Shown here: in pieces, positions 1-64,000 of the stretch
Layout: each line of letters opens with the position of its first letter
How positions within the stretch are numbered: position 1 is the first letter of the stretch
NCBI RefSeq assembly: GCF_900188205.1
Contig: NZ_FZOH01000001.1
Location: 468,359-532,358 of the forward strand
DNA length: 64,000 nt
Reading direction: 5' to 3'
From: Geodermatophilus saharensis
GTDB lineage: Bacteria; Actinomycetota; Actinomycetes; Mycobacteriales; Geodermatophilaceae
Notes under the pieces: model-generated
What the model saw: the letters and a program-made list of their open reading frames with translations, nothing else
Told to the model about the DNA's origin: nothing
Database searches by the model: none
Program-made: the position numbers and the translations under genes

Positions 1-185
1 AGGTCGTCGTGCGCCCAGCGCCGCGCGGCGGCGGGAGGCGGGACGTCGGGCGGGGAGGAGGGTGCCGCGCCCACCCGCGGCGGCGTGCGCGCCAGCAGCA
101 CCGCCACCGCGACCAGCGCCGGCAGCGCTGCGCCGAGCACCACCCAGGCGGCGATCGGCGCGGCGGGGTCCATCCCCCAGAGCAT
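1..185 (-). CDS. Small membrane protein, N-terminal part (runs off left edge)
   Basis: Reading leftwards from an ATG at 185 gives MLWGMDPAAPIAAWVVLG and then a strongly hydrophobic stretch (about residues 11-31), followed by a Pro/Ala-rich linker and a charged segment ending RRWAHDDL at the window edge. This is one N-terminal membrane segment followed by a cytoplasmic or linker region. A second ATG at 173 is an equally possible start. The layout recalls small SHOCT-type membrane proteins of actinobacteria, but the diagnostic C-terminus lies outside the window, so no function is assigned. It is divergent from the kinase-like gene at 235. Confidence 0.5.
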   Translation of the reverse strand, partial: MLWGMDPAAPIAAWVVLGAALPALVAVAVLLARTPPRVGAAPSSPPDVPPPAAARRWAHDD

Positions 186-234
186 CGCAGGGCGCCTGCG
201 TGCGGCACGGCCGGCGCCCTGACACGATCCTCGG

Positions 235-1128
235 GTGGCCGAGAGCGAGACGACGTCGTCCGGGATCCGCGACCGCGTGACCTCGCTGCTCACCGAGCTC
301 GGCGTCACCCAGCCGGTGCTGTCGGTCGCCGACCTCACCGCGCGCCTCGGCGTGGTGCAGGGCGTGCTGGCCGACCGGGTCCTCGACCTCGCCGTCACCG
401 AGAGCGGCCGCCGCCGGCTGCGCGCGGAACTGCGCGGCCGGCGCTGGGCCGAGGAGCGGAAGGTCGGCGTCCCGGAGGTGCTCGCCGCCGCCGAGGACGG
501 CCGCTGGCTGCTGTCGCGCCGGGTCCACCCCGGGCCCTCCGGCGGGCAGCGGTGGACGGCGGCGGCGGTGGAGACGGCGGTGCGCATCGCGCCGCTGCCG
601 GTCCCGCCGGGCCAGCCCTGGTCACCGCCCGCGGGTCCCGCGCTGCGCCGGGCGCGGTCGACGGTCGGCGACACCGGCCGGCTGCTGCGCGGCGGCCTGC
701 GGCTGGGCGAGCTGCGCGCCGTCCGCGCCGCCGCGGCCCAACTGCCGCTGTCGGAGGTCGGTCACGGCGACTACCGCGCGGCCAACCTCGTCCTCGACGG
801 CGACGCGCCCGAGGGCGAGCCGCGCCTGGTCGTCCTCGAGTGGTCCGGGGTGCGCGCCGCGCCCCGCCACCGCGACCTGCTGACGCTGTGGGCCACCACC
901 CCCGGCGCGCAGGACCGGGCGCAGGTCGGCGAGGTCGTGCTCTCCCGCACCGCCGGCTGGGAGGAGCCCGACGTGGGCCTGCTGTGGCACGCGGTGGCCC
1001 TCGAGCAGCTGGTGGCCCGGCTGACCCGCGCCGACCGCGGCGACGGGCTCGACGTCGCCTTCGCCCGCGCCCGCCTCGACGAGGCGCGCCGGATGGCCGA
1101 GGAACTCGGCAGCCCGGTCGCGCGGTGA
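235..1128 (+). CDS. Aminoglycoside phosphotransferase (APH)/choline kinase-like fold protein
   Basis: 297 residues from GTG. The central motif GHGDYRAANLVL matches the Brenner/APH catalytic loop HGDxxxxN, which supplies the catalytic Asp and a metal-ligand Asn. It is followed about 15 residues on by VVLEWSGV, where family members normally carry a metal-binding Asp (IDWE). Here that position reads Glu, so metal binding may be altered. The N-terminal third lacks an obvious ATP-binding glycine loop, as is common in this diverged family. The likely role is a small-molecule kinase or a degenerate relative; the substrate cannot be read from the sequence. The gene ends just before a palindromic repeat shared with the convergent gene at 1196. 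Confidence 0.65.
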   Translation: MAESETTSSGIRDRVTSLLTELGVTQPVLSVADLTARLGVVQGVLADRVLDLAVTESGRRRLRAELRGRRWAEERKVGVPEVLAAAEDGRWLLSRRVHPGPSGGQRWTAAAVETAVRIAPLPVPPGQPWSPPAGPALRRARSTVGDTGRLLRGGLRLGELRAVRAAAAQLPLSEVGHGDYRAANLVLDGDAPEGEPRLVVLEWSGVRAAPRHRDLLTLWATTPGAQDRAQVGEVVLSRTAGWEEPDVGLLWHAVALEQLVARLTRADRGDGLDVAFARARLDEARRMAEELGSPVAR

Positions 1129-1129
1129 T

Positions 1130-1194
1130 GGAACGGCCTCCTCGCAGGGGCCCGCGCCGAGCCTGCGAGCCGTGGGGGGCGAGGTGGTCCTTCC
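1130..1194 (-). repeat. Dispersed post-stop palindromic repeat, copy A
   Basis: Read on the minus strand it starts GGAAGGACC one base after the TGA of the minus-strand gene (1196-1198) and ends GGCCGTTCC. Inside are a C-run, a CTCGCAGGCTCG core and a GGGCCCCTGC segment. The same layout recurs at 2232, 12403 and 57191, always starting at a stop codon. The ends are nearly complementary, so RNA from it would fold as a long hairpin able to act as a 3' end or terminator for both convergent genes. Confidence 0.8.
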
Positions 1195-1195
1195 T

Positions 1196-1675
1196 TCAGG
1201 CGGTGGGGTCGATCTCCTCCGGGTCGCGGCCCAGCAGCACGGCCACCTGGTCGACGACGACGTCGCGCACCAGGTCGGCGAGGTCGTCGCGGTCGTGCGC
1301 CCGGATCTCCAGCGGCCGCCGGTAGACGACGATCCGCGCCGGCACGTCCCGGCCGTCCTCGCGGTGGGCGGGCAGCACCCGCGCCAGCGGCACCGTGGCG
1401 TCGTCGAGGACGTCGGGGTCGAGGACGACCTCGTCGGGGCTGGTGTGGTCGACCCACGGCACGTCCTCGACGGCGAACTCCACGCCGGCCAGCTCGCGCT
1501 CCCAGCGCCGCTCGATGTCCTCGACCGCGTCCAGGACGAGGTCGTCGAACTGCTCGGCGCGGCTGCGCGACAGCGGCACCTCGTCGGGGACCAGGCGTCC
1601 GCGCAGCCCCCGGCCGTGCCGGTCGCGGCGGGAGCGGGGCGGGCCGGCGGAGGGGCGCGGGGCGGGTCGGCTCAT
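1196..1675 (-). CDS. Metallopeptidase-family protein (minimal zincin fold) with degenerate zinc motif
   Basis: 159 residues from ATG. The core (PLSRSRAEQFDDLVLDAVED at the front, then a C-terminal IVVYRRPLE... VRDVVVDQVAVLLGRD block) matches the small actinobacterial 'metallopeptidase family' proteins (Zincin_1). In active homologues the C-terminal helix carries HExxH; here the equivalent stretch reads VDQVA, so zinc catalysis is unlikely. Such motif-less forms are common in actinobacteria. The N-terminal 25 residues are Arg/Pro-rich and variable. A TACGCT -10 box (complement of 1685-1690) places the predicted +1 about 3 nt before the ATG. It is divergent from the DUF3499 gene. Confidence 0.7.
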   Translation of the reverse strand: MSRPAPRPSAGPPRSRRDRHGRGLRGRLVPDEVPLSRSRAEQFDDLVLDAVEDIERRWERELAGVEFAVEDVPWVDHTSPDEVVLDPDVLDDATVPLARVLPAHREDGRDVPARIVVYRRPLEIRAHDRDDLADLVRDVVVDQVAVLLGRDPEEIDPTA

Positions 1676-1853
1676 GGCGGGGCGAGCGTACGGCGCGCCG
1701 GACCGGACGGGCAGCGCGCGCGGCGGGCGGTCGGCGGCGCCCCCGGTCCCGCCTGCGGCGACCCGGTGGCGGGGCGCGCGGGGACGTCGGGTTGGATGGG
1801 AGAGGAGGGGCTGGCGAGCGGTGCGCCTGCTCGCCGCGGTCCCCGCACGCGGC

Positions 1854-1859
1854 TACTGT
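1854..1859 (+). promoter_or_regulatory. -10 box for the DUF3499 transcript
   Basis: TACTGT fits the TANNNT -10 pattern seen throughout the window. The predicted +1 is about 1866, one base before a GTG at 1867. Confidence 0.5.
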
Positions 1860-1866
1860 GCCTCGC

Positions 1867-1884
1867 GTGAGGAACCGGTGGTGA
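1867..1884 (+). other. Possible leaderless 5-codon upstream ORF
   Basis: GTG-AGG-AAC-CGG-TGG-TGA encodes VRNRW. Its GTG coincides with the predicted transcript 5' end. Its TGA (1882-1884) overlaps the GTG start of the DUF3499 gene (1881-1883) in the GTGA arrangement used elsewhere here for translational coupling. Short leaderless upstream ORFs are known in mycobacteria; that this one is translated is inference. Confidence 0.35.
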
Positions 1885-2231
1885 GGCAGTCACGTCGCTG
1901 CTCGCGCAGCGGCTGCGCGCAACCGGCGGCGGCGACCCTGACCTACGTCTACGCCGAGTCGACCGCCGTCGTCGGCCCGTTGGCCACGTTCTCCGAACCG
2001 CACAGCTACGACCTCTGCGAGTTCCACGCCGAGCGGCTCACCGTGCCGCGGGGCTGGGAGGTCGTCCGGCACGAGATCGACGTCGAGGACTCCGGCCCGA
2101 CCGGGGACGACCTGCTCGCGCTGGCCGACGCCGTCCGGGAGGCGGCCCGCCCCGAGCCCCCGCGCGCCCCGGCCGACGACGGCCGCGGCACCCGCCGCGG
2201 CCACCTGCGGGTCCTGCCCGACCTGGACTGA
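1881..2231 (+). CDS. DUF3499 family protein
   Basis: 116 residues: an N-terminal RRCSRSGCAQPA cysteine pair, then ATLTYVYAESTAVVGPLATF and YDLCEFHAERLTVPRGWEVV, the hallmark of DUF3499 (M. tuberculosis Rv3259 type). The four Cys/His positions suggest a small zinc-binding fold. The function is unknown, but the gene is a conserved neighbour of manB and whiB2 in actinobacteria. GTG 1881 is preferred because GAGGAA lies 7-8 nt upstream; GTG 1878 is also in frame. The acidic C-terminus varies in the family. The stop is followed directly by repeat copy B. Confidence 0.85.
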   Translation: MRQSRRCSRSGCAQPAAATLTYVYAESTAVVGPLATFSEPHSYDLCEFHAERLTVPRGWEVVRHEIDVEDSGPTGDDLLALADAVREAARPEPPRAPADDGRGTRRGHLRVLPDLD

Positions 2232-2303
2232 GGAAGGACCCCGCTGCCCCCCACCGCTCGCACGCTCGCGGCGGGCCCCTGCAGCGGGCCGATAAGGTCC
2301 TCC
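2232..2303 (+). repeat. Dispersed post-stop palindromic repeat, copy B
   Basis: Begins GGAAGGACCCCGCTGC immediately after TGA 2229-2231. It has the shared C-run and CTCGC..GCTCGCGGCGGG core and a diverged right end (GATAAGGTCCTCC instead of GGCCGTTCC). The changed right end contains TAAGGT (2293-2298), which matches the local -10 pattern and could serve manB. Confidence 0.75.
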
Positions 2304-2346
2304 GGGACCGGGGGCAGCACCCGGCCAGTCCAGGCGAGGGTGGGCA

Positions 2347-3708
2347 GTGGCAGGTCTGTCGTCGATCATCAAGGCCTACGACGTCCGGGGCGTGGTCCCC
2401 GACGAGTGGGACGAGGACGTCGCACGGCGCATCGGCGCCGCGTTCGCCGAGTTCGTGGTGACCGAGAGCGGCGCGACCGGCGTCGTCACCGCCCACGACA
2501 TGCGCCCCTCCTCGGTCCCGCTCTCGCGGGCCTTCGCCGAGGGCGTCCTCTCCCGCGGCGTCGACGTCGTCGAGGCGGGGCTGGGCTCCACCGACCTGCT
2601 GTACTTCGCCGCCGGGTCCCTCGACGTGCCGGGCGCGATGTTCACCGCCAGCCACAACCCCGCGCAGTACAACGGCATCAAGCTCTGCCGCGCCGGCGCC
2701 GCCCCGATCGGGCAGGACTCGGGGCTGGCCGCCATCCGCGAGTGGGCCGAGCGGGACCGCTACGAGCGGGTGCCCGACCGCACCGCGACGACGACCCGGC
2801 GCGACCTGCTGCCCGCCTACGCCGCGCACCTGCGCTCGCTGGTCGACCTGTCGCACAGCCGGCCGCTGCGGGTCGTCGTCGACGCCGGCAACGGCATGGG
2901 CGGGCACACCGTGCCGGTGGTCCTCGACGGGCTGCCCCTCGACGTCGTCCCGCTGTACTTCGAGCTCGACGGCACCTTCCCCAACCACGAGGCCAACCCG
3001 CTGGACCCGGCCAACCTCGTCGACCTGCAGGACGCCGTCCGCCGCGAGGGTGCCGACATCGGCCTGGCCTTCGACGGCGACGCCGACCGCGTGTTCGTCG
3101 TCGACGAGCGCGGCGAGCCGGTCAGCCCCTCGGCGGTCACCGCGCTGGTCGCCGTCCGGGAGCTGGCCAAGGGCCGCGGGACCACGGTGATCCACAACCT
3201 GATCACCTCCCGCGCGGTGCCCGAGATCGTCCGCGAGCACGGCGGGCAGCCGGTGCGCACCCGCGTGGGGCACTCGTTCATCAAGGCCGAGATGGCCCGC
3301 ACCGACGCCGTGTTCGGCGGCGAGCACTCCGCGCACTACTACTTCCGCGACTTCTGGCGCGCCGACACCGGGATGCTCGCCGCCATGCACGTGCTCGCCG
3401 CGCTCGGGGAGCAGGGCCGGCCGCTGTCGGAGCTGACCGCCGCCTACAGCCGCTACGCCGCCTCGGGGGAGATCAACTCCACCGTCGACGACGCCGCCGG
3501 GCGCACCGCCGCCGTCCGCGAGGCGTTCGAGGCCGACGGCGCGCGGTTCGACGAGCTCGACGGGCTGACCGTCGACCTCCCCGACGGCTCCTGGTTCAAC
3601 CTGCGGGCGAGCAACACCGAGCCGCTGCTGCGGCTCAACGTCGAGGCGCCCGACCGGGCGCGGATGGAACGGCTGCGGGACCGAGTGCTGGAGATGGTGC
3701 GCGCATGA
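2347..3708 (+). CDS. manB: Phosphomannomutase/phosphoglucomutase
   Basis: 453 residues, the full length for the bacterial alpha-D-phosphohexomutase family. It interconverts mannose-6-P and mannose-1-P (and often the glucose phosphates) to supply GDP-mannose. Visible motifs are the N-terminal IKAYDVRG, the phosphoserine loop TASHNPAQYNGIK with Ser102, the metal loop FDGDADRVF starting near residue 241, the sugar-binding GGEHSAHYYF, and the phosphate-binding RASNTEP near the C-terminus. GTG start. It overlaps the next gene by ATGA, so it heads a manB-Trm112-SIS operon. A second mannose gene, manA, lies 2.5 kb downstream. All key residues are present. Confidence 0.95.
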   Translation: MAGLSSIIKAYDVRGVVPDEWDEDVARRIGAAFAEFVVTESGATGVVTAHDMRPSSVPLSRAFAEGVLSRGVDVVEAGLGSTDLLYFAAGSLDVPGAMFTASHNPAQYNGIKLCRAGAAPIGQDSGLAAIREWAERDRYERVPDRTATTTRRDLLPAYAAHLRSLVDLSHSRPLRVVVDAGNGMGGHTVPVVLDGLPLDVVPLYFELDGTFPNHEANPLDPANLVDLQDAVRREGADIGLAFDGDADRVFVVDERGEPVSPSAVTALVAVRELAKGRGTTVIHNLITSRAVPEIVREHGGQPVRTRVGHSFIKAEMARTDAVFGGEHSAHYYFRDFWRADTGMLAAMHVLAALGEQGRPLSELTAAYSRYAASGEINSTVDDAAGRTAAVREAFEADGARFDELDGLTVDLPDGSWFNLRASNTEPLLRLNVEAPDRARMERLRDRVLEMVRA

Positions 3709-3938
3709 CCGCTGCAGGCCCGCTCGGGCTGGACCCGGTGCTGCTGGGGATCCTCGCCTGCCCCGACACCCACCACAGCCCGCTCACCGTCGACGAGACG
3801 GCCGGCGAGCTGGTGTGCGCCACGTGCGGCCGCGCCTACCCGGTGCGCGACGGCATCCCGGTGCTGCTGCTCGACGAGGCGCGGCACCGGCCGGTGGGCG
3901 CCGAACGGCACCCCGACGGCGGACCGGCGACGCCGTGA
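3705..3938 (+). CDS. Trm112-family zinc-ribbon-like small protein
   Basis: 77 residues. The pattern LLGILACPDTHHSPL ... GELVCATCGRAYPVRDGIPVLL is the Trm112/YcaR fold, in which cysteines (CP, CATC) form a zinc site and the YPVRDGIPVLL strand is invariant. Bacterial members are small partner or stabiliser proteins, often encoded next to sugar-phosphate or methyltransferase genes. It sits translationally coupled on both sides: ATG overlaps the manB stop and its own TGA overlaps the next GTG. The partner is therefore likely ManB or the SIS protein, which is inference from context. Confidence 0.85.
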   Translation: MTAAGPLGLDPVLLGILACPDTHHSPLTVDETAGELVCATCGRAYPVRDGIPVLLLDEARHRPVGAERHPDGGPATP

Positions 3939-5077
3939 CCTCGCCCGAGCTGGCCGAGGAGGTCCTCGACGACCCCGAGGTGCTGCGCGCCCGCGACCCG
4001 CGCGGCCTGCTGCCGGCCGTCGCCGGTGCCGGCGCGCAGGTCCGCGAGACCTCGCGGCTGCTCGACGAGGCCGGGCTGGAGACGGTCACCGGGGGAGGCC
4101 GCCCGCGCGGGCTGGTGATCGTCGCCCGCCGCGAGGGGGCCGTGGCCGCGTCGGTGCTGCGCGCGCTGCTGGGCCCGTCGAGCCCGGTCACCGTCGACGT
4201 CGTCCCCGGGCCCGACCTGCCGGTGTGGACCGGCCCGACCGACGTCGCCGTCGTCGCCACCCGCACCGGCGCCGGCCGGTACGCGGTCACCCCCGCCTAC
4301 GAGGCCGCCCGGCGCGGCGTGACCCTGCTCGGCATCGGCGCCGAGGACGCCCCGCTGCGGGCGGCCTGCTCGACGGCGCGGATGCCCTACGTGCCGCTGC
4401 CGCGCTCGCGGGTCCGGCACACCACCTTGTGGTCGCTGCTGACGCCGCTGCTGCGGCTGGCCACCGACCTCGGGCTGCTGCGGCCGGAGGTGGCCGACCC
4501 GGCGGCGATCGCCGAGGCCCTCGACGAGATCGCCGTCGAGTGCGGGCCGACGCAGGAGTCCTTCGTCAACCCGGCCAAGACCCTCGCCCTCGAGCTGCTC
4601 GACGCCTTCCCGGTGATCGCCGCCGAGGGGCCGCTGGCCGACACCGTCGCCGACCGCTTCGCCGACCAGCTCGCCACCCTCGCCGGCCTGCCCAGCAGCG
4701 GGTTCCGGCTGCCCGACCAGCGGGTGGCCGCCTGCGCCGTCCTGTCCGGGCCGCTGGCCGCCGGCGACCCCGACGACTTCTTCCGCGACCGCGCCGAGGA
4801 CACCGGCCGGCGGCTGCGGCTGCTCACCGTCCGCGACACCGACGCCGCCCACCACGACGGCGCGGGGGAGCGCGAACCGCGCTCGGCGCAGGAGGCGATG
4901 GCGGAGGTGCTGCGCACCGCGGCCAGCGGCAACGTCCCGGTCAGCGGCCTGGCCGAGCACGGCGACCCCGACCGCCACGGCCGGCTGCCCCGCCTGGCGC
5001 GGCAGCTGGCGGTCGCCGACTTCAGCGCCGTCTACCTGGCCCTCGCCCTCGACCAGGAGCGGGCACTGCGCCGCTGA
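3935..5077 (+). CDS. SIS-domain protein (phosphosugar isomerase-like, Rv3256c/TobH type)
   Basis: 380 residues from a GTG overlapping the previous stop. An N-terminal LAEEVLDDPEVLRARDPRGL segment is followed by a Rossmann-like SIS core: LVIVARREGAVAASVLRAL, DVAVVATRTGAGRYAVTPAYEAARRGV, then a second half with VAACAVLSGP. This is the actinobacterial SIS protein found between manB and manA. It is related to bifunctional phosphoglucose/phosphomannose isomerases, but catalytic residues are not recognisable by eye, so an isomerase call would be overreach. Operon position suggests a role in mannose-phosphate metabolism. Confidence 0.8.
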   Translation: MTSPELAEEVLDDPEVLRARDPRGLLPAVAGAGAQVRETSRLLDEAGLETVTGGGRPRGLVIVARREGAVAASVLRALLGPSSPVTVDVVPGPDLPVWTGPTDVAVVATRTGAGRYAVTPAYEAARRGVTLLGIGAEDAPLRAACSTARMPYVPLPRSRVRHTTLWSLLTPLLRLATDLGLLRPEVADPAAIAEALDEIAVECGPTQESFVNPAKTLALELLDAFPVIAAEGPLADTVADRFADQLATLAGLPSSGFRLPDQRVAACAVLSGPLAAGDPDDFFRDRAEDTGRRLRLLTVRDTDAAHHDGAGEREPRSAQEAMAEVLRTAASGNVPVSGLAEHGDPDRHGRLPRLARQLAVADFSAVYLALALDQERALRR

Positions 5078-5184
5078 GCGCACCGGCGACCCCCGTCGCC
5101 GGGAGGTCCTCCGGACGTGCGCGTTCCGACCCGGCGCCTCCGGGTACTGGCACCCGGACCGCTCACCGACTGGAAGGACCTCCC

Positions 5185-6138
5185 GTGGCCGGTGGACTCG
5201 TGGCCCTGTTCGACGACGTGGCGCTCATCGCCCGCGCCGCCGCTGCCTCCATCGACGACGTCGGCGCCGCCGCCGGGCGGGCCGGCGTGAAGGCCGCCGG
5301 CGTCGTCGTCGACGACACCGCCGTCACACCGCAGTACGTGCGCGGGCTGTCCGCGGAGCGCGAGATCCCGATCATCCGGCGCATCGCCGTCGGGTCGCTG
5401 CGCAACAAGCTGCTGATCATCCTCCCGGCGATCCTGCTGCTCAGCGAGTTCCTGCCGTGGCTGCTCACCCCGATCCTCATGGTCGGTGGCGCCTACCTGT
5501 GCTACGAGGGCGCCGAGAAGATCTGGCACCGGCTCCGGGGCGGCCACGACCACGCCACCGTCGAGGAGGCGGCGCCGGACGAGGAGAGCCTCGTCCGCGG
5601 GGCGGTGCGGACCGACCTCATCCTGTCGGCGGAGATCATGGTGATCTCGCTCAACGAGGTGGCGAGCGAGGGGTTCTGGTCCCGCGCGGCCATCCTCGCG
5701 GTGGTCGGCGTGCTCATCACCGTCCTCGTCTACGGCGTCGTCGCGCTCATCGTGAAGATGGACGACGCGGGACTGCGCCTGTCGCGGTCGCAGCGCAAGG
5801 GCGTGGCCGGGCTGGGCCGCGGGCTGGTCAAGGCCATGCCCAGGCTGCTCACCGCCCTCACGGTGATCGGCACCGTCGCGATGCTGTGGGTCGGTGGCCA
5901 CATCCTGCTCGTCGGCAGCGACGAACTCGGCCTGCACGCCGTGTACGGCTTCGTGCACCACCTCGAGGAACTGGCGCACGAGGCCACCGGGGCCCTCGGC
6001 GGGGTCGTGGGCTGGCTGGTCAACACGGCGGCCAGTGCGGTCGTGGGGCTCGTCGTCGGCGCGCTCGTCGTGCTCGTCCTGAGCCTGACGCTGCACCGGC
6101 GCAAGGACCCCGCCGCCCCCGGGACGACGACGCACTGA
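5185..6138 (+). CDS. DUF808 family integral membrane protein
   Basis: 317 residues from GTG with GGAAGG 8 nt upstream. The opening AGGLVALFDDVALIARAAA and the central VKAAGVVVDDTAVTPQYV are the DUF808 (YedI-like) signature. Four to five hydrophobic helices follow: LLIILPAILLLSEFLPWLLTP, AAILAVVGVLITVLVYGVVA, LLTALTVIGTVAMLWVGG and a C-terminal VVGLVVGALVVLVLSL. A short acidic/His loop (GGHDHATVEEAAPDEE) sits mid-protein. The family is widespread but its function is unknown. It lies between the SIS gene and manA with its own hairpin 3' end, so it is probably a separate unit. Confidence 0.85.
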   Translation: MAGGLVALFDDVALIARAAAASIDDVGAAAGRAGVKAAGVVVDDTAVTPQYVRGLSAEREIPIIRRIAVGSLRNKLLIILPAILLLSEFLPWLLTPILMVGGAYLCYEGAEKIWHRLRGGHDHATVEEAAPDEESLVRGAVRTDLILSAEIMVISLNEVASEGFWSRAAILAVVGVLITVLVYGVVALIVKMDDAGLRLSRSQRKGVAGLGRGLVKAMPRLLTALTVIGTVAMLWVGGHILLVGSDELGLHAVYGFVHHLEELAHEATGALGGVVGWLVNTAASAVVGLVVGALVVLVLSLTLHRRKDPAAPGTTTH

Positions 6139-6142
6139 CCGG

Positions 6143-6180
6143 CGGTCCGCCTCCTTCGAGGGGGAGGCGCGAGCGGACCG
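6143..6180 (+). terminator. Hairpin terminator after the DUF808 gene
   Basis: CGGTCCGC (6143-6150) pairs with GCGGACCG (6173-6180). An inner GCCTCC/GGAGGC pairing (6149-6154 with 6163-6168) competes or stacks. There is no U-tract, as usual in high-GC actinobacteria. Confidence 0.6.
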
Positions 6181-6203
6181 TCCGCGCCGACCCCGCGCGC
6201 CAG

Positions 6204-6209
6204 TAGCCT
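6204..6209 (+). promoter_or_regulatory. -10 box giving a near-leaderless manA mRNA
   Basis: TAGCCT. The predicted +1 is about 6216 and the manA ATG is at 6218, so the transcript would begin almost on the start codon. No Shine-Dalgarno sequence is present. Confidence 0.5.
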
Positions 6210-6217
6210 CCACGCCG

Positions 6218-7393
6218 ATGTGGCAGCTCAGCAGCGCGGTCAGGCACTACCCGTGGGGTAGCCGCACCGTCATCCCCGAACTGCTCGGCCGGCCCAGCCC
6301 GGCCGAGGAGCCCTACGCCGAGCTCTGGATGGGGGCGCACCCCGACCAGCCGAGCGTGCTGGCCGACGGCCGCCCCCTCGACGCGGCGATCAGCGCCGAC
6401 CCCGACCGGCTGCTCGGGCCGGCGGTCGTCGAGCGCTTCGGTCCGCGGCTGCCGTTCCTCATGAAGGTGCTCGCCGCCGACCGGCCGCTGTCGCTGCAGG
6501 CCCACCCCACCATGGCGCAGGCGCGTGCCGGGTACGCCGCCGAGGAGGCGGCCGGCGTCCCGAAGGACGACCCGGCGCGCACGTTCAAGGACCCGTGGCA
6601 CAAGCCGGAGCTGCTGCTCGCGCTGACCACCTTCGAGGCCCTCTGCGGCTTCCGGCCGGTCGAGGAGTCGCTCCACTGCCTGGCCAAGCTGCAGCTGCCC
6701 GAGCTCAAGCCGACGATCGCGGCGCTGGCGCGCGGGGGCCTGCAGGCGGCCATCCCGCAGCTGCTGGCGCTGTCGGGCAAGCGGCGCACGCACCTGGTCG
6801 AGGTCGTCGCCCACCGGGCGGCCGGCTTCGTCGCCGCCCACGACCCGGAGTTCATCAACACCTACCGCTGGGCCACGACGCTGGCCGAGGCCTACCCGGG
6901 CGACCCGGGCGTGGTCATCTCCCTGATGTGCAACCACCTCAAACTGGCCCCCGGTGAGGCGGTGTTCCTGCCGGCGGGCAACCTGCACGCCTACCTGTCC
7001 GGCGCCGGCGTCGAGGTCATGGCCAGCTCCGACAACGTGCTGCGCGGCGGGCTGACCAGCAAGCACGTCGACCTCGCCGCGCTCATCGAGGTCCTGGACT
7101 TCTCCGACGGCAAGATCCCGGTCCTGCACCCGGTGCTGGGGCCCGGGGGGCTGCGCTACCCCGTGCCGGTCGACGACTTCGACCTCACCCGCGTCCAGCT
7201 CGACGAGCAGGCCGGCCCGCTGGGCACCCGGGGCCCGCAGGTGGTGCTCTGCACCGAGGGCCGCGCGGTGCTCGCCGGCGCCGACGGCGAGGTGGTGGTC
7301 GAGCGCGGCCAGTCGGCGTTCGTGCCGGCCGGCGTCCCGGTCACCGCCCACGGCCCGGCGGTGCTCTACCGGGCCACCACCAACCTGCGGTGA
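6218..7393 (+). CDS. manA: Mannose-6-phosphate isomerase, class I
   Basis: 391 residues. It interconverts fructose-6-P and mannose-6-P with a bound zinc. Motifs: MWQLSSAVRHYPWGSRT at the start, PYAELWMGAHPDQPS, FLMKVLAADRPLSLQAHPT (zinc-ligand Gln/His), KDPWHKPELLLALTTFEALCGFRP, then FLPAGNLHAYLSGAGVEVMASSDNVLRGGLTSKHVD carrying a further His and the active-site Arg. The C-terminal cupin half ends HGPAVLYRATT. With manB it supplies mannose-1-P for GDP-mannose and cell-envelope mannosylation. ATG start, near-leaderless. A strong hairpin follows the stop. Confidence 0.95.
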   Translation: MWQLSSAVRHYPWGSRTVIPELLGRPSPAEEPYAELWMGAHPDQPSVLADGRPLDAAISADPDRLLGPAVVERFGPRLPFLMKVLAADRPLSLQAHPTMAQARAGYAAEEAAGVPKDDPARTFKDPWHKPELLLALTTFEALCGFRPVEESLHCLAKLQLPELKPTIAALARGGLQAAIPQLLALSGKRRTHLVEVVAHRAAGFVAAHDPEFINTYRWATTLAEAYPGDPGVVISLMCNHLKLAPGEAVFLPAGNLHAYLSGAGVEVMASSDNVLRGGLTSKHVDLAALIEVLDFSDGKIPVLHPVLGPGGLRYPVPVDDFDLTRVQLDEQAGPLGTRGPQVVLCTEGRAVLAGADGEVVVERGQSAFVPAGVPVTAHGPAVLYRATTNLR

Positions 7394-7396
7394 CCC

Positions 7397-7422
7397 GGGG
7401 TCCCGGACCGACCCGGGACCCC
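7397..7422 (+). terminator. Strong hairpin terminator after manA
   Basis: A perfect 10-bp stem GGGGTCCCGG (7397-7406) / CCGGGACCCC (7413-7422) with a 6-nt loop begins 3 nt after the manA stop. No U-tract. Confidence 0.8.
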
Positions 7423-7597
7423 GTCCCGGCCGTGCCCGTGACGGTGGTCGTGGTCACACCGGTGTACGCGGGGAACGGCACAGGACAGGATCTCGGGACG
7501 TGAGCGCCTGTCGTCCCCCGTCCCGCCGGCTCAGCGGCCCCGCGCCCGTCGACCCCGAGCGCACCGGCCGCACCCCTGCCGCGCACCGGGGGAGCCG

Positions 7598-9850
7598 GTG
7601 ACCGCGTCGACGTACGACGACGAGGCCCGCGCGACGGTCGTCGAGCCGGAGGACCGCCCGGCGCCGTCGGTCCCCCCGCGGGTGGGGTCCGCCCGCCGCC
7701 GCCGGGTGCCGGAGTGGCTGGTCGCGCTGGCCGTGGGCGCCGTGACGTGGCTGCTGGGCTGGATCCCGTACCTGCTCGGCGAGTTCGTCTACTACGCCGG
7801 GGACCAGTACGACCAGAACATGCCGATGTGGCACCGCTTCGGCGAGGACCTGCTGGCCGGGCGGTGGCCGGTGCCCATGGACCCGGCCGGGTGGATGGGT
7901 GGCAACAACGCCGGGGAGGCCCTGACCGGGATCTGGAACCCGGTCAACCTGGCCAACTTCGTCCTGGTCTCGTCCTTCGACGACCTCGTGCTGGCCGCCG
8001 CCGTCGTCTCGATCGAGTTCCTCGGGCTGCTCGCGATGGGGACCTTCCTGCTCGCCCGCAGCCACGGCGCGCACCGCTGGCCGGCGGCGGCGGTGGGCGT
8101 CGCCGTCCCCTTCTCCGGCTTCGCCCTGTTCTACGAGGCCGGGGGCTGGCCCTACCACCTGATGGCCTTCACCTGGGTCACCTGGTTCTGGTGGGCGGCG
8201 CACCGCCACACCCGGGGACGGCTCACCCCGCTCGTGGCCATCGCCTTCGGCGCCCTCGCCATGACGACCGGCAGCCCGTACGGCGCCTGCGGGGTCGTCG
8301 TCGTGCTCGTCGGCCTGGGGGTGGACCTGCTGGTCCGGCGCCGGTTCGGCCGGCTGGCCCACCTCGCGGTGGTGGGCCTGTGCGTCGGCGCGGTGGCGCT
8401 GCCGGTCTACCTGCCGCTGCTGGCCACCAGCGAGGTCTCCTGGCGCTCCGGGCTGGCGGCCCTGGCCAACGACACCTTCCTCGTCCCCGACCTCGGCGAC
8501 CTCGTCGCCGGCAGCTCACCGAGCTACCTGCCCTCGATGACGTACTGGGAGGGCGTCCTCGAGACCCGGCCGTCGGTCTACCTCGCGTGGTTCGTCCTGC
8601 CGCTGCTGCCGTGGCTGCGGTGGGACCGGCTGCGCCGTCGCCTGCGTCCTCTGGTGGGGACGGTGGTGACCGGGGCCGTCTTCCTGGTGCTCACGCTGGG
8701 CCCGTCCAACCTCTGGCTGTTCCGCTGGCCGATCCGCTTCGTCGACTACCTCTACCTGTCGGTGGCGGTCCTGTTCGCCGTCGCGCTGTCGGCGGGGCTG
8801 GCCACCGACGCCTGGCGCCGGCGGGCCGTCGCCAGCACCGCGATCGTCGGTGGCGGGACGTACCTGGCGTGGGCGGTGCAGCCGTCGGGGCTGGGCGGGA
8901 CCCACCTCACCGCGCTGGCGCTCGTCGCCGCCGGCACCGCCCTGGCCGTCCTCGCCCACCACCGGCGTGGCCTGCCGGCGCTGGGGGCCGTCCTGGTCGT
9001 CGGGACCGCGGCCGTCCTCGCCCTGCAGGGCGCCACGTTCCCCTACCGGGAGGACGGCGTGCTGTGGCGGGCGCCCTCCGACGTGAGCGCCATGCAGCAG
9101 GGCGCCGCCCCCTACCAGGGGACGGTGCTGCAGGTGGCCACGATGAACGGCGTCACGACCGGGCAGATGCGCCGCGGCGAGCTGCTGTTCGGCAACATGC
9201 AGCAGCTGGTCGGGCACGAGACGATCGGCAGCTACACCGGGATCGGGTTCGCCGAGTTCGGCACCGAGCTGTGCATGGGCTACCGCGGCGAGCCCTGTGC
9301 CGACGCGTGGGACCGGCTGTGGCAGCCCACCGGGGAGGGCGTCCCCGTGCCGCTGGTCGACGCGCTGCGGGTGTCCACCCTCGTCGTGCAGCGCGTCCTG
9401 GTGCCCGACATCGCCGACACCCCGCCGCCGCCCGGCTGGGCCGTCGCCGAGGTCAGCGACGTGCGCGTGGTCTGGGTGCGCGAGCAGCCGCTGACCGGCG
9501 AGGGGCGGGTGTCGTGGGCGGCACCGGGCGTCACCGTGGTCGAGGACACCGCCCGGGCCGACCGCGAGGTCGTCGGCTACCGGGCCGACGCGGCCGGGGA
9601 GGTGCTGTTCGCCCGGCTGGCCTGGCCGGGGTACGGGGCCACCGTCGACGGCCGGCCCGTCGAGGTGACCGACGGGCCGGCCGGCCTGGTCAGCGTCGAG
9701 GTCCCGGCCGGGGAGCACGAGCTCGTCCTCCGGTACGAGACCCCGGGGCTGCGGACCGGCGCCCTCGCGGCGCTCGCCGCGGGCGTCGTCGCCTCGGTGC
9801 AGGCCGTCGTCTGGTGGGCAACGGGGCGCCGGCGCCGCGGACGCCGCTGA
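7598..9850 (+). CDS. YfhO-like polytopic membrane protein, probable GT-C-type glycosyltransferase relative
   Basis: 750 residues from GTG. An Arg-rich cytoplasmic N-terminus (RRRRVPEW) is followed by about 12 hydrophobic helices between residues 40 and 480. The first extracytoplasmic loop, YYAGDQYDQNMPMWHRFGED, matches the acidic loop of YfhO/GT-C membrane proteins. A soluble extracytoplasmic domain (about residues 480-715) has typical YfhO strands (VVGYRADAAGEVLFARLAWPGYGATVDG), and a last helix precedes a basic RRRRGRR tail. YfhO of Firmicutes is needed for lipoteichoic-acid glycosylation, so a polyprenyl-sugar-dependent envelope glycosyl transfer is a reasonable inference. The nearby mannose genes fit but do not prove a mannosyl donor. 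Confidence 0.75.
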   Translation: MTASTYDDEARATVVEPEDRPAPSVPPRVGSARRRRVPEWLVALAVGAVTWLLGWIPYLLGEFVYYAGDQYDQNMPMWHRFGEDLLAGRWPVPMDPAGWMGGNNAGEALTGIWNPVNLANFVLVSSFDDLVLAAAVVSIEFLGLLAMGTFLLARSHGAHRWPAAAVGVAVPFSGFALFYEAGGWPYHLMAFTWVTWFWWAAHRHTRGRLTPLVAIAFGALAMTTGSPYGACGVVVVLVGLGVDLLVRRRFGRLAHLAVVGLCVGAVALPVYLPLLATSEVSWRSGLAALANDTFLVPDLGDLVAGSSPSYLPSMTYWEGVLETRPSVYLAWFVLPLLPWLRWDRLRRRLRPLVGTVVTGAVFLVLTLGPSNLWLFRWPIRFVDYLYLSVAVLFAVALSAGLATDAWRRRAVASTAIVGGGTYLAWAVQPSGLGGTHLTALALVAAGTALAVLAHHRRGLPALGAVLVVGTAAVLALQGATFPYREDGVLWRAPSDVSAMQQGAAPYQGTVLQVATMNGVTTGQMRRGELLFGNMQQLVGHETIGSYTGIGFAEFGTELCMGYRGEPCADAWDRLWQPTGEGVPVPLVDALRVSTLVVQRVLVPDIADTPPPPGWAVAEVSDVRVVWVREQPLTGEGRVSWAAPGVTVVEDTARADREVVGYRADAAGEVLFARLAWPGYGATVDGRPVEVTDGPAGLVSVEVPAGEHELVLRYETPGLRTGALAALAAGVVASVQAVVWWATGRRRRGRR

Positions 9851-9896
9851 CGGTCCGCCCCGGGCGTGGCGCCCACGCCGGCGGCCGGGTCCGGCC

Positions 9897-9930
9897 TAGC
9901 GTCGGGACTCCCCGCTTCCCGGGAGTCCCG
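9897..9930 (+). promoter_or_regulatory. -10 box and perfect inverted repeat at the nuclease start
   Basis: TAGCGT (9897-9902) is followed directly by CGGGACTCCC (9903-9912), an 8-bp spacer and GGGAGTCCCG (9921-9930). This is a perfect 10-bp inverted repeat whose last G is the first base of the GTG start. It spans the predicted +1 (about 9909), so it looks like a repressor operator; as RNA only part of the stem would exist. Confidence 0.5.
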
Positions 9931-10784
9931 TGCACCCGCGTTCCCGTCCCGTCCCGCGCCGCCTCCTGGTCACGGCGCTCGCCGTGGTCGTCGGCAGCGG
10001 GCTCGCCGGCTGCGACGTCGCCGACGAGCCGGCGGCGGCCCCGCCCGGCACGGAGTCCAGCGCCCTGCAGGCGCTGGACTCCGTGCCGGTGCGCGGCCGG
10101 GCGCCGCGCACCGGCTACGACCGCGACGAGTTCGGCGAGGCCTGGGCCGACACCGACCGCAACGGCTGCGACACCCGCAACGACGTCCTCGCCCGCGACC
10201 TCACCGCGGTGCAGTTCCGGCCGGGCAGCGACTGCGTCGTCGTCTCGGGCACCCTGGCCGACCCGTACTCCGGCCGCACCATCGAGTTCCGCCGCGGCGA
10301 GGGCACCAGCGAGGCGGTGCAGATCGACCACGTCGTCGCGCTGTCGGACGCCTGGCAGAAGGGCGCGCAGCAGTGGGACGACGCCCGCCGGACCGAGTTC
10401 GCCAACGACCCGCTCAACCTGCTCGCCGTCGACGGGCCGCTCAACCAGGCCAAGGGCGACTCCGACGCCGCCACCTGGCTGCCCCCGTCCCGCTCCTACC
10501 GCTGCGCCTACGTCGCCCGGCAGGTCGCGGTCAAGCTCGAGTACGGGCTGTGGATGACCGCCGCGGAGCGTGACGCGGCCGCCTCGGTGCTGGGCACCTG
10601 CCCCGACGAGCCGCTGCCCGGCGGCGCCCCGCTGCCGGCCCAGCAGACGCCGCCGCCGGCGCAGCAGCCCTATCCCGACTGCGCCGCGGTCCGCGCCGCG
10701 GGTGCCGCGCCGATCCGCGAGGGCGACCCCGGGTGGAACCCGGCCCTCGACGGCGACGGCGACGGGGTCGGCTGCGAGTCCTGA
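9930..10784 (+). CDS. Secreted HNH (DUF1524-type) nuclease lipoprotein with Excalibur domain
   Basis: 284 residues. A lipoprotein signal ([19 protein letters not shown], lipobox LAGC, lipidated Cys28) is followed by a DUF1524 nuclease core: [20 protein letters not shown], then [11 protein letters not shown] (His general base), [19 protein letters not shown] (Asn) and TWLPP. A Pro/Gln linker leads to a C-terminal Excalibur calcium-binding motif (DCAAVRAAG ... [10 protein letters not shown]). This arrangement is typical of extracellular actinobacterial nucleases for nutrient DNA. There is no Shine-Dalgarno sequence; the start is inside an inverted repeat. It stands alone as a transcription unit. 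Confidence 0.9.
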
Positions 10785-10785
10785 G

Positions 10786-10803
10786 CCGCCGTCGCGCCGG
10801 CGG
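10786..10803 (+). terminator. Short hairpin after the nuclease gene
   Basis: CCGCCG (10786-10791) / CGGCGG (10798-10803), starting 1 nt after the stop codon. It abuts the TATGGT box of the next unit. Confidence 0.45.
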
Positions 10804-10932
10804 TATGGTGGACGACGGCACGAGCCCCGCCGAAGCCTCGGCATGCTCGCTCTCCCCGCCGTGCGCGGGGATCGCAGCGAACACGCATCCGACAGCACCC
10901 GGCCTCGCGACCGGGCCGATCCCTGGAGCGAC
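10804..10932 (+). promoter_or_regulatory. ahcY promoter and structured 5' leader (riboswitch-like candidate)
   Basis: TATGGT (10804-10809) predicts +1 near 10816 and a leader of about 117 nt. Visible helices: CGAGC/GCTCG (10821-10825 with 10845-10849) enclosing GCCGA/TCGGC (10829-10833 with 10838-10842); TCCCCGC/GCGGGGA (10853-10859 with 10865-10871); CCCGG/CCGGG (10898-10902 with 10911-10915). GGGATC (10868-10873) can instead pair with GATCCC (10918-10923), right before the GGAG ribosome site (10925-10928). That pairing would break the third helix, a switch-like arrangement. It does not obviously match the SAH riboswitch consensus as I recall it. Confidence 0.4.
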
Positions 10933-12402
<1,470 letters not shown>

Positions 12403-12467
12403 GGAACGGCCCCGCTGCCCCCCACCGCTCGCAGGCTCGCGGCGGGGCACTGCAGCGGGGCCGTTCC
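12403..12467 (+). repeat. Dispersed post-stop palindromic repeat, copy C (best preserved)
   Basis: GGAACGGCCCCGCTGC begins immediately after the ahcY TGA, and the element ends GCAGCGGGGCCGTTCC. The outer 16 bases at each end are perfect inverted repeats. The inner core CGCTCGCAGGCTCGCGGCG makes a second small stem. It probably doubles as the ahcY transcription terminator. Confidence 0.85.
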
Positions 12468-12526
12468 AGGACGTCACCGAGGGGCGCCGGACCGGCACGC
12501 CGGTCCGGCGCCGCCGTGATCGGCCC

Positions 12527-13255
12527 GTGACGTCGCAGAATGGTCACGTGCCTCCGACCGCAGCGAACAACGGGCCCAGTCGCGGCCGCGTCCTGGTCGT
12601 CGACGACGACGCCGCCCTCGCCGAGATGCTCGGCATCGTGCTGCGGCGGGAGGGCTACGACCCCGCCTTCGTCTCCGACGGCAACCGGGCGCTGTCGGTG
12701 TTCCAGCAGACCCGGCCCGACATCGTCCTGCTCGACCTCATGCTGCCCGGCCGCAACGGGCTGCAGATCGCCCAGGACATCCGTGCCCAGTCCACCGTCC
12801 CGATCGTCATGCTCACCGCCAAGGGCGACACCATCGACGTCGTCCAGGGCCTCGAGGCCGGCGCCGACGACTACGTGACCAAGCCGTTCAAGCCGGTCGA
12901 GCTGGTGGCCCGGGTGCGCGCGCAGCTGCGCCGCGGCGAGACCGGGCAGGCCGAGACGCTGGCCATCGGCGACGTGCAGATCGACGTCCCGGCCCACCAG
13001 GTGACCCGCGACGGCCAGGCGATCGCGCTCACCCCGCTGGAGTTCGACCTGCTGGTGGCGCTGGCCCGCAAGCCCCGCCAGGTGTTCACCCGCGAGCTGC
13101 TGCTCGAGCAGGTGTGGGGCTACCGCCACGCCGCCGACACCCGGCTGGTCAACGTCCACGTGCAGCGGCTGCGCGCCAAGATCGAGCGCGACCCCGAGAA
13201 GCCCGAGATCGTGCTGACCGTCCGCGGGGTGGGCTACAAGGCCGGCCCACCGTGA
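12527..13255 (+). CDS. mtrA: Two-component response regulator MtrA
   Basis: 242 residues, OmpR/PhoB class. The receiver domain has the acidic pocket VLVVDDD, phosphoacceptor Asp70 in IVLLDLMLPG, the MLTAKGDT switch Thr and VTKPF Lys. The C-terminal winged helix contains LTPLEFDLLVALARKPRQVF, RLVNVHVQRLRAKIE and the invariant RGVGYKAGPP tail of MtrA. It controls cell-wall, division and antibiotic-tolerance genes in actinobacteria with MtrB and LpqB encoded immediately downstream. The start could also be GTG 12548; both precede the conserved receiver domain and neither has a clear Shine-Dalgarno site. Confidence 0.95.
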   Translation: MTSQNGHVPPTAANNGPSRGRVLVVDDDAALAEMLGIVLRREGYDPAFVSDGNRALSVFQQTRPDIVLLDLMLPGRNGLQIAQDIRAQSTVPIVMLTAKGDTIDVVQGLEAGADDYVTKPFKPVELVARVRAQLRRGETGQAETLAIGDVQIDVPAHQVTRDGQAIALTPLEFDLLVALARKPRQVFTRELLLEQVWGYRHAADTRLVNVHVQRLRAKIERDPEKPEIVLTVRGVGYKAGPP

Positions 13256-13277
13256 GCCGCGCCCCGCGGGTGCGCCG

Positions 13278-15008
13278 GTGAGCACCACCGAGCGGGCCGC
13301 CTCCGCCGCGGAGGACACCGGGGACACCGGTGTCCCCGCGCCGGCCGCACCGCGCCCGGCCCGGCGGCTGCCGCGCGACCTGCCCACGCTGCGGCGCGGC
13401 GTGCGCCGGCGGGCCGGGCGGGCCCGGCGGGCCGGGCGCGCGCTGCTGGCCGCCGCGGTCTCGGCCTGGCGGTCCTCGCTGCACGTGCGCATCGGCGCGA
13501 TCACGATGGTGGTGGCCGGCACGGTCGTCGTCATCGTGAGCCTGGTGCTGTTCAGCCAGATCCGCACGCAGCTGCTCACCGTCAAGGAGCAGGCGGCCAT
13601 CGACCAGGTGCAGTCGGGCGTCTTCTACGCCCAGACCGAGGTGGTCGGCATCGCCGCCGGGGACGCGGCGAGCGTGCGGACGACGCTGGACCGCACCGTC
13701 AAGCAGCTGCTTACCCGGGGCGGGTCGGCCGGCAGCTTCGACGTCGTCATGGTCTACCGCACCGGCGACACCGAGCGGCCGCCGGCGTCCAGCCGGCCCG
13801 GGATCTACCCGGCGCTGCCCGACGGGCTGCGCGCCGACGTCCGGGACGGCGGTCAGTCCTACCAGTACTGGCCGGTCCCCAACCGGTCCGGCCAGCCCCG
13901 GCCGACGCTGCTGGTCGGGTCGCAGGTCCCCGGCGGGGCGTCGTCGGCGGGCCAGATCGAGCTGTACTACGCCTTCCCCCTCGACCAGGAGGAGGAGACG
14001 CTCTCGCTGATCCGCAGCACCGTGGCGATCAGCGGCATCGCGCTGACCCTCTTCGTCGCGGGCATCGGGGTGCTGGTCACCCGGCTGGTGGTCGACCCCG
14101 TGCGCCGCGCGGCCGGCACCGCCCAGCGGCTGGCCGAGGGGCAGCTCGAGGAACGGATGGCCGTCCGCGGCGAGGACGACCTGGCCCGGCTGGCCACCAG
14201 CTTCAACGCCATGGCCGACAGCCTGCAGCGCCAGATCACCCAGCTGGAGGGCCTGTCGCAACTGCAGCAGCGCTTCACCAGCGACGTCAGCCACGAGCTG
14301 CGCACCCCGCTGACCACGGTGCAGATGGCCGCCGACGTGCTGCACGAGTCGCGCGGGGACTTCCCGCCGCACGTCGCCCGGTCGGCGGAGCTGCTGCACG
14401 AGGAGCTCGACCGGTTCGAGCGGCTGCTGTCGGACCTGCTGGAGATCAGCCGCTACGACGCCGGGGCCGCCGTCCTCGACTGGGCGCCCACCGACCTCGG
14501 GGTCCTCGTCGGGCGGGTGACCGACGGGATGTCGGCGCTGGCCGAGCGGCACGGCTGCGAGCTGCAGGTGACCTGCCCGCCCGACCCGGTGATCGCCGAG
14601 GTCGACGCCCGCCGGGTGGAGCGCATCCTGCGCAACCTGGTGGGCAACGCCATCGAGCACGGCAGCGGCAAGCCGGTCGAGGTGACGCTGGCGGCCAACC
14701 GGACGGCGGCCGCGGTGACCGTCCGCGACCACGGCGTCGGGCTGTCCTCGGCGGAGGCGCAGCACGTCTTCGACCGGTTCTGGCGGGCCGACCCCTCCCG
14801 CGTGCGCACCGTCGGCGGCAGCGGCCTGGGCCTGTCGATCAGCCTCGAGGACGCCCGGCTGCACGGCGGCTGGCTGCAGGTGTGGGGCCAGCCCGGGCTC
14901 GGCGCGCAGTTCCGGCTCACCGTCCCGCTCAGCGCCGGCGCCGACCTGACCAGCTCCCCGCTGCCCCTGCGCCCGACGATCGTGCGGCGGCCGGCGGTGC
15001 GGCGGTGA
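13278..15008 (+). CDS. mtrB: Sensor histidine kinase MtrB
   Basis: 576 residues. An Arg-rich cytoplasmic N-terminus, a first membrane helix (ITMVVAGTVVVIVSLVLF, about residues 74-92), an extracytoplasmic sensor of about 150 residues, a second helix (AISGIALTLFVAGIGVLV), a HAMP linker (VVDPVRRAAGTAQRLAEGQL), the dimerisation H-box FTSDVSHELRTPLTT with phosphorylated His339, N-box RILRNLVGNAIEHG, and F/G boxes HVFDRFWRADPSR and GGSGLGLSIS. It phosphorylates MtrA. It starts 22 nt after mtrA and overlaps lpqB by GTGA, so the three genes form one operon. Confidence 0.95.
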   Translation: MSTTERAASAAEDTGDTGVPAPAAPRPARRLPRDLPTLRRGVRRRAGRARRAGRALLAAAVSAWRSSLHVRIGAITMVVAGTVVVIVSLVLFSQIRTQLLTVKEQAAIDQVQSGVFYAQTEVVGIAAGDAASVRTTLDRTVKQLLTRGGSAGSFDVVMVYRTGDTERPPASSRPGIYPALPDGLRADVRDGGQSYQYWPVPNRSGQPRPTLLVGSQVPGGASSAGQIELYYAFPLDQEEETLSLIRSTVAISGIALTLFVAGIGVLVTRLVVDPVRRAAGTAQRLAEGQLEERMAVRGEDDLARLATSFNAMADSLQRQITQLEGLSQLQQRFTSDVSHELRTPLTTVQMAADVLHESRGDFPPHVARSAELLHEELDRFERLLSDLLEISRYDAGAAVLDWAPTDLGVLVGRVTDGMSALAERHGCELQVTCPPDPVIAEVDARRVERILRNLVGNAIEHGSGKPVEVTLAANRTAAAVTVRDHGVGLSSAEAQHVFDRFWRADPSRVRTVGGSGLGLSISLEDARLHGGWLQVWGQPGLGAQFRLTVPLSAGADLTSSPLPLRPTIVRRPAVRR

Positions 15009-16723
15009 GACGGGGCCCGGCCGTCGTCGCCGCGCTCGTGCTGGGACTCCTCCCGGCCTGCTCCACCGTGCCCTCATCCTCGTCACCGGTGGCGATCACC
15101 GAGGCGCCGGCCCGGCCGGCCGGTGAGGTGGGCATCGAGCCGATCGGCCCGGCTCCCGACGCCCCGCCGGAGGAGATCGTGCGGGGCTTCGTCGACGCCG
15201 CGGCCAGCACCGTGCAGCGGCACCCGGTCGCCCGCGACCACCTGACCCCCGACGCCGCGGCCACCTGGTCCGACGAGACCGGTATCACCCTCGTCGGCGC
15301 CGACTACGCCACGGTCACCACCGACGCGGGCACCGTCGCCATGACCGGTGACCTGGTGGGCACCATCGACCCCCGCGGGGTGTTCACCGCGGCCTCCGGC
15401 ACCGGGGTGTTCACCCACGAGTTCGCCCTCGCCGAGGTCGGCGGGCAGTGGCGGATCAGCAACCCGCCCGAGGGCCTGGTCATGCTCGTGCCCGACTTCG
15501 AGCGGCTCTACGACGACCTCGCCGCCTACTTCGTCGACCCGACCGGGCAGCGGGTGGTGCCCGACCCGCGCTACCTGCTCGGCGGCGAGGCCCAGCCGAC
15601 GACGCTGGTGCAGCGGCTGATCGACGGCCCGTCGCCGGCCCTCGCCGCCGGCGTCGACAACGCCCTCAGCGGCGTCACGCTGACGAGGGCGGTGACCGTC
15701 TCGGGGTCCACCGTCACCGTCGACCTCGCCGGCCTCGGCGACACCCTGCCCGCGCAGCTGTCGCAGCTGTGCGCCCAGCTGGTGTGGACCCTCGACCAGC
15801 TCGACGGCGTCAGCTCCGTGGAGATCACCACCAACGGCGACCCGCTGCCGCTGGAGGGCCCGCCGGCCGTGCAGCGCACCGACGACTGGGCCGCCTTCAG
15901 CCCCGAGTCGGTCCCCGCCGACGCCGACGGGCACTACCTCGACGCCGGCCGGCTGATGACCGTCGACGCCCAGCCCGCGCCCGGTCCGGCCGGCAGCGGC
16001 GCCTACGCCCTCACCGCCGCCGCCGTGTCGGCCGACCCGCGCACCAGCGCGCTGACCGACATGGTCGGCGTCTCGGTCGGCGGCGGGACGGCGTCCCTGC
16101 TGGCCGGCCGCTACGGCCAGGACCTCGCGCCGGTGCTGTCCGCGGGCCGGCTGTCGACGCCCACCGTCGCCGCGACCCGGTCGGAGTTCTGGGTGGTCCG
16201 CGACGAGACGACCGTGGTCCGGGTGCCCGCCGGCGGCTCGCCGCAGCCGGTCAACGCCCCCACCCTCGCCGAGCGCGGCCGGGCGACGGCGCTGCAGCTC
16301 TCGCCCGACGGGGTCCGCGCCGCCGTCGTCGTCCGCAACGGCGAGACCTCGGACCTGTACGTGGGCATCGTGGTGCGCTCCGACGACGGGTCGGTCGTCC
16401 TGCGCGACCTGCGCGAGGTCGTGCCGTCGCTGGGCGCGGTGTCCGACGTCGCCTGGCGGACGGCCGGCCGGCTCATGGTGCTCGCGGCCGACGGCGGGGA
16501 GGAGGGCGTGCGGCCCTTCCTCGTCGGCGTCGACGGCTGGGGGCTGGAGGAGGTGCCCACCGCCGGCCTGCCCAGCCCGCCCACGGCCCTGGCCGCCGCG
16601 CCGGGGCAGGACCCGCTGGTGAGCGCCGGCGGCTCGGTGTGGGAGCTGTCGGGCGGCACCTGGGTGACCCTCATCCGCGGCCAGCAGCCGGTGCCCGGCA
16701 CCGAGCCGTTCTACCCCGTGTGA
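15005..16723 (+). CDS. lpqB: Lipoprotein LpqB (MtrAB accessory)
   Basis: 572 residues from a GTG overlapping the mtrB stop. The signal peptide ends in lipobox LLPAC with lipidated Cys19. The N-terminal region EEIVRGFVDAAAST ... DYATV is LpqB-specific. A GerMN domain follows (about residues 200-300: TTLVQRLIDGPSPALAAGV ... TVDLAGLGDTLPAQLSQLCAQLVWTL). The C-terminal half is a beta-propeller-like LpqB domain (ALQLSPDGVRAAVVVRNG, VSDVAWRTAGRLMVLA). In mycobacteria LpqB binds MtrB outside the membrane and tunes MtrA phosphorylation. Full length. Confidence 0.93.
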   Translation: MRRGPAVVAALVLGLLPACSTVPSSSSPVAITEAPARPAGEVGIEPIGPAPDAPPEEIVRGFVDAAASTVQRHPVARDHLTPDAAATWSDETGITLVGADYATVTTDAGTVAMTGDLVGTIDPRGVFTAASGTGVFTHEFALAEVGGQWRISNPPEGLVMLVPDFERLYDDLAAYFVDPTGQRVVPDPRYLLGGEAQPTTLVQRLIDGPSPALAAGVDNALSGVTLTRAVTVSGSTVTVDLAGLGDTLPAQLSQLCAQLVWTLDQLDGVSSVEITTNGDPLPLEGPPAVQRTDDWAAFSPESVPADADGHYLDAGRLMTVDAQPAPGPAGSGAYALTAAAVSADPRTSALTDMVGVSVGGGTASLLAGRYGQDLAPVLSAGRLSTPTVAATRSEFWVVRDETTVVRVPAGGSPQPVNAPTLAERGRATALQLSPDGVRAAVVVRNGETSDLYVGIVVRSDDGSVVLRDLREVVPSLGAVSDVAWRTAGRLMVLAADGGEEGVRPFLVGVDGWGLEEVPTAGLPSPPTALAAAPGQDPLVSAGGSVWELSGGTWVTLIRGQQPVPGTEPFYPV

Positions 16724-16796
16724 GGCCGGCGGCCGGCCCGTCCACAGATCGGCCGGTGCCCGCCCGCTCGGCGCCCGCCCGCCGCAGGGTGGGGCG

Positions 16797-17573
16797 GTGC
16801 GCGCGCTCGCGGCAGCCCTCGCCGACCTCGTCCTGCCGCGCACCTGCGCCGGCTGCGGCGTGCCCGGGCCGGTGCTGTGCCGGCGCTGCGGCGGCCTGCT
16901 GACCCGGCCGCGGGAGGCCACACCCCGGCGGGTGCCGTGGGGGATGCCCCCGACCGTGGCCGCCGGTGCCTACGCCGGGCCGGTGCGCCCGGCGGTGGTC
17001 GCCTTCAAGGAGCGCGGCCGGGCGGAGCTGGCCGGGCCGCTCGGCGCCGCGCTGGCACTCGCCGCCGGGGTGCACGCCGCGCTGCTGCCCGGCCGGCCGC
17101 TGCTGCTGGTCCCGGTGCCGCCGAGCCGGGCCGCGCTGCGGGCGCGCGGCCGCGACCACGTGCGCGAGCTCGCCGTCGCCGCGGTGGCCGAGCTGCGGGC
17201 GGCCGGCGTCGACGCCCGGCAGGCGCGCGTGCTGGCGCGCACCGGCCGGGTGCGCGACTCGGCCGGGCTCGGCGCCGCCGAGCGGCGGGCCAACCTCGCC
17301 GGGACCTTCACCGCACGGGCGGCCGCGGTGCCGCCCGGAGCGGTGCTGGTGGTCGTCGACGACGTCGTCACCAGCGGTGCGACGCTCACCCAGGCGGCCG
17401 CCGCGCTGGCCGCAGGGCGCCGCGGCGGCGACGTACCGCTGCTGGCCGCCGTGGTCGCCGCCACGCCCCGCCCGAGCCCCACGACCGGTGTCGTTCCGGC
17501 ACCGACGGGGCCGTCGAGGAGGCCACAGCGAGACCCTCTCGATCGACTGTCCGCCCCTCCGGACTGCGACTAG
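16797..17573 (+). CDS. ComF family phosphoribosyltransferase-like protein
   Basis: 258 residues from GTG. The N-terminal zinc-ribbon cysteines CAGCGVPGPVLCRRCGG are followed by the type I PRTase fold with FKERGRAELAGPLG, LLLVPVPPSRAALRARGRDH and the PRPP loop VVVDDVVTSGATL. ComF is needed for DNA uptake in naturally competent bacteria, but actinobacterial copies sit next to mtrAB-lpqB and hpf without other competence genes, so the role here is open. The last 30 residues are Pro/Arg-rich and unconserved. The hpf promoter box starts in its stop region (17571). Confidence 0.88.
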   Translation: MRALAAALADLVLPRTCAGCGVPGPVLCRRCGGLLTRPREATPRRVPWGMPPTVAAGAYAGPVRPAVVAFKERGRAELAGPLGAALALAAGVHAALLPGRPLLLVPVPPSRAALRARGRDHVRELAVAAVAELRAAGVDARQARVLARTGRVRDSAGLGAAERRANLAGTFTARAAAVPPGAVLVVVDDVVTSGATLTQAAAALAAGRRGGDVPLLAAVVAATPRPSPTTGVVPAPTGPSRRPQRDPLDRLSAPPDCD

Positions 17574-17576
17574 CGT
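17571..17576 (+). promoter_or_regulatory. -10 box for hpf
   Basis: TAGCGT overlaps the comF stop codon. Predicted +1 about 17583, giving a 27-nt leader with GGGAGG before the hpf ATG at 17610. Confidence 0.5.
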
Positions 17577-17609
17577 GGCATCGGTCACACCCGACGACCG
17601 GGAGGTCCT

Positions 17610-18338
17610 ATGGAGATCGTGGTCCGTGGCCGCAACGTCGAGGTGCCGGAGCACTACCGGCAGCACGTGGAGGACAAGGTCGGCCAGCTCGAGCGGTTCG
17701 ACGGCAAGCTGTCCCGCATCGACGTCGAGTTGTTCCACGAGAAGAACCCCCGACAATCCGCCAACTGCCAGCGCGTGGAGATCACCCTGCGCGGCAAGGG
17801 GCCGGTGGTCCGCGCCGAGGCCAGCGCGCCGGACTTCTACGCCGCCCTGGACCTGAGCTGCGCCAAGCTCGACAACCGCCTGCGCCGCGCCAACGACCGC
17901 CGGCGCGTGCACCACGGCCGGCGCACGCCGCCCAGCGTCCGTGTCTCCGCCGCCGACGCCGCCCCGCTGCAGACCCCGGCGGTGGGCGTCCCCGACCTCG
18001 ACGAGCAGCTCGGCCAGCAGGTCGACGGCGAACCGCTGGTCACCGACCTCGACGAGCACCTGCCGGGGCGGATCGTGCGGGAGAAGCACCACCCCGCCAC
18101 CCCGATGACCGTCGACCAGGCCCTGCTCGAGATGGAGCTCGTGGGGCACGACTTCTACCTCTTCCACTGCGCCGACACCGGCCGGCCGACCGTCGTCTAC
18201 CGGCGGCACGCCTTCGACTACGGCCTCATCCGGCTGGTCGACCCGCCGATCGGCGAGGCCGGCGCCGCCGCGTCCGCCACCGCCCAGCCGGCCGCCGCCC
18301 CGCCGACCTCGACCGAGCCCACGGTCGTCCCGCGCTGA
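17610..18338 (+). CDS. hpf: Long-form ribosome hibernation promoting factor
   Basis: 242 residues. The N-terminal HPF/RaiA domain (MEIVVRGRNVEVPEHYRQHV, about residues 1-105) blocks the decoding centre. A basic linker follows, and the C-terminal dimerisation domain is VREKHHPATPMTVDQALLEM ... GHDFYLFHCADTGRPTVVYRR ... YGLIRLVDPP (about residues 152-215). The long form makes 100S ribosome dimers in stationary phase. It sits between comF and secA as in other actinobacteria. ATG with GGGAGG 6 nt upstream. A bidirectional terminator follows. Confidence 0.95.
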   Translation: MEIVVRGRNVEVPEHYRQHVEDKVGQLERFDGKLSRIDVELFHEKNPRQSANCQRVEITLRGKGPVVRAEASAPDFYAALDLSCAKLDNRLRRANDRRRVHHGRRTPPSVRVSAADAAPLQTPAVGVPDLDEQLGQQVDGEPLVTDLDEHLPGRIVREKHHPATPMTVDQALLEMELVGHDFYLFHCADTGRPTVVYRRHAFDYGLIRLVDPPIGEAGAAASATAQPAAAPPTSTEPTVVPR

Positions 18339-18343
18339 CACCT

Positions 18344-18377
18344 CGCGGGGACCCGGCCGCGTCGCCGGGTCCCCGCG
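18344..18377. terminator. Bidirectional hairpin terminator between hpf and the GNAT gene
   Basis: A perfect 14-bp stem CGCGGGGACCCGGC (18344-18357) / GCCGGGTCCCCGCG (18364-18377) with a 6-nt loop fills the 40-bp gap between convergent stops. Confidence 0.85.
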
Positions 18378-18378
18378 C

Positions 18379-18948
18379 TCAGTCGCCGGCCACCCGGCCG
18401 AAGAGCACCGCGTCGCCGTGCGTGCCGTCGGGGTAGTCGAGGCACCGGCGCACCACGCCCTCCTCGGTGAAGCCCGCGCGCCGCGCCACCGCCTGCGACG
18501 GGGTGTTGGCCACGTCGGTGAACAGGTGCACCCGCGGCGCCCCGCGGGCCAGCGCCCAGCCGGCCAGCCCCGCGGCGGCCTCCGCGGCGTAGCCGCGGAG
18601 GCGGGCCCACGGGGCGATCCAGTAGCCGATCTCCGGCCCCAGGCGGCCGCCGGTCAGGTGGTGCAGCCCGCAGGCGCCGACGAAGACGCCGTCGGCCTCG
18701 ATCGCGCACCCGAGGTCGGTGCCGGCGGCGCGGCCGCCCGGGGCGACCCGCAGCACGAAGTCGGCCGCGGAGTCCCGGGTGTAGGGGGAGGGCAGCGCGG
18801 TCAGCCAGCGCCGGGTCGTCGGGTCCTGGCAGGCGCGGAAGACGGGGTCGACGTCGTCCTCGCGCATCGGGCGCAGCAGCAGGCGGGCGGTGGGCACGAC
18901 CTCGGTGGTGAGGTCGACGCCGGTCAGGTCCAGGGCCGCGGGGGACAC
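18379..18948 (-). CDS. GNAT-family N-acetyltransferase (RimJ/RimL type)
   Basis: 189 residues. TARLLLRPMREDDVDPVFRA is the typical RimJ/L opening, followed by LGCAIEADGVFVGACGLHHL, EIGYWIAPWARLRGYAAEAA (acetyl-CoA pyrophosphate loop, here RLRGYA in place of RxxGxG/A) and LFTDVANTPSQAVARRAGFTEEG. It transfers an acetyl group from acetyl-CoA to an amine; the target is not readable. It starts 10 nt downstream of the PPOX gene stop, with TGAGGATGG as likely ribosome site, so both are one operon. Confidence 0.85.
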   Translation of the reverse strand: MSPAALDLTGVDLTTEVVPTARLLLRPMREDDVDPVFRACQDPTTRRWLTALPSPYTRDSAADFVLRVAPGGRAAGTDLGCAIEADGVFVGACGLHHLTGGRLGPEIGYWIAPWARLRGYAAEAAAGLAGWALARGAPRVHLFTDVANTPSQAVARRAGFTEEGVVRRCLDYPDGTHGDAVLFGRVAGD

Positions 18949-18958
18949 CGGCCCATCC

Positions 18959-19351
18959 TCAGGCGTTGCCCAGCACCCGGTCGACCGAGATCTCCAGGAC
19001 CACCCGCTGCGGGTTCTCGCGGGGGGCGCGGTAGCGCTGCGCGTAGCGCGCCTCGGCGTCGGCCACCGACGCGGCGTCGTCGCGGACCACGGCCGTTCCC
19101 TCCAGGGTCAGCCACCGCCGGCCGTCGACCTGGCAGACGGCCACCCGCGCCTGCCCGTCGCGCACGTGCCGCGCCTTGGCCGACCCGCGCGAGGTGATCA
19201 CCCGGGCGGTGGCGGTGGCGGGGTCGAAGGTGACGCCGACCGGGACGACGTGCGGGCTGCCGTCGGCGCGCAGCGTGGTCAGCGTGGCCAGGTGGCGCTC
19301 GGTGAGGAAGGCGAGCAGTTCCGGCGCGAGATCGTGCGGGTCGTGGGCCAC
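18959..19351 (-). CDS. PPOX-class, probably F420-dependent, oxidoreductase
   Basis: 130 residues, the usual length for the split-barrel flavin/F420-binding family. Motifs: [60 protein letters not shown] and a C-terminal [12 protein letters not shown]. Actinobacterial relatives reduce substrates with F420H2 (TIGR03618-like). The substrate is unknown. The GTG start coincides exactly with the predicted +1 of a TAACCT box, so the mRNA is probably leaderless. It is upstream of, and likely co-transcribed with, the GNAT gene. Confidence 0.8.
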
Positions 19352-19357
19352 GCGGAG

Positions 19358-19363
19358 AGGTTA
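19358..19363 (-). promoter_or_regulatory. -10 box of a leaderless PPOX-GNAT transcript
   Basis: TAACCT on the minus strand; predicted +1 at 19351 is the G of the GTG start. Confidence 0.55.
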
Positions 19364-19393
19364 GGTGGCCGCGACGGCGGGCACCGGCCGCGC

Positions 19394-20095
19394 GTGGAGC
19401 TGGCGGGGGCGCGGGTGCTGGTGGCCGGTGCGACGGGGGCGCTGGGCGGGGACCTGGCGCGGGCGCTGGCCGGGGCCGGCGCGCGGGTGGCGCTGAGCGG
19501 GCGCGACGACGGCCGGCTGCAGGCGCTGGCCGCCGAGCTCGGTGGGGCGCCGGCGCGGGCCGCGGACGCCGTCGACGTCGAGGCGGTCCGGGTCGCGGTC
19601 GGGCACGCCGCGGCGGCCCTCGGTGGCCTCGACGCCGTCGTCGTCGCGTGGGGGGTGGTCGCCTTCGGGCCGGCCGCCGAGGCCGACGACGCGGTCACCG
19701 AGGAGCTGTTCGCCGTCAACACGCTGGCGCCGATGAGCCTGGTGCGCGCCGCGCTGCCCCACCTGGCCGACGGCGGCGCCGTCGTCCTGCTGTCGGCGAT
19801 CGTGGCCGACGCCCCCACGCTGGGCATGGCCGAGTACTCGGCGAGCAAGGCGGCGCTGTCGGCGTGGGCCGCGGTGCTGCGGCGGGAGCTGCGCGGCCGG
19901 TCGATCGCGGTCCTCGACGTGCGGCCCCCGCACGTCGACACCGGCCTGGTCGACCGGGCGCTCGCCGGCACCCCGCCCCGGCTGCCCGCCGGGCACGACC
20001 GCGGCGAGGTGGTGGGCGCGGTGCTCGACGGCCTCCGCGAGGGGGCCAGGGAGGTCGTCCTCGACCCGCGGGAGAAGCGCCTGGTCCGGCGCTGA
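19394..20095 (+). CDS. Short-chain dehydrogenase/reductase
   Basis: 233 residues from GTG. The classical SDR layout is present: nucleotide loop VLVAGATGALGGDLARAL (TGxxxGxG-like), ALSGRDDGRLQAL, then the active site with Ser in VVLLSAIVAD, Tyr and Lys in AEYSASKAALSAWA, and the substrate/cofactor PPHVDTGL region. NAD(P)-dependent oxidation or reduction of an unidentified substrate. No good ribosome site is visible and the start is chosen from the family N-terminus. It is divergent from the PPOX gene and 60 bp upstream of secA. Confidence 0.85.
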   Translation: MELAGARVLVAGATGALGGDLARALAGAGARVALSGRDDGRLQALAAELGGAPARAADAVDVEAVRVAVGHAAAALGGLDAVVVAWGVVAFGPAAEADDAVTEELFAVNTLAPMSLVRAALPHLADGGAVVLLSAIVADAPTLGMAEYSASKAALSAWAAVLRRELRGRSIAVLDVRPPHVDTGLVDRALAGTPPRLPAGHDRGEVVGAVLDGLREGAREVVLDPREKRLVRR

Positions 20096-20142
20096 ACCGC
20101 CGCGGGCCGCGTGCGGCCTCCCCGGCATGCCCGGCGGGCCGC

Positions 20143-20148
20143 CTACGC
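20143..20148 (+). promoter_or_regulatory. -10 box of a near-leaderless secA mRNA
   Basis: TACGCT; predicted +1 about 20155, one base before the GTG at 20156. Confidence 0.5.
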
Positions 20149-20155
20149 TGGACCC

Positions 20156-23224
<3,069 letters not shown>

Positions 23225-23246
23225 CACCGGCACCTGCGACACCCCC

Positions 23247-23282
23247 GGCGCCCCGCAGACCCGTCGAGGTCGGCGGGGCGCC
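23247..23282. terminator. Hairpin terminator between secA and the serine hydrolase
   Basis: GGCGCCCCGC (23247-23256) / GCGGGGCGCC (23273-23282), with inner GACC/GGTC (23258-23261 with 23268-23271). The genes are convergent and both could use it. Confidence 0.75.
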
Positions 23283-23313
23283 GTCGTCGTGGCGGTGGGG
23301 GGGGCGGGGGTGC

Positions 23314-24432
23314 TCAGCGGGTGACCGCGTCGACGACGGCGGTCATCAGCGCGTGGTGGTCGTAGGCGCGGGTGGTGTTGGCCATGACGACGACCCCCAG
23401 GCCCAGGTCCGGGTAGAGCCGCATGGCGTTCCAGAAGCCGCCGCCGGTGCCCCAGTGCTCGACGAAGCCCGGGGTGGCGTGGCGGTCGGCGGGGCGGCGG
23501 AACCAGCCCAGGCCCAGGTCGAACGGCCGCCCCGGCGTGGCGATGGTGCGCATCGCGCGTGCGGACCCCGCCGTCAGGACCCGGGTGCCGTCGATGGTGC
23601 CCTCGGCCAGGTGCAGCCGCAGCAGCCGGGCGGCGTCGGTGGCGGTGCCGACGAGACCGCCGTAGCCGGCGCCGGCCACCCGGAACGGGCGCAGCGCCAC
23701 CTGCTCGCCGTGCCGGTCGCCGACGATCCCGCTCGGCAGCACCGCCCGGAGGACCGGGGTCAGCGGCCGGGGCAGCCGCACGTACCCGGTCGCGTACTCG
23801 GCGCCGGGCCGGTGCGCGTAGCCGGTGGCGGTCATGCCGGCCGGCTGCAGCAGCACCCGCCGCACGTGGTCGGTGAACCGTTCCCCGGTGACGGTGGCGA
23901 GCACCTCGGCGAGGACGAGGTAGCCGAGGTTGGAGTAGCGCGCCGGCGCCCCGGCGGGCCGCGTGGGGCGGTCGTGCCGCGCCGACACCCGCCGGACGAC
24001 GGCGTCGACCTCGGCCTCCGGAGCGTCGGCCGGCAGCACCCAGCGCACCGGCAGGGGGTTGCCCGCCCCGGCCGTGTGGTCGAGCAGCTGGCGCACCCGC
24101 GGCTGCTCCCCCGACCGGGCCGCGAACCGGGGCACCAGGTCGCACACCGGGGCGTCGAGGTCCAGCCGATCCTCGTCGGCCAGCCGCATCGCCACGGTCG
24201 CGGTGGCGATCTTCGACATCGAGAACCACGGGTACCCGGTGTCGGCGGTGGCCGGCCGCCGGGTGGCCAGGTCGGCGTACCCGTAGCCCCGGGCGGCCAG
24301 CAGCCGGTCGGGGCCGGTGACGGCGACGGTGAGACCCGGCACGCGGTGGCGGGTCATCAGCTCGGTGACGGTGCCCCGGACGTCGTCGAGCACGGTGGGC
24401 TCAGCGGGGCGGGTGGACGAGGTCGGGGACAT
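23314..24432 (-). CDS. Serine hydrolase, beta-lactamase class C/EstB-like
   Basis: 372 residues, no signal peptide. The three catalytic motifs of the class C/DD-peptidase fold are in order: SMSK (nucleophile Ser71, Lys74), YSN in APARYSNLGYLVLAEVL, and HWGTGG replacing the KTG triad. VRQLLDHTAGAG is the usual family signature. Lack of an export signal argues for a cytoplasmic esterase/amidase rather than a wall-active enzyme. Its first 32 bases overlap the 3' end of the MarR gene on the same strand, implying coupling and control by that regulator. Confidence 0.88.
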   Translation of the reverse strand: MSPTSSTRPAEPTVLDDVRGTVTELMTRHRVPGLTVAVTGPDRLLAARGYGYADLATRRPATADTGYPWFSMSKIATATVAMRLADEDRLDLDAPVCDLVPRFAARSGEQPRVRQLLDHTAGAGNPLPVRWVLPADAPEAEVDAVVRRVSARHDRPTRPAGAPARYSNLGYLVLAEVLATVTGERFTDHVRRVLLQPAGMTATGYAHRPGAEYATGYVRLPRPLTPVLRAVLPSGIVGDRHGEQVALRPFRVAGAGYGGLVGTATDAARLLRLHLAEGTIDGTRVLTAGSARAMRTIATPGRPFDLGLGWFRRPADRHATPGFVEHWGTGGGFWNAMRLYPDLGLGVVVMANTTRAYDHHALMTAVVDAVTR

Positions 24433-25033
24433 CTCGGGTGCCTTCCTGCCGTCGTGATCGGACGAAGTCGACGTAGGCGCGGACGTGCGCCTCCTCGGCA
24501 GCTGTCAGCGGGGGGCCCGCGTAGGTGAGCCGGGCGGTGGTCTCCGGTGCCGCGGTCGCCACGGTGTAGGGCCGCGGGTCCAGGCCGCCGACCTCGCGCA
24601 GGGCGGCGTCCATCCGCTGCAGGGCGGCCCGCTGCCTCGGCTCGTCCGGGCCGAGCGCGGCGGCGAGCGCGCGAGTGGCGGCGAAGAAGGTCTCCGCGGC
24701 GCGCGCGTGGGCCTCCTCCCCGGCCGGGGTCAGTGCGAGCAGCCGGGACCGGCCGTCGGCGGGGTTGGGCCGCTGCTCCACGTGCCCGCGCTGCTGCAGC
24801 CGGCGGACCTGCGTGGAGATCGTCGTCGGGCGCATCGCGGTCCAGCGGGCTACCTGCGTCGCCGTCGTCGGACCGAAGCGGCGGAGCAGGGAGTAGAAGC
24901 CGAACTCCTCCCCGGACAGGCCGCCCTCCTCGGTGAGGACGTCGTCCAGCGCTCCGGAGACGAGGTGGTTGACGAGCCAGAGGTCGAAGAGCACCGACAT
25001 CTGCGGTGTGCCGGTGGGAGCCTCCTGCGACAT
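24401..25033 (-). CDS. MarR-family transcriptional regulator
   Basis: 210 residues from ATG 25033. The winged-helix core reads LSGEEFGFYSLLRRFGPTTATQVARWTAMRPTTISTQVRRLQQRGHVEQRPNPADGRSRLLALTPAG (recognition helix plus the wing with DxRS/R); a longer than usual C-terminal part follows. ATG 25033 is chosen because the promoter (-10 complement of 25041-25046) puts +1 at about 25034, so any start further upstream would lie in the promoter. An imperfect palindrome overlaps that promoter, so autoregulation is likely. It is co-transcribed with the serine hydrolase. Confidence 0.88.
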   Translation of the reverse strand: MSQEAPTGTPQMSVLFDLWLVNHLVSGALDDVLTEEGGLSGEEFGFYSLLRRFGPTTATQVARWTAMRPTTISTQVRRLQQRGHVEQRPNPADGRSRLLALTPAGEEAHARAAETFFAATRALAAALGPDEPRQRAALQRMDAALREVGGLDPRPYTVATAAPETTARLTYAGPPLTAAEEAHVRAYVDFVRSRRQEGTRDVPDLVHPPR

Positions 25034-25040
25034 GACGCAG

Positions 25041-25078
25041 ACCGTACGACTTCGCACCACTTCCGTGCAAGTCCGTAC
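25041..25078 (-). promoter_or_regulatory. MarR promoter with overlapping palindromic operator
   Basis: Minus strand: -35 TTGCAC (complement of 25065-25070), 18-nt spacer, -10 TACGGT (complement of 25041-25046). An imperfect palindrome 25044-25078 has arms GTACGACTTCGCAC and GTGCAAGTCCGTAC, covering both boxes. This is the expected arrangement for a self-repressing MarR protein. Confidence 0.6.
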
Positions 25079-25097
25079 TGGATCGTTGGGCGCCGCG

Positions 25098-25634
25098 TCA
25101 CCCGATGGACAGTGCGGTGCAGCGCCAGTGCCCGCCGACGCCCTCCAGGCGTGCCGCGACCGCGTGCGCCCGACCCGCCCGGCGCGCCACCGCGCTGACC
25201 TCGGCCACGCCGTCGACCGGCTCGCAGACGTGCACCGGCCCGAGCAGCACCGGCGTCGTCCCCCCGGCGCACCACGCCGGGCGCCGTCCCGCCAGCAGGG
25301 CGCCGTGCACGCCGGGCGCGGTCAGCCGCTGGACCTGGGACAGTGGCCGCCGCCCCGCCAGCGCCTCGAGCACGGTGGTGAACAGCAGCCGTCCGGCGGC
25401 GCGCGGGTCCGGCAGCCGGGCGCGCGCGGACCAGGCCGGGCCGAGCAGATCGGCCCGGCGGCCGCCGTCGGCGGCCGGCCGGGGTCCGGGGCGGTGCGGC
25501 GGCCGCGGCGGCGGGGTGGTCGGGTCGACCAGCGCCACGACCGGGCCGCGCAGTGGTGGGTGGAGCGCGGGGACGATGGTCAGCCGCGGAGCGAGGTCGG
25601 CGGTGGGCGCGGCGGTGCGCGGCGAGGCGGTCAC
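25098..25634 (-). CDS. DUF6459/Rv3235-like protein
   Basis: 178 residues from a GTG with GGGAG about 6 nt upstream. The N-terminal half is Pro/Arg-rich and low complexity. The C-terminal half has the conserved core RLLFTTVLEALAGRRPLSQVQRLTAPGVHGALL ... VCEPVDGVAEVSAVARRAGRAHAVAARLEG ... WRCTALSIG, which I associate with the actinobacterial family of Rv3235 (also encoded near secA). The fold resembles a small beta-rich NTF2-like domain, but that is a guess. Function unknown. It lies downstream of the LysM gene on the same strand. Confidence 0.65.
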   Translation of the reverse strand: MTASPRTAAPTADLAPRLTIVPALHPPLRGPVVALVDPTTPPPRPPHRPGPRPAADGGRRADLLGPAWSARARLPDPRAAGRLLFTTVLEALAGRRPLSQVQRLTAPGVHGALLAGRRPAWCAGGTTPVLLGPVHVCEPVDGVAEVSAVARRAGRAHAVAARLEGVGGHWRCTALSIG

Positions 25635-25741
25635 GGGGGCTCCCGGGGGGTCGGGTCGGTGGCGGTCGGCGCGGGCCGGGGGAGCGGCCGTGGGTGCTGC
25701 GGTGCTGTCGGGGTCGGGCCGGCGGCGCCGGGCCGGTGGGG

Positions 25742-26443
25742 TCAGGCCGGTGGGCGCAGAACCTGCCCGGGCAGCAGCAGGTCGGGGTCGTCGCCGATGA
25801 CGGCGGCGTTGACGGTGCGCCAGCGGTCGACGGCGGTGAGGACCTCGGCCTCGGTCGGGTGCCGGCCGGTGCGCGCCTGCAGGTCGGCCCCGGCGATGGA
25901 CCACAGGCACTCGCCGCGCAGCACGACGTGGTCGGCCGGAGTCGGTCCGGGCCGGTCGGGGGCGGCGGGCCCGGGCGGTGCCGGCCAGTCGGGGACCGTG
26001 GCGGCCGGGGCCCGGGTGGGCCAGTCGGGCACGGACGGCGCCCGGGTGTCGGCCGCCGCCACGACCACCGGGGCGCCGGCCGCGGTGGTGCAGGCGGTCA
26101 GCGTCGGCGCCGTCACCAGGCCGATGCCCAGGGCCAGGGCGGCCGCGCGCCGCCCCGAGGCGGGCAGCAGCCCGCGCAGCAGCACCCGGGCGGCCGCGCC
26201 GGCGAGGCCGGGCAGGGCCGACAGCGCGGTGAGGGCCAACCCGAGGGCGCCCCAGGTCCACACCAGCCAGGCGACCGCGGCGACCCCGGTGAGCAGCACG
26301 GTCTCCGGGCCGGCGGCGTCGACGACGCGCTGCAGGTCGAGTCCGTGGGCGGGGAGAGCCGGCAGGTCGGGCGTGAGCGCCCCCAGCCCGGCCGCGACCG
26401 CGGCCATCACCGCCGTCGTGACGACGAGTCGACGACCCGACAT
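25742..26443 (-). CDS. LysM-domain membrane protein
   Basis: 233 residues from ATG with GAGAGGAGG upstream. Membrane helices at the N-terminus (LVVTTAVMAAVAAGLGAL), middle (VLLTGVAAVAWLVWTWGALGLALT) and about 100-118 (RAAALALGIGLVTAPTLTACT), then a Pro-rich stretch and a C-terminal LysM domain (HVVLRGECLWSIAGADLQ ... VNAAVIGDDPDLLLPGQVLR). LysM binds peptidoglycan or related glycans. It pairs with the DUF6459 gene; together they probably form an envelope-associated unit of unknown job. It diverges from the gene at 26528 across a region with tandem repeats. Confidence 0.8.
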   Translation of the reverse strand: MSGRRLVVTTAVMAAVAAGLGALTPDLPALPAHGLDLQRVVDAAGPETVLLTGVAAVAWLVWTWGALGLALTALSALPGLAGAAARVLLRGLLPASGRRAAALALGIGLVTAPTLTACTTAAGAPVVVAAADTRAPSVPDWPTRAPAATVPDWPAPPGPAAPDRPGPTPADHVVLRGECLWSIAGADLQARTGRHPTEAEVLTAVDRWRTVNAAVIGDDPDLLLPGQVLRPPA

Positions 26444-26470
26444 CTGACCTCCTCTCCATGCGTCGACGCA

Positions 26471-26520
26471 CCAAAGCAGACAAACGCAAGCAAACGCAAG
26501 GGTTTGAGTGGAGCTAGGCT
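26471..26520 (+). promoter_or_regulatory. Tandem 10-bp repeats and -10 box in a divergent promoter
   Basis: CAAACGCAAG occurs twice in perfect tandem (26481-26490, 26491-26500), with a weaker related unit before it (26471-26480, 6 of 10 matching). TAGGCT (26515-26520) then predicts +1 near 26527, one base before the ATG at 26528. The A-rich repeats stand out from the surrounding GC-rich DNA and cover the -35 region, so an activator or repressor binding in helical register is likely. Confidence 0.5.
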
Positions 26521-26527
26521 CGCGGTC

Positions 26528-27097
26528 ATGCGCTGGCAGCAGCTGTTCGCCGACCTGCAGGCGGAGTTCGACGAGGCCACCGCGGCCGAGGAGCGCGCCC
26601 AGCTGCCGTCCCGGTCGCGGGCGGAGACGGGGGCGGTCCGGCTGACGGAACGGCTCGGCGGGGCGCTGGGGGAGCGGGTGTCGCTGCGCTGCCGGGGCGC
26701 CGGCGAGGTGGCCGGCCGGCTGGAGGAGGTGGGGCCGGACTGGGCGCTGCTCACCGACGACACCGGGCGGGAGGTGCTGGCGGCGCTGCCGGCCGTCGTG
26801 GCGGTGTCCGGCCTGCTGCGGTCGACGGCGGCCGCCGAGCCGGCGTCACCGGTGCGGGCGGCGCTGGACCTGCGGCGAGCGCTGCGCGGGCTGGCGCGCG
26901 ACCGCAGCGCCGTGGCGGTGCTGTGCGACGACGGCGGGGTGCTGACCGGGACCGTCGACCGGGTCGGTGCCGACTTCGTGGAGCTGGCCGAGCACGCGCC
27001 CGACGAGTTCCGGCGGCCCGGGGCCGTGCGGTCGGTGCGGGCGGTGGTGCTCGGGGCGGTGGCGGTGGTGCGGACGCTGACGCCCGGCGCCGCCTGA
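26528..27097 (+). CDS. Conserved hypothetical protein, possible SH3/Sm-like fold
   Basis: 189 residues, soluble, ATG start, probably leaderless. It opens MRWQQLFADLQAEFDEATAA, then RVSLRCRGAGEVAGRLEEVGPDWALLTDD and a second similar strand set near the end (VAVLCDDGGVLTGTVDRVGADFVELAEH). The two repeats of a 'V-x-G-x-hydrophobic-D-hydrophobic-V-G' pattern suggest paired small beta-barrels. No enzyme motif is visible. It converges on the HTH gene with only 2 bp between stops. I do not recognise a named family. Confidence 0.7.
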   Translation: MRWQQLFADLQAEFDEATAAEERAQLPSRSRAETGAVRLTERLGGALGERVSLRCRGAGEVAGRLEEVGPDWALLTDDTGREVLAALPAVVAVSGLLRSTAAAEPASPVRAALDLRRALRGLARDRSAVAVLCDDGGVLTGTVDRVGADFVELAEHAPDEFRRPGAVRSVRAVVLGAVAVVRTLTPGAA

Positions 27098-27099
27098 GC

Positions 27100-27393
27100 T
27101 CAGCCGCGGGAGCGGCGGCCCCGGGGGGGCGCGGAGCCGGCCGGCGCCTCGGCCGGCGCGTCGGGGTCGGCCGTGGCGGAGTCGTCGGCGGGAGGCACGG
27201 CACCGGCGCGCGCCTCGGCGTACTTCTGCTGGATGAACCGCTCGAGCTCGTCGGTCTCCACCCGCCACTGGCCGCGGCCGCCGATCTGGATGGCGATCAG
27301 CTCGCGGCGCCGTACGAGCGCGTAGACCTGCGCCCACGAGACGTTGAGGATCTCGGCGACGTCGTCGAGGGTCAGGAAGCGCGGTGTGGGCAT
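27100..27393 (-). CDS. Small MerR-like/excisionase-type HTH protein (BldC-like)
   Basis: 97 residues from ATG with GGAGAG upstream. FLTLDDVAEILNVSWAQVYALVRRRELIAIQIG is an HTH_17-type DNA-binding domain like BldC, and GRGQWRVETDELERFIQQKYAEA completes the winged unit. The acidic/Pro-rich tail ending RGRRSRG is variable. BldC-like proteins bind direct repeats cooperatively and regulate development in streptomycetes. Candidate targets nearby are the tandem 10-bp repeats at 26481 and the inverted repeat at 27452, but that is inference. Confidence 0.85.
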   Translation of the reverse strand: MPTPRFLTLDDVAEILNVSWAQVYALVRRRELIAIQIGGRGQWRVETDELERFIQQKYAEARAGAVPPADDSATADPDAPAEAPAGSAPPRGRRSRG

Positions 27394-27451
27394 GGCTCTC
27401 CGTCCGGTCGCGCACCAGTCTGGCAGCAACGCACTCACCCGTGCGCATCTC

Positions 27452-27473
27452 GTCCACACCCGAACGTGTGGAC
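27452..27473. promoter_or_regulatory. Inverted repeat between the HTH gene and the CpaB-like gene
   Basis: GTCCACAC (27452-27459), 6-bp spacer, GTGTGGAC (27466-27473): a perfect 8-bp inverted repeat in the 211-bp divergent gap. It is operator-like. No convincing -10 box was found for either flanking gene. Confidence 0.45.
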
Positions 27474-27604
27474 AGCCGGTGCACGCAACCGCGTCCGTAT
27501 CGCATCATCTGCGTCCGACCGCGCGCTGACCGCCGGTCGCGTCCGTGTCCGCCGGGAGGCGGACCGCCCGGGCCGTCCCGGACGACCACGAGGAGGAGTG
27601 CCCG

Positions 27605-28618
27605 GTGAGCGCTGCCACGCGCACGGCGCCGGTGGCGGGGGAGACGGCGACCGGGCCGGTGCCGCGGCGCGTGCGCCCGCCGCGGTGGCTGGACCTGCGG
27701 CTGGTGCTCGGCGTGCTGCTCGTCCTCGGGTCGGTGCTGCTCGGTGCGCGTGTGGTGAGCGCCGCCGACGCCACCGTGCCCGTCTGGTCGGTGGCCGGGG
27801 ACCTGACCGCCGGGACCATCCTCGAGTCCACCGACCTCGTGGCGGTCGACGTGCGGCTGGGCGACGCGGCCGGCGCCTACCTGTCCACCGGCACCGACCC
27901 CGCCGGGCGCACGCTCGCCCGCGCGGTGCGGGCGGGGGAGCTCCTGCCGCGCACCGCGCTGGAGGAGCCGGCCGACCTGGTGCAGGTGGCGCTGCCGGTG
28001 CAGGCCGGGTACGCACCGCCGGGGCTGGCCCGCGGCCAGGTCGTCGACGTCTACGGCGTGACCGACCCCGCCGGCACGGCGACCGGCGAGGGCGTGGCGC
28101 TCGTGGTCGCCGCCGCGCCGGTGCAGGCCGTCAGCGGGCGCGCCGAGGGCGTGCTCTCCACGGCGACGACGACCGTGCAGGTGGTCATCGGGGTGCCGGC
28201 CGCCGGGGCCGCCGACGTGCTGGGCTCGATCGGCGGCCGCCCGCTGGTCGTGGTGGTGCACGGCTCCGTGGACGGCGCGGTGGACGGCGCGGTGGACGAC
28301 GCGGTGGACGACGCGGTGGACGACGCGGTGGACGACGCGGCGGGCGGCGCGGTGGACGGCGCCGTGGACGGCGCGGGGGGCGGCGGCGCGTCGGCCGGTG
28401 GGTCACCGGCCACGCGGAGCACCGCACCGGGTCCCTCGTCCGACACGGCGCCGACCACCTCACCGACCACTGTGCCGACCGGGCCGACCACCGCGCCGAC
28501 CGTGCCGACCGGCTCCGTCCCGGTGCCGACTGCGCCGCTCGTCCCGCCCGTCCCGCCCGTCCCGCCCGTCCCGCCCGCCGATCCCGCTGCCGGTGCCCCC
28601 GCCGGGCCGACGCTCTGA
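27605..28618 (+). CDS. SAF-domain membrane protein (CpaB/RcpC-like)
   Basis: 337 residues from GTG with GAGGAGG upstream. A basic N-terminus, one membrane helix (LVLGVLLVLGSVLLGARVV), then a SAF domain (WSVAGDLTAGTILESTDLVAVDV ... GRTLARAVRAGELLPRTALEEPAD) and an RcpC-like beta region (VQVALPVQAGYAPPGLARGQVVDVYGVTD). The C-terminal third is repetitive: nine 12-bp repeats, Thr/Pro-rich sequence and PVPPVPPVPP. CpaB helps assemble Flp/Tad pili, but no secretin, CpaF or TadBC is encoded here. TGATG joins it to the CpaE-like gene. Confidence 0.8.
   Translation: MSAATRTAPVAGETATGPVPRRVRPPRWLDLRLVLGVLLVLGSVLLGARVVSAADATVPVWSVAGDLTAGTILESTDLVAVDVRLGDAAGAYLSTGTDPAGRTLARAVRAGELLPRTALEEPADLVQVALPVQAGYAPPGLARGQVVDVYGVTDPAGTATGEGVALVVAAAPVQAVSGRAEGVLSTATTTVQVVIGVPAAGAADVLGSIGGRPLVVVVHGSVDGAVDGAVDDAVDDAVDDAVDDAAGGAVDGAVDGAGGGGASAGGSPATRSTAPGPSSDTAPTTSPTTVPTGPTTAPTVPTGSVPVPTAPLVPPVPPVPPVPPADPAAGAPAGPTL
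28268..28375 (+). repeat. Nine-unit 12-bp tandem repeat inside the SAF gene
   Basis: Units of GTGGACGGCGCG or GTGGACGACGCG (one variant unit GCGGGCGGCGCG) encode VDGA/VDDA repeats. Being in multiples of three, copy-number change keeps the frame, so length variation between strains is expected. Confidence 0.9.
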
Positions 28619-29907
28619 TGGCACTCCAGGTCGTCACCGCGGTCACCGGCGCCGCCTGGGAGGCCGCGCTGGTCGGGGCCCTCGACCGGGCCGACCACGG
28701 GGTGACCGTGGTCCGGCGGTGCGTCGACGCCTCCGACCTGCTGGCCGCGGCCGCCACGGGCACCGCCCAGGCGGCGCTGCTGTCGGCGGACCTGCACCGG
28801 CTCGACGTCGACGCCGTCGCCCGACTCGGCGCGGCCGGGGTCGCCGTCGTCGGACTGGCCGACCCGGCCGACGAGCGGGCCGCCGAGCGGCTGCGCGCGC
28901 TGGGGGTGGCCACCGTGCTGCCCGCCGACGCCCCGCCGGAGGAGGTCGTCCGGGCGCTGCGCGAGGCCGTGACCGGACCCGCCGCCGGGCACGGCGTCGC
29001 CGACCCCCGGGCGGCCCTGCCCACGCCCCGTCGCGGTGGGGCCGGCCCGGCGGTCCGGCGCCCGTCCCGGGGTCGGGTCGTGGCGGTGTGGGGTCCCACC
29101 GGCGCGCCGGGCCGGACGACGGTCGCCGTCGGCCTCGCCGACGAGGCCGCGCGCCTGGGTGCGGCGACCCTGCTGGTCGACGCCGACGTGTACGGCGGGG
29201 TCGTGGCGCAGGTCCTCGGTCTGCTCGACGAGTCGCCGGGACTGGCGGGCGCCGCGCGGCAGGCGGCCGCCGGGGCGCTGGACGAGGCGGCGCTGCAGCG
29301 GCTGGCCTGGTCGGTGCGGCCCGACCTGTCGGTGCTGACCGGGCTGGCCCGCGCCGACCGGTGGCCCGAACTGCGCCCCCGTGCGGTCGCGGCGGTGCTC
29401 GACGAGGCGCGGCGGGTGGCCGACCTGGTCGTCGTGGACTGCGCGTTCAACCTCGAGGAGGACGAGGAACTGTCCTTCGACACCGCGGCACCCCGGCGGA
29501 ACGGGGCCACCGTCACGGTGCTGCAGGCGGCCGACGACGTGCTGTGCGTGAGCGGTGCCGACCCGGTCGCACTCCACCGCACGATCCGGGCGCTGGGCCA
29601 GCTGCGCGACCTGATGCCGGACGTCGAGCCGGCCGTGGTGGTCAACCAGGTCCGCCGCGGCCCCGTGCCCGGCGACCCCCGCCAGGAGATCGGCGACGCC
29701 CTCGAGCGGTTCGCCGGCCGCGGCGTGCACGCCTTCCTACCCGCCGACCGCGGCGCCACCGACGCGGCGCTCGCCTCCGGACGGACCCTGGCCGAGGTCG
29801 CCCCCGGGTCACCCCTGCGCACCGGGCTGCGCACGATGGCCGCCGGGCTCGCTCGGGTGCCCGATCCCGCACCGGGACGGCGGCTCCTGCGCCGCCGCGC
29901 CGGCTGA
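28618..29907 (+). CDS. CpaE/MinD-like P-loop ATPase
   Basis: 429 residues. The N-terminal domain (about residues 1-125) resembles an atypical receiver domain as in CpaE/TadZ. The C-terminal domain is MinD/ParA type with the deviant Walker A VVAVWGPTGAPGRTTVAVGL, switch-like LLVDADVYGGVV, and LVVVDCAFNLEED. TadZ/CpaE localise pilus machinery to a pole. The ATG overlaps the CpaB-like stop as TGATG, so the two are translated together. No other Tad pilus gene is present within the window on either side, leaving an orphan pair. Confidence 0.82.
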   Translation: MALQVVTAVTGAAWEAALVGALDRADHGVTVVRRCVDASDLLAAAATGTAQAALLSADLHRLDVDAVARLGAAGVAVVGLADPADERAAERLRALGVATVLPADAPPEEVVRALREAVTGPAAGHGVADPRAALPTPRRGGAGPAVRRPSRGRVVAVWGPTGAPGRTTVAVGLADEAARLGAATLLVDADVYGGVVAQVLGLLDESPGLAGAARQAAAGALDEAALQRLAWSVRPDLSVLTGLARADRWPELRPRAVAAVLDEARRVADLVVVDCAFNLEEDEELSFDTAAPRRNGATVTVLQAADDVLCVSGADPVALHRTIRALGQLRDLMPDVEPAVVVNQVRRGPVPGDPRQEIGDALERFAGRGVHAFLPADRGATDAALASGRTLAEVAPGSPLRTGLRTMAAGLARVPDPAPGRRLLRRRAG

Positions 29908-29966
29908 CCGACCGCCCGGGCGGAGGGTCCCGCCCCGCCCGGCTGGGGAGGGCGCCGGCCCCGCCG

Positions 29967-29972
29967 TAGCGT
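29967..29972 (+). promoter_or_regulatory. -10 box for the WS/DGAT-family gene
   Basis: TAGCGT; predicted +1 about 29979, leaving an 18-nt leader with GGAGGAGG before ATG 29997. Confidence 0.5.
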
Positions 29973-29996
29973 GGACCCCCGAGCCGGAGGAGGACG

Positions 29997-31379
29997 ATGG
30001 CCGAGCGGCTGAGCACCCTGGACGCGTCGTACGTGTACCTCGAGGAGGCCGGCGCCCCGCTGCACGTCGCGGGCGTGCTCGTGCTCGAACCGGTCGAGGG
30101 CGGACTCGACGCCCTCGCCGAGCTCGTCGAGGCGCGGCTGCCGCTGGTCCCGCGCTACCGGCAGCGGGTCGTGCCGGTGCCCGGCCACCTGGCCAACCCG
30201 GTGTGGGTCGACGACCCGGACTTCGACGTCGCCTACCACGTGCGGCGCTCGGCGGTACCGCGGCCGGGCACGCAGGCACAGCTGCTCGACCTGGTCTCCC
30301 GGGTGACGTCGCGGCCGCTGGACCGCGCGCGGCCGCTGTGGGAGGTCTACCTCGTCGAGGGGCTGGCCGAGGGCCGGGTCGCCGTGGTGACCAAGACCCA
30401 CCCCGCGCTCGTCGACGGGCTGGGCGCGGTCGACATCGCCCAGGTGCTGCTCGACACGACCCCGGACGCGCCACTGCCCGCCGTCGACGACTGGGTGCCC
30501 GCCCGCGTCCCCGGACCCGTCGAGCTGGTCCGGGACGCGCTGGCCGAGTACGTCGAGCGGCCCACCGCGGTGCTGGAGCACGCCTGGGCGGCGGCCGGTG
30601 ACCTGCGGGCGACGGCGGCCCGTGTCCGCAGCGCGGCCGGGGGGCTGGTCCGCGCCGCCGGGTCGGCCGCCGTCCCGCCACCGCAGGGGCCGCTGAGCCG
30701 GACGGTCGGGAGCCAGCGGCGGGTCGCGGTCGCGCGCGCCGACCTCGACGACCTCAGGGCGATCCGCAAGGCGCACGGCGGCACGGTCAACGACGTCCTG
30801 CTCACCGTCCTCACCGGTGCGCTGCGCGACTGGCTGCTCTCGCGCGGGGAGCCGGTACTCGGCTCGACCGTCGTGCGTGCGCTCGTGCCCGTCTCGCTGC
30901 AGGGCGAGGAGCCGGGTGCCGCGGGCGGTGGTGTGTCGGCCCACCTCGTCGACCTGCCGGTCGGGGAGCCCAACCCCTGGGTGCGCCTGGCCCGGCTGGG
31001 CTACGCCATGCGCAGCGTCACCGACTCGGGGCGGTCGGTGCGGGCCAGCAGCCTCGTCGCGCTCACCGGGTTCGCCCCGCCGACGCTGCACGCGCTCGGT
31101 GCCCGCGCGGCCCGCGGTCTGTCGCGGCGGCTGTTCAGCCTGGTGGTCACCAACGTCCCCGGACCGCAGGTGCCGCTGTACGCCGCGGGCAGCCGGATGC
31201 TGGAGGTCTTCCCGGTGGTGCCGCTGCTGAGCGGTCAGGCCCTGTCGGTCGGGATGACCAGCTACGACGGGCGGGTCCACGTCGGGCTCAACGCCGACCT
31301 CGACGGCGTCGGCGACGTCGAGGTGCTCGCCGACCTCCTCGAGCAGGAGGTCGCGGCGCTCACCGAGTCCGTCCGCTGA
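29997..31379 (+). CDS. WS/DGAT-family O-acyltransferase homologue lacking the second catalytic His
   Basis: 460 residues, full length for wax ester synthase/diacylglycerol acyltransferases. It has the N-terminal RLSTLDASYVYLEEAGAPLHVAGVLVLEP, DFDVAYHVRR, PLDRARPLWEVYLVEGL, and the C-terminal GTVNDVLLTVLTGALRDWL and VVTNVPGPQVPLYAAGSRM. The active-site HHxxxDG motif reads HPALVDG (His135, Pro136, Asp140), so the second His, taken as the catalytic base, is Pro. Either the protein no longer makes storage lipids or it belongs to a subfamily using other chemistry. Monocistronic. Confidence 0.85.
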   Translation: MAERLSTLDASYVYLEEAGAPLHVAGVLVLEPVEGGLDALAELVEARLPLVPRYRQRVVPVPGHLANPVWVDDPDFDVAYHVRRSAVPRPGTQAQLLDLVSRVTSRPLDRARPLWEVYLVEGLAEGRVAVVTKTHPALVDGLGAVDIAQVLLDTTPDAPLPAVDDWVPARVPGPVELVRDALAEYVERPTAVLEHAWAAAGDLRATAARVRSAAGGLVRAAGSAAVPPPQGPLSRTVGSQRRVAVARADLDDLRAIRKAHGGTVNDVLLTVLTGALRDWLLSRGEPVLGSTVVRALVPVSLQGEEPGAAGGGVSAHLVDLPVGEPNPWVRLARLGYAMRSVTDSGRSVRASSLVALTGFAPPTLHALGARAARGLSRRLFSLVVTNVPGPQVPLYAAGSRMLEVFPVVPLLSGQALSVGMTSYDGRVHVGLNADLDGVGDVEVLADLLEQEVAALTESVR

Positions 31380-31447
31380 CCCGCTCGGCGCCGGCCGCCC
31401 GGCGGCGCGGGATACCGTCGCCTCCCCAACCCGAGAGGAGCGGCTGC

Positions 31448-31960
31448 GTGCGGATCTACCTGCCGGCGACGACCGGCGTCCTGCGCCGACTGGTCGACGA
31501 GGGCCGGATCGGCGGACCGCACACGGCCTTCGCCGTGACACCGGCCCTGCGGGACTTCTACGCCCTCAGCGACGCCGCGGCCGACGTCGAGGAGCTCGAG
31601 TACGCGGCGCTGCTCGGCGCCGCCCGGGCCAGCCTCCGCCTGCTCGACGTGGACCCCACGGCCGCCCGCCGCCGCGTGGTGCTGGCCGCCGACGTGCCCG
31701 ACGCCGCGGTCACCCCGGTCGACGACGCCGACACCGACCCCGGTGCGGTCCGGGTGTCCGCCGACGTCGCCCTCGCCGACGTCGCCAGTGCGCACGTCGA
31801 CGGCGCCGAGGCCGAGGACGACGTGCGGGCGGCGGTCGCGGTGGTGCTGGAGGCCGACCTCGGCAGCGACGAGGCCCAGTTCGTCGTGGACCAGGCCGAG
31901 GGGCACGAGCTGGCCTGGTACGCGACCCAGGAGATCGGCCCGGCACTCGACCTCCTCTGA
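31448..31960 (+). CDS. DUF6912 family protein
   Basis: 170 residues from GTG. Promoter TACCGT (31413-31418) gives a 23-nt leader with GAGAGGAG. The start MRIYLPATTGVLRRLVDEG, the middle TPALRDFYALSDAAADVEELEYAALLGAARASLRLL and the end VDQAEGHELAWYATQEIGPALDLL match an actinobacterial family of unknown function (DUF6912). It is soluble and very acidic. It converges with the large ATPase gene, with 2 bp between stop codons. Confidence 0.8.
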   Translation: MRIYLPATTGVLRRLVDEGRIGGPHTAFAVTPALRDFYALSDAAADVEELEYAALLGAARASLRLLDVDPTAARRRVVLAADVPDAAVTPVDDADTDPGAVRVSADVALADVASAHVDGAEAEDDVRAAVAVVLEADLGSDEAQFVVDQAEGHELAWYATQEIGPALDLL

Positions 31961-31962
31961 GC

Positions 31963-34900
31963 TCACGACCCGCCCCGGTGCCGGGCGACCTGCACCCGCT
32001 GGGCCGTTCCCCCGGTGACCAGCCAGCCGGAGCCGGGCCGGGTCGGGATCGGCGCCCGGGGCAGCCGGATGCCCAGCAGGTCGGCGTCCCCGGGACCCGG
32101 GCAGAGCAGCAGGCCGCCGCGGCTGCGGCGCAGGTCGGCGACCGGTCCCCGGAACGCGCCGGAGAGCTCACCGGCGGTCCCGGCCGCGAGGACCGCGACG
32201 TCATGTTCGGTGAGCTCGGAGGCTGCCGCCGCGAGGACCGGCGCCTCGGGGAGCGTCCCCGCGTCGTCGAGCACCAGCACCCCCGGGCCGTCGGCGAGGC
32301 CGGCCAGCCAGGCCCGCCAGCCGGCGACGTCGTCGGCCGGGAGCGTGGCCGTGCCGGGGAGGGCGGGACCGGCCGCGCCGCGGCTGCGGATCAGCCGGGC
32401 GACGGGGATCCCGGCGCCGGACAGCGTGGTGGCCAGGGCCTGCAGCGTGGCCGTGCGGCCGCTGCGCGGGGGACCGACCACCAGCAGACCCCCGCCGCGG
32501 CGCAGGTCGACGTGCAGCAGGGCCCCCTCGTCACCGCCGGGCCCCAGCGGCACCGCCGTCAGCACCACCGAGGCGGTGGCCGGCAGCGCGGGGTCGGTCG
32601 GCAGCTCGGGGATCCGCAACGCCGTCGTCGCCGTGGGTGCCCGTCCCGGCCGGGGGAGCAGTGGACGGGGGAGTGCGACCTGGCACTCGAGGGCGTCCTC
32701 ACCCAGGAGCGCCCGTCCCGGCGGCCGGTGCGCCGGCACCGTCCGGGCGGGCACGCCGGCCACCGCGTAGTCGGCACGGTCGGGCAGCGGGAGCACCAGG
32801 CGGGTCCCCGCCGCGGCGGCCAGCCGGCCACCCGGGACGGCGCGGTCGGCGGTCATCACGCAGGTCAGGCCCACCGACGCGCCGTCGCGCACCAGGCGCA
32901 GGAGGTCCGCGGAGCCCTGTCCGGGAACGGCCTCGTCCAGCTGGGCCAGCAGCGACTCGACGCCGTCGACCAGCAGCAGCACGACCGGGCCCGGGGCCTC
33001 CGGCGCGGCGCCGGCACGGCGGGCGGCGACCTCCTCGCCCAGTCGTGCCACCAGCCGGACGGTGCGCAGGGCGTCGGCGCCGCCGACCACGGTCCCGGCG
33101 TGCGGCAGCCCAGCCGCGGCCGCCCCGAGCGCACCTCCCGCGTGGTCGAGCACGTGGACGTGCAACCGCTCCGTCGGCAGCCGGTGGACCGCCTCGGCCA
33201 GCACCGTCCGCAGCAGGGTGGTGCGGCCGCTGCCGGGACCACCGACGGCCAGCCAGGCGCCGCCGCGGTCCAGGTCGAGCACCAGCGGCTCCCGCGCCTG
33301 CCGGTCGGGCCGGTCGACCAGACCGACGGACAGGCGCGCCCCGCAGCCGGCGCGGTCCCCGGTGGGCACCGGCAGGTCGGCGACGGTGAGGGAGTCGGGC
33401 AGCGCGGGGTGCCACGGCCGGTGCGGCCGGCGGATCCCCGACCGGGCGGCGGCGCGGGAGGTGGCCTCGGCGATGCGGGCGAGGTCGGTCGGGCCGGGTG
33501 CCGCCGGGTCGCCGCCGGGTGCGTCGGTAGCCGCCCGTGGCCAGGGCCGGCGCCGGACGGCGGGCCCCGGCGCGGCCGCGGGCCCCAGCGCCACCCGCGC
33601 GGTCTGGAACGGCACCGGGCGGCCCGAGCCCACGCGCAGCAGCCCGCCGCCGGGCCGGTCGGCCGGGATCCGCGCCGCCTCCGGACTGCCCAGGACGTCG
33701 CGGGAGTCGGCCTCGTCGGTGGTGCGCAGGCACACCCGCAGCGAGCAGTTGGCCCGGATCTCCGGTGAGACGACCCCGCCGGGGCGCTGCGTCGCCAGGA
33801 CCAGGTGCACGCCCAGCGACCGGCCGCGCTGGGCGATCCCGACCAGGCCGCTCAGGAACTCCGGCAGCTCCTCCGCGAGGCCGGCGAACTCGTCGACGAC
33901 GATGACCAGCCGCGCCAGGTCCGCGTCGTCGGGCAGGGCGCCGACGTCGCTGACGCCCGCCGCGGCGAGCAGCGCCTCCCGGCGGGTGAGCTCGGCGGTC
34001 AGCGAGCGCAGCGCCCGCCGGGTGGCCGCCGCGTCGAGGTCGGTCACCAGGCCCACGGTGTGCGGCAGCGCCGCGGCCTCGGCGAAGGCGGCACCGCCCT
34101 TGTAGTCGACGAGGAGGAACGCGCACCGGTCCGGCGGGTGCGCCAGCGCCAGCCCGGCGACCAGGGTCTGCAGCAGCTCGGACTTGCCCGAGCCGGTGGT
34201 GCCGGCCACCAGGGCGTGCGGCCCGTCGCGGCACAGGTCCACCGTGACGACCCCGTCGTTGCCCCGTCCGAGGGGCACGGTCAGCGACGTCCGTCCCCGC
34301 GGCCACGTCACCGGGACGCCGTCCCCGGCCGGTGCGTCCCCGGCCAGGTCCAGCAGGCGCACCGTCCGGGGCAGGGTCGCGGTGGTGCGGCCCGGGCTCA
34401 GGGCGGCGAGGTCGCGGGCCCACCGCCCCGCGACGGGCCGCGGCAGCCGGTCGACGACGAGCTCGGTGCGGGCGGTGCCGTCGCCCCGGTCGAGCACGCC
34501 CGTGTCGCCGGTCTCCCCGCCGACCTGCAGCACGGCACCGCCGGGGACCGGCAGCTCGTCGGCCCGCCCGCCGAGGGTCAGCAGGACGGCACCGGAGTCG
34601 CGGCAGCGGCGCAGGGCGTCGCGCAGGTCGGCGCCCACCGGCCGGTCGACGACGAGCAGCAGCCGACCGGGAGTGTCCCGCGGCGCCGCCGCGCGGGCCG
34701 CCTCCACCCGCCCCGCCACCCCGCCGAGCCAGGTGAGCAGCGCGTCGTCGTCCTGGCCGGCGGCCGGGGACGGGCGGACGTGGACCGCTCCGGGTGCCAG
34801 GTGCGGCAGCCACCGGGCCCACGCCCAGTCGGGCACGCGATCGGCCGTCGTGAGGACCGCGAGGTCGACGTCCCCGGGTGGGAGCAGCGTGACGACCTGG

Positions 34901-36114
34901 GCGAGCACCCCGGCCACCACGCCCAGCGCCGGTGCCCGCGGGCCGGTGACCCCCAGGCTCCCGGCGGGACGCAGGTCGACCGCGACGGGCAGGCCGTCCG
35001 CCGGCTCGGCCTGCCGGCGGCCCTCCTCGACCCGGACCACCCGCGTCGTCCCCGGGCCGGTGCCCAGGCGCACCACCAGGGCGTCGGCGTCCCGGCCGGT
35101 GCGCGACCACAGCGGTGCGGTCCGCCGGCGGGCCGCGGCGGCCAGGGTGGCGAGGTCGGGACAGGCGCGGTGGGCCGCCCGGACGTCGGCCAGCACCGCC
35201 TCGGCCAGCCCGACCCGGGCGGCGGTCAGTTGCACGGTGTGCGCCGCCGCCGCCCGCCGGCGGGACCGGCGGCCGGACCACCGGTCCGACGCCCACGTCC
35301 CGACCGCGACCAGCGGGGACAGCAGGGCGAAGAACAGGAACGTCGGGGTGGAGAGCAGCCACGCGAGCACCACCCCGGCCACCGCGGGCAGGAGCACCGC
35401 GACCCAGGCCAGGCGGCGGCGGGGCGGCTCGTCGGGCGCGGTGGGCAGCACGACCTCCACCTCGGGGCGCTCCACCACCGGTGCGGTCGCCGGCCGCACG
35501 AGCCACCGCCCGCCGGGCGCGGGCCGCAGCCCGACCGGGACGTCCCGCGGACCGGCGACCGTCAGGGAGGTCGCCCCCAGACGGAGCACCGCCCCCGGCC
35601 GCCAGGACACCGGGGCACCGGTCAGCTCCTCGTCGTCGAGCCTGGTGCCGTTGGTGGAGCCGAGGTCGGCGACCGTGATGCCGCCGGCGCCGACGTCGAG
35701 CCGGGCGTGCCGGCGGGAGACGCCCGGGTCGGGGAGGGGCAGCGTGGCGTCGGCGCCGCGGCCCAGGACGTGCCGGCCGCTGGTCAGGCCGACCGTCGTG
35801 CCGGCCGCGGGGCCACCGACGACGTGCAGCTCCAGCGGGCTCGACGCCGGCCGGTCGCTGCGTGGCGCGGGGCGGCCGAGACCGAGGACCGCACCGTGCG
35901 CGAGGGAGGCCGAGCTCAGCGGCAGGTCGCCCGGCAGCGCGGTGCTGCCCGACCACAGCGACGCCGGCGCGACGCCGAGGGCGGTGGTGAGGGCGGGCAG
36001 CACCCCGGCCAGCCGGTCACCGTCGGCGGCGCGGACCTCGACGTCGACGGCGCCCTCGGGACCGACCACGGTCCAGCAGCGCGGCGCGACGTCGACCGGC
36101 GGGGGAGCGGACAC
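31963..36114 (-). CDS. FHA-FtsK/SpoIIIE multi-ATPase, EssC/EccC-like (type VII secretion motor)
   Basis: 1383 residues from GTG. Residues about 10-80 look like a ubiquitin/YukD-type fold. An FHA domain follows at 93-190 (GRG 118-120, SRRHA 133-137, STNGT 153-157), then a hydrophobic pair (about 238-285) and an FtsK/SpoIIIE motor with Walker A VAGTTGSGKSELLQ (Lys644) and Walker B LVIVVDEFAGLAEE. Two weaker ATPase domains have GGPGSGRTTLLRT (about 965) and VGPPRSGRTATLQA (about 1218). FHA plus three ATPase domains is the EssC plan; in mycobacteria EccC lacks the FHA part. It diverges from a WXG100 gene, but no other ESX component is nearby. Confidence 0.88.
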   Translation of the reverse strand: MSAPPPVDVAPRCWTVVGPEGAVDVEVRAADGDRLAGVLPALTTALGVAPASLWSGSTALPGDLPLSSASLAHGAVLGLGRPAPRSDRPASSPLELHVVGGPAAGTTVGLTSGRHVLGRGADATLPLPDPGVSRRHARLDVGAGGITVADLGSTNGTRLDDEELTGAPVSWRPGAVLRLGATSLTVAGPRDVPVGLRPAPGGRWLVRPATAPVVERPEVEVVLPTAPDEPPRRRLAWVAVLLPAVAGVVLAWLLSTPTFLFFALLSPLVAVGTWASDRWSGRRSRRRAAAAHTVQLTAARVGLAEAVLADVRAAHRACPDLATLAAAARRRTAPLWSRTGRDADALVVRLGTGPGTTRVVRVEEGRRQAEPADGLPVAVDLRPAGSLGVTGPRAPALGVVAGVLAQVVTLLPPGDVDLAVLTTADRVPDWAWARWLPHLAPGAVHVRPSPAAGQDDDALLTWLGGVAGRVEAARAAAPRDTPGRLLLVVDRPVGADLRDALRRCRDSGAVLLTLGGRADELPVPGGAVLQVGGETGDTGVLDRGDGTARTELVVDRLPRPVAGRWARDLAALSPGRTTATLPRTVRLLDLAGDAPAGDGVPVTWPRGRTSLTVPLGRGNDGVVTVDLCRDGPHALVAGTTGSGKSELLQTLVAGLALAHPPDRCAFLLVDYKGGAAFAEAAALPHTVGLVTDLDAAATRRALRSLTAELTRREALLAAAGVSDVGALPDDADLARLVIVVDEFAGLAEELPEFLSGLVGIAQRGRSLGVHLVLATQRPGGVVSPEIRANCSLRVCLRTTDEADSRDVLGSPEAARIPADRPGGGLLRVGSGRPVPFQTARVALGPAAAPGPAVRRRPWPRAATDAPGGDPAAPGPTDLARIAEATSRAAARSGIRRPHRPWHPALPDSLTVADLPVPTGDRAGCGARLSVGLVDRPDRQAREPLVLDLDRGGAWLAVGGPGSGRTTLLRTVLAEAVHRLPTERLHVHVLDHAGGALGAAAAGLPHAGTVVGGADALRTVRLVARLGEEVAARRAGAAPEAPGPVVLLLVDGVESLLAQLDEAVPGQGSADLLRLVRDGASVGLTCVMTADRAVPGGRLAAAAGTRLVLPLPDRADYAVAGVPARTVPAHRPPGRALLGEDALECQVALPRPLLPRPGRAPTATTALRIPELPTDPALPATASVVLTAVPLGPGGDEGALLHVDLRRGGGLLVVGPPRSGRTATLQALATTLSGAGIPVARLIRSRGAAGPALPGTATLPADDVAGWRAWLAGLADGPGVLVLDDAGTLPEAPVLAAAASELTEHDVAVLAAGTAGELSGAFRGPVADLRRSRGGLLLCPGPGDADLLGIRLPRAPIPTRPGSGWLVTGGTAQRVQVARHRGGS

Positions 36115-36158
36115 GCGCCGACCGTCGCGGCCCGGACCCGGTGGCGGGGCCGCGTCCC

Positions 36159-36180
36159 GGGGGTTGTGGACACGACCCCC
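36159..36180. promoter_or_regulatory. 22-bp near-palindrome between the FtsK-like and WXG100 genes
   Basis: Arms GGGGGTTGTG and CACGACCCCC flank GA. The pattern is GGGGGT-n-GTG-nn-CAC-n-ACCCCC, 18 of 22 positions symmetric. It sits in the 158-bp divergent region upstream of both genes, a good place for a shared regulator. Confidence 0.45.
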
Positions 36181-36220
36181 GCCTGTGGACGGCTGCAGGG
36201 ACGCCGTCCGCGACCGGCCC

Positions 36221-36226
36221 TAGCGT
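36221..36226 (+). promoter_or_regulatory. -10 box for the WXG100 gene
   Basis: TAGCGT; predicted +1 about 36233, with a 40-nt leader containing GGGAGG 6 nt before the GTG. Confidence 0.5.
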
Positions 36227-36272
36227 CCGCAGCCGATCCCGGGAGGTGCCCGGGACGGACGGGAGGACCCAC

Positions 36273-36566
36273 GTGAAGGTCGACATCGCCACGCTGCAGT
36301 CCATGGCCGGGCAGTGCCACGCCGAGGCGGCCGAGACGACGGCGCGGCACGCCACGCTGTCGAGCAACGTCACCGCCTCGGTGCTCGACGGCTGGACCGA
36401 CAGCCAGGCGGCCGTGCAGTTCAGCGCGCTCTACGAGCAGTGGCGCGCCTCGGCCCAGTCGGTCAGTGACGCCCTCACCGGGATGGGGAGCCTGCTCGGC
36501 GCGGTCGCCGCCTCCTACCAGCAGCACGAGGCCGACGTCGCCGCCCGCATCGGCGCGCTGGTCTGA
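36273..36566 (+). CDS. WXG100-family protein (type VII secretion substrate/partner)
   Basis: 97 residues, the classic WXG100 length. Two predicted helices flank a turn VLDGWTDSQAA: Trp41 is kept but the WxG glycine is Asp43. The C-terminus carries YxxxE (Tyr81-Glu85, YQQHE), the secretion signal recognised by EccC/EssC motors. A single Cys15 lies in the first helix. It is encoded alone rather than as an EsxA/EsxB pair, so a homodimer, as in Firmicutes, is expected. It is divergent from the FHA-FtsK gene, its obvious export motor. Confidence 0.85.
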   Translation: MKVDIATLQSMAGQCHAEAAETTARHATLSSNVTASVLDGWTDSQAAVQFSALYEQWRASAQSVSDALTGMGSLLGAVAASYQQHEADVAARIGALV

Positions 36567-36577
36567 TCCGCACGGGC

Positions 36578-37510
36578 TCAGCCCGGCGGGGCGGCGGGGG
36601 CGCCGCGAGCTCCTCGCCGCCCCGACCGCCGGCGGACCTCGGCGACCAGGTCGGGGAACCGCTCCCACGGCAGGATCGACAGGATCGCCACGCAGTGCGG
36701 CAGGAAGATGATCCGCAGCCCGCCGAACACCATCAGGTGGAAGCCGAGCAGGAAGACCACCAGCGCCACCCGCGCCCGGTCGGAGCGGACCAGCAGCATC
36801 AGCGGCGCCGCGAACTCCAGCAGGATCATCGACCACTGCACGGCGGTGAGCAGGCCGGGCACGTCGAGCGTCCACTCCGACAGGACCGTGCCGCGGCGGA
36901 TGACCGCGCGGGTGATGGTGGAGCCGGTCGCCCAGTCCCAGCCGCCGAAGCGCACCTTCGCCCAGGCGGCCAGGAAGTAGGTGAGCACCACGGTGACGAA
37001 CACCGCGGCCATCGCCCAGCCCGCGGCCTCCGACGACCGGCGGTCCCGCCAGCGGGCCACGCCGACCGTGGGCAGCACGGCGAGCGCGACGAGGTAGGCG
37101 ATGCGGTCGTGGTCGACCTTGCCGTAGCTCATCGCGATGACCATCCACTCCAGGTAGAGGAGGAACACCGCGGAACCGAGCAGGCGGGGGGCGCGACCGG
37201 TGGCGGCGGCCAGCGCGGTGGCCACCAGCGCCCACTGCACGACGTGCACGACGGTCGAGGTCGGGACCGGCAGCGGCAGCAGCTGCCCGATCACCAGGGG
37301 CTGGTAGTAGGCGGTCGGGACGTCGGCGTGCGCGCTCACCCACGCGGTGGTGAGGAAGACGTCGACCGGCACGAACAGGTAGGCGATGGTGCGGAACACC
37401 GCGATCCGTGCCAGCGGCACCGGCCGGGTCCAGAACCCGCGGAGGGCGCCGAGCACGCGGCGGCCGCCGGACGCCGCGGCCGGGGGTGCGGTGGGCAGGG
37501 TGGCGCTCAC
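36578..37510 (-). CDS. HTTM-domain membrane protein
   Basis: 310 residues from a GTG overlapping the upstream stop (GTGA). After VLGALRGFWTRPVPLARIAVFRTIAYLFVPV come about six membrane helices with the HTTM signatures HVVQWALVATALAAATGRAP, LYLEWMVIAMSYGKVDHDRIAYL, FLAAWAKVRFGGWDWATGST and SMILLEFAAPLMLLV. HTTM is the membrane part of vitamin K-dependent gamma-carboxylase. Bacterial stand-alone forms are of unknown activity, and no carboxylase C-terminal domain is present. It forms an operon with the small membrane protein upstream. Confidence 0.85.
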   Translation of the reverse strand: MSATLPTAPPAAASGGRRVLGALRGFWTRPVPLARIAVFRTIAYLFVPVDVFLTTAWVSAHADVPTAYYQPLVIGQLLPLPVPTSTVVHVVQWALVATALAAATGRAPRLLGSAVFLLYLEWMVIAMSYGKVDHDRIAYLVALAVLPTVGVARWRDRRSSEAAGWAMAAVFVTVVLTYFLAAWAKVRFGGWDWATGSTITRAVIRRGTVLSEWTLDVPGLLTAVQWSMILLEFAAPLMLLVRSDRARVALVVFLLGFHLMVFGGLRIIFLPHCVAILSILPWERFPDLVAEVRRRSGRRGARGAPAAPPG

Positions 37511-37995
37511 GGGCCGACCTCCAGCTCCTGCTCGACGAGGACCCGGTCGGTCCAGGCGCCGGTGGCCTCGCCGTCGACGAGCTCGAAGCGGCGCTGCACC
37601 ACCTGCACCTCGACCAGCTCGGGGCCGCCGGGGTGGTGCTCGGCGTAGGTGTCGGCCAGCAGCACCAGCAGCGAGGGGTCCCCGACCAGGCGCGGGAGCT
37701 GACCCTCGAACTCGGCGCGGCGCAGACCGACCTCGCCGCCGGACAGCCGCACCTCCCGGCCGTCGCTGGTCACGCCGACGACGCGGGTGGACACGACCGG
37801 CGCGTCGTTGTCGGCGCGGGTCGAGTACATCTTGAACGGGCCGAACGGGAAGTGGGCGTCGGTGCCCCACAGCGTCCCGGCCAGCAGCAGGGCCAGGACC
37901 ACGAGCGTGGCGGCCAGGCGGGTGCGGCGCCCGGCGGGGGACAGCACGACGACGTCGCCCTCCGCGGGGTCACCGGCGCGGAGCGGGTGGACCAC
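37507..37995 (-). CDS. Single-span membrane protein partnered with HTTM protein
   Basis: 162 residues from GTG 37995, which coincides with the predicted +1 of a TACGAT box, so leaderless. A short cytoplasmic N-terminus, one helix (LAATLVVLALLLAGTLWG), then an extracytoplasmic domain starting HFPFGPFKMYSTRADNDAPV. That motif recurs in proteins encoded next to HTTM genes in actinobacteria, to my knowledge. The rest is strand-rich with paired acidic/Arg segments (VSTRVVGVTSDGREVRL). GTGA overlap with the HTTM gene suggests a two-protein complex. No enzymatic motif recognised. Confidence 0.7.
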   Translation of the reverse strand: MVHPLRAGDPAEGDVVVLSPAGRRTRLAATLVVLALLLAGTLWGTDAHFPFGPFKMYSTRADNDAPVVSTRVVGVTSDGREVRLSGGEVGLRRAEFEGQLPRLVGDPSLLVLLADTYAEHHPGGPELVEVQVVQRRFELVDGEATGAWTDRVLVEQELEVGP

Positions 37996-38001
37996 CCCGG
38001 C

Positions 38002-38007
38002 ATCGTA
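38002..38007 (-). promoter_or_regulatory. -10 box of a leaderless HTTM-operon transcript
   Basis: Minus strand TACGAT; predicted +1 at 37995 is the G of the GTG start. Confidence 0.5.
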
Positions 38008-38132
38008 GGATCGGCGGCCGTCCAGATGGGTCACCGACGCCGCGTGGTGGGCAGCGGGCCGCACGCCGCCCGGGAGGCCCGTCGCGCGTGCGCCCGTCCC
38101 CGCCACCCCACGACGACGTCGGGAGAGCACAC

Positions 38133-38642
38133 GTGCAGTTCGGCCGGTACTACGAGGAGTTCGAGGTCGGCGCGGTCTACAAGCACTGGCCGGGCAAGAC
38201 CGTCACCGAGTACGACGACCACCTGTTCTGCCTGATCACGATGAACCACCACCCGCTGCACCTGGACAGCCACTACGCGGCGGAGACCACGGAGTTCGGG
38301 AAGAACGTCGTCGTCGGCAACTACGTGTACTCGCTGCTGCTGGGCATGAGCGTCCCCGACGTCTCGGGCAAGGCGATCGCCAATCTCGAGGTCGAGTCGC
38401 TGCGCCACGTGGCGCCGACCTTCCACGGCGACACGATCTACGGCGAGACGACGGTGCTGAACAAGACCGAGTCGCGCTCGCGCGACGACCGCGGCGTCGT
38501 GCACGTCGAGACCATCGGCTACAAGCAGGACGGCACGGTCGTGTGCGTCTTCCGCCGCAAGGTCATGGTGCCCAAGCGCTCCTACGGCGAGGCCCGCGGC
38601 GGCGAGCAGCCCGGCCGCCCGGAGCCCGCACCGCGCAGCTGA
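38133..38642 (+). CDS. MaoC-family (R)-enoyl-CoA hydratase-like protein
   Basis: 169 residues from GTG with GGGAGAG 6 nt upstream. The hot-dog fold starts with QFGRYYEEFEVGAVYKHWPGKTVTEYDDHLF, then the active-site region TMNHHPLHLDSHYAAETTEFG (Asp and His of the hydratase site), NYVYSLLLGMSVPDVSGKAI, and the C-terminal CVFRRKVMVPKR strand. It hydrates an acyl-CoA double bond; close relatives act on mesaconyl- or crotonyl-type CoA esters, so the substrate is uncertain. No metabolic partner adjacent. Confidence 0.85.
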   Translation: MQFGRYYEEFEVGAVYKHWPGKTVTEYDDHLFCLITMNHHPLHLDSHYAAETTEFGKNVVVGNYVYSLLLGMSVPDVSGKAIANLEVESLRHVAPTFHGDTIYGETTVLNKTESRSRDDRGVVHVETIGYKQDGTVVCVFRRKVMVPKRSYGEARGGEQPGRPEPAPRS

Positions 38643-38666
38643 GCGGGCCGGCGCGCTGCCCGCCGG

Positions 38667-39104
38667 TCAGGCCGGCAGCGCGCCCCAGCCGCGCAGCGTC
38701 TCCAGCAGCCGCGGCGTGCAGGTCAGCCGTTCGAGGTCGGTCGGCCCGGCGAACACCGCCGCGTCCGCGTCGTCGCCGGGCACGGGCTCGGCCCGCGGGT
38801 CGGCGAGCGTGCACCCGAAGTCGACGACGTCGTAGACGACGCCGTCGCCGGGGATCTGCACCCGCCCGACCTCCGCGCCGACGCGGACCTGCAGCCCCGT
38901 CTCCTCGCGGACCTCCCGCGCCACCGCGGCGACCAGGGACTCACCGGGCTCCACCCGCCCGCCGGGCACCGACCACAGCCCGCGACCGGGGGCGTTGCGC
39001 CGGCGGACCAGCAGCAGCCGGCCGGCGTCGTCGAGCACCACCGCGCCCACGCAGGCCACCGTCGCGGCACCCTCCGGAGCCGGGGGAGGAGGCGCGGAGG
39101 ACAC
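38667..39104 (-). CDS. NUDIX hydrolase
   Basis: 145 residues from GTG 39104. [41 protein letters not shown] is followed by the rest of the Nudix box, [13 protein letters not shown], matching GX5EX7REUXEEXGU with all metal-binding Glu present. It hydrolyses a nucleoside diphosphate linked to another moiety. The short, generic form suggests an ADP-ribose or oxidised-nucleotide type, which is not determinable. The GTG is exactly at the predicted +1 of a TACCCT box, so leaderless. Confidence 0.9.
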
Positions 39105-39110
39105 CCGCGC

Positions 39111-39116
39111 AGGGTA
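39111..39116 (-). promoter_or_regulatory. -10 box of a leaderless NUDIX transcript
   Basis: Minus strand TACCCT; predicted +1 at 39104, the first base of the GTG. Confidence 0.55.
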
Positions 39117-39185
39117 CGGCGGCGAGGCCCGGCACGGTCGGCCCGCGCTTGACGTGAGCCGCGCGTGACAGGACGGTGTTCTGCG

Positions 39186-39809
39186 ATGAGCGCCTCCCCG
39201 GTCTGCCCTCGCTGTGGCGAGCCGCTGGTCGTGCGCCCCGGGGACTCCGCCGTGGCCTGGTGCCACCTGCACGGCGCGGTCACCCCGCTGCACCACACCA
39301 CGCTCATCGCGCACGACGCCATCGCCGCGGTCACCGCCGACGCGCGCGTCCCCGCGTGGGTGCCGGACCCGATGCCGACGGGCTGGTCGGTCACCGGCCT
39401 GGCGTGGGGCGGGGAGCCGGGCGCGCGGGCGATCGTGGTCGGCTGCGCCGGTCCGGCGCCGCTGGGCGGGTCGGCCGAGATGGTCCTGGTCGCCGAGGAG
39501 CCGGGCATGGGCGTGGGCTGCGGCTACGCCGGCCTGCCCGGCCTCGACCCCGGCGACGTCATCACCGGGCCGTCGTCGGCGTCGGTCGAGGCCGCCGGGC
39601 AGCACGCCCCGCTGTGGGCGGTCCCCACCTCCGACGACCGGGCCGCCTTCGTCGGCGAGGCGTACGGCGTGTGGCTGTGGCTGGTGACCTGGCCGATGTC
39701 GGCCGGCTGGCTGCTCGTCGAGCCGCGGCGGCTGCTGGACCTGCGCGAACGGCTCTACCCGGACCTGCCGCTGGGCCCGCCGAGCGAGCACCTGCTGCCA
39801 GGGGAGTGA
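39186..39809 (+). CDS. DUF6758 family protein
   Basis: 207 residues from ATG. The N-terminal [13 protein letters not shown] ... [12 protein letters not shown] is a zinc-ribbon-like CxxC/CxxH site. Then come [76 protein letters not shown] and an acidic C-terminus ending near PPSEHLLPG. This is the conserved actinobacterial DUF6758 pattern, found next to a PHP-domain gene as here. No function is known. Start by homology; no clear Shine-Dalgarno sequence. Confidence 0.83.
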
Positions 39810-39811
39810 AC

Positions 39812-39825
39812 GGCCGGCGCCGGCC
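39812..39825 (+). terminator. Palindromic hairpin after DUF6758
   Basis: GGCCGGCGCCGGCC is a perfect 14-bp palindrome starting 2 nt after the stop codon. No U-tract. Confidence 0.4.
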
Positions 39826-39934
39826 CGGCGTGTCCGGCGGGCGCCGGGTGGTGCCTGTGTTACCCATGGGACCGGCCTCCGGGCCGATCCGTGCGGGCAC
39901 CGCGCCGGCCGGTCCGAGCGCATCCGGAGGTGAC

Positions 39935-40093
39935 GTGAACCTGAAGAAGGTCCTCGTCTGGCTGGCCATCGCCTTCGTCGTCTGGTACGTCATCCAGCAG
40001 CCGGAGTCCTCGGCGGAGATGGTCAAGAGCGCCGGTGAGGCGCTCGGGGAGGCCGCCTCGTCCATCGCCGCCTTCGTCACCTCGCTCGTCTAG
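39935..40093 (+). CDS. 52-residue single-span membrane peptide
   Basis: GTG with a strong GGAGGTGA site 3 nt upstream. [20 protein letters not shown] is a positively charged start followed by one membrane helix. The rest ([20 protein letters not shown] and a hydrophobic end) can form an amphipathic helix. Small size, strong ribosome site and position 6 bp before the PH-domain gene support a real coding gene in that operon. Function unknown; comparable short membrane proteins sit in this place in other actinobacteria, to my recollection. Confidence 0.75.
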
Positions 40094-40099
40094 GCGGCC

Positions 40100-40723
40100 G
40101 TGACCGGCCCGGCCGACGGCCGCCCGCCGCGGTGGGCCAAGGACGCCGCCAAGTACCTGCTCCCCGGCGAGCACGCCGTCGTCGCCACCCGCCGCCACTG
40201 GGCGGTGCTGCTGGCGCCGGCCGCACGGACGCTGCCGGTCCTGGTGGTCGGCGTGTGGGTGCTCACCCTCGACCCGGACAACCGGGTGTCGGCCACCGTC
40301 GGGCTGGCCGTCGTCCTCGGCGCGCTCGGCACGTTCGCCCTGCGGGCCGGCGAGTGGTGGATGCGCCACTTCATCGTCACCCGCCGCCGGGTGCTGCTGA
40401 CCTCGGGGATCATCGCGCGCACCGTCACGCTGCTGCCGCTGCGCCGGATCACCGACCTGACCTGGAAGGAGACGCTGCTAGGCCAGGTGCTCGGCTACGG
40501 CACCTTCCGCTTCGAGTCCGCCGGCCAGGAGCAGGCGCTGTCCCAGATCACCTTCCTGCCACGCGCGGACCTGCTCTACCGGGAGGTCAGCGGGCTGCTG
40601 TTCGGCAGCGACTGGGGCAGCGGCGGCGACGACGAGGGCAACCCCGAACCGCCCGCCGGCGAGCGGTCGCAGCGCGACACCCAGCCGATCCCCGGCGTGC
40701 CGCGGCAGGACCCGCCCCGCTGA
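40100..40723 (+). CDS. PH-domain (bPH2/DUF304) membrane protein
   Basis: 207 residues from GTG. RWAKDAAKYLLPGEHAVVATRRHWAVLLAPAART leads into two membrane helices (LPVLVVGVWVLTL, VGLAVVLGALGTFALRAG), then the bacterial PH-like domain HFIVTRRRVLLTSGIIARTVTLLPLRRITDLTWKE ... GYGTFRFESAGQEQALSQITFLP. The C-terminal tail is acidic then Pro-rich and disordered. It is a likely membrane-associated scaffolding protein. It directly follows the 52-residue peptide and precedes the PHP gene by 43 bp. Confidence 0.88.
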   Translation: MTGPADGRPPRWAKDAAKYLLPGEHAVVATRRHWAVLLAPAARTLPVLVVGVWVLTLDPDNRVSATVGLAVVLGALGTFALRAGEWWMRHFIVTRRRVLLTSGIIARTVTLLPLRRITDLTWKETLLGQVLGYGTFRFESAGQEQALSQITFLPRADLLYREVSGLLFGSDWGSGGDDEGNPEPPAGERSQRDTQPIPGVPRQDPPR

Positions 40724-40766
40724 CGCCCCCGGCGGCGGGCGCGCCGCTGGGGGAGGCTGGACGCCG

Positions 40767-41651
40767 ATGCTGATCGACCTGCACACCCACTCGGCGGTCT
40801 CCGACGGCACCGACACCCCGGCGGCGCTGGTGGCCACCGCCGCCGCTGCCGGCCTCGACGTCGTCGCGCTCACCGACCACGACACCACCGCCGGGTGGGC
40901 GGCCGCCGCCGCGGCCCGCCCGCCCGGGCTGACCGTCGTCCCCGGCCTGGAGCTGTCCTGCCGCTGGTTCCCCGCCGACCGGCCGCCGGTCAGCGTGCAC
41001 CTGCTCGCCTACCTGTTCGACCCCGGACACCTCGCGCTGGCCGACGAGCTCTCCCGGCTGCGCGCCGAACGCCTCAGCCGCGGCGAGCGGATCGTCACCG
41101 GGCTCGCCGCGGCCGGGTACCCGGTCGCGTGGGAGCGGGTGGTCGAGACCTCCGGCGGCGGGGTGGTCGGCCGGCCGCACGTGGCGCGGGCGCTGGTCGA
41201 CGCCGGCGTCGTCGCGTCGGTGGACGAGGCCTTCGCCACCCTGCTGCACCACCGCAGCCCGCACCACGTGCCCAAGGCCGACACCGACGTCCTGCACGGC
41301 ATCGCGCTGGTCCGCGCGGCCGGCGGCGTGCCGGTGTTCGCCCACGGCCTGGCCACCCGCCGGGGCCGGGTGGTCGACGACGCCGCGATCGCCGCGATGG
41401 CCGAGGCGGGACTGCTGGGCCTGGAGGTCGACCACCCCGACCACAGCCCCGCCGAGCGCGACCACCTGCGCGGGCTGGCGCGCGAGCTGGGCCTGCTCAC
41501 CACCGGGGCCAGCGACTACCACGGCACCAACAAGACGACGCCGATCGGCGCCTGTACCACCGACCCCGGACAGTTCGAGGGGCTGCTGGCCGCCGCCACG
41601 GGGAGCGCGCCGTTCGCCGATGGGCACGGGGTCGGGCCCCCCTGCGGCTAG
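40767..41651 (+). CDS. PHP-domain metal-dependent phosphoesterase (TrpH/RNase AM-like)
   Basis: 294 residues from ATG with GGGAGG upstream. All PHP metal motifs are present: DLHTHSAVSDG, ALTDHDTTAGWAAA, GLELSC, HLLAYLFD, RPHVARALVDAG, VFAHGL, GLEVDHPDHS and GASDYHGTNK. This set matches the YciV/TrpH family, which removes phosphate from 3',5'-bisphosphonucleotides or trims RNA 5' ends. The substrate here is inferred from family only. The stop codon TAG is also the start of the -10 box of the next gene. Confidence 0.9.
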   Translation: MLIDLHTHSAVSDGTDTPAALVATAAAAGLDVVALTDHDTTAGWAAAAAARPPGLTVVPGLELSCRWFPADRPPVSVHLLAYLFDPGHLALADELSRLRAERLSRGERIVTGLAAAGYPVAWERVVETSGGGVVGRPHVARALVDAGVVASVDEAFATLLHHRSPHHVPKADTDVLHGIALVRAAGGVPVFAHGLATRRGRVVDDAAIAAMAEAGLLGLEVDHPDHSPAERDHLRGLARELGLLTTGASDYHGTNKTTPIGACTTDPGQFEGLLAAATGSAPFADGHGVGPPCG

Positions 41652-41654
41652 CGT
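41649..41654 (+). promoter_or_regulatory. -10 box of a leaderless nuclease transcript
   Basis: TAGCGT, whose TAG is the PHP-gene stop codon. Predicted +1 at 41661; ATG at 41662. Confidence 0.55.
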
Positions 41655-41661
41655 GGCCGGC

Positions 41662-42540
41662 ATGGGAGGCGAGCAGCTGGAGATGCCGGGCATGCCGCGG
41701 CGGCTGTTCTCCGCCACGCCGAGCAAGCTGGCGACGTTCGCCGACTGCCCGCGCCGCTACCGGCACGCCTACGTCGACCGGCCGACGCCGCCCAAGGGCC
41801 CGCCGTGGGCGCACAACACGGTCGGCTCGGCGGTGCACGCGGCGCTGCGCTCGTGGTGGGACGCACCGCGCGGGCGCCGCACCGCCGTCGCGGCGCGCCA
41901 GCTCCTCTACGGTGTCTGGTCCGACACCGGCTTCCGCGACGCCGAGCAGTCCGCGCGGTGGCGCGCCCGCGCGGCCGGCTGGCTCACCGACTACCTCGCC
42001 GGCGTCGACCCCGACGACGAGCCGGTGGGCCTGGAGCGGCAGGTCGCGGCCACCACCTCGGCGCTGGCGCTGTCGGGCCGGGTCGACCGGATCGACCAGC
42101 GGGGCGAGGAGCTCGTCGTCGTCGACTACAAGACCGGTCGGGTGCCCAGCACCGAGGACGAGGCCCGCGGCTCACCGGCGCTGGCGGTGTACGTCCTGGG
42201 CGTGCAGCGCACGCTGCGCCGGCCCTGCCGCCGCGTCGAGCTGCACCACCTGCCCTCGGGCACGGTGGCGGCGTTCGAGCACACCGAGCGGTCACTGGCC
42301 AACCACGTCCGCAGGGCCGAGGACGTCGCCGCCGACATCGGCGCCGCCACCCGGCGGCTCGAGGACGGCGTGCACCCCGACGAGGCGTTCCCGACCGTGA
42401 CCGGCCGGCACTGCGGCTGGTGCGACTTCCGGCCCAGCTGCGCCGCCGGGCGGGCGGCCACGCCGGCGCGGGAGACGTGGAGCTTCCTGCCCGCCGACGA
42501 ACCCGCCGACGAACCCGCCGAGGTGCCCGCCGAGGTCTAG
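41662..42540 (+). CDS. RecB-family PD-(D/E)XK nuclease with Fe-S-type cysteines
   Basis: 292 residues. FSATPSKLATFADCPRRYRHAYVDRP, then nuclease core GLERQVAATTSALALSGRVDRIDQRGEELVVVDYKTGRVPS (Asp and Lys of the PD-DxK site), QTL-like GSPALAVYVLGV, and the C-terminal cluster HCGWCDFRPSCAAG. With the N-terminal Cys this makes a four-Cys set like the AddB/AdnA iron-sulfur staple. It is a stand-alone Cas4/RecB-like nuclease of the M. tuberculosis Rv2119 kind, probably in repair. ATG 41662 rests on the leaderless promoter. The C-terminal (PADE)/(PAEV) repeats are low complexity. The stop overlaps that of lysE (CTAG). Confidence 0.88.
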   Translation: MGGEQLEMPGMPRRLFSATPSKLATFADCPRRYRHAYVDRPTPPKGPPWAHNTVGSAVHAALRSWWDAPRGRRTAVAARQLLYGVWSDTGFRDAEQSARWRARAAGWLTDYLAGVDPDDEPVGLERQVAATTSALALSGRVDRIDQRGEELVVVDYKTGRVPSTEDEARGSPALAVYVLGVQRTLRRPCRRVELHHLPSGTVAAFEHTERSLANHVRRAEDVAADIGAATRRLEDGVHPDEAFPTVTGRHCGWCDFRPSCAAGRAATPARETWSFLPADEPADEPAEVPAEV

Positions 42541-43163
42541 CCTCCGCGGACGCCCTGCACGACGAGGGACACCGCCAGCAGCAGCATCACGACGGCGATG
42601 ACCGCGTCGAGCACCCGCCAGGCCGCCGGGCGCGCGAACACCGGCCGCAGCAGCCGGGCGCCGTACCCGAGGGCGAGGAACCAGACGGCGCTGCCCAGCG
42701 CGGCACCCCCGGCGAACCACCACCGCAGCCGGCCCCAGGTGCCGGCCAGGGACCCCAGCAGCACCACAGTGTCGAGGTAGACGTGCGGGTTGAGCCAGGT
42801 CAGCGCCAGGCAGGTGGTCAGCGTGACCGCCAGCCCGGCGCGGCGCCCGCTCGCGTCGGGGACCAGGGCCGCCGTCCCGGCCGCGCGGCGGGCGGCGAGC
42901 AGGCCGTAGGCGGCGAGGAACGCCGCCCCGGCGAAGCACACGACGGTGAGCAACCCCGGCACCCGGCTCACCAGCGTGCCCGCCCCGGCGGTGCCGGCGG
43001 CGATGAGCACCGCGTCGGAGACCAGGCACACGGCGACGACGGCGGCCACGTGCTCGGTGCGCAGGCCCTGCCGCAGCACGAAGGCGTTCTGCGCGCCGAT
43101 CGCGACGATGAGCGACAGGCCGAGGCCCAGACCGGAGACGGCAGCGAGGAGAGCGGGGGACAC
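42537..43163 (-). CDS. lysE: LysE/ArgO-family amino-acid exporter
   Basis: 208 residues from GTG 43163. Six-helix LysE fold: SGLGLGLSLIVAIGAQNAFVLRQGL is the family signature (GAQNAFVLRQG), then AVVAVCLVSDAVLIAAGTAG, CLALTWLNPHVYLDTVVLLG and VWFLALGYGARLL. It exports excess basic amino acids (Lys/Arg), induced through the divergent LysR-type regulator. An upstream ATG at 43187 is rejected because the -10 box TAGCGT lies between it and GTG 43163. The gene's stop shares CTAG with the convergent nuclease gene. Confidence 0.9.
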   Translation of the reverse strand: MSPALLAAVSGLGLGLSLIVAIGAQNAFVLRQGLRTEHVAAVVAVCLVSDAVLIAAGTAGAGTLVSRVPGLLTVVCFAGAAFLAAYGLLAARRAAGTAALVPDASGRRAGLAVTLTTCLALTWLNPHVYLDTVVLLGSLAGTWGRLRWWFAGGAALGSAVWFLALGYGARLLRPVFARPAAWRVLDAVIAVVMLLLAVSLVVQGVRGG

Positions 43164-43170
43164 GACAGGC

Positions 43171-43218
43171 ACGCTAGGCACCGGCATCCGGGAGCGCGCT
43201 TAACGATCCTGCAGGATC
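43171..43218. promoter_or_regulatory. lysE promoter and perfect palindrome (lysG operator candidate)
   Basis: Minus strand TAGCGT (complement of 43171-43176) predicts +1 at about 43164, next to GTG 43163. GATCCTGCAGGATC (43205-43218) is a perfect 14-bp palindrome centred near -48 relative to lysE. That is the usual activator position for a LysR-type protein, and the site is also upstream of the lysG start at 43240. Confidence 0.6.
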
Positions 43219-43239
43219 TGTAGCTGGTCTGATGGTCGG

Positions 43240-44124
43240 GTGGACCTCGACCTCGGACAGCTGCGCGCCCTCGAGGCGACCGTCACCGCCGGCACCCTGG
43301 ACGGCGCCGCCCGGGCGCTGCACGTCACGCCCAGCGCGATCAGCCAGCGGCTGCGGGCGCTGGAGACCGCGACCGGCCGCGTGCTGCTGGTGCGCAGCAA
43401 GCCGGTCCGGGTCACCGACTCCGGCGAGGCGGTGCTGCGGCTCGCCCGCCAGGTGGCGCTGCTCACCGCCGACGTCACCCGGGAGCTGGTCGGGGGCGTC
43501 GAGCAGGGCCCGGTCGCCCTGCCGATCGCGGTCAACGCCGACTCCCTGGCCACCTGGGTGCTGCCCGCCCTGGCCCCGCTCGCCGGGGAGGTCACCTTCG
43601 ACCTGCACCGCGAGGACCAGGAGCGCACCGCGGCGCTGCTGCGGGAGGGGCGGGTGACGGCGGCGATCACCGGGGACGCCGACCCGGTCCCCGGCTGCAG
43701 CGTCACCCGGCTGGGCAGCATGCGCTACCGGCCCGTGGCGACCGCGGCGTGCACCCGGCGGTGGTTCCCCGGCGGGTTCACGGCCGCGGCGCTGGCCCGG
43801 GCGCCGGTCGTGGTCTTCGACCGCACCGACGACCTGCAGTACCGCTACCTGCGCTCCCGCGGCGTCGACGAGCGCACGCCGCCGGTGCACCACGTGCCCG
43901 CCTCGGCCGACTACGTGACCGCGATCCGGCTGGGCTTCGGCTGGGGCATGCTCCCCGCGCAGCAGGAGCCGCCCGGCGAGCTCGTCGGCCTCGACCCGGC
44001 CGGCGCGGTCGACGTCGTCCTGCACTGGCAGCAGTGGAAGCTGCGCTCCCCGACCCTGGACCGGGTCGCCGCGGCGGTGCTGGCCGCGGCGCGCCGGGAG
44101 CTCGACCAGGCCGCCGGCGGTTAG
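43240..44124 (+). CDS. lysG: LysR-type regulator of lysine/arginine export (LysG/ArgP)
   Basis: 294 residues from GTG. The N-terminal HTH LDLGQLRALEATVTAGTLDGAARALHVTPSAISQRLRALETATGRVLLVR is very close to LysG/IciA-ArgP. The effector domain has LPIAVNADSLATWVLPALAP (amino-acid pocket signature of this subfamily) and VTAIRLGFGWGMLPAQQEPPGELVGLDP. Together with divergent lysE this is the classical exporter control unit: Lys/Arg/His-bound regulator switches on lysE. Its stop TAG overlaps the convergent oxygenase stop. Confidence 0.9.
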   Translation: MDLDLGQLRALEATVTAGTLDGAARALHVTPSAISQRLRALETATGRVLLVRSKPVRVTDSGEAVLRLARQVALLTADVTRELVGGVEQGPVALPIAVNADSLATWVLPALAPLAGEVTFDLHREDQERTAALLREGRVTAAITGDADPVPGCSVTRLGSMRYRPVATAACTRRWFPGGFTAAALARAPVVVFDRTDDLQYRYLRSRGVDERTPPVHHVPASADYVTAIRLGFGWGMLPAQQEPPGELVGLDPAGAVDVVLHWQQWKLRSPTLDRVAAAVLAAARRELDQAAGG

Positions 44125-44990
44125 GCGCCCAGCGCCGCCGCCGGCCCCGTCCGCTCGAAGCCGGCGCGCACGACCGGCGAGCGCCGCGCCCGCTCGGGCA
44201 GGGCCAGCAGCCCGGTGCGGAACGCCCGCAGCGCCGCCGTCGCCGCGACGTCGGTGACCGGCAGGCCCGGCAGCGAGGCCAGCCGGCGCGCCCACGGCGG
44301 CAGCGTGGCCACCGCCAGCGACGCCAGCGACCCCCATGCCGGCCGGGCGGGGGTCAGCACCTGCACCCAGCGCGGCATCGGCGGCAGCGCGATGAACCGC
44401 CACGCGTCGCGGGCGTCGGGGGTCAGCACCAGCACCGGGCGCAGCCGCTCGAAGTAGGCCGCGAGGTCCGCGACGGAGGCGGGCACCTCGCCGGCGTCGA
44501 CGCCGATCAGCTCGGCGGCGACGACCTGCTCGGCCACGTAGCGGTCGGCCTCGGCGGGCGTGACGACGCCGGCCCGGCGGGCGACGTCGAGCAGTGAGTC
44601 GACCTGGCAGGCGTGCACCCACAGCAGCAGGTCGGGGTCGTCGACCCGGTAGGCGCGGCCGGTCGTCTGCTCCGTGCCGCCGAGTCGCCGGTGCATCCCG
44701 CGGACGCGGCGCACCTGCCGGATCGCCTCGCGCCGGGTGCCGAAGGTGAGCGTGTCCACGTACTCGGCGGTGCGGGTCAGCCGCTGCCACGGCGACTCGC
44801 GGAACACGGAGTTGCGGGCGACGCCGTCCATCGCCACCGGGTGCAGGGCCTGCAGCAGCAGCGCCCGCAGCCCGCCGACGCTGTAGACGGGGTCGGCGTG
44901 CACCCGCCAGGTGACGCTGTCGGGGCCGAAGAAGCCGAGCCGGTCCTCCTCCGGCGTCCAGTCCCGCGCCGAGGGCCGGGTGCCGGTCAC
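44121..44990 (-). CDS. MpaB/DUF2236-family oxygenase
   Basis: 289 residues from a GTG overlapping the upstream hydrolase stop. SVTWRVHADPVYSVGGLRALLLQALHPVAMDGVA carries the family His; YVDTLTFGTRREAIRQVRRVRGMHRRLGG and DDPDLLLWVHACQVDSLL carry further conserved His/Asp. This is the ER-bound oxygenase MpaB/latex-clearing-protein-like fold, a haem b-dependent oxygenase family in characterised members. The substrate is unknown. It is second gene of an operon with an alpha/beta hydrolase, perhaps acting on a shared hydrophobic substrate (inference). Confidence 0.83.
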   Translation of the reverse strand: MTGTRPSARDWTPEEDRLGFFGPDSVTWRVHADPVYSVGGLRALLLQALHPVAMDGVARNSVFRESPWQRLTRTAEYVDTLTFGTRREAIRQVRRVRGMHRRLGGTEQTTGRAYRVDDPDLLLWVHACQVDSLLDVARRAGVVTPAEADRYVAEQVVAAELIGVDAGEVPASVADLAAYFERLRPVLVLTPDARDAWRFIALPPMPRWVQVLTPARPAWGSLASLAVATLPPWARRLASLPGLPVTDVAATAALRAFRTGLLALPERARRSPVVRAGFERTGPAAALGA

Positions 44991-45892
44991 AGCGACGTCC
45001 AGAAGCCGTCGAGGACGTCCAGCGTGTGCAGGGGGTTCTCGACGGCGGGGGAGTGGATCGCCTGCGGGACGACCTCGTGGCGGGCGCCCAGCCGCCGGGC
45101 CATGTCGGCCTGGTCGGCGGGGGACCAGGCGTCGTCGGCCTCGCCGTGGGCCACCAGCACCGGGACGCCGGTGGCGACCAGCTCGGCCACCCGGTCGGGC
45201 TCGCTCGTCATCGCCGCGGCCATGCCGCGCAGCCCGGCGGCGGTGTTGCCGAGGAAGCGGCGGGCGTAGAACCGGCGGGTCGGCTCGGGCACGGCCAGGG
45301 CACGCTCGTCGGTCATCGCCAGCTGCTCGAGCGTGGCCTGCACCAGCTCGACGCCGCCCTGGTCCAGCAGCGGCCCGAGGTGCTCCAGCAGTGCCACGCG
45401 CGGGCCGGTGAGGGCGGCCGGCCCCGAGCCGAGCAGCGTCAGCGACCGGAACGCGCCCGGGTCGGCGAGGACGGCGGCGCGGGCGACCAGGCCGCCGAAG
45501 CTGTGCCCGACCAGGTGCGGGGGGCCGGTCTCCCCGCGCAGCAGGTGCGCCACGGCGACGACGTCGGCAGCGAGCTCGGCGACGGTGTAGGCGGCGGGGT
45601 CGTCGGGCCCGGGGGACTCGTACTGCCCGCGCTGGTCGATCGCCACCACGCGGTAGCCGCGGCCGGTCAGCGGCGCCAGCAGCGGCGCGAAGTCCTCCTT
45701 GCTGCCGGTGTAGCCCGGGACCAGCAGGACGGTGCCGCGGGCTCCCTCACCGCCGGTGTCGAGCGCGGCGAGCGGTCCGGCCCGGCCGGGGAGGGTCCGC
45801 GGGGTGGCGTCGTGGCCGGCCAGCTGACGCAGGTCGTCGGAGGGGACGGCGAGGGTCACCGACGGCGGCGCGGGGTTCCCGGGCAGGACCAT
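44987..45892 (-). CDS. Alpha/beta-hydrolase
   Basis: 301 residues from ATG 45892. Typical fold: VLLVPGYTGSKEDFAPLL (oxyanion region), YRVVAIDQRGQYES, nucleophile elbow HLVGHSFGGLVA, PVLVAHGEADDAWSP (acid Asp) and VVPQAIHSPAVENP (catalytic His). The role is hydrolysis of an ester, amide or similar bond; substrate not readable. GGAGG lies 12 nt before ATG 45892, a little far; TTG 45904 is the alternative. It is coupled to the MpaB-type oxygenase by GTGA. Confidence 0.85.
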   Translation of the reverse strand: MVLPGNPAPPSVTLAVPSDDLRQLAGHDATPRTLPGRAGPLAALDTGGEGARGTVLLVPGYTGSKEDFAPLLAPLTGRGYRVVAIDQRGQYESPGPDDPAAYTVAELAADVVAVAHLLRGETGPPHLVGHSFGGLVARAAVLADPGAFRSLTLLGSGPAALTGPRVALLEHLGPLLDQGGVELVQATLEQLAMTDERALAVPEPTRRFYARRFLGNTAAGLRGMAAAMTSEPDRVAELVATGVPVLVAHGEADDAWSPADQADMARRLGARHEVVPQAIHSPAVENPLHTLDVLDGFWTSL

Positions 45893-45911
45893 GCGACCAG
45901 TCAACCTCCGC

Positions 45912-45940
45912 TCCGGCCTCGCTGCAGCGGGGTCCTCGGA
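45912..45940 (-). repeat. Probable shortened remnant of the post-stop repeat
   Basis: On the minus strand, right after the TGA at 45941-45943, the sequence reads GAGGACCCCGCTGCAGC and then GAGGCCGG. This is the left arm of the dispersed repeat joined directly to its right arm with the inner core missing. Position and orientation agree with the full copies. Confidence 0.45.
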
Positions 45941-47107
45941 TCAGGAGAAGGCGAGCACCCGGTCGGGGAGCCGGTAGACGAGCACGGGCCCGACGACGGA
46001 GGTCTGCCCGCCGGCGTCCAGCCCGCCGTCGACGGCGGCACGGCCGGTCTGGGTGCCGGTGGCCAGGTCGCGCAGCACGAAGCCGCCGGGCTCGGGCACC
46101 CACACGGCGCCGGACGCGGCGGTGCCGGCGTCGCCGCTGGGCAGCCCCTGCGCGGGCAGCTGCCAGCGCGCCTGACCGGTCGTCCCGTCCAGCGCCCACA
46201 GGGTGCCGCGGGCCCACAGAAGCGCGAGGTCGCCCGCGCCGCCCTGCAGCAGCGGCTCGGTGGCCGGGTCCCCGCCGGCGGCCGGCAGCGGCAGCTCCTG
46301 CAGCAGGGTCCCGTCGGCGGGGGAGTGCACCAGCAGGTCGTCCCCGGCGGCGACGGTGACGAGCCGGTCGGCGCCGACCAGCCGGACCGGGGCGCCCTCG
46401 GGGACGGCGAGGTCGCGGGTCCACCGCGGCTGGCCGGAGAACGGGTCGAACAGCCGCAGCTGCACCGCCGCCGTCCCGGGGCAGCGCTGCAGCAGGGCCA
46501 CCCCGGCACTGCCGACGTCGGTGGCGGCCAGCCGGCAGCCCTCGCCCGCGGCCACCCGCCAGCGGACGTTGTCACCCACCGGGTCGAGCACGACGATCCC
46601 GGTGGGGCCGGCGGCGAGCACGACCTGCTCGGTGCCGGCGATCGTGGCGTCACCGCGCAGGCTGAGGTTGCGCGTCCACTGGCGCACCCCGGTGGCGGCG
46701 TCGAGCGCCAGCGCCTCGTCGCAGCGGTCGGCGGTGCGGAAGACGGCGACCACCAGCCCGTCGACGGCGGTCAGGCCGCAGAGCCGGGCGTCGGCCCGCC
46801 GGTAGTGCCAGGCCTCGTCCCCGGTGACGGCGTCGAGGGCGGTCAGGCCGCGCGTGCCGGGCACCACGACCCGCCCGCCCTCCACGACCCGGCGCGGCAG
46901 CCCGGCGTCGGCGGTGGCCGACCACGCCTGCGTCAGCTCCCCGGCGGGGGCGTCGTCAGGGACCTGCGACCGGGCCGCGGTGGTGCTGTCGGTGGCCGCG
47001 ACGCTGGAGCCGCGCCAGAGCAGGACGGCGACCAGCGCCAACGCGAGCGTGGCCGCCGTCCAGATCCAGACCCGCAGCGGCGGGGGACGCAGCGCGACGG
47101 GCGGCAC
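45941..47107 (-). CDS. PQQ-like beta-propeller membrane-anchored protein
   Basis: 388 residues from GTG. One N-terminal helix (VWIWTAATLALALVAVLLW), then an extracytoplasmic region with repeated propeller blades: GLTALDAVTGDEAWHYRRAD, EALALDAATGVRQWTRNLSL, VVLDPVGDNVRWRVAAGEG, LRLFDPFSGQPRWTRDLA and LWALDGTTGQARWQLPAQG. There is no quinoprotein catalytic site, so it is structural or a BamB-like scaffold rather than a dehydrogenase. It starts 6 nt after the DEAD-box helicase stop on the same strand, an unusual but operon-like pairing. Confidence 0.83.
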   Translation of the reverse strand: MPPVALRPPPLRVWIWTAATLALALVAVLLWRGSSVAATDSTTAARSQVPDDAPAGELTQAWSATADAGLPRRVVEGGRVVVPGTRGLTALDAVTGDEAWHYRRADARLCGLTAVDGLVVAVFRTADRCDEALALDAATGVRQWTRNLSLRGDATIAGTEQVVLAAGPTGIVVLDPVGDNVRWRVAAGEGCRLAATDVGSAGVALLQRCPGTAAVQLRLFDPFSGQPRWTRDLAVPEGAPVRLVGADRLVTVAAGDDLLVHSPADGTLLQELPLPAAGGDPATEPLLQGGAGDLALLWARGTLWALDGTTGQARWQLPAQGLPSGDAGTAASGAVWVPEPGGFVLRDLATGTQTGRAAVDGGLDAGGQTSVVGPVLVYRLPDRVLAFS

Positions 47108-47113
47108 CGGGCG

Positions 47114-48844
47114 TTAGGCGGCGGACTCGGAGTCGCCGCCGTCGCCGGAGTCGCCGCCCTGGGCGGAGCGACCGGAACCGCGGCGCGAGCCGCCACGGCG
47201 GCGCCGGCGACGGCGCGGGGCGTCCTCGCCCGCCTGTCCGGCGCCGTCGGCCGCCGGGCCGGCGGTGCCGGCGTCGGTCCCGGCGTCGGTGCCGGCGTCG
47301 GCGGCGGTGTCGGGGCCGGCCGTCACGTCGACGGACTCACCGCCGCGGGTGCGGCGGCGGGAGCGCGAGCGGGCCGGGCGGTCGCCGCCCTCACGGGAGG
47401 AGTCGCGGGAGGACTCGCGGGCCGGGCCGCGGCCGGCGCCCTTGGTCTTCTTGCCGGTCTCGCCGAGGTCCTCGAGCACCTCGGCGTCGAGACCCTCGCG
47501 GGTGCGCTGCGCGCGCGGCAGCCGGCCGGTGGCGCCCTCGGGCACGTCGAGGTCGGTGTAGACCCACGGCGAGGTGGAGTAGGTCTCCGGCGGGTCCACG
47601 AACGGCAGGTCGAGCGCCTTGTTGATCAGCTGCCAGCGCGGGATGTCGTCCCAGTCGACCAGCGTGACGGCGACGCCCTCGCGGCCGGCGCGGCCGGTGC
47701 GGCCGATCCGGTGCACGTAGGTCTTCTCGTCCTCGGGGCACTGGTAGTTCACGACGTGGCTGACGCCGGTGACGTCGATGCCGCGCGCGGCGACGTCGGT
47801 CGCCACCAGGACGTCGACCTTGCCGCTGCGGAAGGCGCGCAGCGCCTGCTCGCGGGCGCCCTGGCCGAGGTCGCCGTGCACGGCGGCGGCCGCGAAGCCG
47901 CGGTCGACCAGCTCGTCGGCGACCTTCTGGGCGGTGCGCTTGGTGCGGCAGAAGACCATCGCCAGGCCGCGGCCGCGGGCCTGCAGCACGCGGGAGAGCA
48001 GCTCGGGCTTGTCCAGGTTGTGCGCCCGGTAGACGAACTGCGTGGTCTGCGGGACGGTCGAGCCCTCGTCGTTGCCGTGCGCCCGGATGTGGGTCGGCTG
48101 GGTCATGAACGACCGCGACAGCGTGACGATCGGGCCGGGCATGGTGGCCGAGAACAGCATCGTCTGCCGCTTGGCCGGGACCATGCCGAGGATCCGCTCG
48201 ATGTCGGGCAGGAAGCCCAGGTCGAGCATCTCGTCGGCCTCGTCGAGGACCAGCACGCCGACCTTGCCCAGGACCAGGTGGCCCTGCTCGGCGAGGTCGA
48301 GCAGCCGGCCGGGGGTGCCGACGACGACCTCGACGCCGGCCTGCAGCGCGGAGACCTGCGGCTCGAACGCGCGGCCGCCGTAGATGGCCTGCACGCGGAC
48401 GCCCCGCTTCTTGCCGGCGGTGGCGAGGTCGCGGGCGACCTGCACGCACAGCTCACGGGTGGGGACGACGACCAGCGCCTGCGGCACGCCGTCCCCGCCC
48501 TCGGCCGGCGGGACGACGCGCTGCAGCATCGGGACGCCGAAGCCGAGGGTTTTGCCGGTGCCGGTGCGGGCCTGGCCGATGAGGTCGTTGCCGGCCAGCG
48601 CCAGCGGGAGGGTGAGCTCCTGGATGGCGAAGGTCCGGGTGATGCCGACCTCGGCCAGCGCCGCGACGACGTCGGGGTGGACGTCGAAGTCGCTGAACAG
48701 CGGCGCGGTCTCCTCGACGGGGGCGCCGCCGAGGGCCTCGACGGTCTGCTCGACCTGCTCGGGGGCCGGCGCGCCGGTCTCGGCGTGCTCGAGCTCGGGG
48801 GTGGTGGGGGTGTTCTCGACGGGGGTGTTCTCGGTGGAGGTCAG
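47114..48844 (-). CDS. DEAD-box RNA helicase (RhlE type) with CTG start
   Basis: 576 residues. Motifs: Q motif FAIQELTLPLALAGND, Walker A ARTGTGKT (Lys98), PTREL, motif II LDEADEMLDLG, SAT, ATDVAARGID and HRIGRTGRAGREG. The C-terminal tail is basic with Arg/Gly and acidic runs, RNA-binding in look. No ATG, GTG or TTG occurs in frame between an upstream TGA (49034-49036) and an ATG at 48529 that lies after the P-loop. CTG 48844-48842, with GAGG 8 nt upstream and encoding LTSTENTPVENTP, is therefore the likely start. It corresponds in position to M. tuberculosis Rv3211. Confidence 0.85.
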   Translation of the reverse strand: MTSTENTPVENTPTTPELEHAETGAPAPEQVEQTVEALGGAPVEETAPLFSDFDVHPDVVAALAEVGITRTFAIQELTLPLALAGNDLIGQARTGTGKTLGFGVPMLQRVVPPAEGGDGVPQALVVVPTRELCVQVARDLATAGKKRGVRVQAIYGGRAFEPQVSALQAGVEVVVGTPGRLLDLAEQGHLVLGKVGVLVLDEADEMLDLGFLPDIERILGMVPAKRQTMLFSATMPGPIVTLSRSFMTQPTHIRAHGNDEGSTVPQTTQFVYRAHNLDKPELLSRVLQARGRGLAMVFCRTKRTAQKVADELVDRGFAAAAVHGDLGQGAREQALRAFRSGKVDVLVATDVAARGIDVTGVSHVVNYQCPEDEKTYVHRIGRTGRAGREGVAVTLVDWDDIPRWQLINKALDLPFVDPPETYSTSPWVYTDLDVPEGATGRLPRAQRTREGLDAEVLEDLGETGKKTKGAGRGPARESSRDSSREGGDRPARSRSRRRTRGGESVDVTAGPDTAADAGTDAGTDAGTAGPAADGAGQAGEDAPRRRRRRRGGSRRGSGRSAQGGDSGDGGDSESAA

Positions 48845-49195
48845 TGCTCTCGCCTCTGGTCGGCTGGGGGAGCGGCCGGCGGGCGACGGCGGCGTCGTCC
48901 GGGCGCTCCGCGGTCGGGTGTCGCGGGATGCGTGTCCAGCGCCGACGCGGCCAGCGGACCGGGGTTCGATCTGCTCCCGGGCGACGGCCCGGTGTGCCCG
49001 GTCACGGGCTCCTCGGGCGTCGGCGGGCGATCGTCAGCGCACAGATACCAGCGAACCTGGCGGCTCGCCTGTTCCCATGGTAGCGCGGGCAGCGGTTAGC
49101 CTCTGTCGCCGCGCGGGGCGACCCGCACCCTGCCCGGCCCCGCGGCGGGCGCCACGGCCGGCGTCCACCGGCCCCCATCCCGCTCGGAGGTGCCC
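48845..49195. promoter_or_regulatory. 351-bp non-coding divergent region before helicase and ferritin-like gene
   Basis: No gene is seen here. TAGCCT (49097-49102) is a -10 candidate for the plus-strand ferritin-like gene, leaving a leader of about 85 nt. On the minus strand TATCTG (near 49041-49046) is the best -10 candidate for the helicase, which would give a leader close to 190 nt before its CTG start. Long leaders are common for stress-responsive DEAD-box helicases. No clear riboswitch was recognised. Confidence 0.4.
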
Positions 49196-49846
49196 GTGAC
49201 CGCGGCCGACAGCCGTGCCGTCGTCGACCTGCTCGGTGTGCTCGCCTACGCCGAGCTGACGGCGTTCGACCGGCTGGCCGAGGACGCCCGGCTGGCGCCG
49301 ACGCTCGAGGGCCGGGCGGCGCTGGCCCGGATGGCGGCCGCCGAGATGGGCCACCACGACCGGCTCGCGGCGCGGCTGCGGCAGCTGGGCGCCGACCCCG
49401 CCGTCGCGATGGCCCCGTTCGTGCCGGCCCTGGACGGCTTCCACGAGGGCACCCGGCCGCGGACGTGGCTGGAGGGCCTGGTCAAGGCCTACGTCGGGGA
49501 CGGGCTGGCGGCCGACTTCTACCGCGAGATCGCCGGCTTCCTGCCCGAGCCGGACCGCTCGCTGATCCTGGAAGTGCTCGCCGACACCGGGCACGCGGAG
49601 TTCGCCGTCCGCGAGGTGCGTACCGCCCTGCGCTCGCAGCGCGCGCTGGCCGGGCGGCTCGCCCTGTGGGGACGGCGGCTGGTGGGGGAGGCGATCTCGC
49701 AGTCGCAGGCGGTCATCGCCGAGCGCGAGGGGCTGGCGCAGCTGATCATGGAGGGGACCGGTGACCTCACCGGCATCGCCCGGCTGGTCGACCGGATCAC
49801 CGCCGCGCACACCGAGCGGATGCGCACCCTCGGTCTCAAGCCCTGA
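49196..49846 (+). CDS. Ferritin-like (MiaE-type fold) protein
   Basis: 216 residues from GTG 49196, chosen for CGGAGG 6 nt upstream. A four-helix bundle with paired metal-binding acidic/His positions: LGVLAYAELTAFDRLAEDA, ARMAAAEMGHHDRLAARLR (ExxH), LVKAYVGDGLAADFYREIA and VLADTGHAEFAVREVRTAL, followed by a C-terminal helix. This is the actinobacterial ferritin-like family (Rv3210c position), related to tRNA hydroxylase MiaE; a di-iron oxidase role is possible but unproven. It lies divergent from the helicase and before a strong terminator. Confidence 0.82.
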   Translation: MTAADSRAVVDLLGVLAYAELTAFDRLAEDARLAPTLEGRAALARMAAAEMGHHDRLAARLRQLGADPAVAMAPFVPALDGFHEGTRPRTWLEGLVKAYVGDGLAADFYREIAGFLPEPDRSLILEVLADTGHAEFAVREVRTALRSQRALAGRLALWGRRLVGEAISQSQAVIAEREGLAQLIMEGTGDLTGIARLVDRITAAHTERMRTLGLKP

Positions 49847-49856
49847 CACGACGACG

Positions 49857-49885
49857 GGGCGCCCCCGCGGTGCGGGGGCGCCCCG
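49857..49885. terminator. Bidirectional hairpin terminator
   Basis: A perfect 13-bp stem GGGGCGCCCCCGC (49857-49869) / GCGGGGGCGCCCC (49873-49885) with a 3-nt loop, between the convergent ferritin-like and DUF3107 genes. Confidence 0.85.
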
Positions 49886-49904
49886 GTCGGGGTGCGGTCC
49901 TCCG

Positions 49905-50141
49905 TCAGGCGCCGGCGACGAAGCCCACGCGGCGCTGGTCGGCCTGGGCGATCTCGACGTAGGCGATCCGGTCGACCGGGACGAGGACGCGGCGGCCCCG
50001 CTCGTCCTCGAGGGTCAACAGCCCGTCCTTGGTGCCGCCGGACATGGCGGAAGCCACGTCGGCTGCGATCTCGTCGGGGGTCTTCGGGCTGTCGACGACC
50101 AGCTCCCGGGGGGAGTGCTGGACACCGATCTTGACTTCCAC
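49905..50141 (-). CDS. DUF3107 family protein
   Basis: 78 residues from GTG with GAGGAGG upstream. EVKIGVQHSPRELVVDSPKTPDEIAADVASAM ... LLTLEDERGRRVLVPVDRIAYVEI is the DUF3107 pattern, the TB9.4/Rv3208A family: a small alpha/beta protein immunogenic in M. tuberculosis, function unknown. It follows the TetR gene by 96 bp on the same strand, the same order as in mycobacteria. Confidence 0.9.
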   Translation of the reverse strand: MEVKIGVQHSPRELVVDSPKTPDEIAADVASAMSGGTKDGLLTLEDERGRRVLVPVDRIAYVEIAQADQRRVGFVAGA

Positions 50142-50237
50142 TCGGGATGCCTCCTCGGGTTGCACGGCTGCCGTCCACGCTAGTCCAGGGGCGGGAGGCG
50201 GGCCCCGTCGCGCAGCTGCGCCGTCAGCGAACGGCGC

Positions 50238-50879
50238 TCAGCCCGCCGGGTGCTCGCCCTCGACCCGCGGGAAGCGGGAGATGCCGCGCCAGGCCAGCGA
50301 CGCCATGAGCGACACCGCCTCGTCGCGGGACACCGTGCCCTTCTGCGCCAGCCACCAGCGGGCGCTGGCCTCGGCCAGGCCGGTCAGCCCGGAGGCCAGC
50401 AGGTGCGCCTGCTGCGGGGAGCTGCCGGTGTCGCCGGCGATGACCTCGGCGATCGCCTCGACGCAGGCCCGGTTGCCGCGGTCGACCAGCGCCCGGACGT
50501 CCTCGTCGTTGCGCAGGTCGGACTCGAAGACCAGCCGGAAGGCGCCGCCCTCGGCGTCGACGAAGTCGAAGTAGGCGCCCACCGCGCCGTGGACGCGCTG
50601 CCGGTTGTCCTCGGTGCCGCCCATGGCCTCGCGCAGCCGCTGGCTGAGCTCGGTGACCTGCTGCTCGAGCAGGGCGAGGTACAGCTCCCGCTTGCCGGGG
50701 AAGTGCTGGTAGAGCACGGGCTTGCTGACGCCTGCGCGGTCGGCGATGTCGTCCATGGCGGCGGCGTGGAAGCCCTGGGCGACGAAGACCTCCTGCGCCG
50801 CCTGCAGCAACTGCAGCCGCCGGGCGCCGCGCGGCAGCCGTGACGTGCGGCGGACGGGGACCGGACGCGAGGGCTGCAT
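50238..50879 (-). CDS. TetR-family transcriptional regulator
   Basis: 213 residues from ATG. The N-terminal HTH LLQAAQEVFVAQGFHAAAMDDIADRAGVSKPVLYQHFPGKRELYLALL is canonical; the C-terminal ligand domain carries YFDFVDAEGGAFRLVFESDLRNDEDV, conserved in the Rv3208 subgroup. TAACAT on the minus strand (complement of 50890-50895) puts +1 only about 4 nt before the ATG. It is divergent from the alpha/beta-hydrolase gene across 68 bp, so that gene and itself are plausible targets. Confidence 0.9.
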   Translation of the reverse strand: MQPSRPVPVRRTSRLPRGARRLQLLQAAQEVFVAQGFHAAAMDDIADRAGVSKPVLYQHFPGKRELYLALLEQQVTELSQRLREAMGGTEDNRQRVHGAVGAYFDFVDAEGGAFRLVFESDLRNDEDVRALVDRGNRACVEAIAEVIAGDTGSSPQQAHLLASGLTGLAEASARWWLAQKGTVSRDEAVSLMASLAWRGISRFPRVEGEHPAG

Positions 50880-50889
50880 GGCGCCGGGG

Positions 50890-50941
50890 ATGTTACCGGC
50901 GGGTCACCCGGCACACGCGGCGCGGCTGCCTGATCTACCGT
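50890..50941. promoter_or_regulatory. Divergent promoters for TetR and hydrolase genes
   Basis: Minus-strand TAACAT (50890-50895) serves the TetR gene. Plus-strand TACCGT (50936-50941) predicts +1 at 50948, exactly the GTG of the hydrolase, so both transcripts would have almost no leader. Confidence 0.5.
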
Positions 50942-50947
50942 CGCCGG

Positions 50948-52066
50948 GTGCCCGAGGCCCCCCGAGCGCGCCGCCGCCGGACCCCCGCGCCCCCGGCCGT
51001 GGCGCCGTCGTCCACCGCACGGCTGTCCACGGCGGACCTGACCGTCCCGCCGGCCCCTCCGCCGGCCTGGCCCGGTGCGGAGGTGCCGGTCACCGGCGGC
51101 GCGGTGTTCGTGCGCACCACGCCGTTCGCCGGCTCCCCGGACGCCCCGCGCGAGCGGGCGCTGTACGTGCACGGGCTGGGCGGCGCCTCGACCAACTGGA
51201 CCGACCTGGCCGGGCTGCTGGCGGTGCGCTGCGAGGGCTGGGCCCTGGACCTGCCCGGCTTCGGCCGCTCCCGGCCGCCGTCGTCGGGCTCCTACTCCGT
51301 CCGTGGTCACGTGCGGGCGGTCGTCGACGTCCTCGAGCACGTCGTGGCGCAGCCCGGGCCGGGGCAGGGCCGCCCGGTGCACCTGCTCGGCAACAGCCTC
51401 GGCGGGCTGGTCAGCCTGCTCGCCGCCGCCCGTCGGCCGGACCTGGTGGCCACGCTCACCCTCGTCTCGCCGGCCATGCCGGTCTACCGGGTGCCGCAGG
51501 CCCTCGGCCGGGCGCTGCTGCTCCTGCTGCTCCCCGGCGCGCCCACCCTCGCCGAGCGGCGGCTGGCGCGCGTCCCACCCGAGCAGACGGTGCGCGGCGT
51601 GCTCGCGGTCTGCTTCGGCGAGCCCGCCCGGGTGCCGCGCGAGCGGCTCGACGCCGCCGTCGAGGAGGCCCGCGAGCGCGCGGCACAGACCTGGGCCAAC
51701 CGGTCGCTGGCGCTGAGCATGCGGGGCCTGATCACCTCCTACCTGCGCGTCGGGCGGGCCAACGCCTGGCGGCTGGCCCGGTCCCTTCGGGTGCCGACGC
51801 TGGTGGTCTGGGGCGACCGGGACCGGCTCGTCGACCCCCGCCTGGCGCCCCGGGTGGCCGCCGCCGTGCCCGGCGCGCGGCTGCTGGTGCTCGAGACGGT
51901 CGGGCACGTGGCGATGCTCGAGGCCCCCGAGGAGACCGCGCGGGCGGTGCTCGGCCTGCTCGAGGACGACCTGCTCGAGGACGACCTGCTCGAGGACACC
52001 GGTGGCGACGCCCGGCAGGACGCCGACGGCGGGACCCCGGGTCCGACGCAGGCCCGGGCCGGCTGA
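50948..52066 (+). CDS. Alpha/beta-hydrolase
   Basis: 372 residues from GTG 50948. After a Pro/Arg-rich N-terminus: ALYVHGLGGASTNWTDLAGL, WALDLPGFGRSRPP, nucleophile elbow HLLGNSLGGLVSLLA, VPTLVVWGDRDRLVDPR (acid Asp) and VGHVAMLEAPEE (His). The core resembles C-C bond hydrolases and epoxide/lipase-type enzymes; substrate unknown. The C-terminus has a duplicated LLEDD repeat and a disordered tail. It is leaderless by promoter position. A homologue sits beside the TetR gene in related actinobacteria. Confidence 0.85.
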   Translation: MPEAPRARRRRTPAPPAVAPSSTARLSTADLTVPPAPPPAWPGAEVPVTGGAVFVRTTPFAGSPDAPRERALYVHGLGGASTNWTDLAGLLAVRCEGWALDLPGFGRSRPPSSGSYSVRGHVRAVVDVLEHVVAQPGPGQGRPVHLLGNSLGGLVSLLAAARRPDLVATLTLVSPAMPVYRVPQALGRALLLLLLPGAPTLAERRLARVPPEQTVRGVLAVCFGEPARVPRERLDAAVEEARERAAQTWANRSLALSMRGLITSYLRVGRANAWRLARSLRVPTLVVWGDRDRLVDPRLAPRVAAAVPGARLLVLETVGHVAMLEAPEETARAVLGLLEDDLLEDDLLEDTGGDARQDADGGTPGPTQARAG

Positions 52067-52203
52067 GGGCCGCACCCGACGCGCCCTCCGCCGGGACACG
52101 CCGGGAGCGCCCGGAGGACGTGAGAACCTGACCCCCGGACGTGCGCGAGGCCGCCACCCGGGGCGCCGCGCGACGGCAGGACGACCGGCGAGGAGGCGGC
52201 ACC

Positions 52204-53247
52204 GTGACAGGTCTGCCGCCCGGTCACCTCCCCGGTCCTCGCCCCGGTCCCCGCCCCGCCCCGCCGCCCCGGCCGGGCGCGCAGCCGGCCCGTCACCGGC
52301 CGCCGGTCCCGCCGCCGGTGCCTCCGTCGGTGCCCCCGTCGAGCCGCCGTCCGCGGCCTCCCGAGGCCGCCGACCGCCCCCCACCGGGCCGGCCGTCCGG
52401 CGCGCGGCGGCCCGCTCCCCGCCGGTCCCCGCCGGGCCGGCTGCGCCGGTTCGTCGCCCGCCACGGGTGGCGCGCCTACGCCATCCCGCTGCTGACCGTG
52501 GCCACCGTCCTGGCGCTGGTCGACGTCGTCTCCGCCGGGCGGGCCACCTCCTCGGCCGCCGGGCAGGCCTCCGCGCCGACCGCCGCCGGGTCGACCGCCG
52601 CCGGGTCGATAGCCGCGGAGTCGGCCCCGCCGACCCCGGACGCATCGCCGGTGCCGACGGCCGAGGGCGACGCCGGCCCCACCGGGCTCCCGCCGACCCC
52701 CGCGACCGGGACCTACGTCGAGCAGGGTGCGGGCAGCGTGAGCGTCGTGCCCGGCTCCTCCGCCGTCTACGGCAGCGGGCCGCTGCAGCGGTTCGTCGTC
52801 GAGGTCGAGGACGGCATCGGCGTCGACGGCGCGGCCTTCGCCGCGGCGGTGGAGGCCACCCTCGGCGACCCGCGCTCGTGGGGCAGCGGCGGGCGGATGT
52901 CCTTCCAGCGCGTGGACACCACCGACCCCGACGGCTACGAGTTCCGGGTCAGCCTGGTCAGCCCGGGCAGCATGGAGCGCTACTGCCCGGGCGTGGGCAC
53001 CGGCGGCTACACCTCCTGCCGGTACGGCGAGCGCGCGGTGATCAACCTGGCCCGCTGGGAGACCGCCGTCCCGCACTACGACGGCGACGTCGCCACCTAC
53101 CGCCAGTACGTGGTCAACCACGAGGTCGGTCACGCGCTGGGCAACGGCCACCAGCCCTGCCCGGGCCCGGGGCAGCCCGCTCCGGTCATGCAGCAGCAGA
53201 CGCTGCGCCTGGACGGCTGCACGCGGAACGCCTGGCCCTTCCCCTGA
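52204..53247 (+). CDS. DUF3152 membrane-anchored metalloprotease-like protein
   Basis: 347 residues from GTG with GAGGAGG 8 nt upstream. A long Pro/Arg-rich cytoplasmic region, one membrane helix (AYAIPLLTVATVLALVDVV), an Ala/Thr/Pro linker, then the DUF3152 domain: RFVVEVEDGIGVDGAAFAAAV, TLGDPRSWGSGGRMSFQRV, GTGGYTSCRYGERAVINLARW, and the zinc motif HEVGHALGNGH (His306, His310, His316). The last matches the metzincin HExxHxxGxxH signature. It is probably a cell-surface protease of Rv3207c type; substrate unknown. Conserved neighbour of moeZ. Confidence 0.88.
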   Translation: MTGLPPGHLPGPRPGPRPAPPPRPGAQPARHRPPVPPPVPPSVPPSSRRPRPPEAADRPPPGRPSGARRPAPRRSPPGRLRRFVARHGWRAYAIPLLTVATVLALVDVVSAGRATSSAAGQASAPTAAGSTAAGSIAAESAPPTPDASPVPTAEGDAGPTGLPPTPATGTYVEQGAGSVSVVPGSSAVYGSGPLQRFVVEVEDGIGVDGAAFAAAVEATLGDPRSWGSGGRMSFQRVDTTDPDGYEFRVSLVSPGSMERYCPGVGTGGYTSCRYGERAVINLARWETAVPHYDGDVATYRQYVVNHEVGHALGNGHQPCPGPGQPAPVMQQQTLRLDGCTRNAWPFP

Positions 53248-53381
53248 CGCCGCCCTTCCCCTGACCCCGGTCGCGGTGACGAAGGACTCCCGCCCGGCCG
53301 ACTGGGGGCCCTGGGCTGCACCTCGGTGCGCCGGGAAGTCTGGTCGGCAGTCGTGGTCCCTACGGCTCCGATCGGAGTGCC

Positions 53382-54290
53382 ATGGCCCCGTCCGCCGCGC
53401 CCGCCGTCCTCCTCGACTCCCTCGGCAAGCGCTTCGGCGCCACCGAGGCGGTCGTCGACCTCTCCCTCGCCGTCCCCGCCGGCGAGGTCTTCGGTTTCCT
53501 CGGGCCCAACGGGGCCGGGAAGTCGACCACCATCCGCCTGCTGCTGGGCCTGCTGCGGCCGACCACCGGCCGCGCGGAGGTCTTCGGCGACGCGGCCGAC
53601 GACGTCGAGCGGGCGCACCGCCACCTCGCGTACGTGCCGGCCGACGTCGCGCTCTGGCCGGGCCTCACCGGCCGCGAGTGCCTGGACCTGCTCGCCGGGG
53701 TGGGACCGGGCACCGACACCGCCTACCGCGACGAGCTGGTCGAGCGGTTCGGCCTGGACCCCGGCAAGCGGGCGCGCGCCTACTCCACCGGCAACCGGCA
53801 GAAGGTCGCCCTGGTCGCCGCGTTCGCCACGCGGGCGCCCCTGCTGGTGCTCGACGAGCCGACCAGCGGCCTGGACCCGCTCGTCGAGCGGGAGTTCCGG
53901 CGCTGCATCGCCGAGGCCGCCGGGCGCGGGCAGACGGTGTTCCTCAGCTCCCACCAGCTCGCCGAGGTGGAGGCGGTCTGCACGCGGGTGGGCATCCTGC
54001 GCGCGGGCCGGCTGGTCGAGGTGGCCGGGTTGGAGGAGCTGCGCCGGCTGCGCCGCTCCGAGGTGACCGTCGAGCTCGCCCGTCCCGCGCCCGGCCTCGA
54101 GCGGATCGCCGGGCTGCCCGGGGTGGCCGACGTCCGCTGGACGACGCCGCTGCAGCTCACCCTGGCGCTGACCGGCCCGCCCCGCGCGGTGCTGCGGGCC
54201 CTGGGCGAGGTCGACGTCGTGCGGCTCGACGTCCGGGAGCCCTCCCTCGAGGAGATCTTCCTCGACTACTACGGGCGGGCCGCGGCGTGA
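53382..54290 (+). CDS. ABC transporter ATP-binding protein
   Basis: 302 residues from ATG. Walker A GPNGAGKSTT (Lys47), Q-loop region LAYVPADVALWP, signature YSTGNRQKVALVAAFA (a variant LSGGQ), Walker B LLVLDEPTSGLDPL and H-loop SSHQLAEVEAV. It is an ABC-2-type exporter ATPase with a C-terminal extension of about 80 residues typical of the DrrA/multidrug subclass. It overlaps the permease gene by GTGA. The substrate is unknown. The 134-bp upstream gap can fold (GCCGAC/GTCGGC around a GCACC/GGTGC hairpin). Confidence 0.9.
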   Translation: MAPSAAPAVLLDSLGKRFGATEAVVDLSLAVPAGEVFGFLGPNGAGKSTTIRLLLGLLRPTTGRAEVFGDAADDVERAHRHLAYVPADVALWPGLTGRECLDLLAGVGPGTDTAYRDELVERFGLDPGKRARAYSTGNRQKVALVAAFATRAPLLVLDEPTSGLDPLVEREFRRCIAEAAGRGQTVFLSSHQLAEVEAVCTRVGILRAGRLVEVAGLEELRRLRRSEVTVELARPAPGLERIAGLPGVADVRWTTPLQLTLALTGPPRAVLRALGEVDVVRLDVREPSLEEIFLDYYGRAAA

Positions 54291-55927
54291 CCACCCGCAC
54301 GCCCCCGCGGGCCGCCGCCACCGCGCGGCCGGGCGCGCCGGCCTCCCCGGGCACCGCCGTCCGCCGCCTGACCGTGCGCCAGGTGCGGCGCGGGACCCTC
54401 GTCGTCGCGCTGCTCTGCGGCGGCCTGACCGCGTTCGTCGCGCAGCAGTACGAGCAGACGTTCAGCGGCGCGGTGGGACTCGACTCGCTGGCCGCACTCG
54501 CCGACAATCCCGCGATCCGCACCCTGTTCGGCCCGGCCCTGGCCCTCGACGACCCCGGCGGGTTCACCGTGTGGCGCACCGGCACGGTCGCGGCGGTGCT
54601 GGCGGGGATCTGGGCGGCGCTGGCCGGCACGCGGGTCACCCGGGGCGAGGAGGAGGCCGGCCGGGCCGACCTGCTGCTGGCCGGCCGGGTCCGGCCGGCC
54701 ACCCTCGTCCGCACCGCGCTGGGCGTCCTGCTCACCGCCGGCGCCGTCATCGGTGCCGCCGTGGTGGCGGGGATGCTGGCCGCCGGCACCGCGGTGACCG
54801 GGGCGGTCCTGTTCGGCGCGCTGGTCGGCGGTACCGCCATGGCCGGCGGCGCGCTGGGCGTGCTGGCCGGGCAGCTGGTGACCGAGCGCCGCTCGGCCTC
54901 GGGGCTCGCCGTCGCCGTCCTGCTCGCCGGCCTGCTGGCTCGCATGGTCGGCGACGGGGTGGCGTCCCTGGCGTGGCTGCAGTGGCTGAGCCCGTTCGGG
55001 CTGCTCGGCCGGGTCGCCCCCTACGCCTTGGACCGGGCGGCCCCGCTGCTGGTGCTCGTGGTCCTGGTGGCCGTGCCGGCCGTCCTGGCCGCCGTCCTCG
55101 CCGGGGGGCGCGACGTGGGCAGCGGCCGGTGGCGGGGCCGGGACCGGGCCCGCACCCCGAGCCGGCTGCTGCGGTCCCTGCCCGGCTTCGCCGTGCACCG
55201 GGTCCGGCGGCCGACGCTGACGTGGTCGCTGGGGGTGGGCGCCTACTACCTGCTCATCGGCCTGCTGGCCACCGCGATGCTCGACTTCCTGCGGGACAAC
55301 CCGGTCTTCGCGGAGCTGGCGGCCGACGCCGGCTTCGCCCGGCTGGCGTCGGTCGAGGGCTACGCGGCCTCCCTGTTCAGCCTGCTGGCGGTGCCGGTCG
55401 GCGCGTACGCCGCCGCGCGGATCGCCGCCGTGGCCGGCGACGAGGCGGCGTCGCGGCTGACGCTGCTGTACTCCCGGCCGGTCGGGCGGGTGCGCTGGGC
55501 GGGCTGGGAGGCCGTGGCGGTCGCCGTCGGCACCGTCGTCGTCGCGGCGGTCGGGGGGCTGGCCACCTGGGCGGGGGCGTCGTGGGTGGACGCCGGACTG
55601 GGCCTCGGGGGCGCACTCGGCGGCGCGCTGTCGGTGGTCCCCGTGGCGCTGCTGTGCCTCGGTGCCGCGCTGCTGGCGCTGGGCTGGTTCCCGCAGGCGG
55701 TCCTGGCCGTCGGCGTCCTGCCCGCCGCCGGCGGCTACCTGCTGCTGGTGCTCGCCGACAGCTTCGGCTGGCCGTCGTGGGTGCGCGGGCTCTCCCCGTT
55801 CGCGCACCTGGCGGCCGTGCCCGCCGACCCGGTCGACGTCGCCGGTCTGGTCGGGATGCTGGCCGTCGCGCTCGTGCTGGCCGCCGCCGGGCTCGCGGGG
55901 TACGCCCGCCGGGACCTGCGCGGCTGA
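54287..55927 (+). CDS. ABC-2 type exporter permease, fused two-half form
   Basis: 546 residues from a GTG overlapping the ATPase stop. About 12 membrane helices arranged as two six-helix halves (first about residues 35-285, second about 300-540), separated by a basic loop GSGRWRGRDRARTPSRLLR. Each half carries VTRGEEEAGRADLLLAGRVRP- or AGDEAASRLTLLYSRPVGR-like cytoplasmic motifs where the ATPase docks. This duplicated permease form is common in actinobacterial polyketide/lipid exporters (polyketide antibiotic transporter family). Substrate not inferable. Confidence 0.85.
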   Translation: MTTRTPPRAAATARPGAPASPGTAVRRLTVRQVRRGTLVVALLCGGLTAFVAQQYEQTFSGAVGLDSLAALADNPAIRTLFGPALALDDPGGFTVWRTGTVAAVLAGIWAALAGTRVTRGEEEAGRADLLLAGRVRPATLVRTALGVLLTAGAVIGAAVVAGMLAAGTAVTGAVLFGALVGGTAMAGGALGVLAGQLVTERRSASGLAVAVLLAGLLARMVGDGVASLAWLQWLSPFGLLGRVAPYALDRAAPLLVLVVLVAVPAVLAAVLAGGRDVGSGRWRGRDRARTPSRLLRSLPGFAVHRVRRPTLTWSLGVGAYYLLIGLLATAMLDFLRDNPVFAELAADAGFARLASVEGYAASLFSLLAVPVGAYAAARIAAVAGDEAASRLTLLYSRPVGRVRWAGWEAVAVAVGTVVVAAVGGLATWAGASWVDAGLGLGGALGGALSVVPVALLCLGAALLALGWFPQAVLAVGVLPAAGGYLLLVLADSFGWPSWVRGLSPFAHLAAVPADPVDVAGLVGMLAVALVLAAAGLAGYARRDLRG

Positions 55928-56030
55928 GGCGCCGCCGGGGCTCGCGGAGGAGGGAACAGCGGCGGCTGGGACGCTGTTGTCCGCACGAACACCGGCCCGC
56001 GCCGGAGTCCGCGAACCCCGAGGAGCAAGC

Positions 56031-57191
56031 GTGTCCCTGCCGCCCCTGGTCGAGCCCGCGGCCGACCTGTCCATCGACGAGGTGCGCCGGTACAGCCGCC
56101 ACCTGATCATCCCCGACGTCGGGATGGACGGGCAGAAGCGGCTCAAGAACGCCAAGGTGCTCGCCGTCGGCGCCGGTGGTCTCGGCTCCCCGGTGCTGAT
56201 GTACCTGGCCGCGGCCGGCGTGGGCACGCTGGGCATCGTCGAGTTCGACGTCGTCGACGAGTCGAACCTGCAGCGGCAGATCATCCACGGGCAGTCCGAC
56301 GTCGGCCGGTCGAAGGCCGAGAGCGCGCGCGACTCCATCAAGGAGATCAACCCGCTGGTCGACGTGCGGCTGCACGAGACGCGGCTGGACAGCGACAACG
56401 TCCTGGACGTCTTCAGCCAGTACGACCTCATCGTCGACGGCACCGACAACTTCGCCACGCGCTACCTGGTCAACGACGCGTGCGTGCTGCTCGGCAAGCC
56501 CTACGTGTGGGGCTCCATCTACCGCTTCGACGGTCAGGTGTCGGTCTTCTGGGCCGAGCACGGGCCGAACTACCGCGACCTCTACCCGGTGCCGCCGCCG
56601 CCCGGGATGGTGCCCTCCTGCGCCGAGGGCGGCGTGCTGGGCGTGCTGTGCGCGACCATCGGCGCCATCCAGGCCACCGAGGCGGTCAAGCTGATCACCG
56701 GCATCGGCGAGACGCTGCTGGGCCGGCTGATGGTCTACGACGCCCTGGAGATGACCTTCCGCACGATCAAGGTGCGCAAGGACCCCGAGGCCGAGCCGAT
56801 CACCGGGCTCATCGACTACGAGGCCTTCTGCGGCGTCGTCTCCGACGAGGCGCAGGCGGCGGCCGCGGGCTCGACGATCACCGTCGACGAGCTCAAGGAC
56901 ATGATCGACGCCGGCAAGGACTTCGAGCTGATCGACGTCCGCGAGCCCAACGAGTACGAGATCGTGTCGATCCCGGGCGCGACGCTGATCCCCAAGGACG
57001 AGATCCTCTCCGGCCGGGCGCTCGCGCAGCTGCCGCAGGACCGGCCGATCGTGCTGCACTGCAAGACCGGCGTCCGCTCGGCCGAGGTGCTCGCCGCGGT
57101 CAAGAACGCCGGCTTCTCCGACGCCGTGCACGTGCAGGGCGGCGTGACGGCCTGGGCCACCCGCGTCGACAAGACCCTGCCCACGTACTAG
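56031..57191 (+). CDS. moeZ: Adenylyltransferase/sulfurtransferase MoeZ
   Basis: 386 residues from GTG with GAGGAG 6 nt upstream. The MoeB/ThiF domain (VRRYSRHLIIPDVGMDGQKR, VGAGGLGSPVLMYLAAAG, FDVVDESNLQRQI, DGTDNFATRYLVNDAC, PPPPGMVPSCAEGGVLG) adenylates the C-terminus of sulfur-carrier proteins. A C-terminal rhodanese domain (FELIDVREPNEYEIVSIPGA, catalytic Cys344 in HCKTGVRSAEV) delivers sulfur. In actinobacteria it activates MoaD, CysO and similar carriers. No CxxC zinc pairs are visible, as in other MoeZ. The stop is followed immediately by repeat copy D and a hairpin. Confidence 0.95.
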   Translation: MSLPPLVEPAADLSIDEVRRYSRHLIIPDVGMDGQKRLKNAKVLAVGAGGLGSPVLMYLAAAGVGTLGIVEFDVVDESNLQRQIIHGQSDVGRSKAESARDSIKEINPLVDVRLHETRLDSDNVLDVFSQYDLIVDGTDNFATRYLVNDACVLLGKPYVWGSIYRFDGQVSVFWAEHGPNYRDLYPVPPPPGMVPSCAEGGVLGVLCATIGAIQATEAVKLITGIGETLLGRLMVYDALEMTFRTIKVRKDPEAEPITGLIDYEAFCGVVSDEAQAAAAGSTITVDELKDMIDAGKDFELIDVREPNEYEIVSIPGATLIPKDEILSGRALAQLPQDRPIVLHCKTGVRSAEVLAAVKNAGFSDAVHVQGGVTAWATRVDKTLPTY

Positions 57192-57255
57192 AAGGACCCC
57201 CTCGCCCCCCGACCCTCGATCCGCTCGGGCCGGGGCCCTGCGATTGGGCCGTTCC
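57191..57255 (+). repeat. Dispersed post-stop palindromic repeat, copy D
   Basis: GAAGGACC starts with the last base of the moeZ TAG, followed by the C-run and a diverged core (CTCGATCCGCTCGGGCCGGGGCCC), ending GGGCCGTTCC at 57255. Same orientation rule as the other copies: left end at a stop codon. Confidence 0.75.
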
Positions 57256-57267
57256 AGTTCCTCGCCC

Positions 57268-57300
57268 AGGGCCCGACACCCATCCCGGGTGCCGGGCCCT
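57268..57300 (+). terminator. Second hairpin downstream of moeZ
   Basis: AGGGCCCGACACCC (57268-57281) / GGGTGCCGGGCCCT (57287-57300), 13 of 14 pairs, 5-nt loop. It lies 12 nt after repeat copy D, giving two consecutive 3' hairpins. Confidence 0.75.
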
Positions 57301-57323
57301 CGGCGTCCGTGTTGACTGAGTGC

Positions 57324-57914
57324 GTGCCCGAGTCGACGCCGTCACCGACCGAGCTGCTGGAGCTCTACCAGCGCGCGCAGGCCGCCTTCACCGACCGGGT
57401 CGACGCCGTCGAGCCGGGCCAGTGGGACCTCGAGGCGCTGCCGGGCTGGACCGTCGCCGACCTCGTCGCCCACCTCGTCGGCGAGGCGCACTGGGTGCCC
57501 GGGCTGCTGGCCGGGGAGCCGTACGACGACGTCGCGGCGCGGGTGCCGCAGGGCACCGACCCGCTGCTGGCCCCCGACCCGCTCACCGCGTGGGAGGCCG
57601 CGGCCGACGAGGCGCTGGCCGCCGTCGCCACCGCCGACCTGGCCGACGGCACGGTGCACCTCTCGCGGGGGCCGACGCCGGCGTGGGAGTACGTCGACGA
57701 GCTGACCGCCGACCTCACCGTGCACTCGTGGGACCTGGCCCGCGCGACCCGCGGTGACGAGGTGCTCGACCCCGCCCTGGTCCGCGCCGCGGAGGGGATG
57801 GCCGCCCGGCTGCCGCGCGACGGCGTCCCCGGCCTGTTCGCCGCGCAGCTGGACGTGCCCTCGGACGCCCCGCCGCAGGTGCGGCTGCTGGCCCGCTTCG
57901 GCCGCCGGGCCTAG
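57324..57914 (+). CDS. DinB-like, maleylpyruvate isomerase/TIGR03086-family protein
   Basis: 196 residues from GTG. Four-helix DinB fold: [51 protein letters not shown] (GWTVxDLxAHL is the family signature with a metal-ligand His), [32 protein letters not shown] (second His set, typical HxWDLA). Members are mycothiol-dependent or of unknown activity. The C-terminal LARFGRRA is the usual TIGR03086 end (LL..GR.P). No clear promoter box was found. Confidence 0.85.
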
Positions 57915-58000
57915 CTCGTCGGTGTGTCGGCGGCGCCGGATGGGGGCCGTCGCACGCCCCGCCTCCATATCCTGCGGACCCACGTCAGCAGGAGGACGCC

Positions 58001-58951
58001 ATGAGTCAGCCGCCCTCGGGTCAGTACCCCGACGGCCCCGGGCAGCCGCCGTACGGCCAGCCCGGTCAGCCCGGCCAGTACGGGCAGCCCGGCCAGCCCG
58101 GTCCCTACGGCCAGCCGCAGCCCTACGGGCAGCCGGGCCAGCCCGGTCCGTACGGGCAGCCCGGCCAGCCCGGCCAGCCCGGCCAGTACGGGCAGCCCGG
58201 CCAGTACGGGCAGCCCGGTCCGTACGGCCAGCCCGGCCAGTACGGGCAGCCCGGAGGGCCGGGAGGACCGGGAGGACCGGGTCGCGGGCGGCGCGGACTG
58301 GTGATCGGCCTCGTCGCGGGTCTGGTCGTCGTGATCGCCGTCGCGGTCACCCTGTTCTTCGTCCTGCGGGACGACGACCCGGCTCCGGCGGCCGACGCCA
58401 CGCCCACGTCGTCGAGCGCGTCCAGCAGCACGTCGTCCCGGCCGTCCCCGAGCACGTCCTCGAGCGCGCCCCCGCCGACCACCAGCGCGCCCTCGTCGAC
58501 GGGCGGGTCCGGTGGCGGCGGCCTGCTGGCCATCGTCCCGGCCGACTTCACCGACTGCACGGAGGCCGAGCTCGCCGGGGACGGCGACGTCGCGCACGCG
58601 ACGTGCGGCCCGAGCACCACCCAGCCCGGCCCCCAGGCAGCCGACTTCTTCCAGTACCCCGACAAGGGGACGATGGACTCGGTCTTCACCAACGACGCCT
58701 CGGCGCAGGGCCTGTCGGACCTGCCGGAGGGCCAGGACTGCACGGCGGCGACCGGCGTCGGCTCGTGGGGCGGGGGGACCAACAGCGGCCTGGTGGCGTG
58801 CGCCATCGACGCCGAGAACGGCGCGGTCCTCATCGTCTGGACCGACGACGCGGCGCTCGTGGAGGGCGTCGTCGTGGCGCCGGGCACCACGCAGGCCGAC
58901 CTCGCCGCGCTCTACACGTGGTGGTCGGCGAACAGCGACTACCAGCTGTGA
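58001..58951 (+). CDS. Membrane protein with YGQPGQPG-repeat cytoplasmic tail
   Basis: 316 residues from ATG with AGGAGG upstream; -10 TATCCT (57968-57973). Residues 1-90 are Gly/Pro/Gln/Tyr repeats. One helix ([23 protein letters not shown]) follows, then a Ser/Thr/Pro linker and an extracytoplasmic domain of about 140 residues with two Cys-containing parts ([30 protein letters not shown]...[11 protein letters not shown]), probably disulfide-bonded. The domain resembles extracellular sensor domains attached to actinobacterial Ser/Thr kinases, but no kinase is here. GTGA overlap with the ATL gene. Confidence 0.8.
58051..58255 (+). repeat. Degenerate 9-bp/12-bp tandem repeats coding QPG/YGQPG
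   Basis: Units built from CAGCCCGGC, CAGCCCGGT and TAC-GGG/GGC variants. The repeats preserve frame and encode a disordered, phase-separation-prone tail. Confidence 0.85.
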
Positions 58952-59286
58952 GCGCGCGGGCGCCCGGGCAGCCGCGGCTCCCGGGCGCCCGCACGGCCCG
59001 CCCCGACCCCGCGGACGTCGACGAGGCGGTCTTCGACGTCGTCGAGCGGATCCCGCCGGGGCGGGTGAGCACCTACGGTGCGATCGGCCGGCTCGTCGGC
59101 GTCGGCCCCCGGCGGGTCGCCCGCGCGCTGTCCTCGGGTGGGGCGGCGGTGCCCTGGTACCGGGTGGTGCGCGCCGACGGCACCTGCGCCGAGCCGGTGC
59201 GGGTGGAGCAGCTCGCGCGCCTGGCGGCCGAGGGCGTGCCGGTGCGCGGTGGGCGGGTCGACCTCGCCGCGGTGGCCTGGCCCTGA
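58948..59286 (+). CDS. Alkyltransferase-like (ATL) protein, MGMT family
   Basis: 112 residues from a GTG overlapping the previous stop. The DNA-binding half of O6-alkylguanine-DNA alkyltransferase is present: [38 protein letters not shown] (HTH with the Arg finger). The reactive PCHRV motif reads PWYRV, with Trp in place of the acceptor Cys. That is the mark of ATL proteins, which bind alkylated bases and hand lesions to nucleotide excision repair. The N-terminal 20 residues are Arg/Pro-rich. It lies directly before adnA, as in mycobacteria (Rv3204 region). Confidence 0.9.
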
Positions 59287-59291
59287 GCCGA

Positions 59292-59356
59292 GCGCGGGGT
59301 GTGCACACCGCGCGGCCGGCAGGGCTCGTCGGCCGCGCTGCGTGCACATCCCGCGC
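59292..59356. repeat. 65-bp long imperfect palindrome after the ATL gene
   Basis: Starts 5 nt after the stop. The left arm begins GCGCGGGGTGTGCACACC and the right arm ends GTGCACATCCCGCGC; both are near-complementary over almost the whole length. The perfect palindrome GGTGTGCACACC (59298-59309) is embedded. RNA would form one long hairpin, so terminator or REP-like repeat. Confidence 0.65.
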
Positions 59357-59410
59357 GGGCGTGACCGACGGCTCCGCGACGGTGTCGGCTCCGCGTGGTG
59401 TCATCGGGAG

Positions 59411-62400
59411 GTGGCACTGCGGGGGGACGAGTCGGGGCCGGTGTACCGGCTGGTGCAGCCGGCGGCGCCGCCGGCGCCCCCGCCGCGGCTCGACCCGACC
59501 CAGCGGGCCGTCGTCGACCACCCCGGCGGGCCGCTGCTGGTGCTGGCCGGCCCCGGCACGGGCAAGACGACGACGATCGTCGAAGCGGTCGCGGCGCGCA
59601 TCGAGCGCGGCGTCGACCCCGAGCAGGTCCTCGTCCTGACCTTCAGCCGGCGGGCCGCCGCCGAGCTGCGCGACCGCGTCACCGCGCGGGTCGCCCGCAC
59701 CATCCGCGAGCCGCTGGCCCGCACCTTCCACTCCTACGCCTACGGGGTGCTGCGCCGCGCGGCGCTGCTGCGCGGGGAGGCCCCGCCCCGGCTGCTCACC
59801 GCCGCCGAGCAGGACGCCGTCGTCGCCGAGCTGCTGCGCGGTGACCTCGCCGGCGAGGGCGCGGTGCGCTGGCCGGCCTCACTGCTGCCGGCGCTGTCGA
59901 CCGCCGGGTTCCGCGACGAGCTGCGCGACCTGCTGCTGCGGGCCACCGAGCGCGGGGTCGGCCCGGAGACGCTGGCCGGGTGGGCCCGCGAGACCGGCAC
60001 CGAGGCCTGGCTGCACGCGGCGGCCTTCCAGGAGCAGTACGAGGCGGTCACGGCGTTCTCCACCGCCGGTGGCGGCGACGCGTCCGGCTACGACCCCGCC
60101 GAGCTGGTGCGGGCCGCGATCGCCGAGCTCGAGGACGACCCCGCGCTGCTGCGCGCCGAGCGCGACCGCGCCCGCTGGCTGTTCGTTGACGAGTACCAGG
60201 ACACCGACCCCGCGCAGGTGGAGCTGCTGCAGCTGCTCGCCGGCGGCGGCGGGGACCTCGTCGTCGTGGGCGACCCCGACCAGTCGATCTACGCCTTCCG
60301 CGGCGCCGAGCCCCGCGGCATCGTCGAGTTCCCCGACCGGTTCCGCACCGTGACCGGCCGGCCCGCACCGCGGCTGTCCCTCGGCGTCTCCCGGCGCTCG
60401 GGCCCGGCGCTGCTGGCCGTCAGCCGCCGGGTGGCCGAGACGCTGCCCGGGCCCTGGGAGCACCGGCGGCTGGCCGCCGCCGAGGGCGTCGACGAGGGCG
60501 CCGCGGAGGTCCACGTGTTCGGCTCGGCGGCGGTCGAGGCGGCCTACGTCGCCGACACGCTGCGCCGGGCGCACCTCGTCGACGGCGTCGCGTGGTCGCA
60601 GATGGCTGTGGTGGTGCGCACCGCGCTGGCGATCGGGCCGCTGCGGCGCGCGCTCACCGCGGCCGGCGTCCCGGTCGAGGTCGGCAGCGACGACCTCCCG
60701 CTGGCCGCGCAGCCCGCCGTCGCGCCGCTGCTGGCCGCGCTCACCGCGCTGCTGCCCCGGCCCGGCGACGAGCCCGGCGCGCTCGCCCTCGACGAGCCCG
60801 GCGCCGAGGCGCTGCTGGCCTCCGCGCTCGGCAACGCCACCGTGCTCGACCTGCGCCGGCTGCGCCGCGCGGTGCGCATCGCCCAGGCGCAGCGCGGCGT
60901 CGACGCCGACGAGCGCGGCGCGCCGCTGGCCACCGCGCTGGCCGACGAGGCGCTGCTGGAGGAGCTGCCCGAGGCGGTCGCCCGTCCGGCCCGCCGGGTG
61001 GCCGGTGTGCTGGCCGCCGGCCGCGTCGCGCTCGCCCGCGACGGCTCGGCCGAGGACGTGCTCTGGGCGATGTGGCAGCGCAGCGGCCTGGCCGGCCGCT
61101 GGGCGAGGGCCAGCGCCGCCGGCGGGGCGGCCGGTGCGGTCGCCGACCGCGACCTCGACGCCGTCGTCGCGCTGTTCGACGCCGCCGCCGGCTTCGTCGA
61201 CCGGCTGCCCTCGGCCACCGTCGCCGCGTTCGTCGAGCACCTCACCGCCCAGCAGCTGCCCGGTCTCGACGACGCCGGCCGCGGGTCGGTGGCCGACGCC
61301 GTCCGGCTGCTCACCGCGCACGCCGCCAAGGGCCTGGAGTGGGACGTCGTCTGCGTGGCCGGGGTGCAGGAGGGCATCTGGCCCGACCTGCGCGACCGCG
61401 GCACGCTGCTGGGCGCCGAGCTGCTCGTCGAGCGGGTGGCCGGCATCGACGGCGCCGTCGTCGACCGCCGGGTGCAGCTGCTGGCCGAGGAGCGGCGGCT
61501 GTTCTACGTCGCCTGCACCCGTGCCCGCCGCCGGCTGGTGGTCACCGCCGTCGAGGGCGCCCTCGACGGGCCCGACGCAGGCGCCACCGCCTCCCGCTTC
61601 CTCGACCTCGTCGCCGCCCCGCCCGAGGAGGGCCGGCCGCTGACGCCGCTGCCCCGCTCGCTCACCCTGCCCGCGCTGGTCGCCGAGCTGCGGCGCGCGG
61701 TCAGCGACCCGCAGACCGGGCCGGCCCGCCGGTCGGCCGCCGCCGCGGTCCTGCGCCGGCTGGCCGACGAGGGCGTGCCCGGCGCCTCCCCGGCCGACTG
61801 GTGGGGCCTGGCGCCGCTGTCCGACGACGCCCCGCTGGTGCCCGACGGCGAGCCGGTGCGGGTGCGCCCGTCGGCGATCGAGACCTTCCAGCGGTGCCCG
61901 CTCAAGTGGGTGCTCGGCGCGGTCGGTGCGGAGGCCTCGCCCGACAGCTCGCGCACCGTCGGCTCGGCGGTGCACGCCGTGGCGCAGCGGGTGGCCGAGG
62001 GGCTTCCCGCCGCCGAGGCGCGGGCGGCGCTGGCCGAGGAGCTCGACGCGCTCGACCTCGGCCCGGGCTGGGCCGACCAGCGGCAGCGGATGGCCGCCCG
62101 CGACATGCTCGACAACTTCCTCGGCTGGCACGCCGCCAGCCGCCGCGAGCTGCTGGCCGCCGAGGCCGACTTCGACGTCACCGTGGGCCGGGCCCGCCTG
62201 CGCGGGCAGGTCGACCGGCTCGAGCGCGACGCCGCCGGGCGGCTGGTCGTCGTCGACCTCAAGACCGGCCGCACGCCGGCCCGCGACGTCGACACCCACG
62301 GGCAGCTCGCCGCCTACCAGGTCGCCGTGGCCGCCGGCGCGTTCGGCGACCACGGCGACGCCCCCGGCGGGGCCTCGCTGCTGCAGGTCGGCTCGGGGAC

Positions 62401-62599
62401 GAAGGCCAAGGAGCAGGCGCAGGAGCCGCTGCCGGCCGACGTGCCGCTCGCCGGTACCTGGGCCGGGCAGCTGATCGCGCAGGTCGGCGACGGCATGGGC
62501 GCGGCCACCTTCGAGGTGCGCAGCGGCAGCCACTGCGCGCGCTGCCCGGCCCGGCGCAGCTGCCCGCTGCACGAGCGCGGCCGGCAGGTCACCTCGTGA
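59411..62599 (+). CDS. adnA: AdnA: helicase-nuclease subunit of the AdnAB recombination motor
   Basis: 1062 residues from GTG 59411. UvrD-like helicase: LDPTQRAVVDHPGGPLLVLAGPGTGKTTTI (Walker A Lys52), VLTFSRRAAAELRDRV, LFVDEYQDTDPAQVELL (motif II), VVGDPDQSIYAFRGAEP, LTAHAAKGLEWDVVCVAGVQEG and FYVACTRARRRLVVT. A C-terminal RecB-type nuclease follows: ETFQRCPLKWVLG, FDVTVGRARLRGQVDRLERD, LVVVDLKTGRTPA and Cys cluster HCARCPARRSCPL for an Fe-S staple. AdnAB resects double-strand breaks in mycobacteria. The ribosome site overlaps the start codon. adnB follows. Confidence 0.93.
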   Translation: MALRGDESGPVYRLVQPAAPPAPPPRLDPTQRAVVDHPGGPLLVLAGPGTGKTTTIVEAVAARIERGVDPEQVLVLTFSRRAAAELRDRVTARVARTIREPLARTFHSYAYGVLRRAALLRGEAPPRLLTAAEQDAVVAELLRGDLAGEGAVRWPASLLPALSTAGFRDELRDLLLRATERGVGPETLAGWARETGTEAWLHAAAFQEQYEAVTAFSTAGGGDASGYDPAELVRAAIAELEDDPALLRAERDRARWLFVDEYQDTDPAQVELLQLLAGGGGDLVVVGDPDQSIYAFRGAEPRGIVEFPDRFRTVTGRPAPRLSLGVSRRSGPALLAVSRRVAETLPGPWEHRRLAAAEGVDEGAAEVHVFGSAAVEAAYVADTLRRAHLVDGVAWSQMAVVVRTALAIGPLRRALTAAGVPVEVGSDDLPLAAQPAVAPLLAALTALLPRPGDEPGALALDEPGAEALLASALGNATVLDLRRLRRAVRIAQAQRGVDADERGAPLATALADEALLEELPEAVARPARRVAGVLAAGRVALARDGSAEDVLWAMWQRSGLAGRWARASAAGGAAGAVADRDLDAVVALFDAAAGFVDRLPSATVAAFVEHLTAQQLPGLDDAGRGSVADAVRLLTAHAAKGLEWDVVCVAGVQEGIWPDLRDRGTLLGAELLVERVAGIDGAVVDRRVQLLAEERRLFYVACTRARRRLVVTAVEGALDGPDAGATASRFLDLVAAPPEEGRPLTPLPRSLTLPALVAELRRAVSDPQTGPARRSAAAAVLRRLADEGVPGASPADWWGLAPLSDDAPLVPDGEPVRVRPSAIETFQRCPLKWVLGAVGAEASPDSSRTVGSAVHAVAQRVAEGLPAAEARAALAEELDALDLGPGWADQRQRMAARDMLDNFLGWHAASRRELLAAEADFDVTVGRARLRGQVDRLERDAAGRLVVVDLKTGRTPARDVDTHGQLAAYQVAVAAGAFGDHGDAPGGASLLQVGSGTKAKEQAQEPLPADVPLAGTWAGQLIAQVGDGMGAATFEVRSGSHCARCPARRSCPLHERGRQVTS

Positions 62600-62678
62600 G
62601 CGAGCTCGCGACCTCACGCATCGGCACAGCAGCCCGGCGAACGCGGCCTACGAGCGCCAGCGAGGAGGTCTCGTGAGC
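62593..62678 (+). mobile_element. 68-bp insert with 9-bp direct repeats at the adnA/adnB junction (MITE-like candidate)
   Basis: CTCGTGAGC occurs at 62593-62601 and again at 62670-62678, bounding 62602-62669. Each copy contains GTGA: the first GTGA includes the adnA stop (TGA 62597-62599), the second includes the adnB start (GTG 62673-62675). Removing one copy plus the insert restores an ordinary 4-base GTGA overlap. The insert ends GCGAGGAGGT, supplying a new ribosome site for adnB. A 26-codon frame (GTG 62596 to TGA 62674-62676) runs through it. Terminal inverted repeats are weak. Confidence 0.5.
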
Positions 62679-64000
62679 CGTCGCACGCCGGCGCCGCCGG
62701 AGGAGCAGCTCGCCTTCGACGACGACCTCTTCGGCGCGCCGCCCGAGCCGGTCCGGCCCCGCCGGGTGCTCACCCCGGCCGAGGTCGCCGAGCGCTGCGG
62801 CCTGTCCTACGCGCCCTCCGACGAGCAGGCGCGGGTGGTGGCGGCGCCGGCCGACCGGCCGCTGGTCGTCGTCGCCGGGGCGGGGTCGGGCAAGACCGAG
62901 ACGATGGCCGCGCGGGTGTGCTGGCTGGTGGCCAACGAGCTGGTCGCACCCGACGCGGTCCTGGGCCTGACCTTCACCCGCAAGGCCGCCAGCGAGCTCA
63001 ACGAGCGCATCCGCATCCGGCTCGGCGCCCTGGCGCGGCACCCGGAGACCGAGCCGGAGCTGCGGGAGCGGCTGGGCGTCGCGATGCCCACGGTGTCGAC
63101 CTACCACGGCTACGCCGCGTCGCTGGTCAGCGAGCACGGGCTGCGCATCGGCGTCGAGCCCGGCGCCGGCGTCCTCGGGCCTGCCATGTGCTGGGGGCAG
63201 GCGGCGTCGGTGGTGTCGGGCTGGACCGGCGACATGGACGACGTCCCGCTGAGCCCGCTGACCACCGTCGAGGACGTGCTGGCGCTGGCCGGCGAGCTCG
63301 GCGAGCACGACATCGAGCCCGACCGGCTGCGCGCGTGGACCGCGCAGCTGGAGCGGCGGATCACCGGCTACCCCGACGCGAAGGGCAAGCGCGGCCCCTA
63401 CAAGACGGTGCTCGACGTGCTCGCCCGGCAGCGCGCCCGCGTGGCGCTGCTGCCGCTGGTCGAGGCGTTCGAGGCGCGCAAGCGGGCCGCCGGCGCCATC
63501 GACCACTCCGACCAGGTGGCGCTGGCGGCGAGGGTTGCGGTCAGCGCGCCGGAGGTCGGCCGCCGGGAGCGCGCCCGCTGGCGGATCGTGCTGCTCGACG
63601 AGTACCAGGACACCAGCGTCGGCCAGCTGCGCATGCTCGAGGCGCTGTTCGGCCGCACCACCGGGCACCCGGTGCTCGCCGTCGGCGACCCGCGGCAGTC
63701 CATCTACGGCTGGCGCGGCGCCTCGGCCGGGACCATCGAGCGCTTCGACCGCACCTTCCCCGGCACCCGCGGGAAGGAGGCCCAGCGGCTCACCCTGGCC
63801 ACCAGCTGGCGCAACGACGGCGCCGTGCTCGCCGTCGCCAACGACGTCGCCGGGCTGCTGCCGGCACCGCCGGTGCCGCTGCCCGACCTCGCGCCCGCCC
63901 CCGGCGCCGCGCACGGGCTGGTCACGGCCGGGCTCTACTCGACCGTCGCCGAGGAGATCGAGGCGCTGGCCGACCGGCTGGCCGCCTGCTGGCGCGGGGA
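62673..64000 (+). CDS. adnB: AdnB: UvrD-like helicase subunit, N-terminal 442 codons (runs off right edge)
   Basis: Starts at GTG 62673 with GAGGAGG 4-5 nt upstream, provided by the inserted segment. Seen: YAPSDEQARVVAAPADRPLVVVAGAGSGKTETMAARV (Walker A Lys74), VLGLTFTRKAASELNERI (motif Ia), TVSTYHGYAASLVSEHGLRIG, AIDHSDQVALAARV, RIVLLDEYQDTSVGQLRML (Walker B/motif II), VLAVGDPRQSIYGWRGA (motif III) and LTLATSWRN. It is the partner of AdnA (Rv3201c type), with the lead motor and second nuclease. The rest of the helicase and the nuclease domain lie beyond the window. Confidence 0.95.
   Translation, partial: MSRRTPAPPEEQLAFDDDLFGAPPEPVRPRRVLTPAEVAERCGLSYAPSDEQARVVAAPADRPLVVVAGAGSGKTETMAARVCWLVANELVAPDAVLGLTFTRKAASELNERIRIRLGALARHPETEPELRERLGVAMPTVSTYHGYAASLVSEHGLRIGVEPGAGVLGPAMCWGQAASVVSGWTGDMDDVPLSPLTTVEDVLALAGELGEHDIEPDRLRAWTAQLERRITGYPDAKGKRGPYKTVLDVLARQRARVALLPLVEAFEARKRAAGAIDHSDQVALAARVAVSAPEVGRRERARWRIVLLDEYQDTSVGQLRMLEALFGRTTGHPVLAVGDPRQSIYGWRGASAGTIERFDRTFPGTRGKEAQRLTLATSWRNDGAVLAVANDVAGLLPAPPVPLPDLAPAPGAAHGLVTAGLYSTVAEEIEALADRLAACWRG

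What the first reader, a model, noticed from the sequence alone, without database searches (positions are those of the whole stretch)
62593..62678. Short insertion exactly in the adnA/adnB stop-start overlap, with a 9-bp duplication
Seen: CTCGTGAGC flanks a 68-bp segment on both sides, and each copy contains the GTGA that serves as stop/start overlap. Excising one copy plus the segment gives the standard GTGA coupling of two genes. Inference: a small non-autonomous element inserted in the overlap and duplicated its target, so neither gene was broken. It brought its own GAGGAGG ribosome site and created a 26-codon bridging frame. That would be an elegant way to change subunit stoichiometry of a heterodimeric repair enzyme.
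Basis: partly seen in the sequence, partly recalled or inferred. Interest (0 to 1): 0.72.

Follow-up and report, generated by a model that had tools for sequence, protein, structure and literature searches.

The report
Tiny mobile element at start codons
A 77-base mobile DNA element, found in a few to about ninety copies per genome in related soil actinobacteria, inserts at the start codon of a gene, carries a tiny reading frame that could relay ribosomes to that gene, and contains a short internal code that matches the place where it sits.

Summary
The unit is 77 bp (62596-62672). The 9-bp repeat is not a 9-bp target duplication: only DTGA, often with SC, recurs. It is one of about ten clear copies in this genome and occurs in 26 of 26 genomes of the genus. 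Of 26 adnA/adnB junctions 5 are filled and 16 are plain DTGA overlaps. Nearly all copies studied are exactly 77 bp (2 mod 3), giving a 26-codon relay frame with 4-nt overlaps at both ends. This is the anatomy of mycobacterial MIRUs; sequence kinship to MIRUs was not tested. New here: over 79 insertion sites, internal columns 37-39 repeat the three chromosomal bases after the downstream DTGA (75, 72, 55 cases; 33.8, 53.1, 35.7 expected) and columns 43-41 are their complement (72, 70, 66; 37.4, 52.3, 44.1 expected). Unusual second codons are matched too (17 of 24; 1.6 expected). Whether this code chooses the site or is adjusted afterwards is undecided. No mobilising enzyme was identified (Y1 transposase 0 of 26 genomes, IS110 18 of 26, reverse transcriptase 12 of 26). 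Altered AdnA/AdnB stoichiometry is untested.

The parts
62596..62672 (+). The 77-bp element, columns 1-77 (column c = window position 62595 + c). Which of the two DTGA copies is chromosomal cannot be settled for this site; both ends are drawn from DTGA to before DTGA.
   Evidence: Spacing 77 and copies elsewhere
62596..62676 (+). Relay (bridging) frame: GTG, 26 codons, TGA; overlaps the adnA stop and the adnB start by 4 nt
   Evidence: Sequence; the frame is open in 78 of 79 strict-set copies
62595..62601 (+). Left arm, columns 0-6, complementary to columns 23-17; in this copy the 6/17 pair is broken
   Evidence: Covariation 0-23, 1-22, 5-18
62612..62618 (+). Left internal arm, columns 17-23
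62632..62634 (+). Sense code GCC, columns 37-39, same as 62677-62679
   Evidence: statistics
62636..62645 (+). Antisense code GGCGAACGCG, columns 41-50; 41-43 complement 62677-62679, the rest partly complements 62670-62676
   Evidence: covariation
62662..62668 (+). GAGGAGG, Shine-Dalgarno-like, 4 nt before the adnB GTG
   Evidence: conserved in the alignment
62673..62679 (+). Right junction DTGANNG (GTGAGCC): start codon of adnB and following bases, columns 78-84
   Evidence: chromosomal by comparison with empty sites
59078..62599 (+).
   Evidence: no NCBIfam model reached its cut-off, so the name adnA is taken over, not tested
62673..63998 (+).

Best explanation
It is one copy of a dispersed, mobile 77-bp element without a gene for its own movement, working like a mycobacterial MIRU. 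It inserts at start codons of the form DTGANNG, often where the TGA is also the stop of the gene before. SHOWN: further copies; filled and empty orthologous sites; near-constant length 77 (2 mod 3); an open 26-codon relay frame overlapping the stop before and the start after by 4 nt; tandem arrays; statistical agreement of internal columns 37-39 and 41-43 (and 23) with chromosomal bases at the junction. INFERRED: a ribosome that ends the upstream gene restarts on the relay frame and then on the downstream gene, so the insertion does little harm and the two genes stay coupled. INFERRED with much less certainty: the internal sense and antisense copies of the target help to place the element by base pairing. 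The enzyme that moves it is unknown.
For: Copies: 9 blastn matches in the own genome, ten clear model matches, 26 of 26 genus genomes with 4-90 matches at E<=1e-4. Mobility: adnA/adnB 5 of 26 filled, 16 of 26 plain DTGA; cmk/der 3 of 25 and folB/folK 3 of 25 filled; fhaA/fhaB 5 of 25 filled by clear copies. Length: 102 of 110 hits have DTGA at both ends 77 apart (sample from best-scoring rows). Relay frame closed in 1 of 79, upstream frame in 21 of 79 (shuffles close about 24-26 of 89). At fhaA/fhaB an unbroken chain of 4-nt overlaps leads from stop to start in 24 of 25 genomes in spite of spacers from 17 to 95. Code. MIRU anatomy: passages in PMC12548453, PMC4213456, PMC2734929.
Against: No translation or movement was observed. 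The downstream frame is as open as the relay frame (1 of 79 closed), which the relay model does not predict. One fhaA/fhaB junction (G008, spacer 49) lacks the relay. The own copy does not fold unusually well as RNA (z -0.60). No consistent mobilising enzyme. Seven of 24 unusual second codons are not matched, and G015 at fhaB has code ACG beside ACC.
Confidence: 0.85

Rival explanations
1. The agreement of internal and junction bases is mRNA structure only: hairpins over the relay start and the downstream start, opened by the arriving ribosome, make coupling strict, and changes of codon 2 after insertion are compensated inside the element.
For: RNAalifold pairs columns 42-50 with 75-83 and 1-6 with 17-22 with both-side changes. 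Orthologous copies that look related differ together in code and flank: fliP/fliQ L070 and L072, cmk/der L169-L171.
Against: Sense identity 37-39 = 82-84 is as strong as the pairing and cannot come from pairing alone: in the AAC sites L235 and L241 column 37 is A like column 82 while column 43 stays G. Own copy not unusually stable. In L120 and L171 the code did not follow the flank.
Confidence: 0.35
2. The code is written by the insertion itself: the target triplet is copied into the element during insertion (template switching or repair), both as copy and as complement.
For: Rare codes do not form lineages: same-code elements are no more alike elsewhere than permuted ones (40.27 against 40.44 of 47 columns, 1265 of 2000 permutations as high); the rest of the element does not separate by target class (967 of 2000).
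Against: Column 45 follows the target class although no target base explains it (A in 24 of 32 G-class, 1 of 57 others), which points to inherited code blocks. The columns used in the lineage tests vary little, so their power is low.
Confidence: 0.2
3. An ordinary MITE moved in trans by a DDE transposase with a target duplication.
For: Short, repeated, non-coding, with inverted-repeat arms.
Against: No duplication beyond DTGA; one orientation relative to the genes; exact length; start-codon target. DDE transposases were not searched.
Confidence: 0.06
4. A spacer that belongs to the adnA/adnB operon and does not move.
For: Present in G000, G005, G012 and G001.
Against: 16 of 26 junctions are plain overlaps; copies lie in many other operons.
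Confidence: 0.01

Closest known systems
MIRU (mycobacterial interspersed repetitive units; Supply et al. 1997, seen only as cited)
   Same: 77-bp units are reported for M. tuberculosis; 40-100 bp and dispersed; insertion at start codons with an internal ORF coupled by a 4-nt overlap; tandem copies.
   Different: Other family of actinobacteria; sequence not compared; a code matching the insertion site is not mentioned in the passages read.
IS110 bridge RNA (PMC11208160, passages)
   Same: Internal stretches that agree with both strands of the target, found by covariation.
   Different: No recombinase gene in the element; the two stretches lie one base apart, not on two sides of a loop; IS110 recombinase is missing in 8 of 26 genomes, among them G020 with the most copies.
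IS200/IS605 elements and REP/RAYT (recalled)
   Same: Guide-like pairing of junctions with sequences near the ends; small non-autonomous forms.
   Different: No Y1 transposase (PF01797) in 26 of 26 genomes; controls rang in 5 of 14.
MITE (recalled)
   Same: Short, many copies, no gene of its own.
   Different: No fixed target duplication beyond DTGA.

Membership tests
MIRU | Dispersed unit of about 40-100 bp, often 77 bp | tested here: met
   77 bp, many copies
MIRU | Insertion at a start codon with an internal ORF coupled by a 4-nt overlap | tested here: met
MIRU | Tandem copies at some sites | tested here: met
   Arrays of period 77 in L045, L087, L090, L245 and others
MIRU | Sequence similarity to mycobacterial MIRU units | not tested
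   No MIRU sequence was fetched
MIRU | Found in mycobacteria (one passage: only M. leprae and the M. tuberculosis complex; another: many mycobacteria) | tested here: not met
   Geodermatophilaceae; so it is called MIRU-like, not a MIRU
IS200/IS605 or REP mobilised by Y1 transposase | Y1 transposase in the genome | tested here: not met
   0 of 26
IS110 with bridge RNA | IS110 recombinase in the genomes that carry copies | tested here: not met
   18 of 26, absent in G020, G012, G016, G022, G007, G008, G011, G025; a lost or diverged enzyme is not excluded
IS110 with bridge RNA | Agreement with both target strands | tested here: met
MITE | Target duplication of fixed length | tested here: not met
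   Nothing beyond DTGA

The most novel reading that the evidence does not exclude
The element is self-addressing: the DNA or an RNA read from it carries a two-strand address (sense NNG at columns 37-39, antisense from 41, a further base at 23) that pairs with a start-codon context nDTGANNG and directs insertion there, by a bridge-RNA-like logic without a recombinase gene of its own, while the relay frame hides the insertion from selection. MIRUs might then move the same way.
Probability: 0.22. Interest if true: 0.92.

Novelty: new variant of a known kind. Interest (0 to 1): 0.7.

Why it matters
As far as I recall, how MIRU-type elements find their sites and what moves them has stayed open since they were described in 1997. 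This family has many copies, filled and empty sites in close relatives, and an internal code that agrees with the site, which makes site choice directly testable. The fhaA/fhaB junction also shows a relay of 4-nt overlaps kept through very different spacers, a sign that translational coupling is itself under selection.

Tried and rejected
Mobilisers: Y1 transposase, IS110 recombinase and reverse transcriptase are absent or do not follow copy number; other recombinases were not searched. A 9-bp or other duplication of upstream context: not supported. Exceptional RNA stability: not found for this copy. Known RNA family: none at E<=1 in 62300-63000. Lineage tests of the code: conflicting. Literature: searches. 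'MIRU' with 'DTGA' gave 0 papers; among the listed titles none described such elements in Geodermatophilaceae, but only listings were seen for most. Passages were read in PMC12548453, PMC4213456, PMC2413405, PMC2734929 and PMC11208160; PMC11208158 was seen as a listing only. Supply et al. 1997, IS608/RAYT details and MITE definitions are recalled.

Rows and bias. The 80 regions come from the best-scoring rows, whose list was cut. One search kept 102 of 110 hits (7 without DTGA at both places, 1 of other length). One search used 81 single copies, one per flank group, 56. Searches added 40 regions picked mostly because the model match stopped at column 82, that is for an unusual right flank: 48 hits, 9 dropped (broken ends or an inner copy of an array), 39 used. 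One search joined 33 of these to the 56 (N = 89), skipping L234, L235, L236, L250, L259 and L262 as possible orthologs. On checking I found that orthologs remained there (for example L238/L244 and L043/L231), so regrouped all 95 by flank similarity into 79; the counts in this report are those unless or 62 is named. That grouping also merged six array loci that may be unrelated. The sample is enriched for unusual codons and is not random. Shuffle controls do not remove relatedness. In one search the random background mixes subfamilies, so its small proportions overstate common descent.

Full report
WHAT IS THERE. CTCGTGAGC stands at 62593-62601 and 62670-62678, 77 bases apart. The left GTGA ends an ORF with UvrD helicase and PD-(D/E)XK nuclease domains; the right GTG opens a second UvrD-type helicase. 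Element columns are numbered so that column c is window position 62595 + c.

ONE OF MANY. The 86-base segment matches 9 places in the own genome, itself included. Eight aligned copies have DTGA at both ends exactly 77 apart. A sequence-only model gives 34 places at E<=1, of which the first ten are clear, the eleventh is weak and the twelfth is a shortened copy. In the genus 26 of 26 genomes match at E<=1e-4, 4 to 90 matches each, with at most 150 candidates scored per genome. In a sample of the order 62 of 298 genomes match at E<=1e-6 with at most 15 candidates scored: by my count of the listing 48 of 51 of the same family and 14 of 247 others. Of those 14, thirteen have one or two matches at E<=1e-5 and G167 has 48. 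One named record with copies is Geodermatophilus sp. DSM 45219; its contig has the length of G023 C10, from which I take the genus.

MOBILITY. Of 26 adnA/adnB junctions 5 hold the element (G000, G005, G012, G001, G015), 16 are plain DTGA overlaps, and 5 hold something else in the stretch read (G010, G022, G018, G020, G023). At cmk/der 3 of 25 and at folB/folK 3 of 25 are filled. At cmk/der the close empty relatives G012, G017 and G005 start with ATG; the filled G009 and G001 keep ATG on the right and have GTG on the left, and G010 has GTG on both sides. So the right DTGA looks chromosomal and the left one brought in, at this site; at fhaB in G016 both are ATG.

TARGET. At fhaA/fhaB five of 25 junctions hold clear copies. 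In G016, G020 and G015 the copy sits 17-18 bases after the fhaA stop, at the fhaB start codon. The target is therefore the start codon followed by A, not the overlap as such.

RELAY. Of 110 hits in the first set 102 have DTGA at both ends 77 apart. As 77 is 2 mod 3, a frame from the left DTG ends in the right TGA. It is closed in 1 of 79 copies, the downstream frame in 1, the upstream frame in 21; in the larger set shuffles close 24 to 26 of 89. At fhaA/fhaB a chain of 4-nt overlaps leads unbroken from stop to start in 24 of 25 genomes, with links of 17, 20, 23, 41, 44, 47, 50, 77 and 95; G008 with spacer 49 is the exception. A link that reaches the next start is 2 mod 3 by construction, and the genomes are related, so the point is that 24 of 25 junctions qualify at such different lengths. 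Both flanking frames are open for 60 codons or to the end of the fetched stretch in 78 of 89 copies.

CODE. The strongest covariations in 56 insertion groups join internal columns with junction columns. In the strict set of 79, columns 37, 38 and 39 equal 82, 83 and 84 in 75, 72 and 55 cases (expected 33.8, 53.1, 35.7; none of 5000 shuffles as high), and the next pair 40/85 is at expectation (24, expected 25.3). Columns 43, 42 and 41 are complementary to 82, 83 and 84 in 72, 70 and 66 cases (37.4, 52.3, 44.1). On the left, 0/23 pairs in 60 (43.0), 1/22 in 75 (66.1) and 5/18 in 72 (34.4), and -1/24 is at expectation (15, expected 12.0). Of 24 sites whose second codon is neither AGC nor ACC the internal dinucleotide matches in 17; 1.6 are expected from all rows, 4.9 from shuffling within the 24, and none of 20000 shuffles is as high. 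The finding's own copy matches fully: GCC at 62632-62634, GGC at 62636-62638, GCC at 62677-62679. Insertions at fhaB match the local form of the codon (ACG in G017, G001 and G020, ACC in G016) except G015, with ACG beside ACC.

WHY THE CODE AGREES is open. Inherited codes that choose sites: column 45 follows the target class (A in 24 of 32 against 1 of 57). Later adjustment: fliP/fliQ L070 and L072, alike elsewhere, differ together at columns 38 and 83, and the cmk/der copies differ together in code and flank, L171 only in part; in L120 the code did not follow. Copying at insertion: rare codes form no lineages and the rest of the element does not separate by class, both with little power. Pairing in mRNA alone does not explain the sense identity at AAC sites, and this copy does not fold unusually well.

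COMPARISON. MIRUs share size, start-codon insertion, a coupled internal ORF and tandem arrays, by passages read in PMC12548453, PMC4213456 and PMC2734929. Agreement with both target strands was the sign by which bridge RNAs were found (PMC11208160, passages), but no recombinase gene is present here and the geometry is far tighter. Y1 transposase is missing in all 26 genomes; IS110 recombinase (18 of 26) and reverse transcriptase (12 of 26) do not follow copy number.

VERDICT. A real, mobile, MIRU-like insertion. The 9-bp duplication is not supported and the stoichiometry idea untested. The surprising part is the code that agrees with the site.

Noticed in passing
L045, L047, L087, L088, L090, L099, L227, L245, L246, L264: Tandem arrays of two to four units of the element, mostly of period 77, as in MIRU-VNTR loci; in L245 the inner copies keep the code of the outer right flank.
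   Followed up: partly
89 copies; 79 copies: The downstream gene's frame is open through the element almost as strictly as the relay frame (1 closed), which the relay model does not ask for.
   Followed up: partly
L039 677-824: A 32-bp part of the element (columns 7-38) is repeated in tandem, joined at ACCG, as if columns 38/39 could act like an end.
   Followed up: no
L121 (G010) and L127 (G022), adnA/adnB junction: Other small inserts at the same junction: a 20-bp link in G010 and two 20-bp links in G022.
   Followed up: no
L136, L139, L140 (G020, G018, G023), adnA/adnB junction: A different repeat rich in GGGGAGGAGGACGGGGTCCTTC lies before adnB.
   Followed up: no
L167 (own genome), L162, L164, before folK: Another insert of about 60 bases, CT-rich then AG-rich, alike in three genomes at the folB/folK junction.
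   Followed up: no
G167 (another family of the order), L195, L208, L213-L223: 48 matches of a divergent form of the element, some with the same agreement of code and flank (for example AGT in L214).
   Followed up: partly
L279, L283, L284, L285, L288, fhaA/fhaB junction: Spacers of 44-50 bases; in L279, L283 and L284 they look like internally shortened copies of the element; all keep the relay frame.
   Followed up: partly
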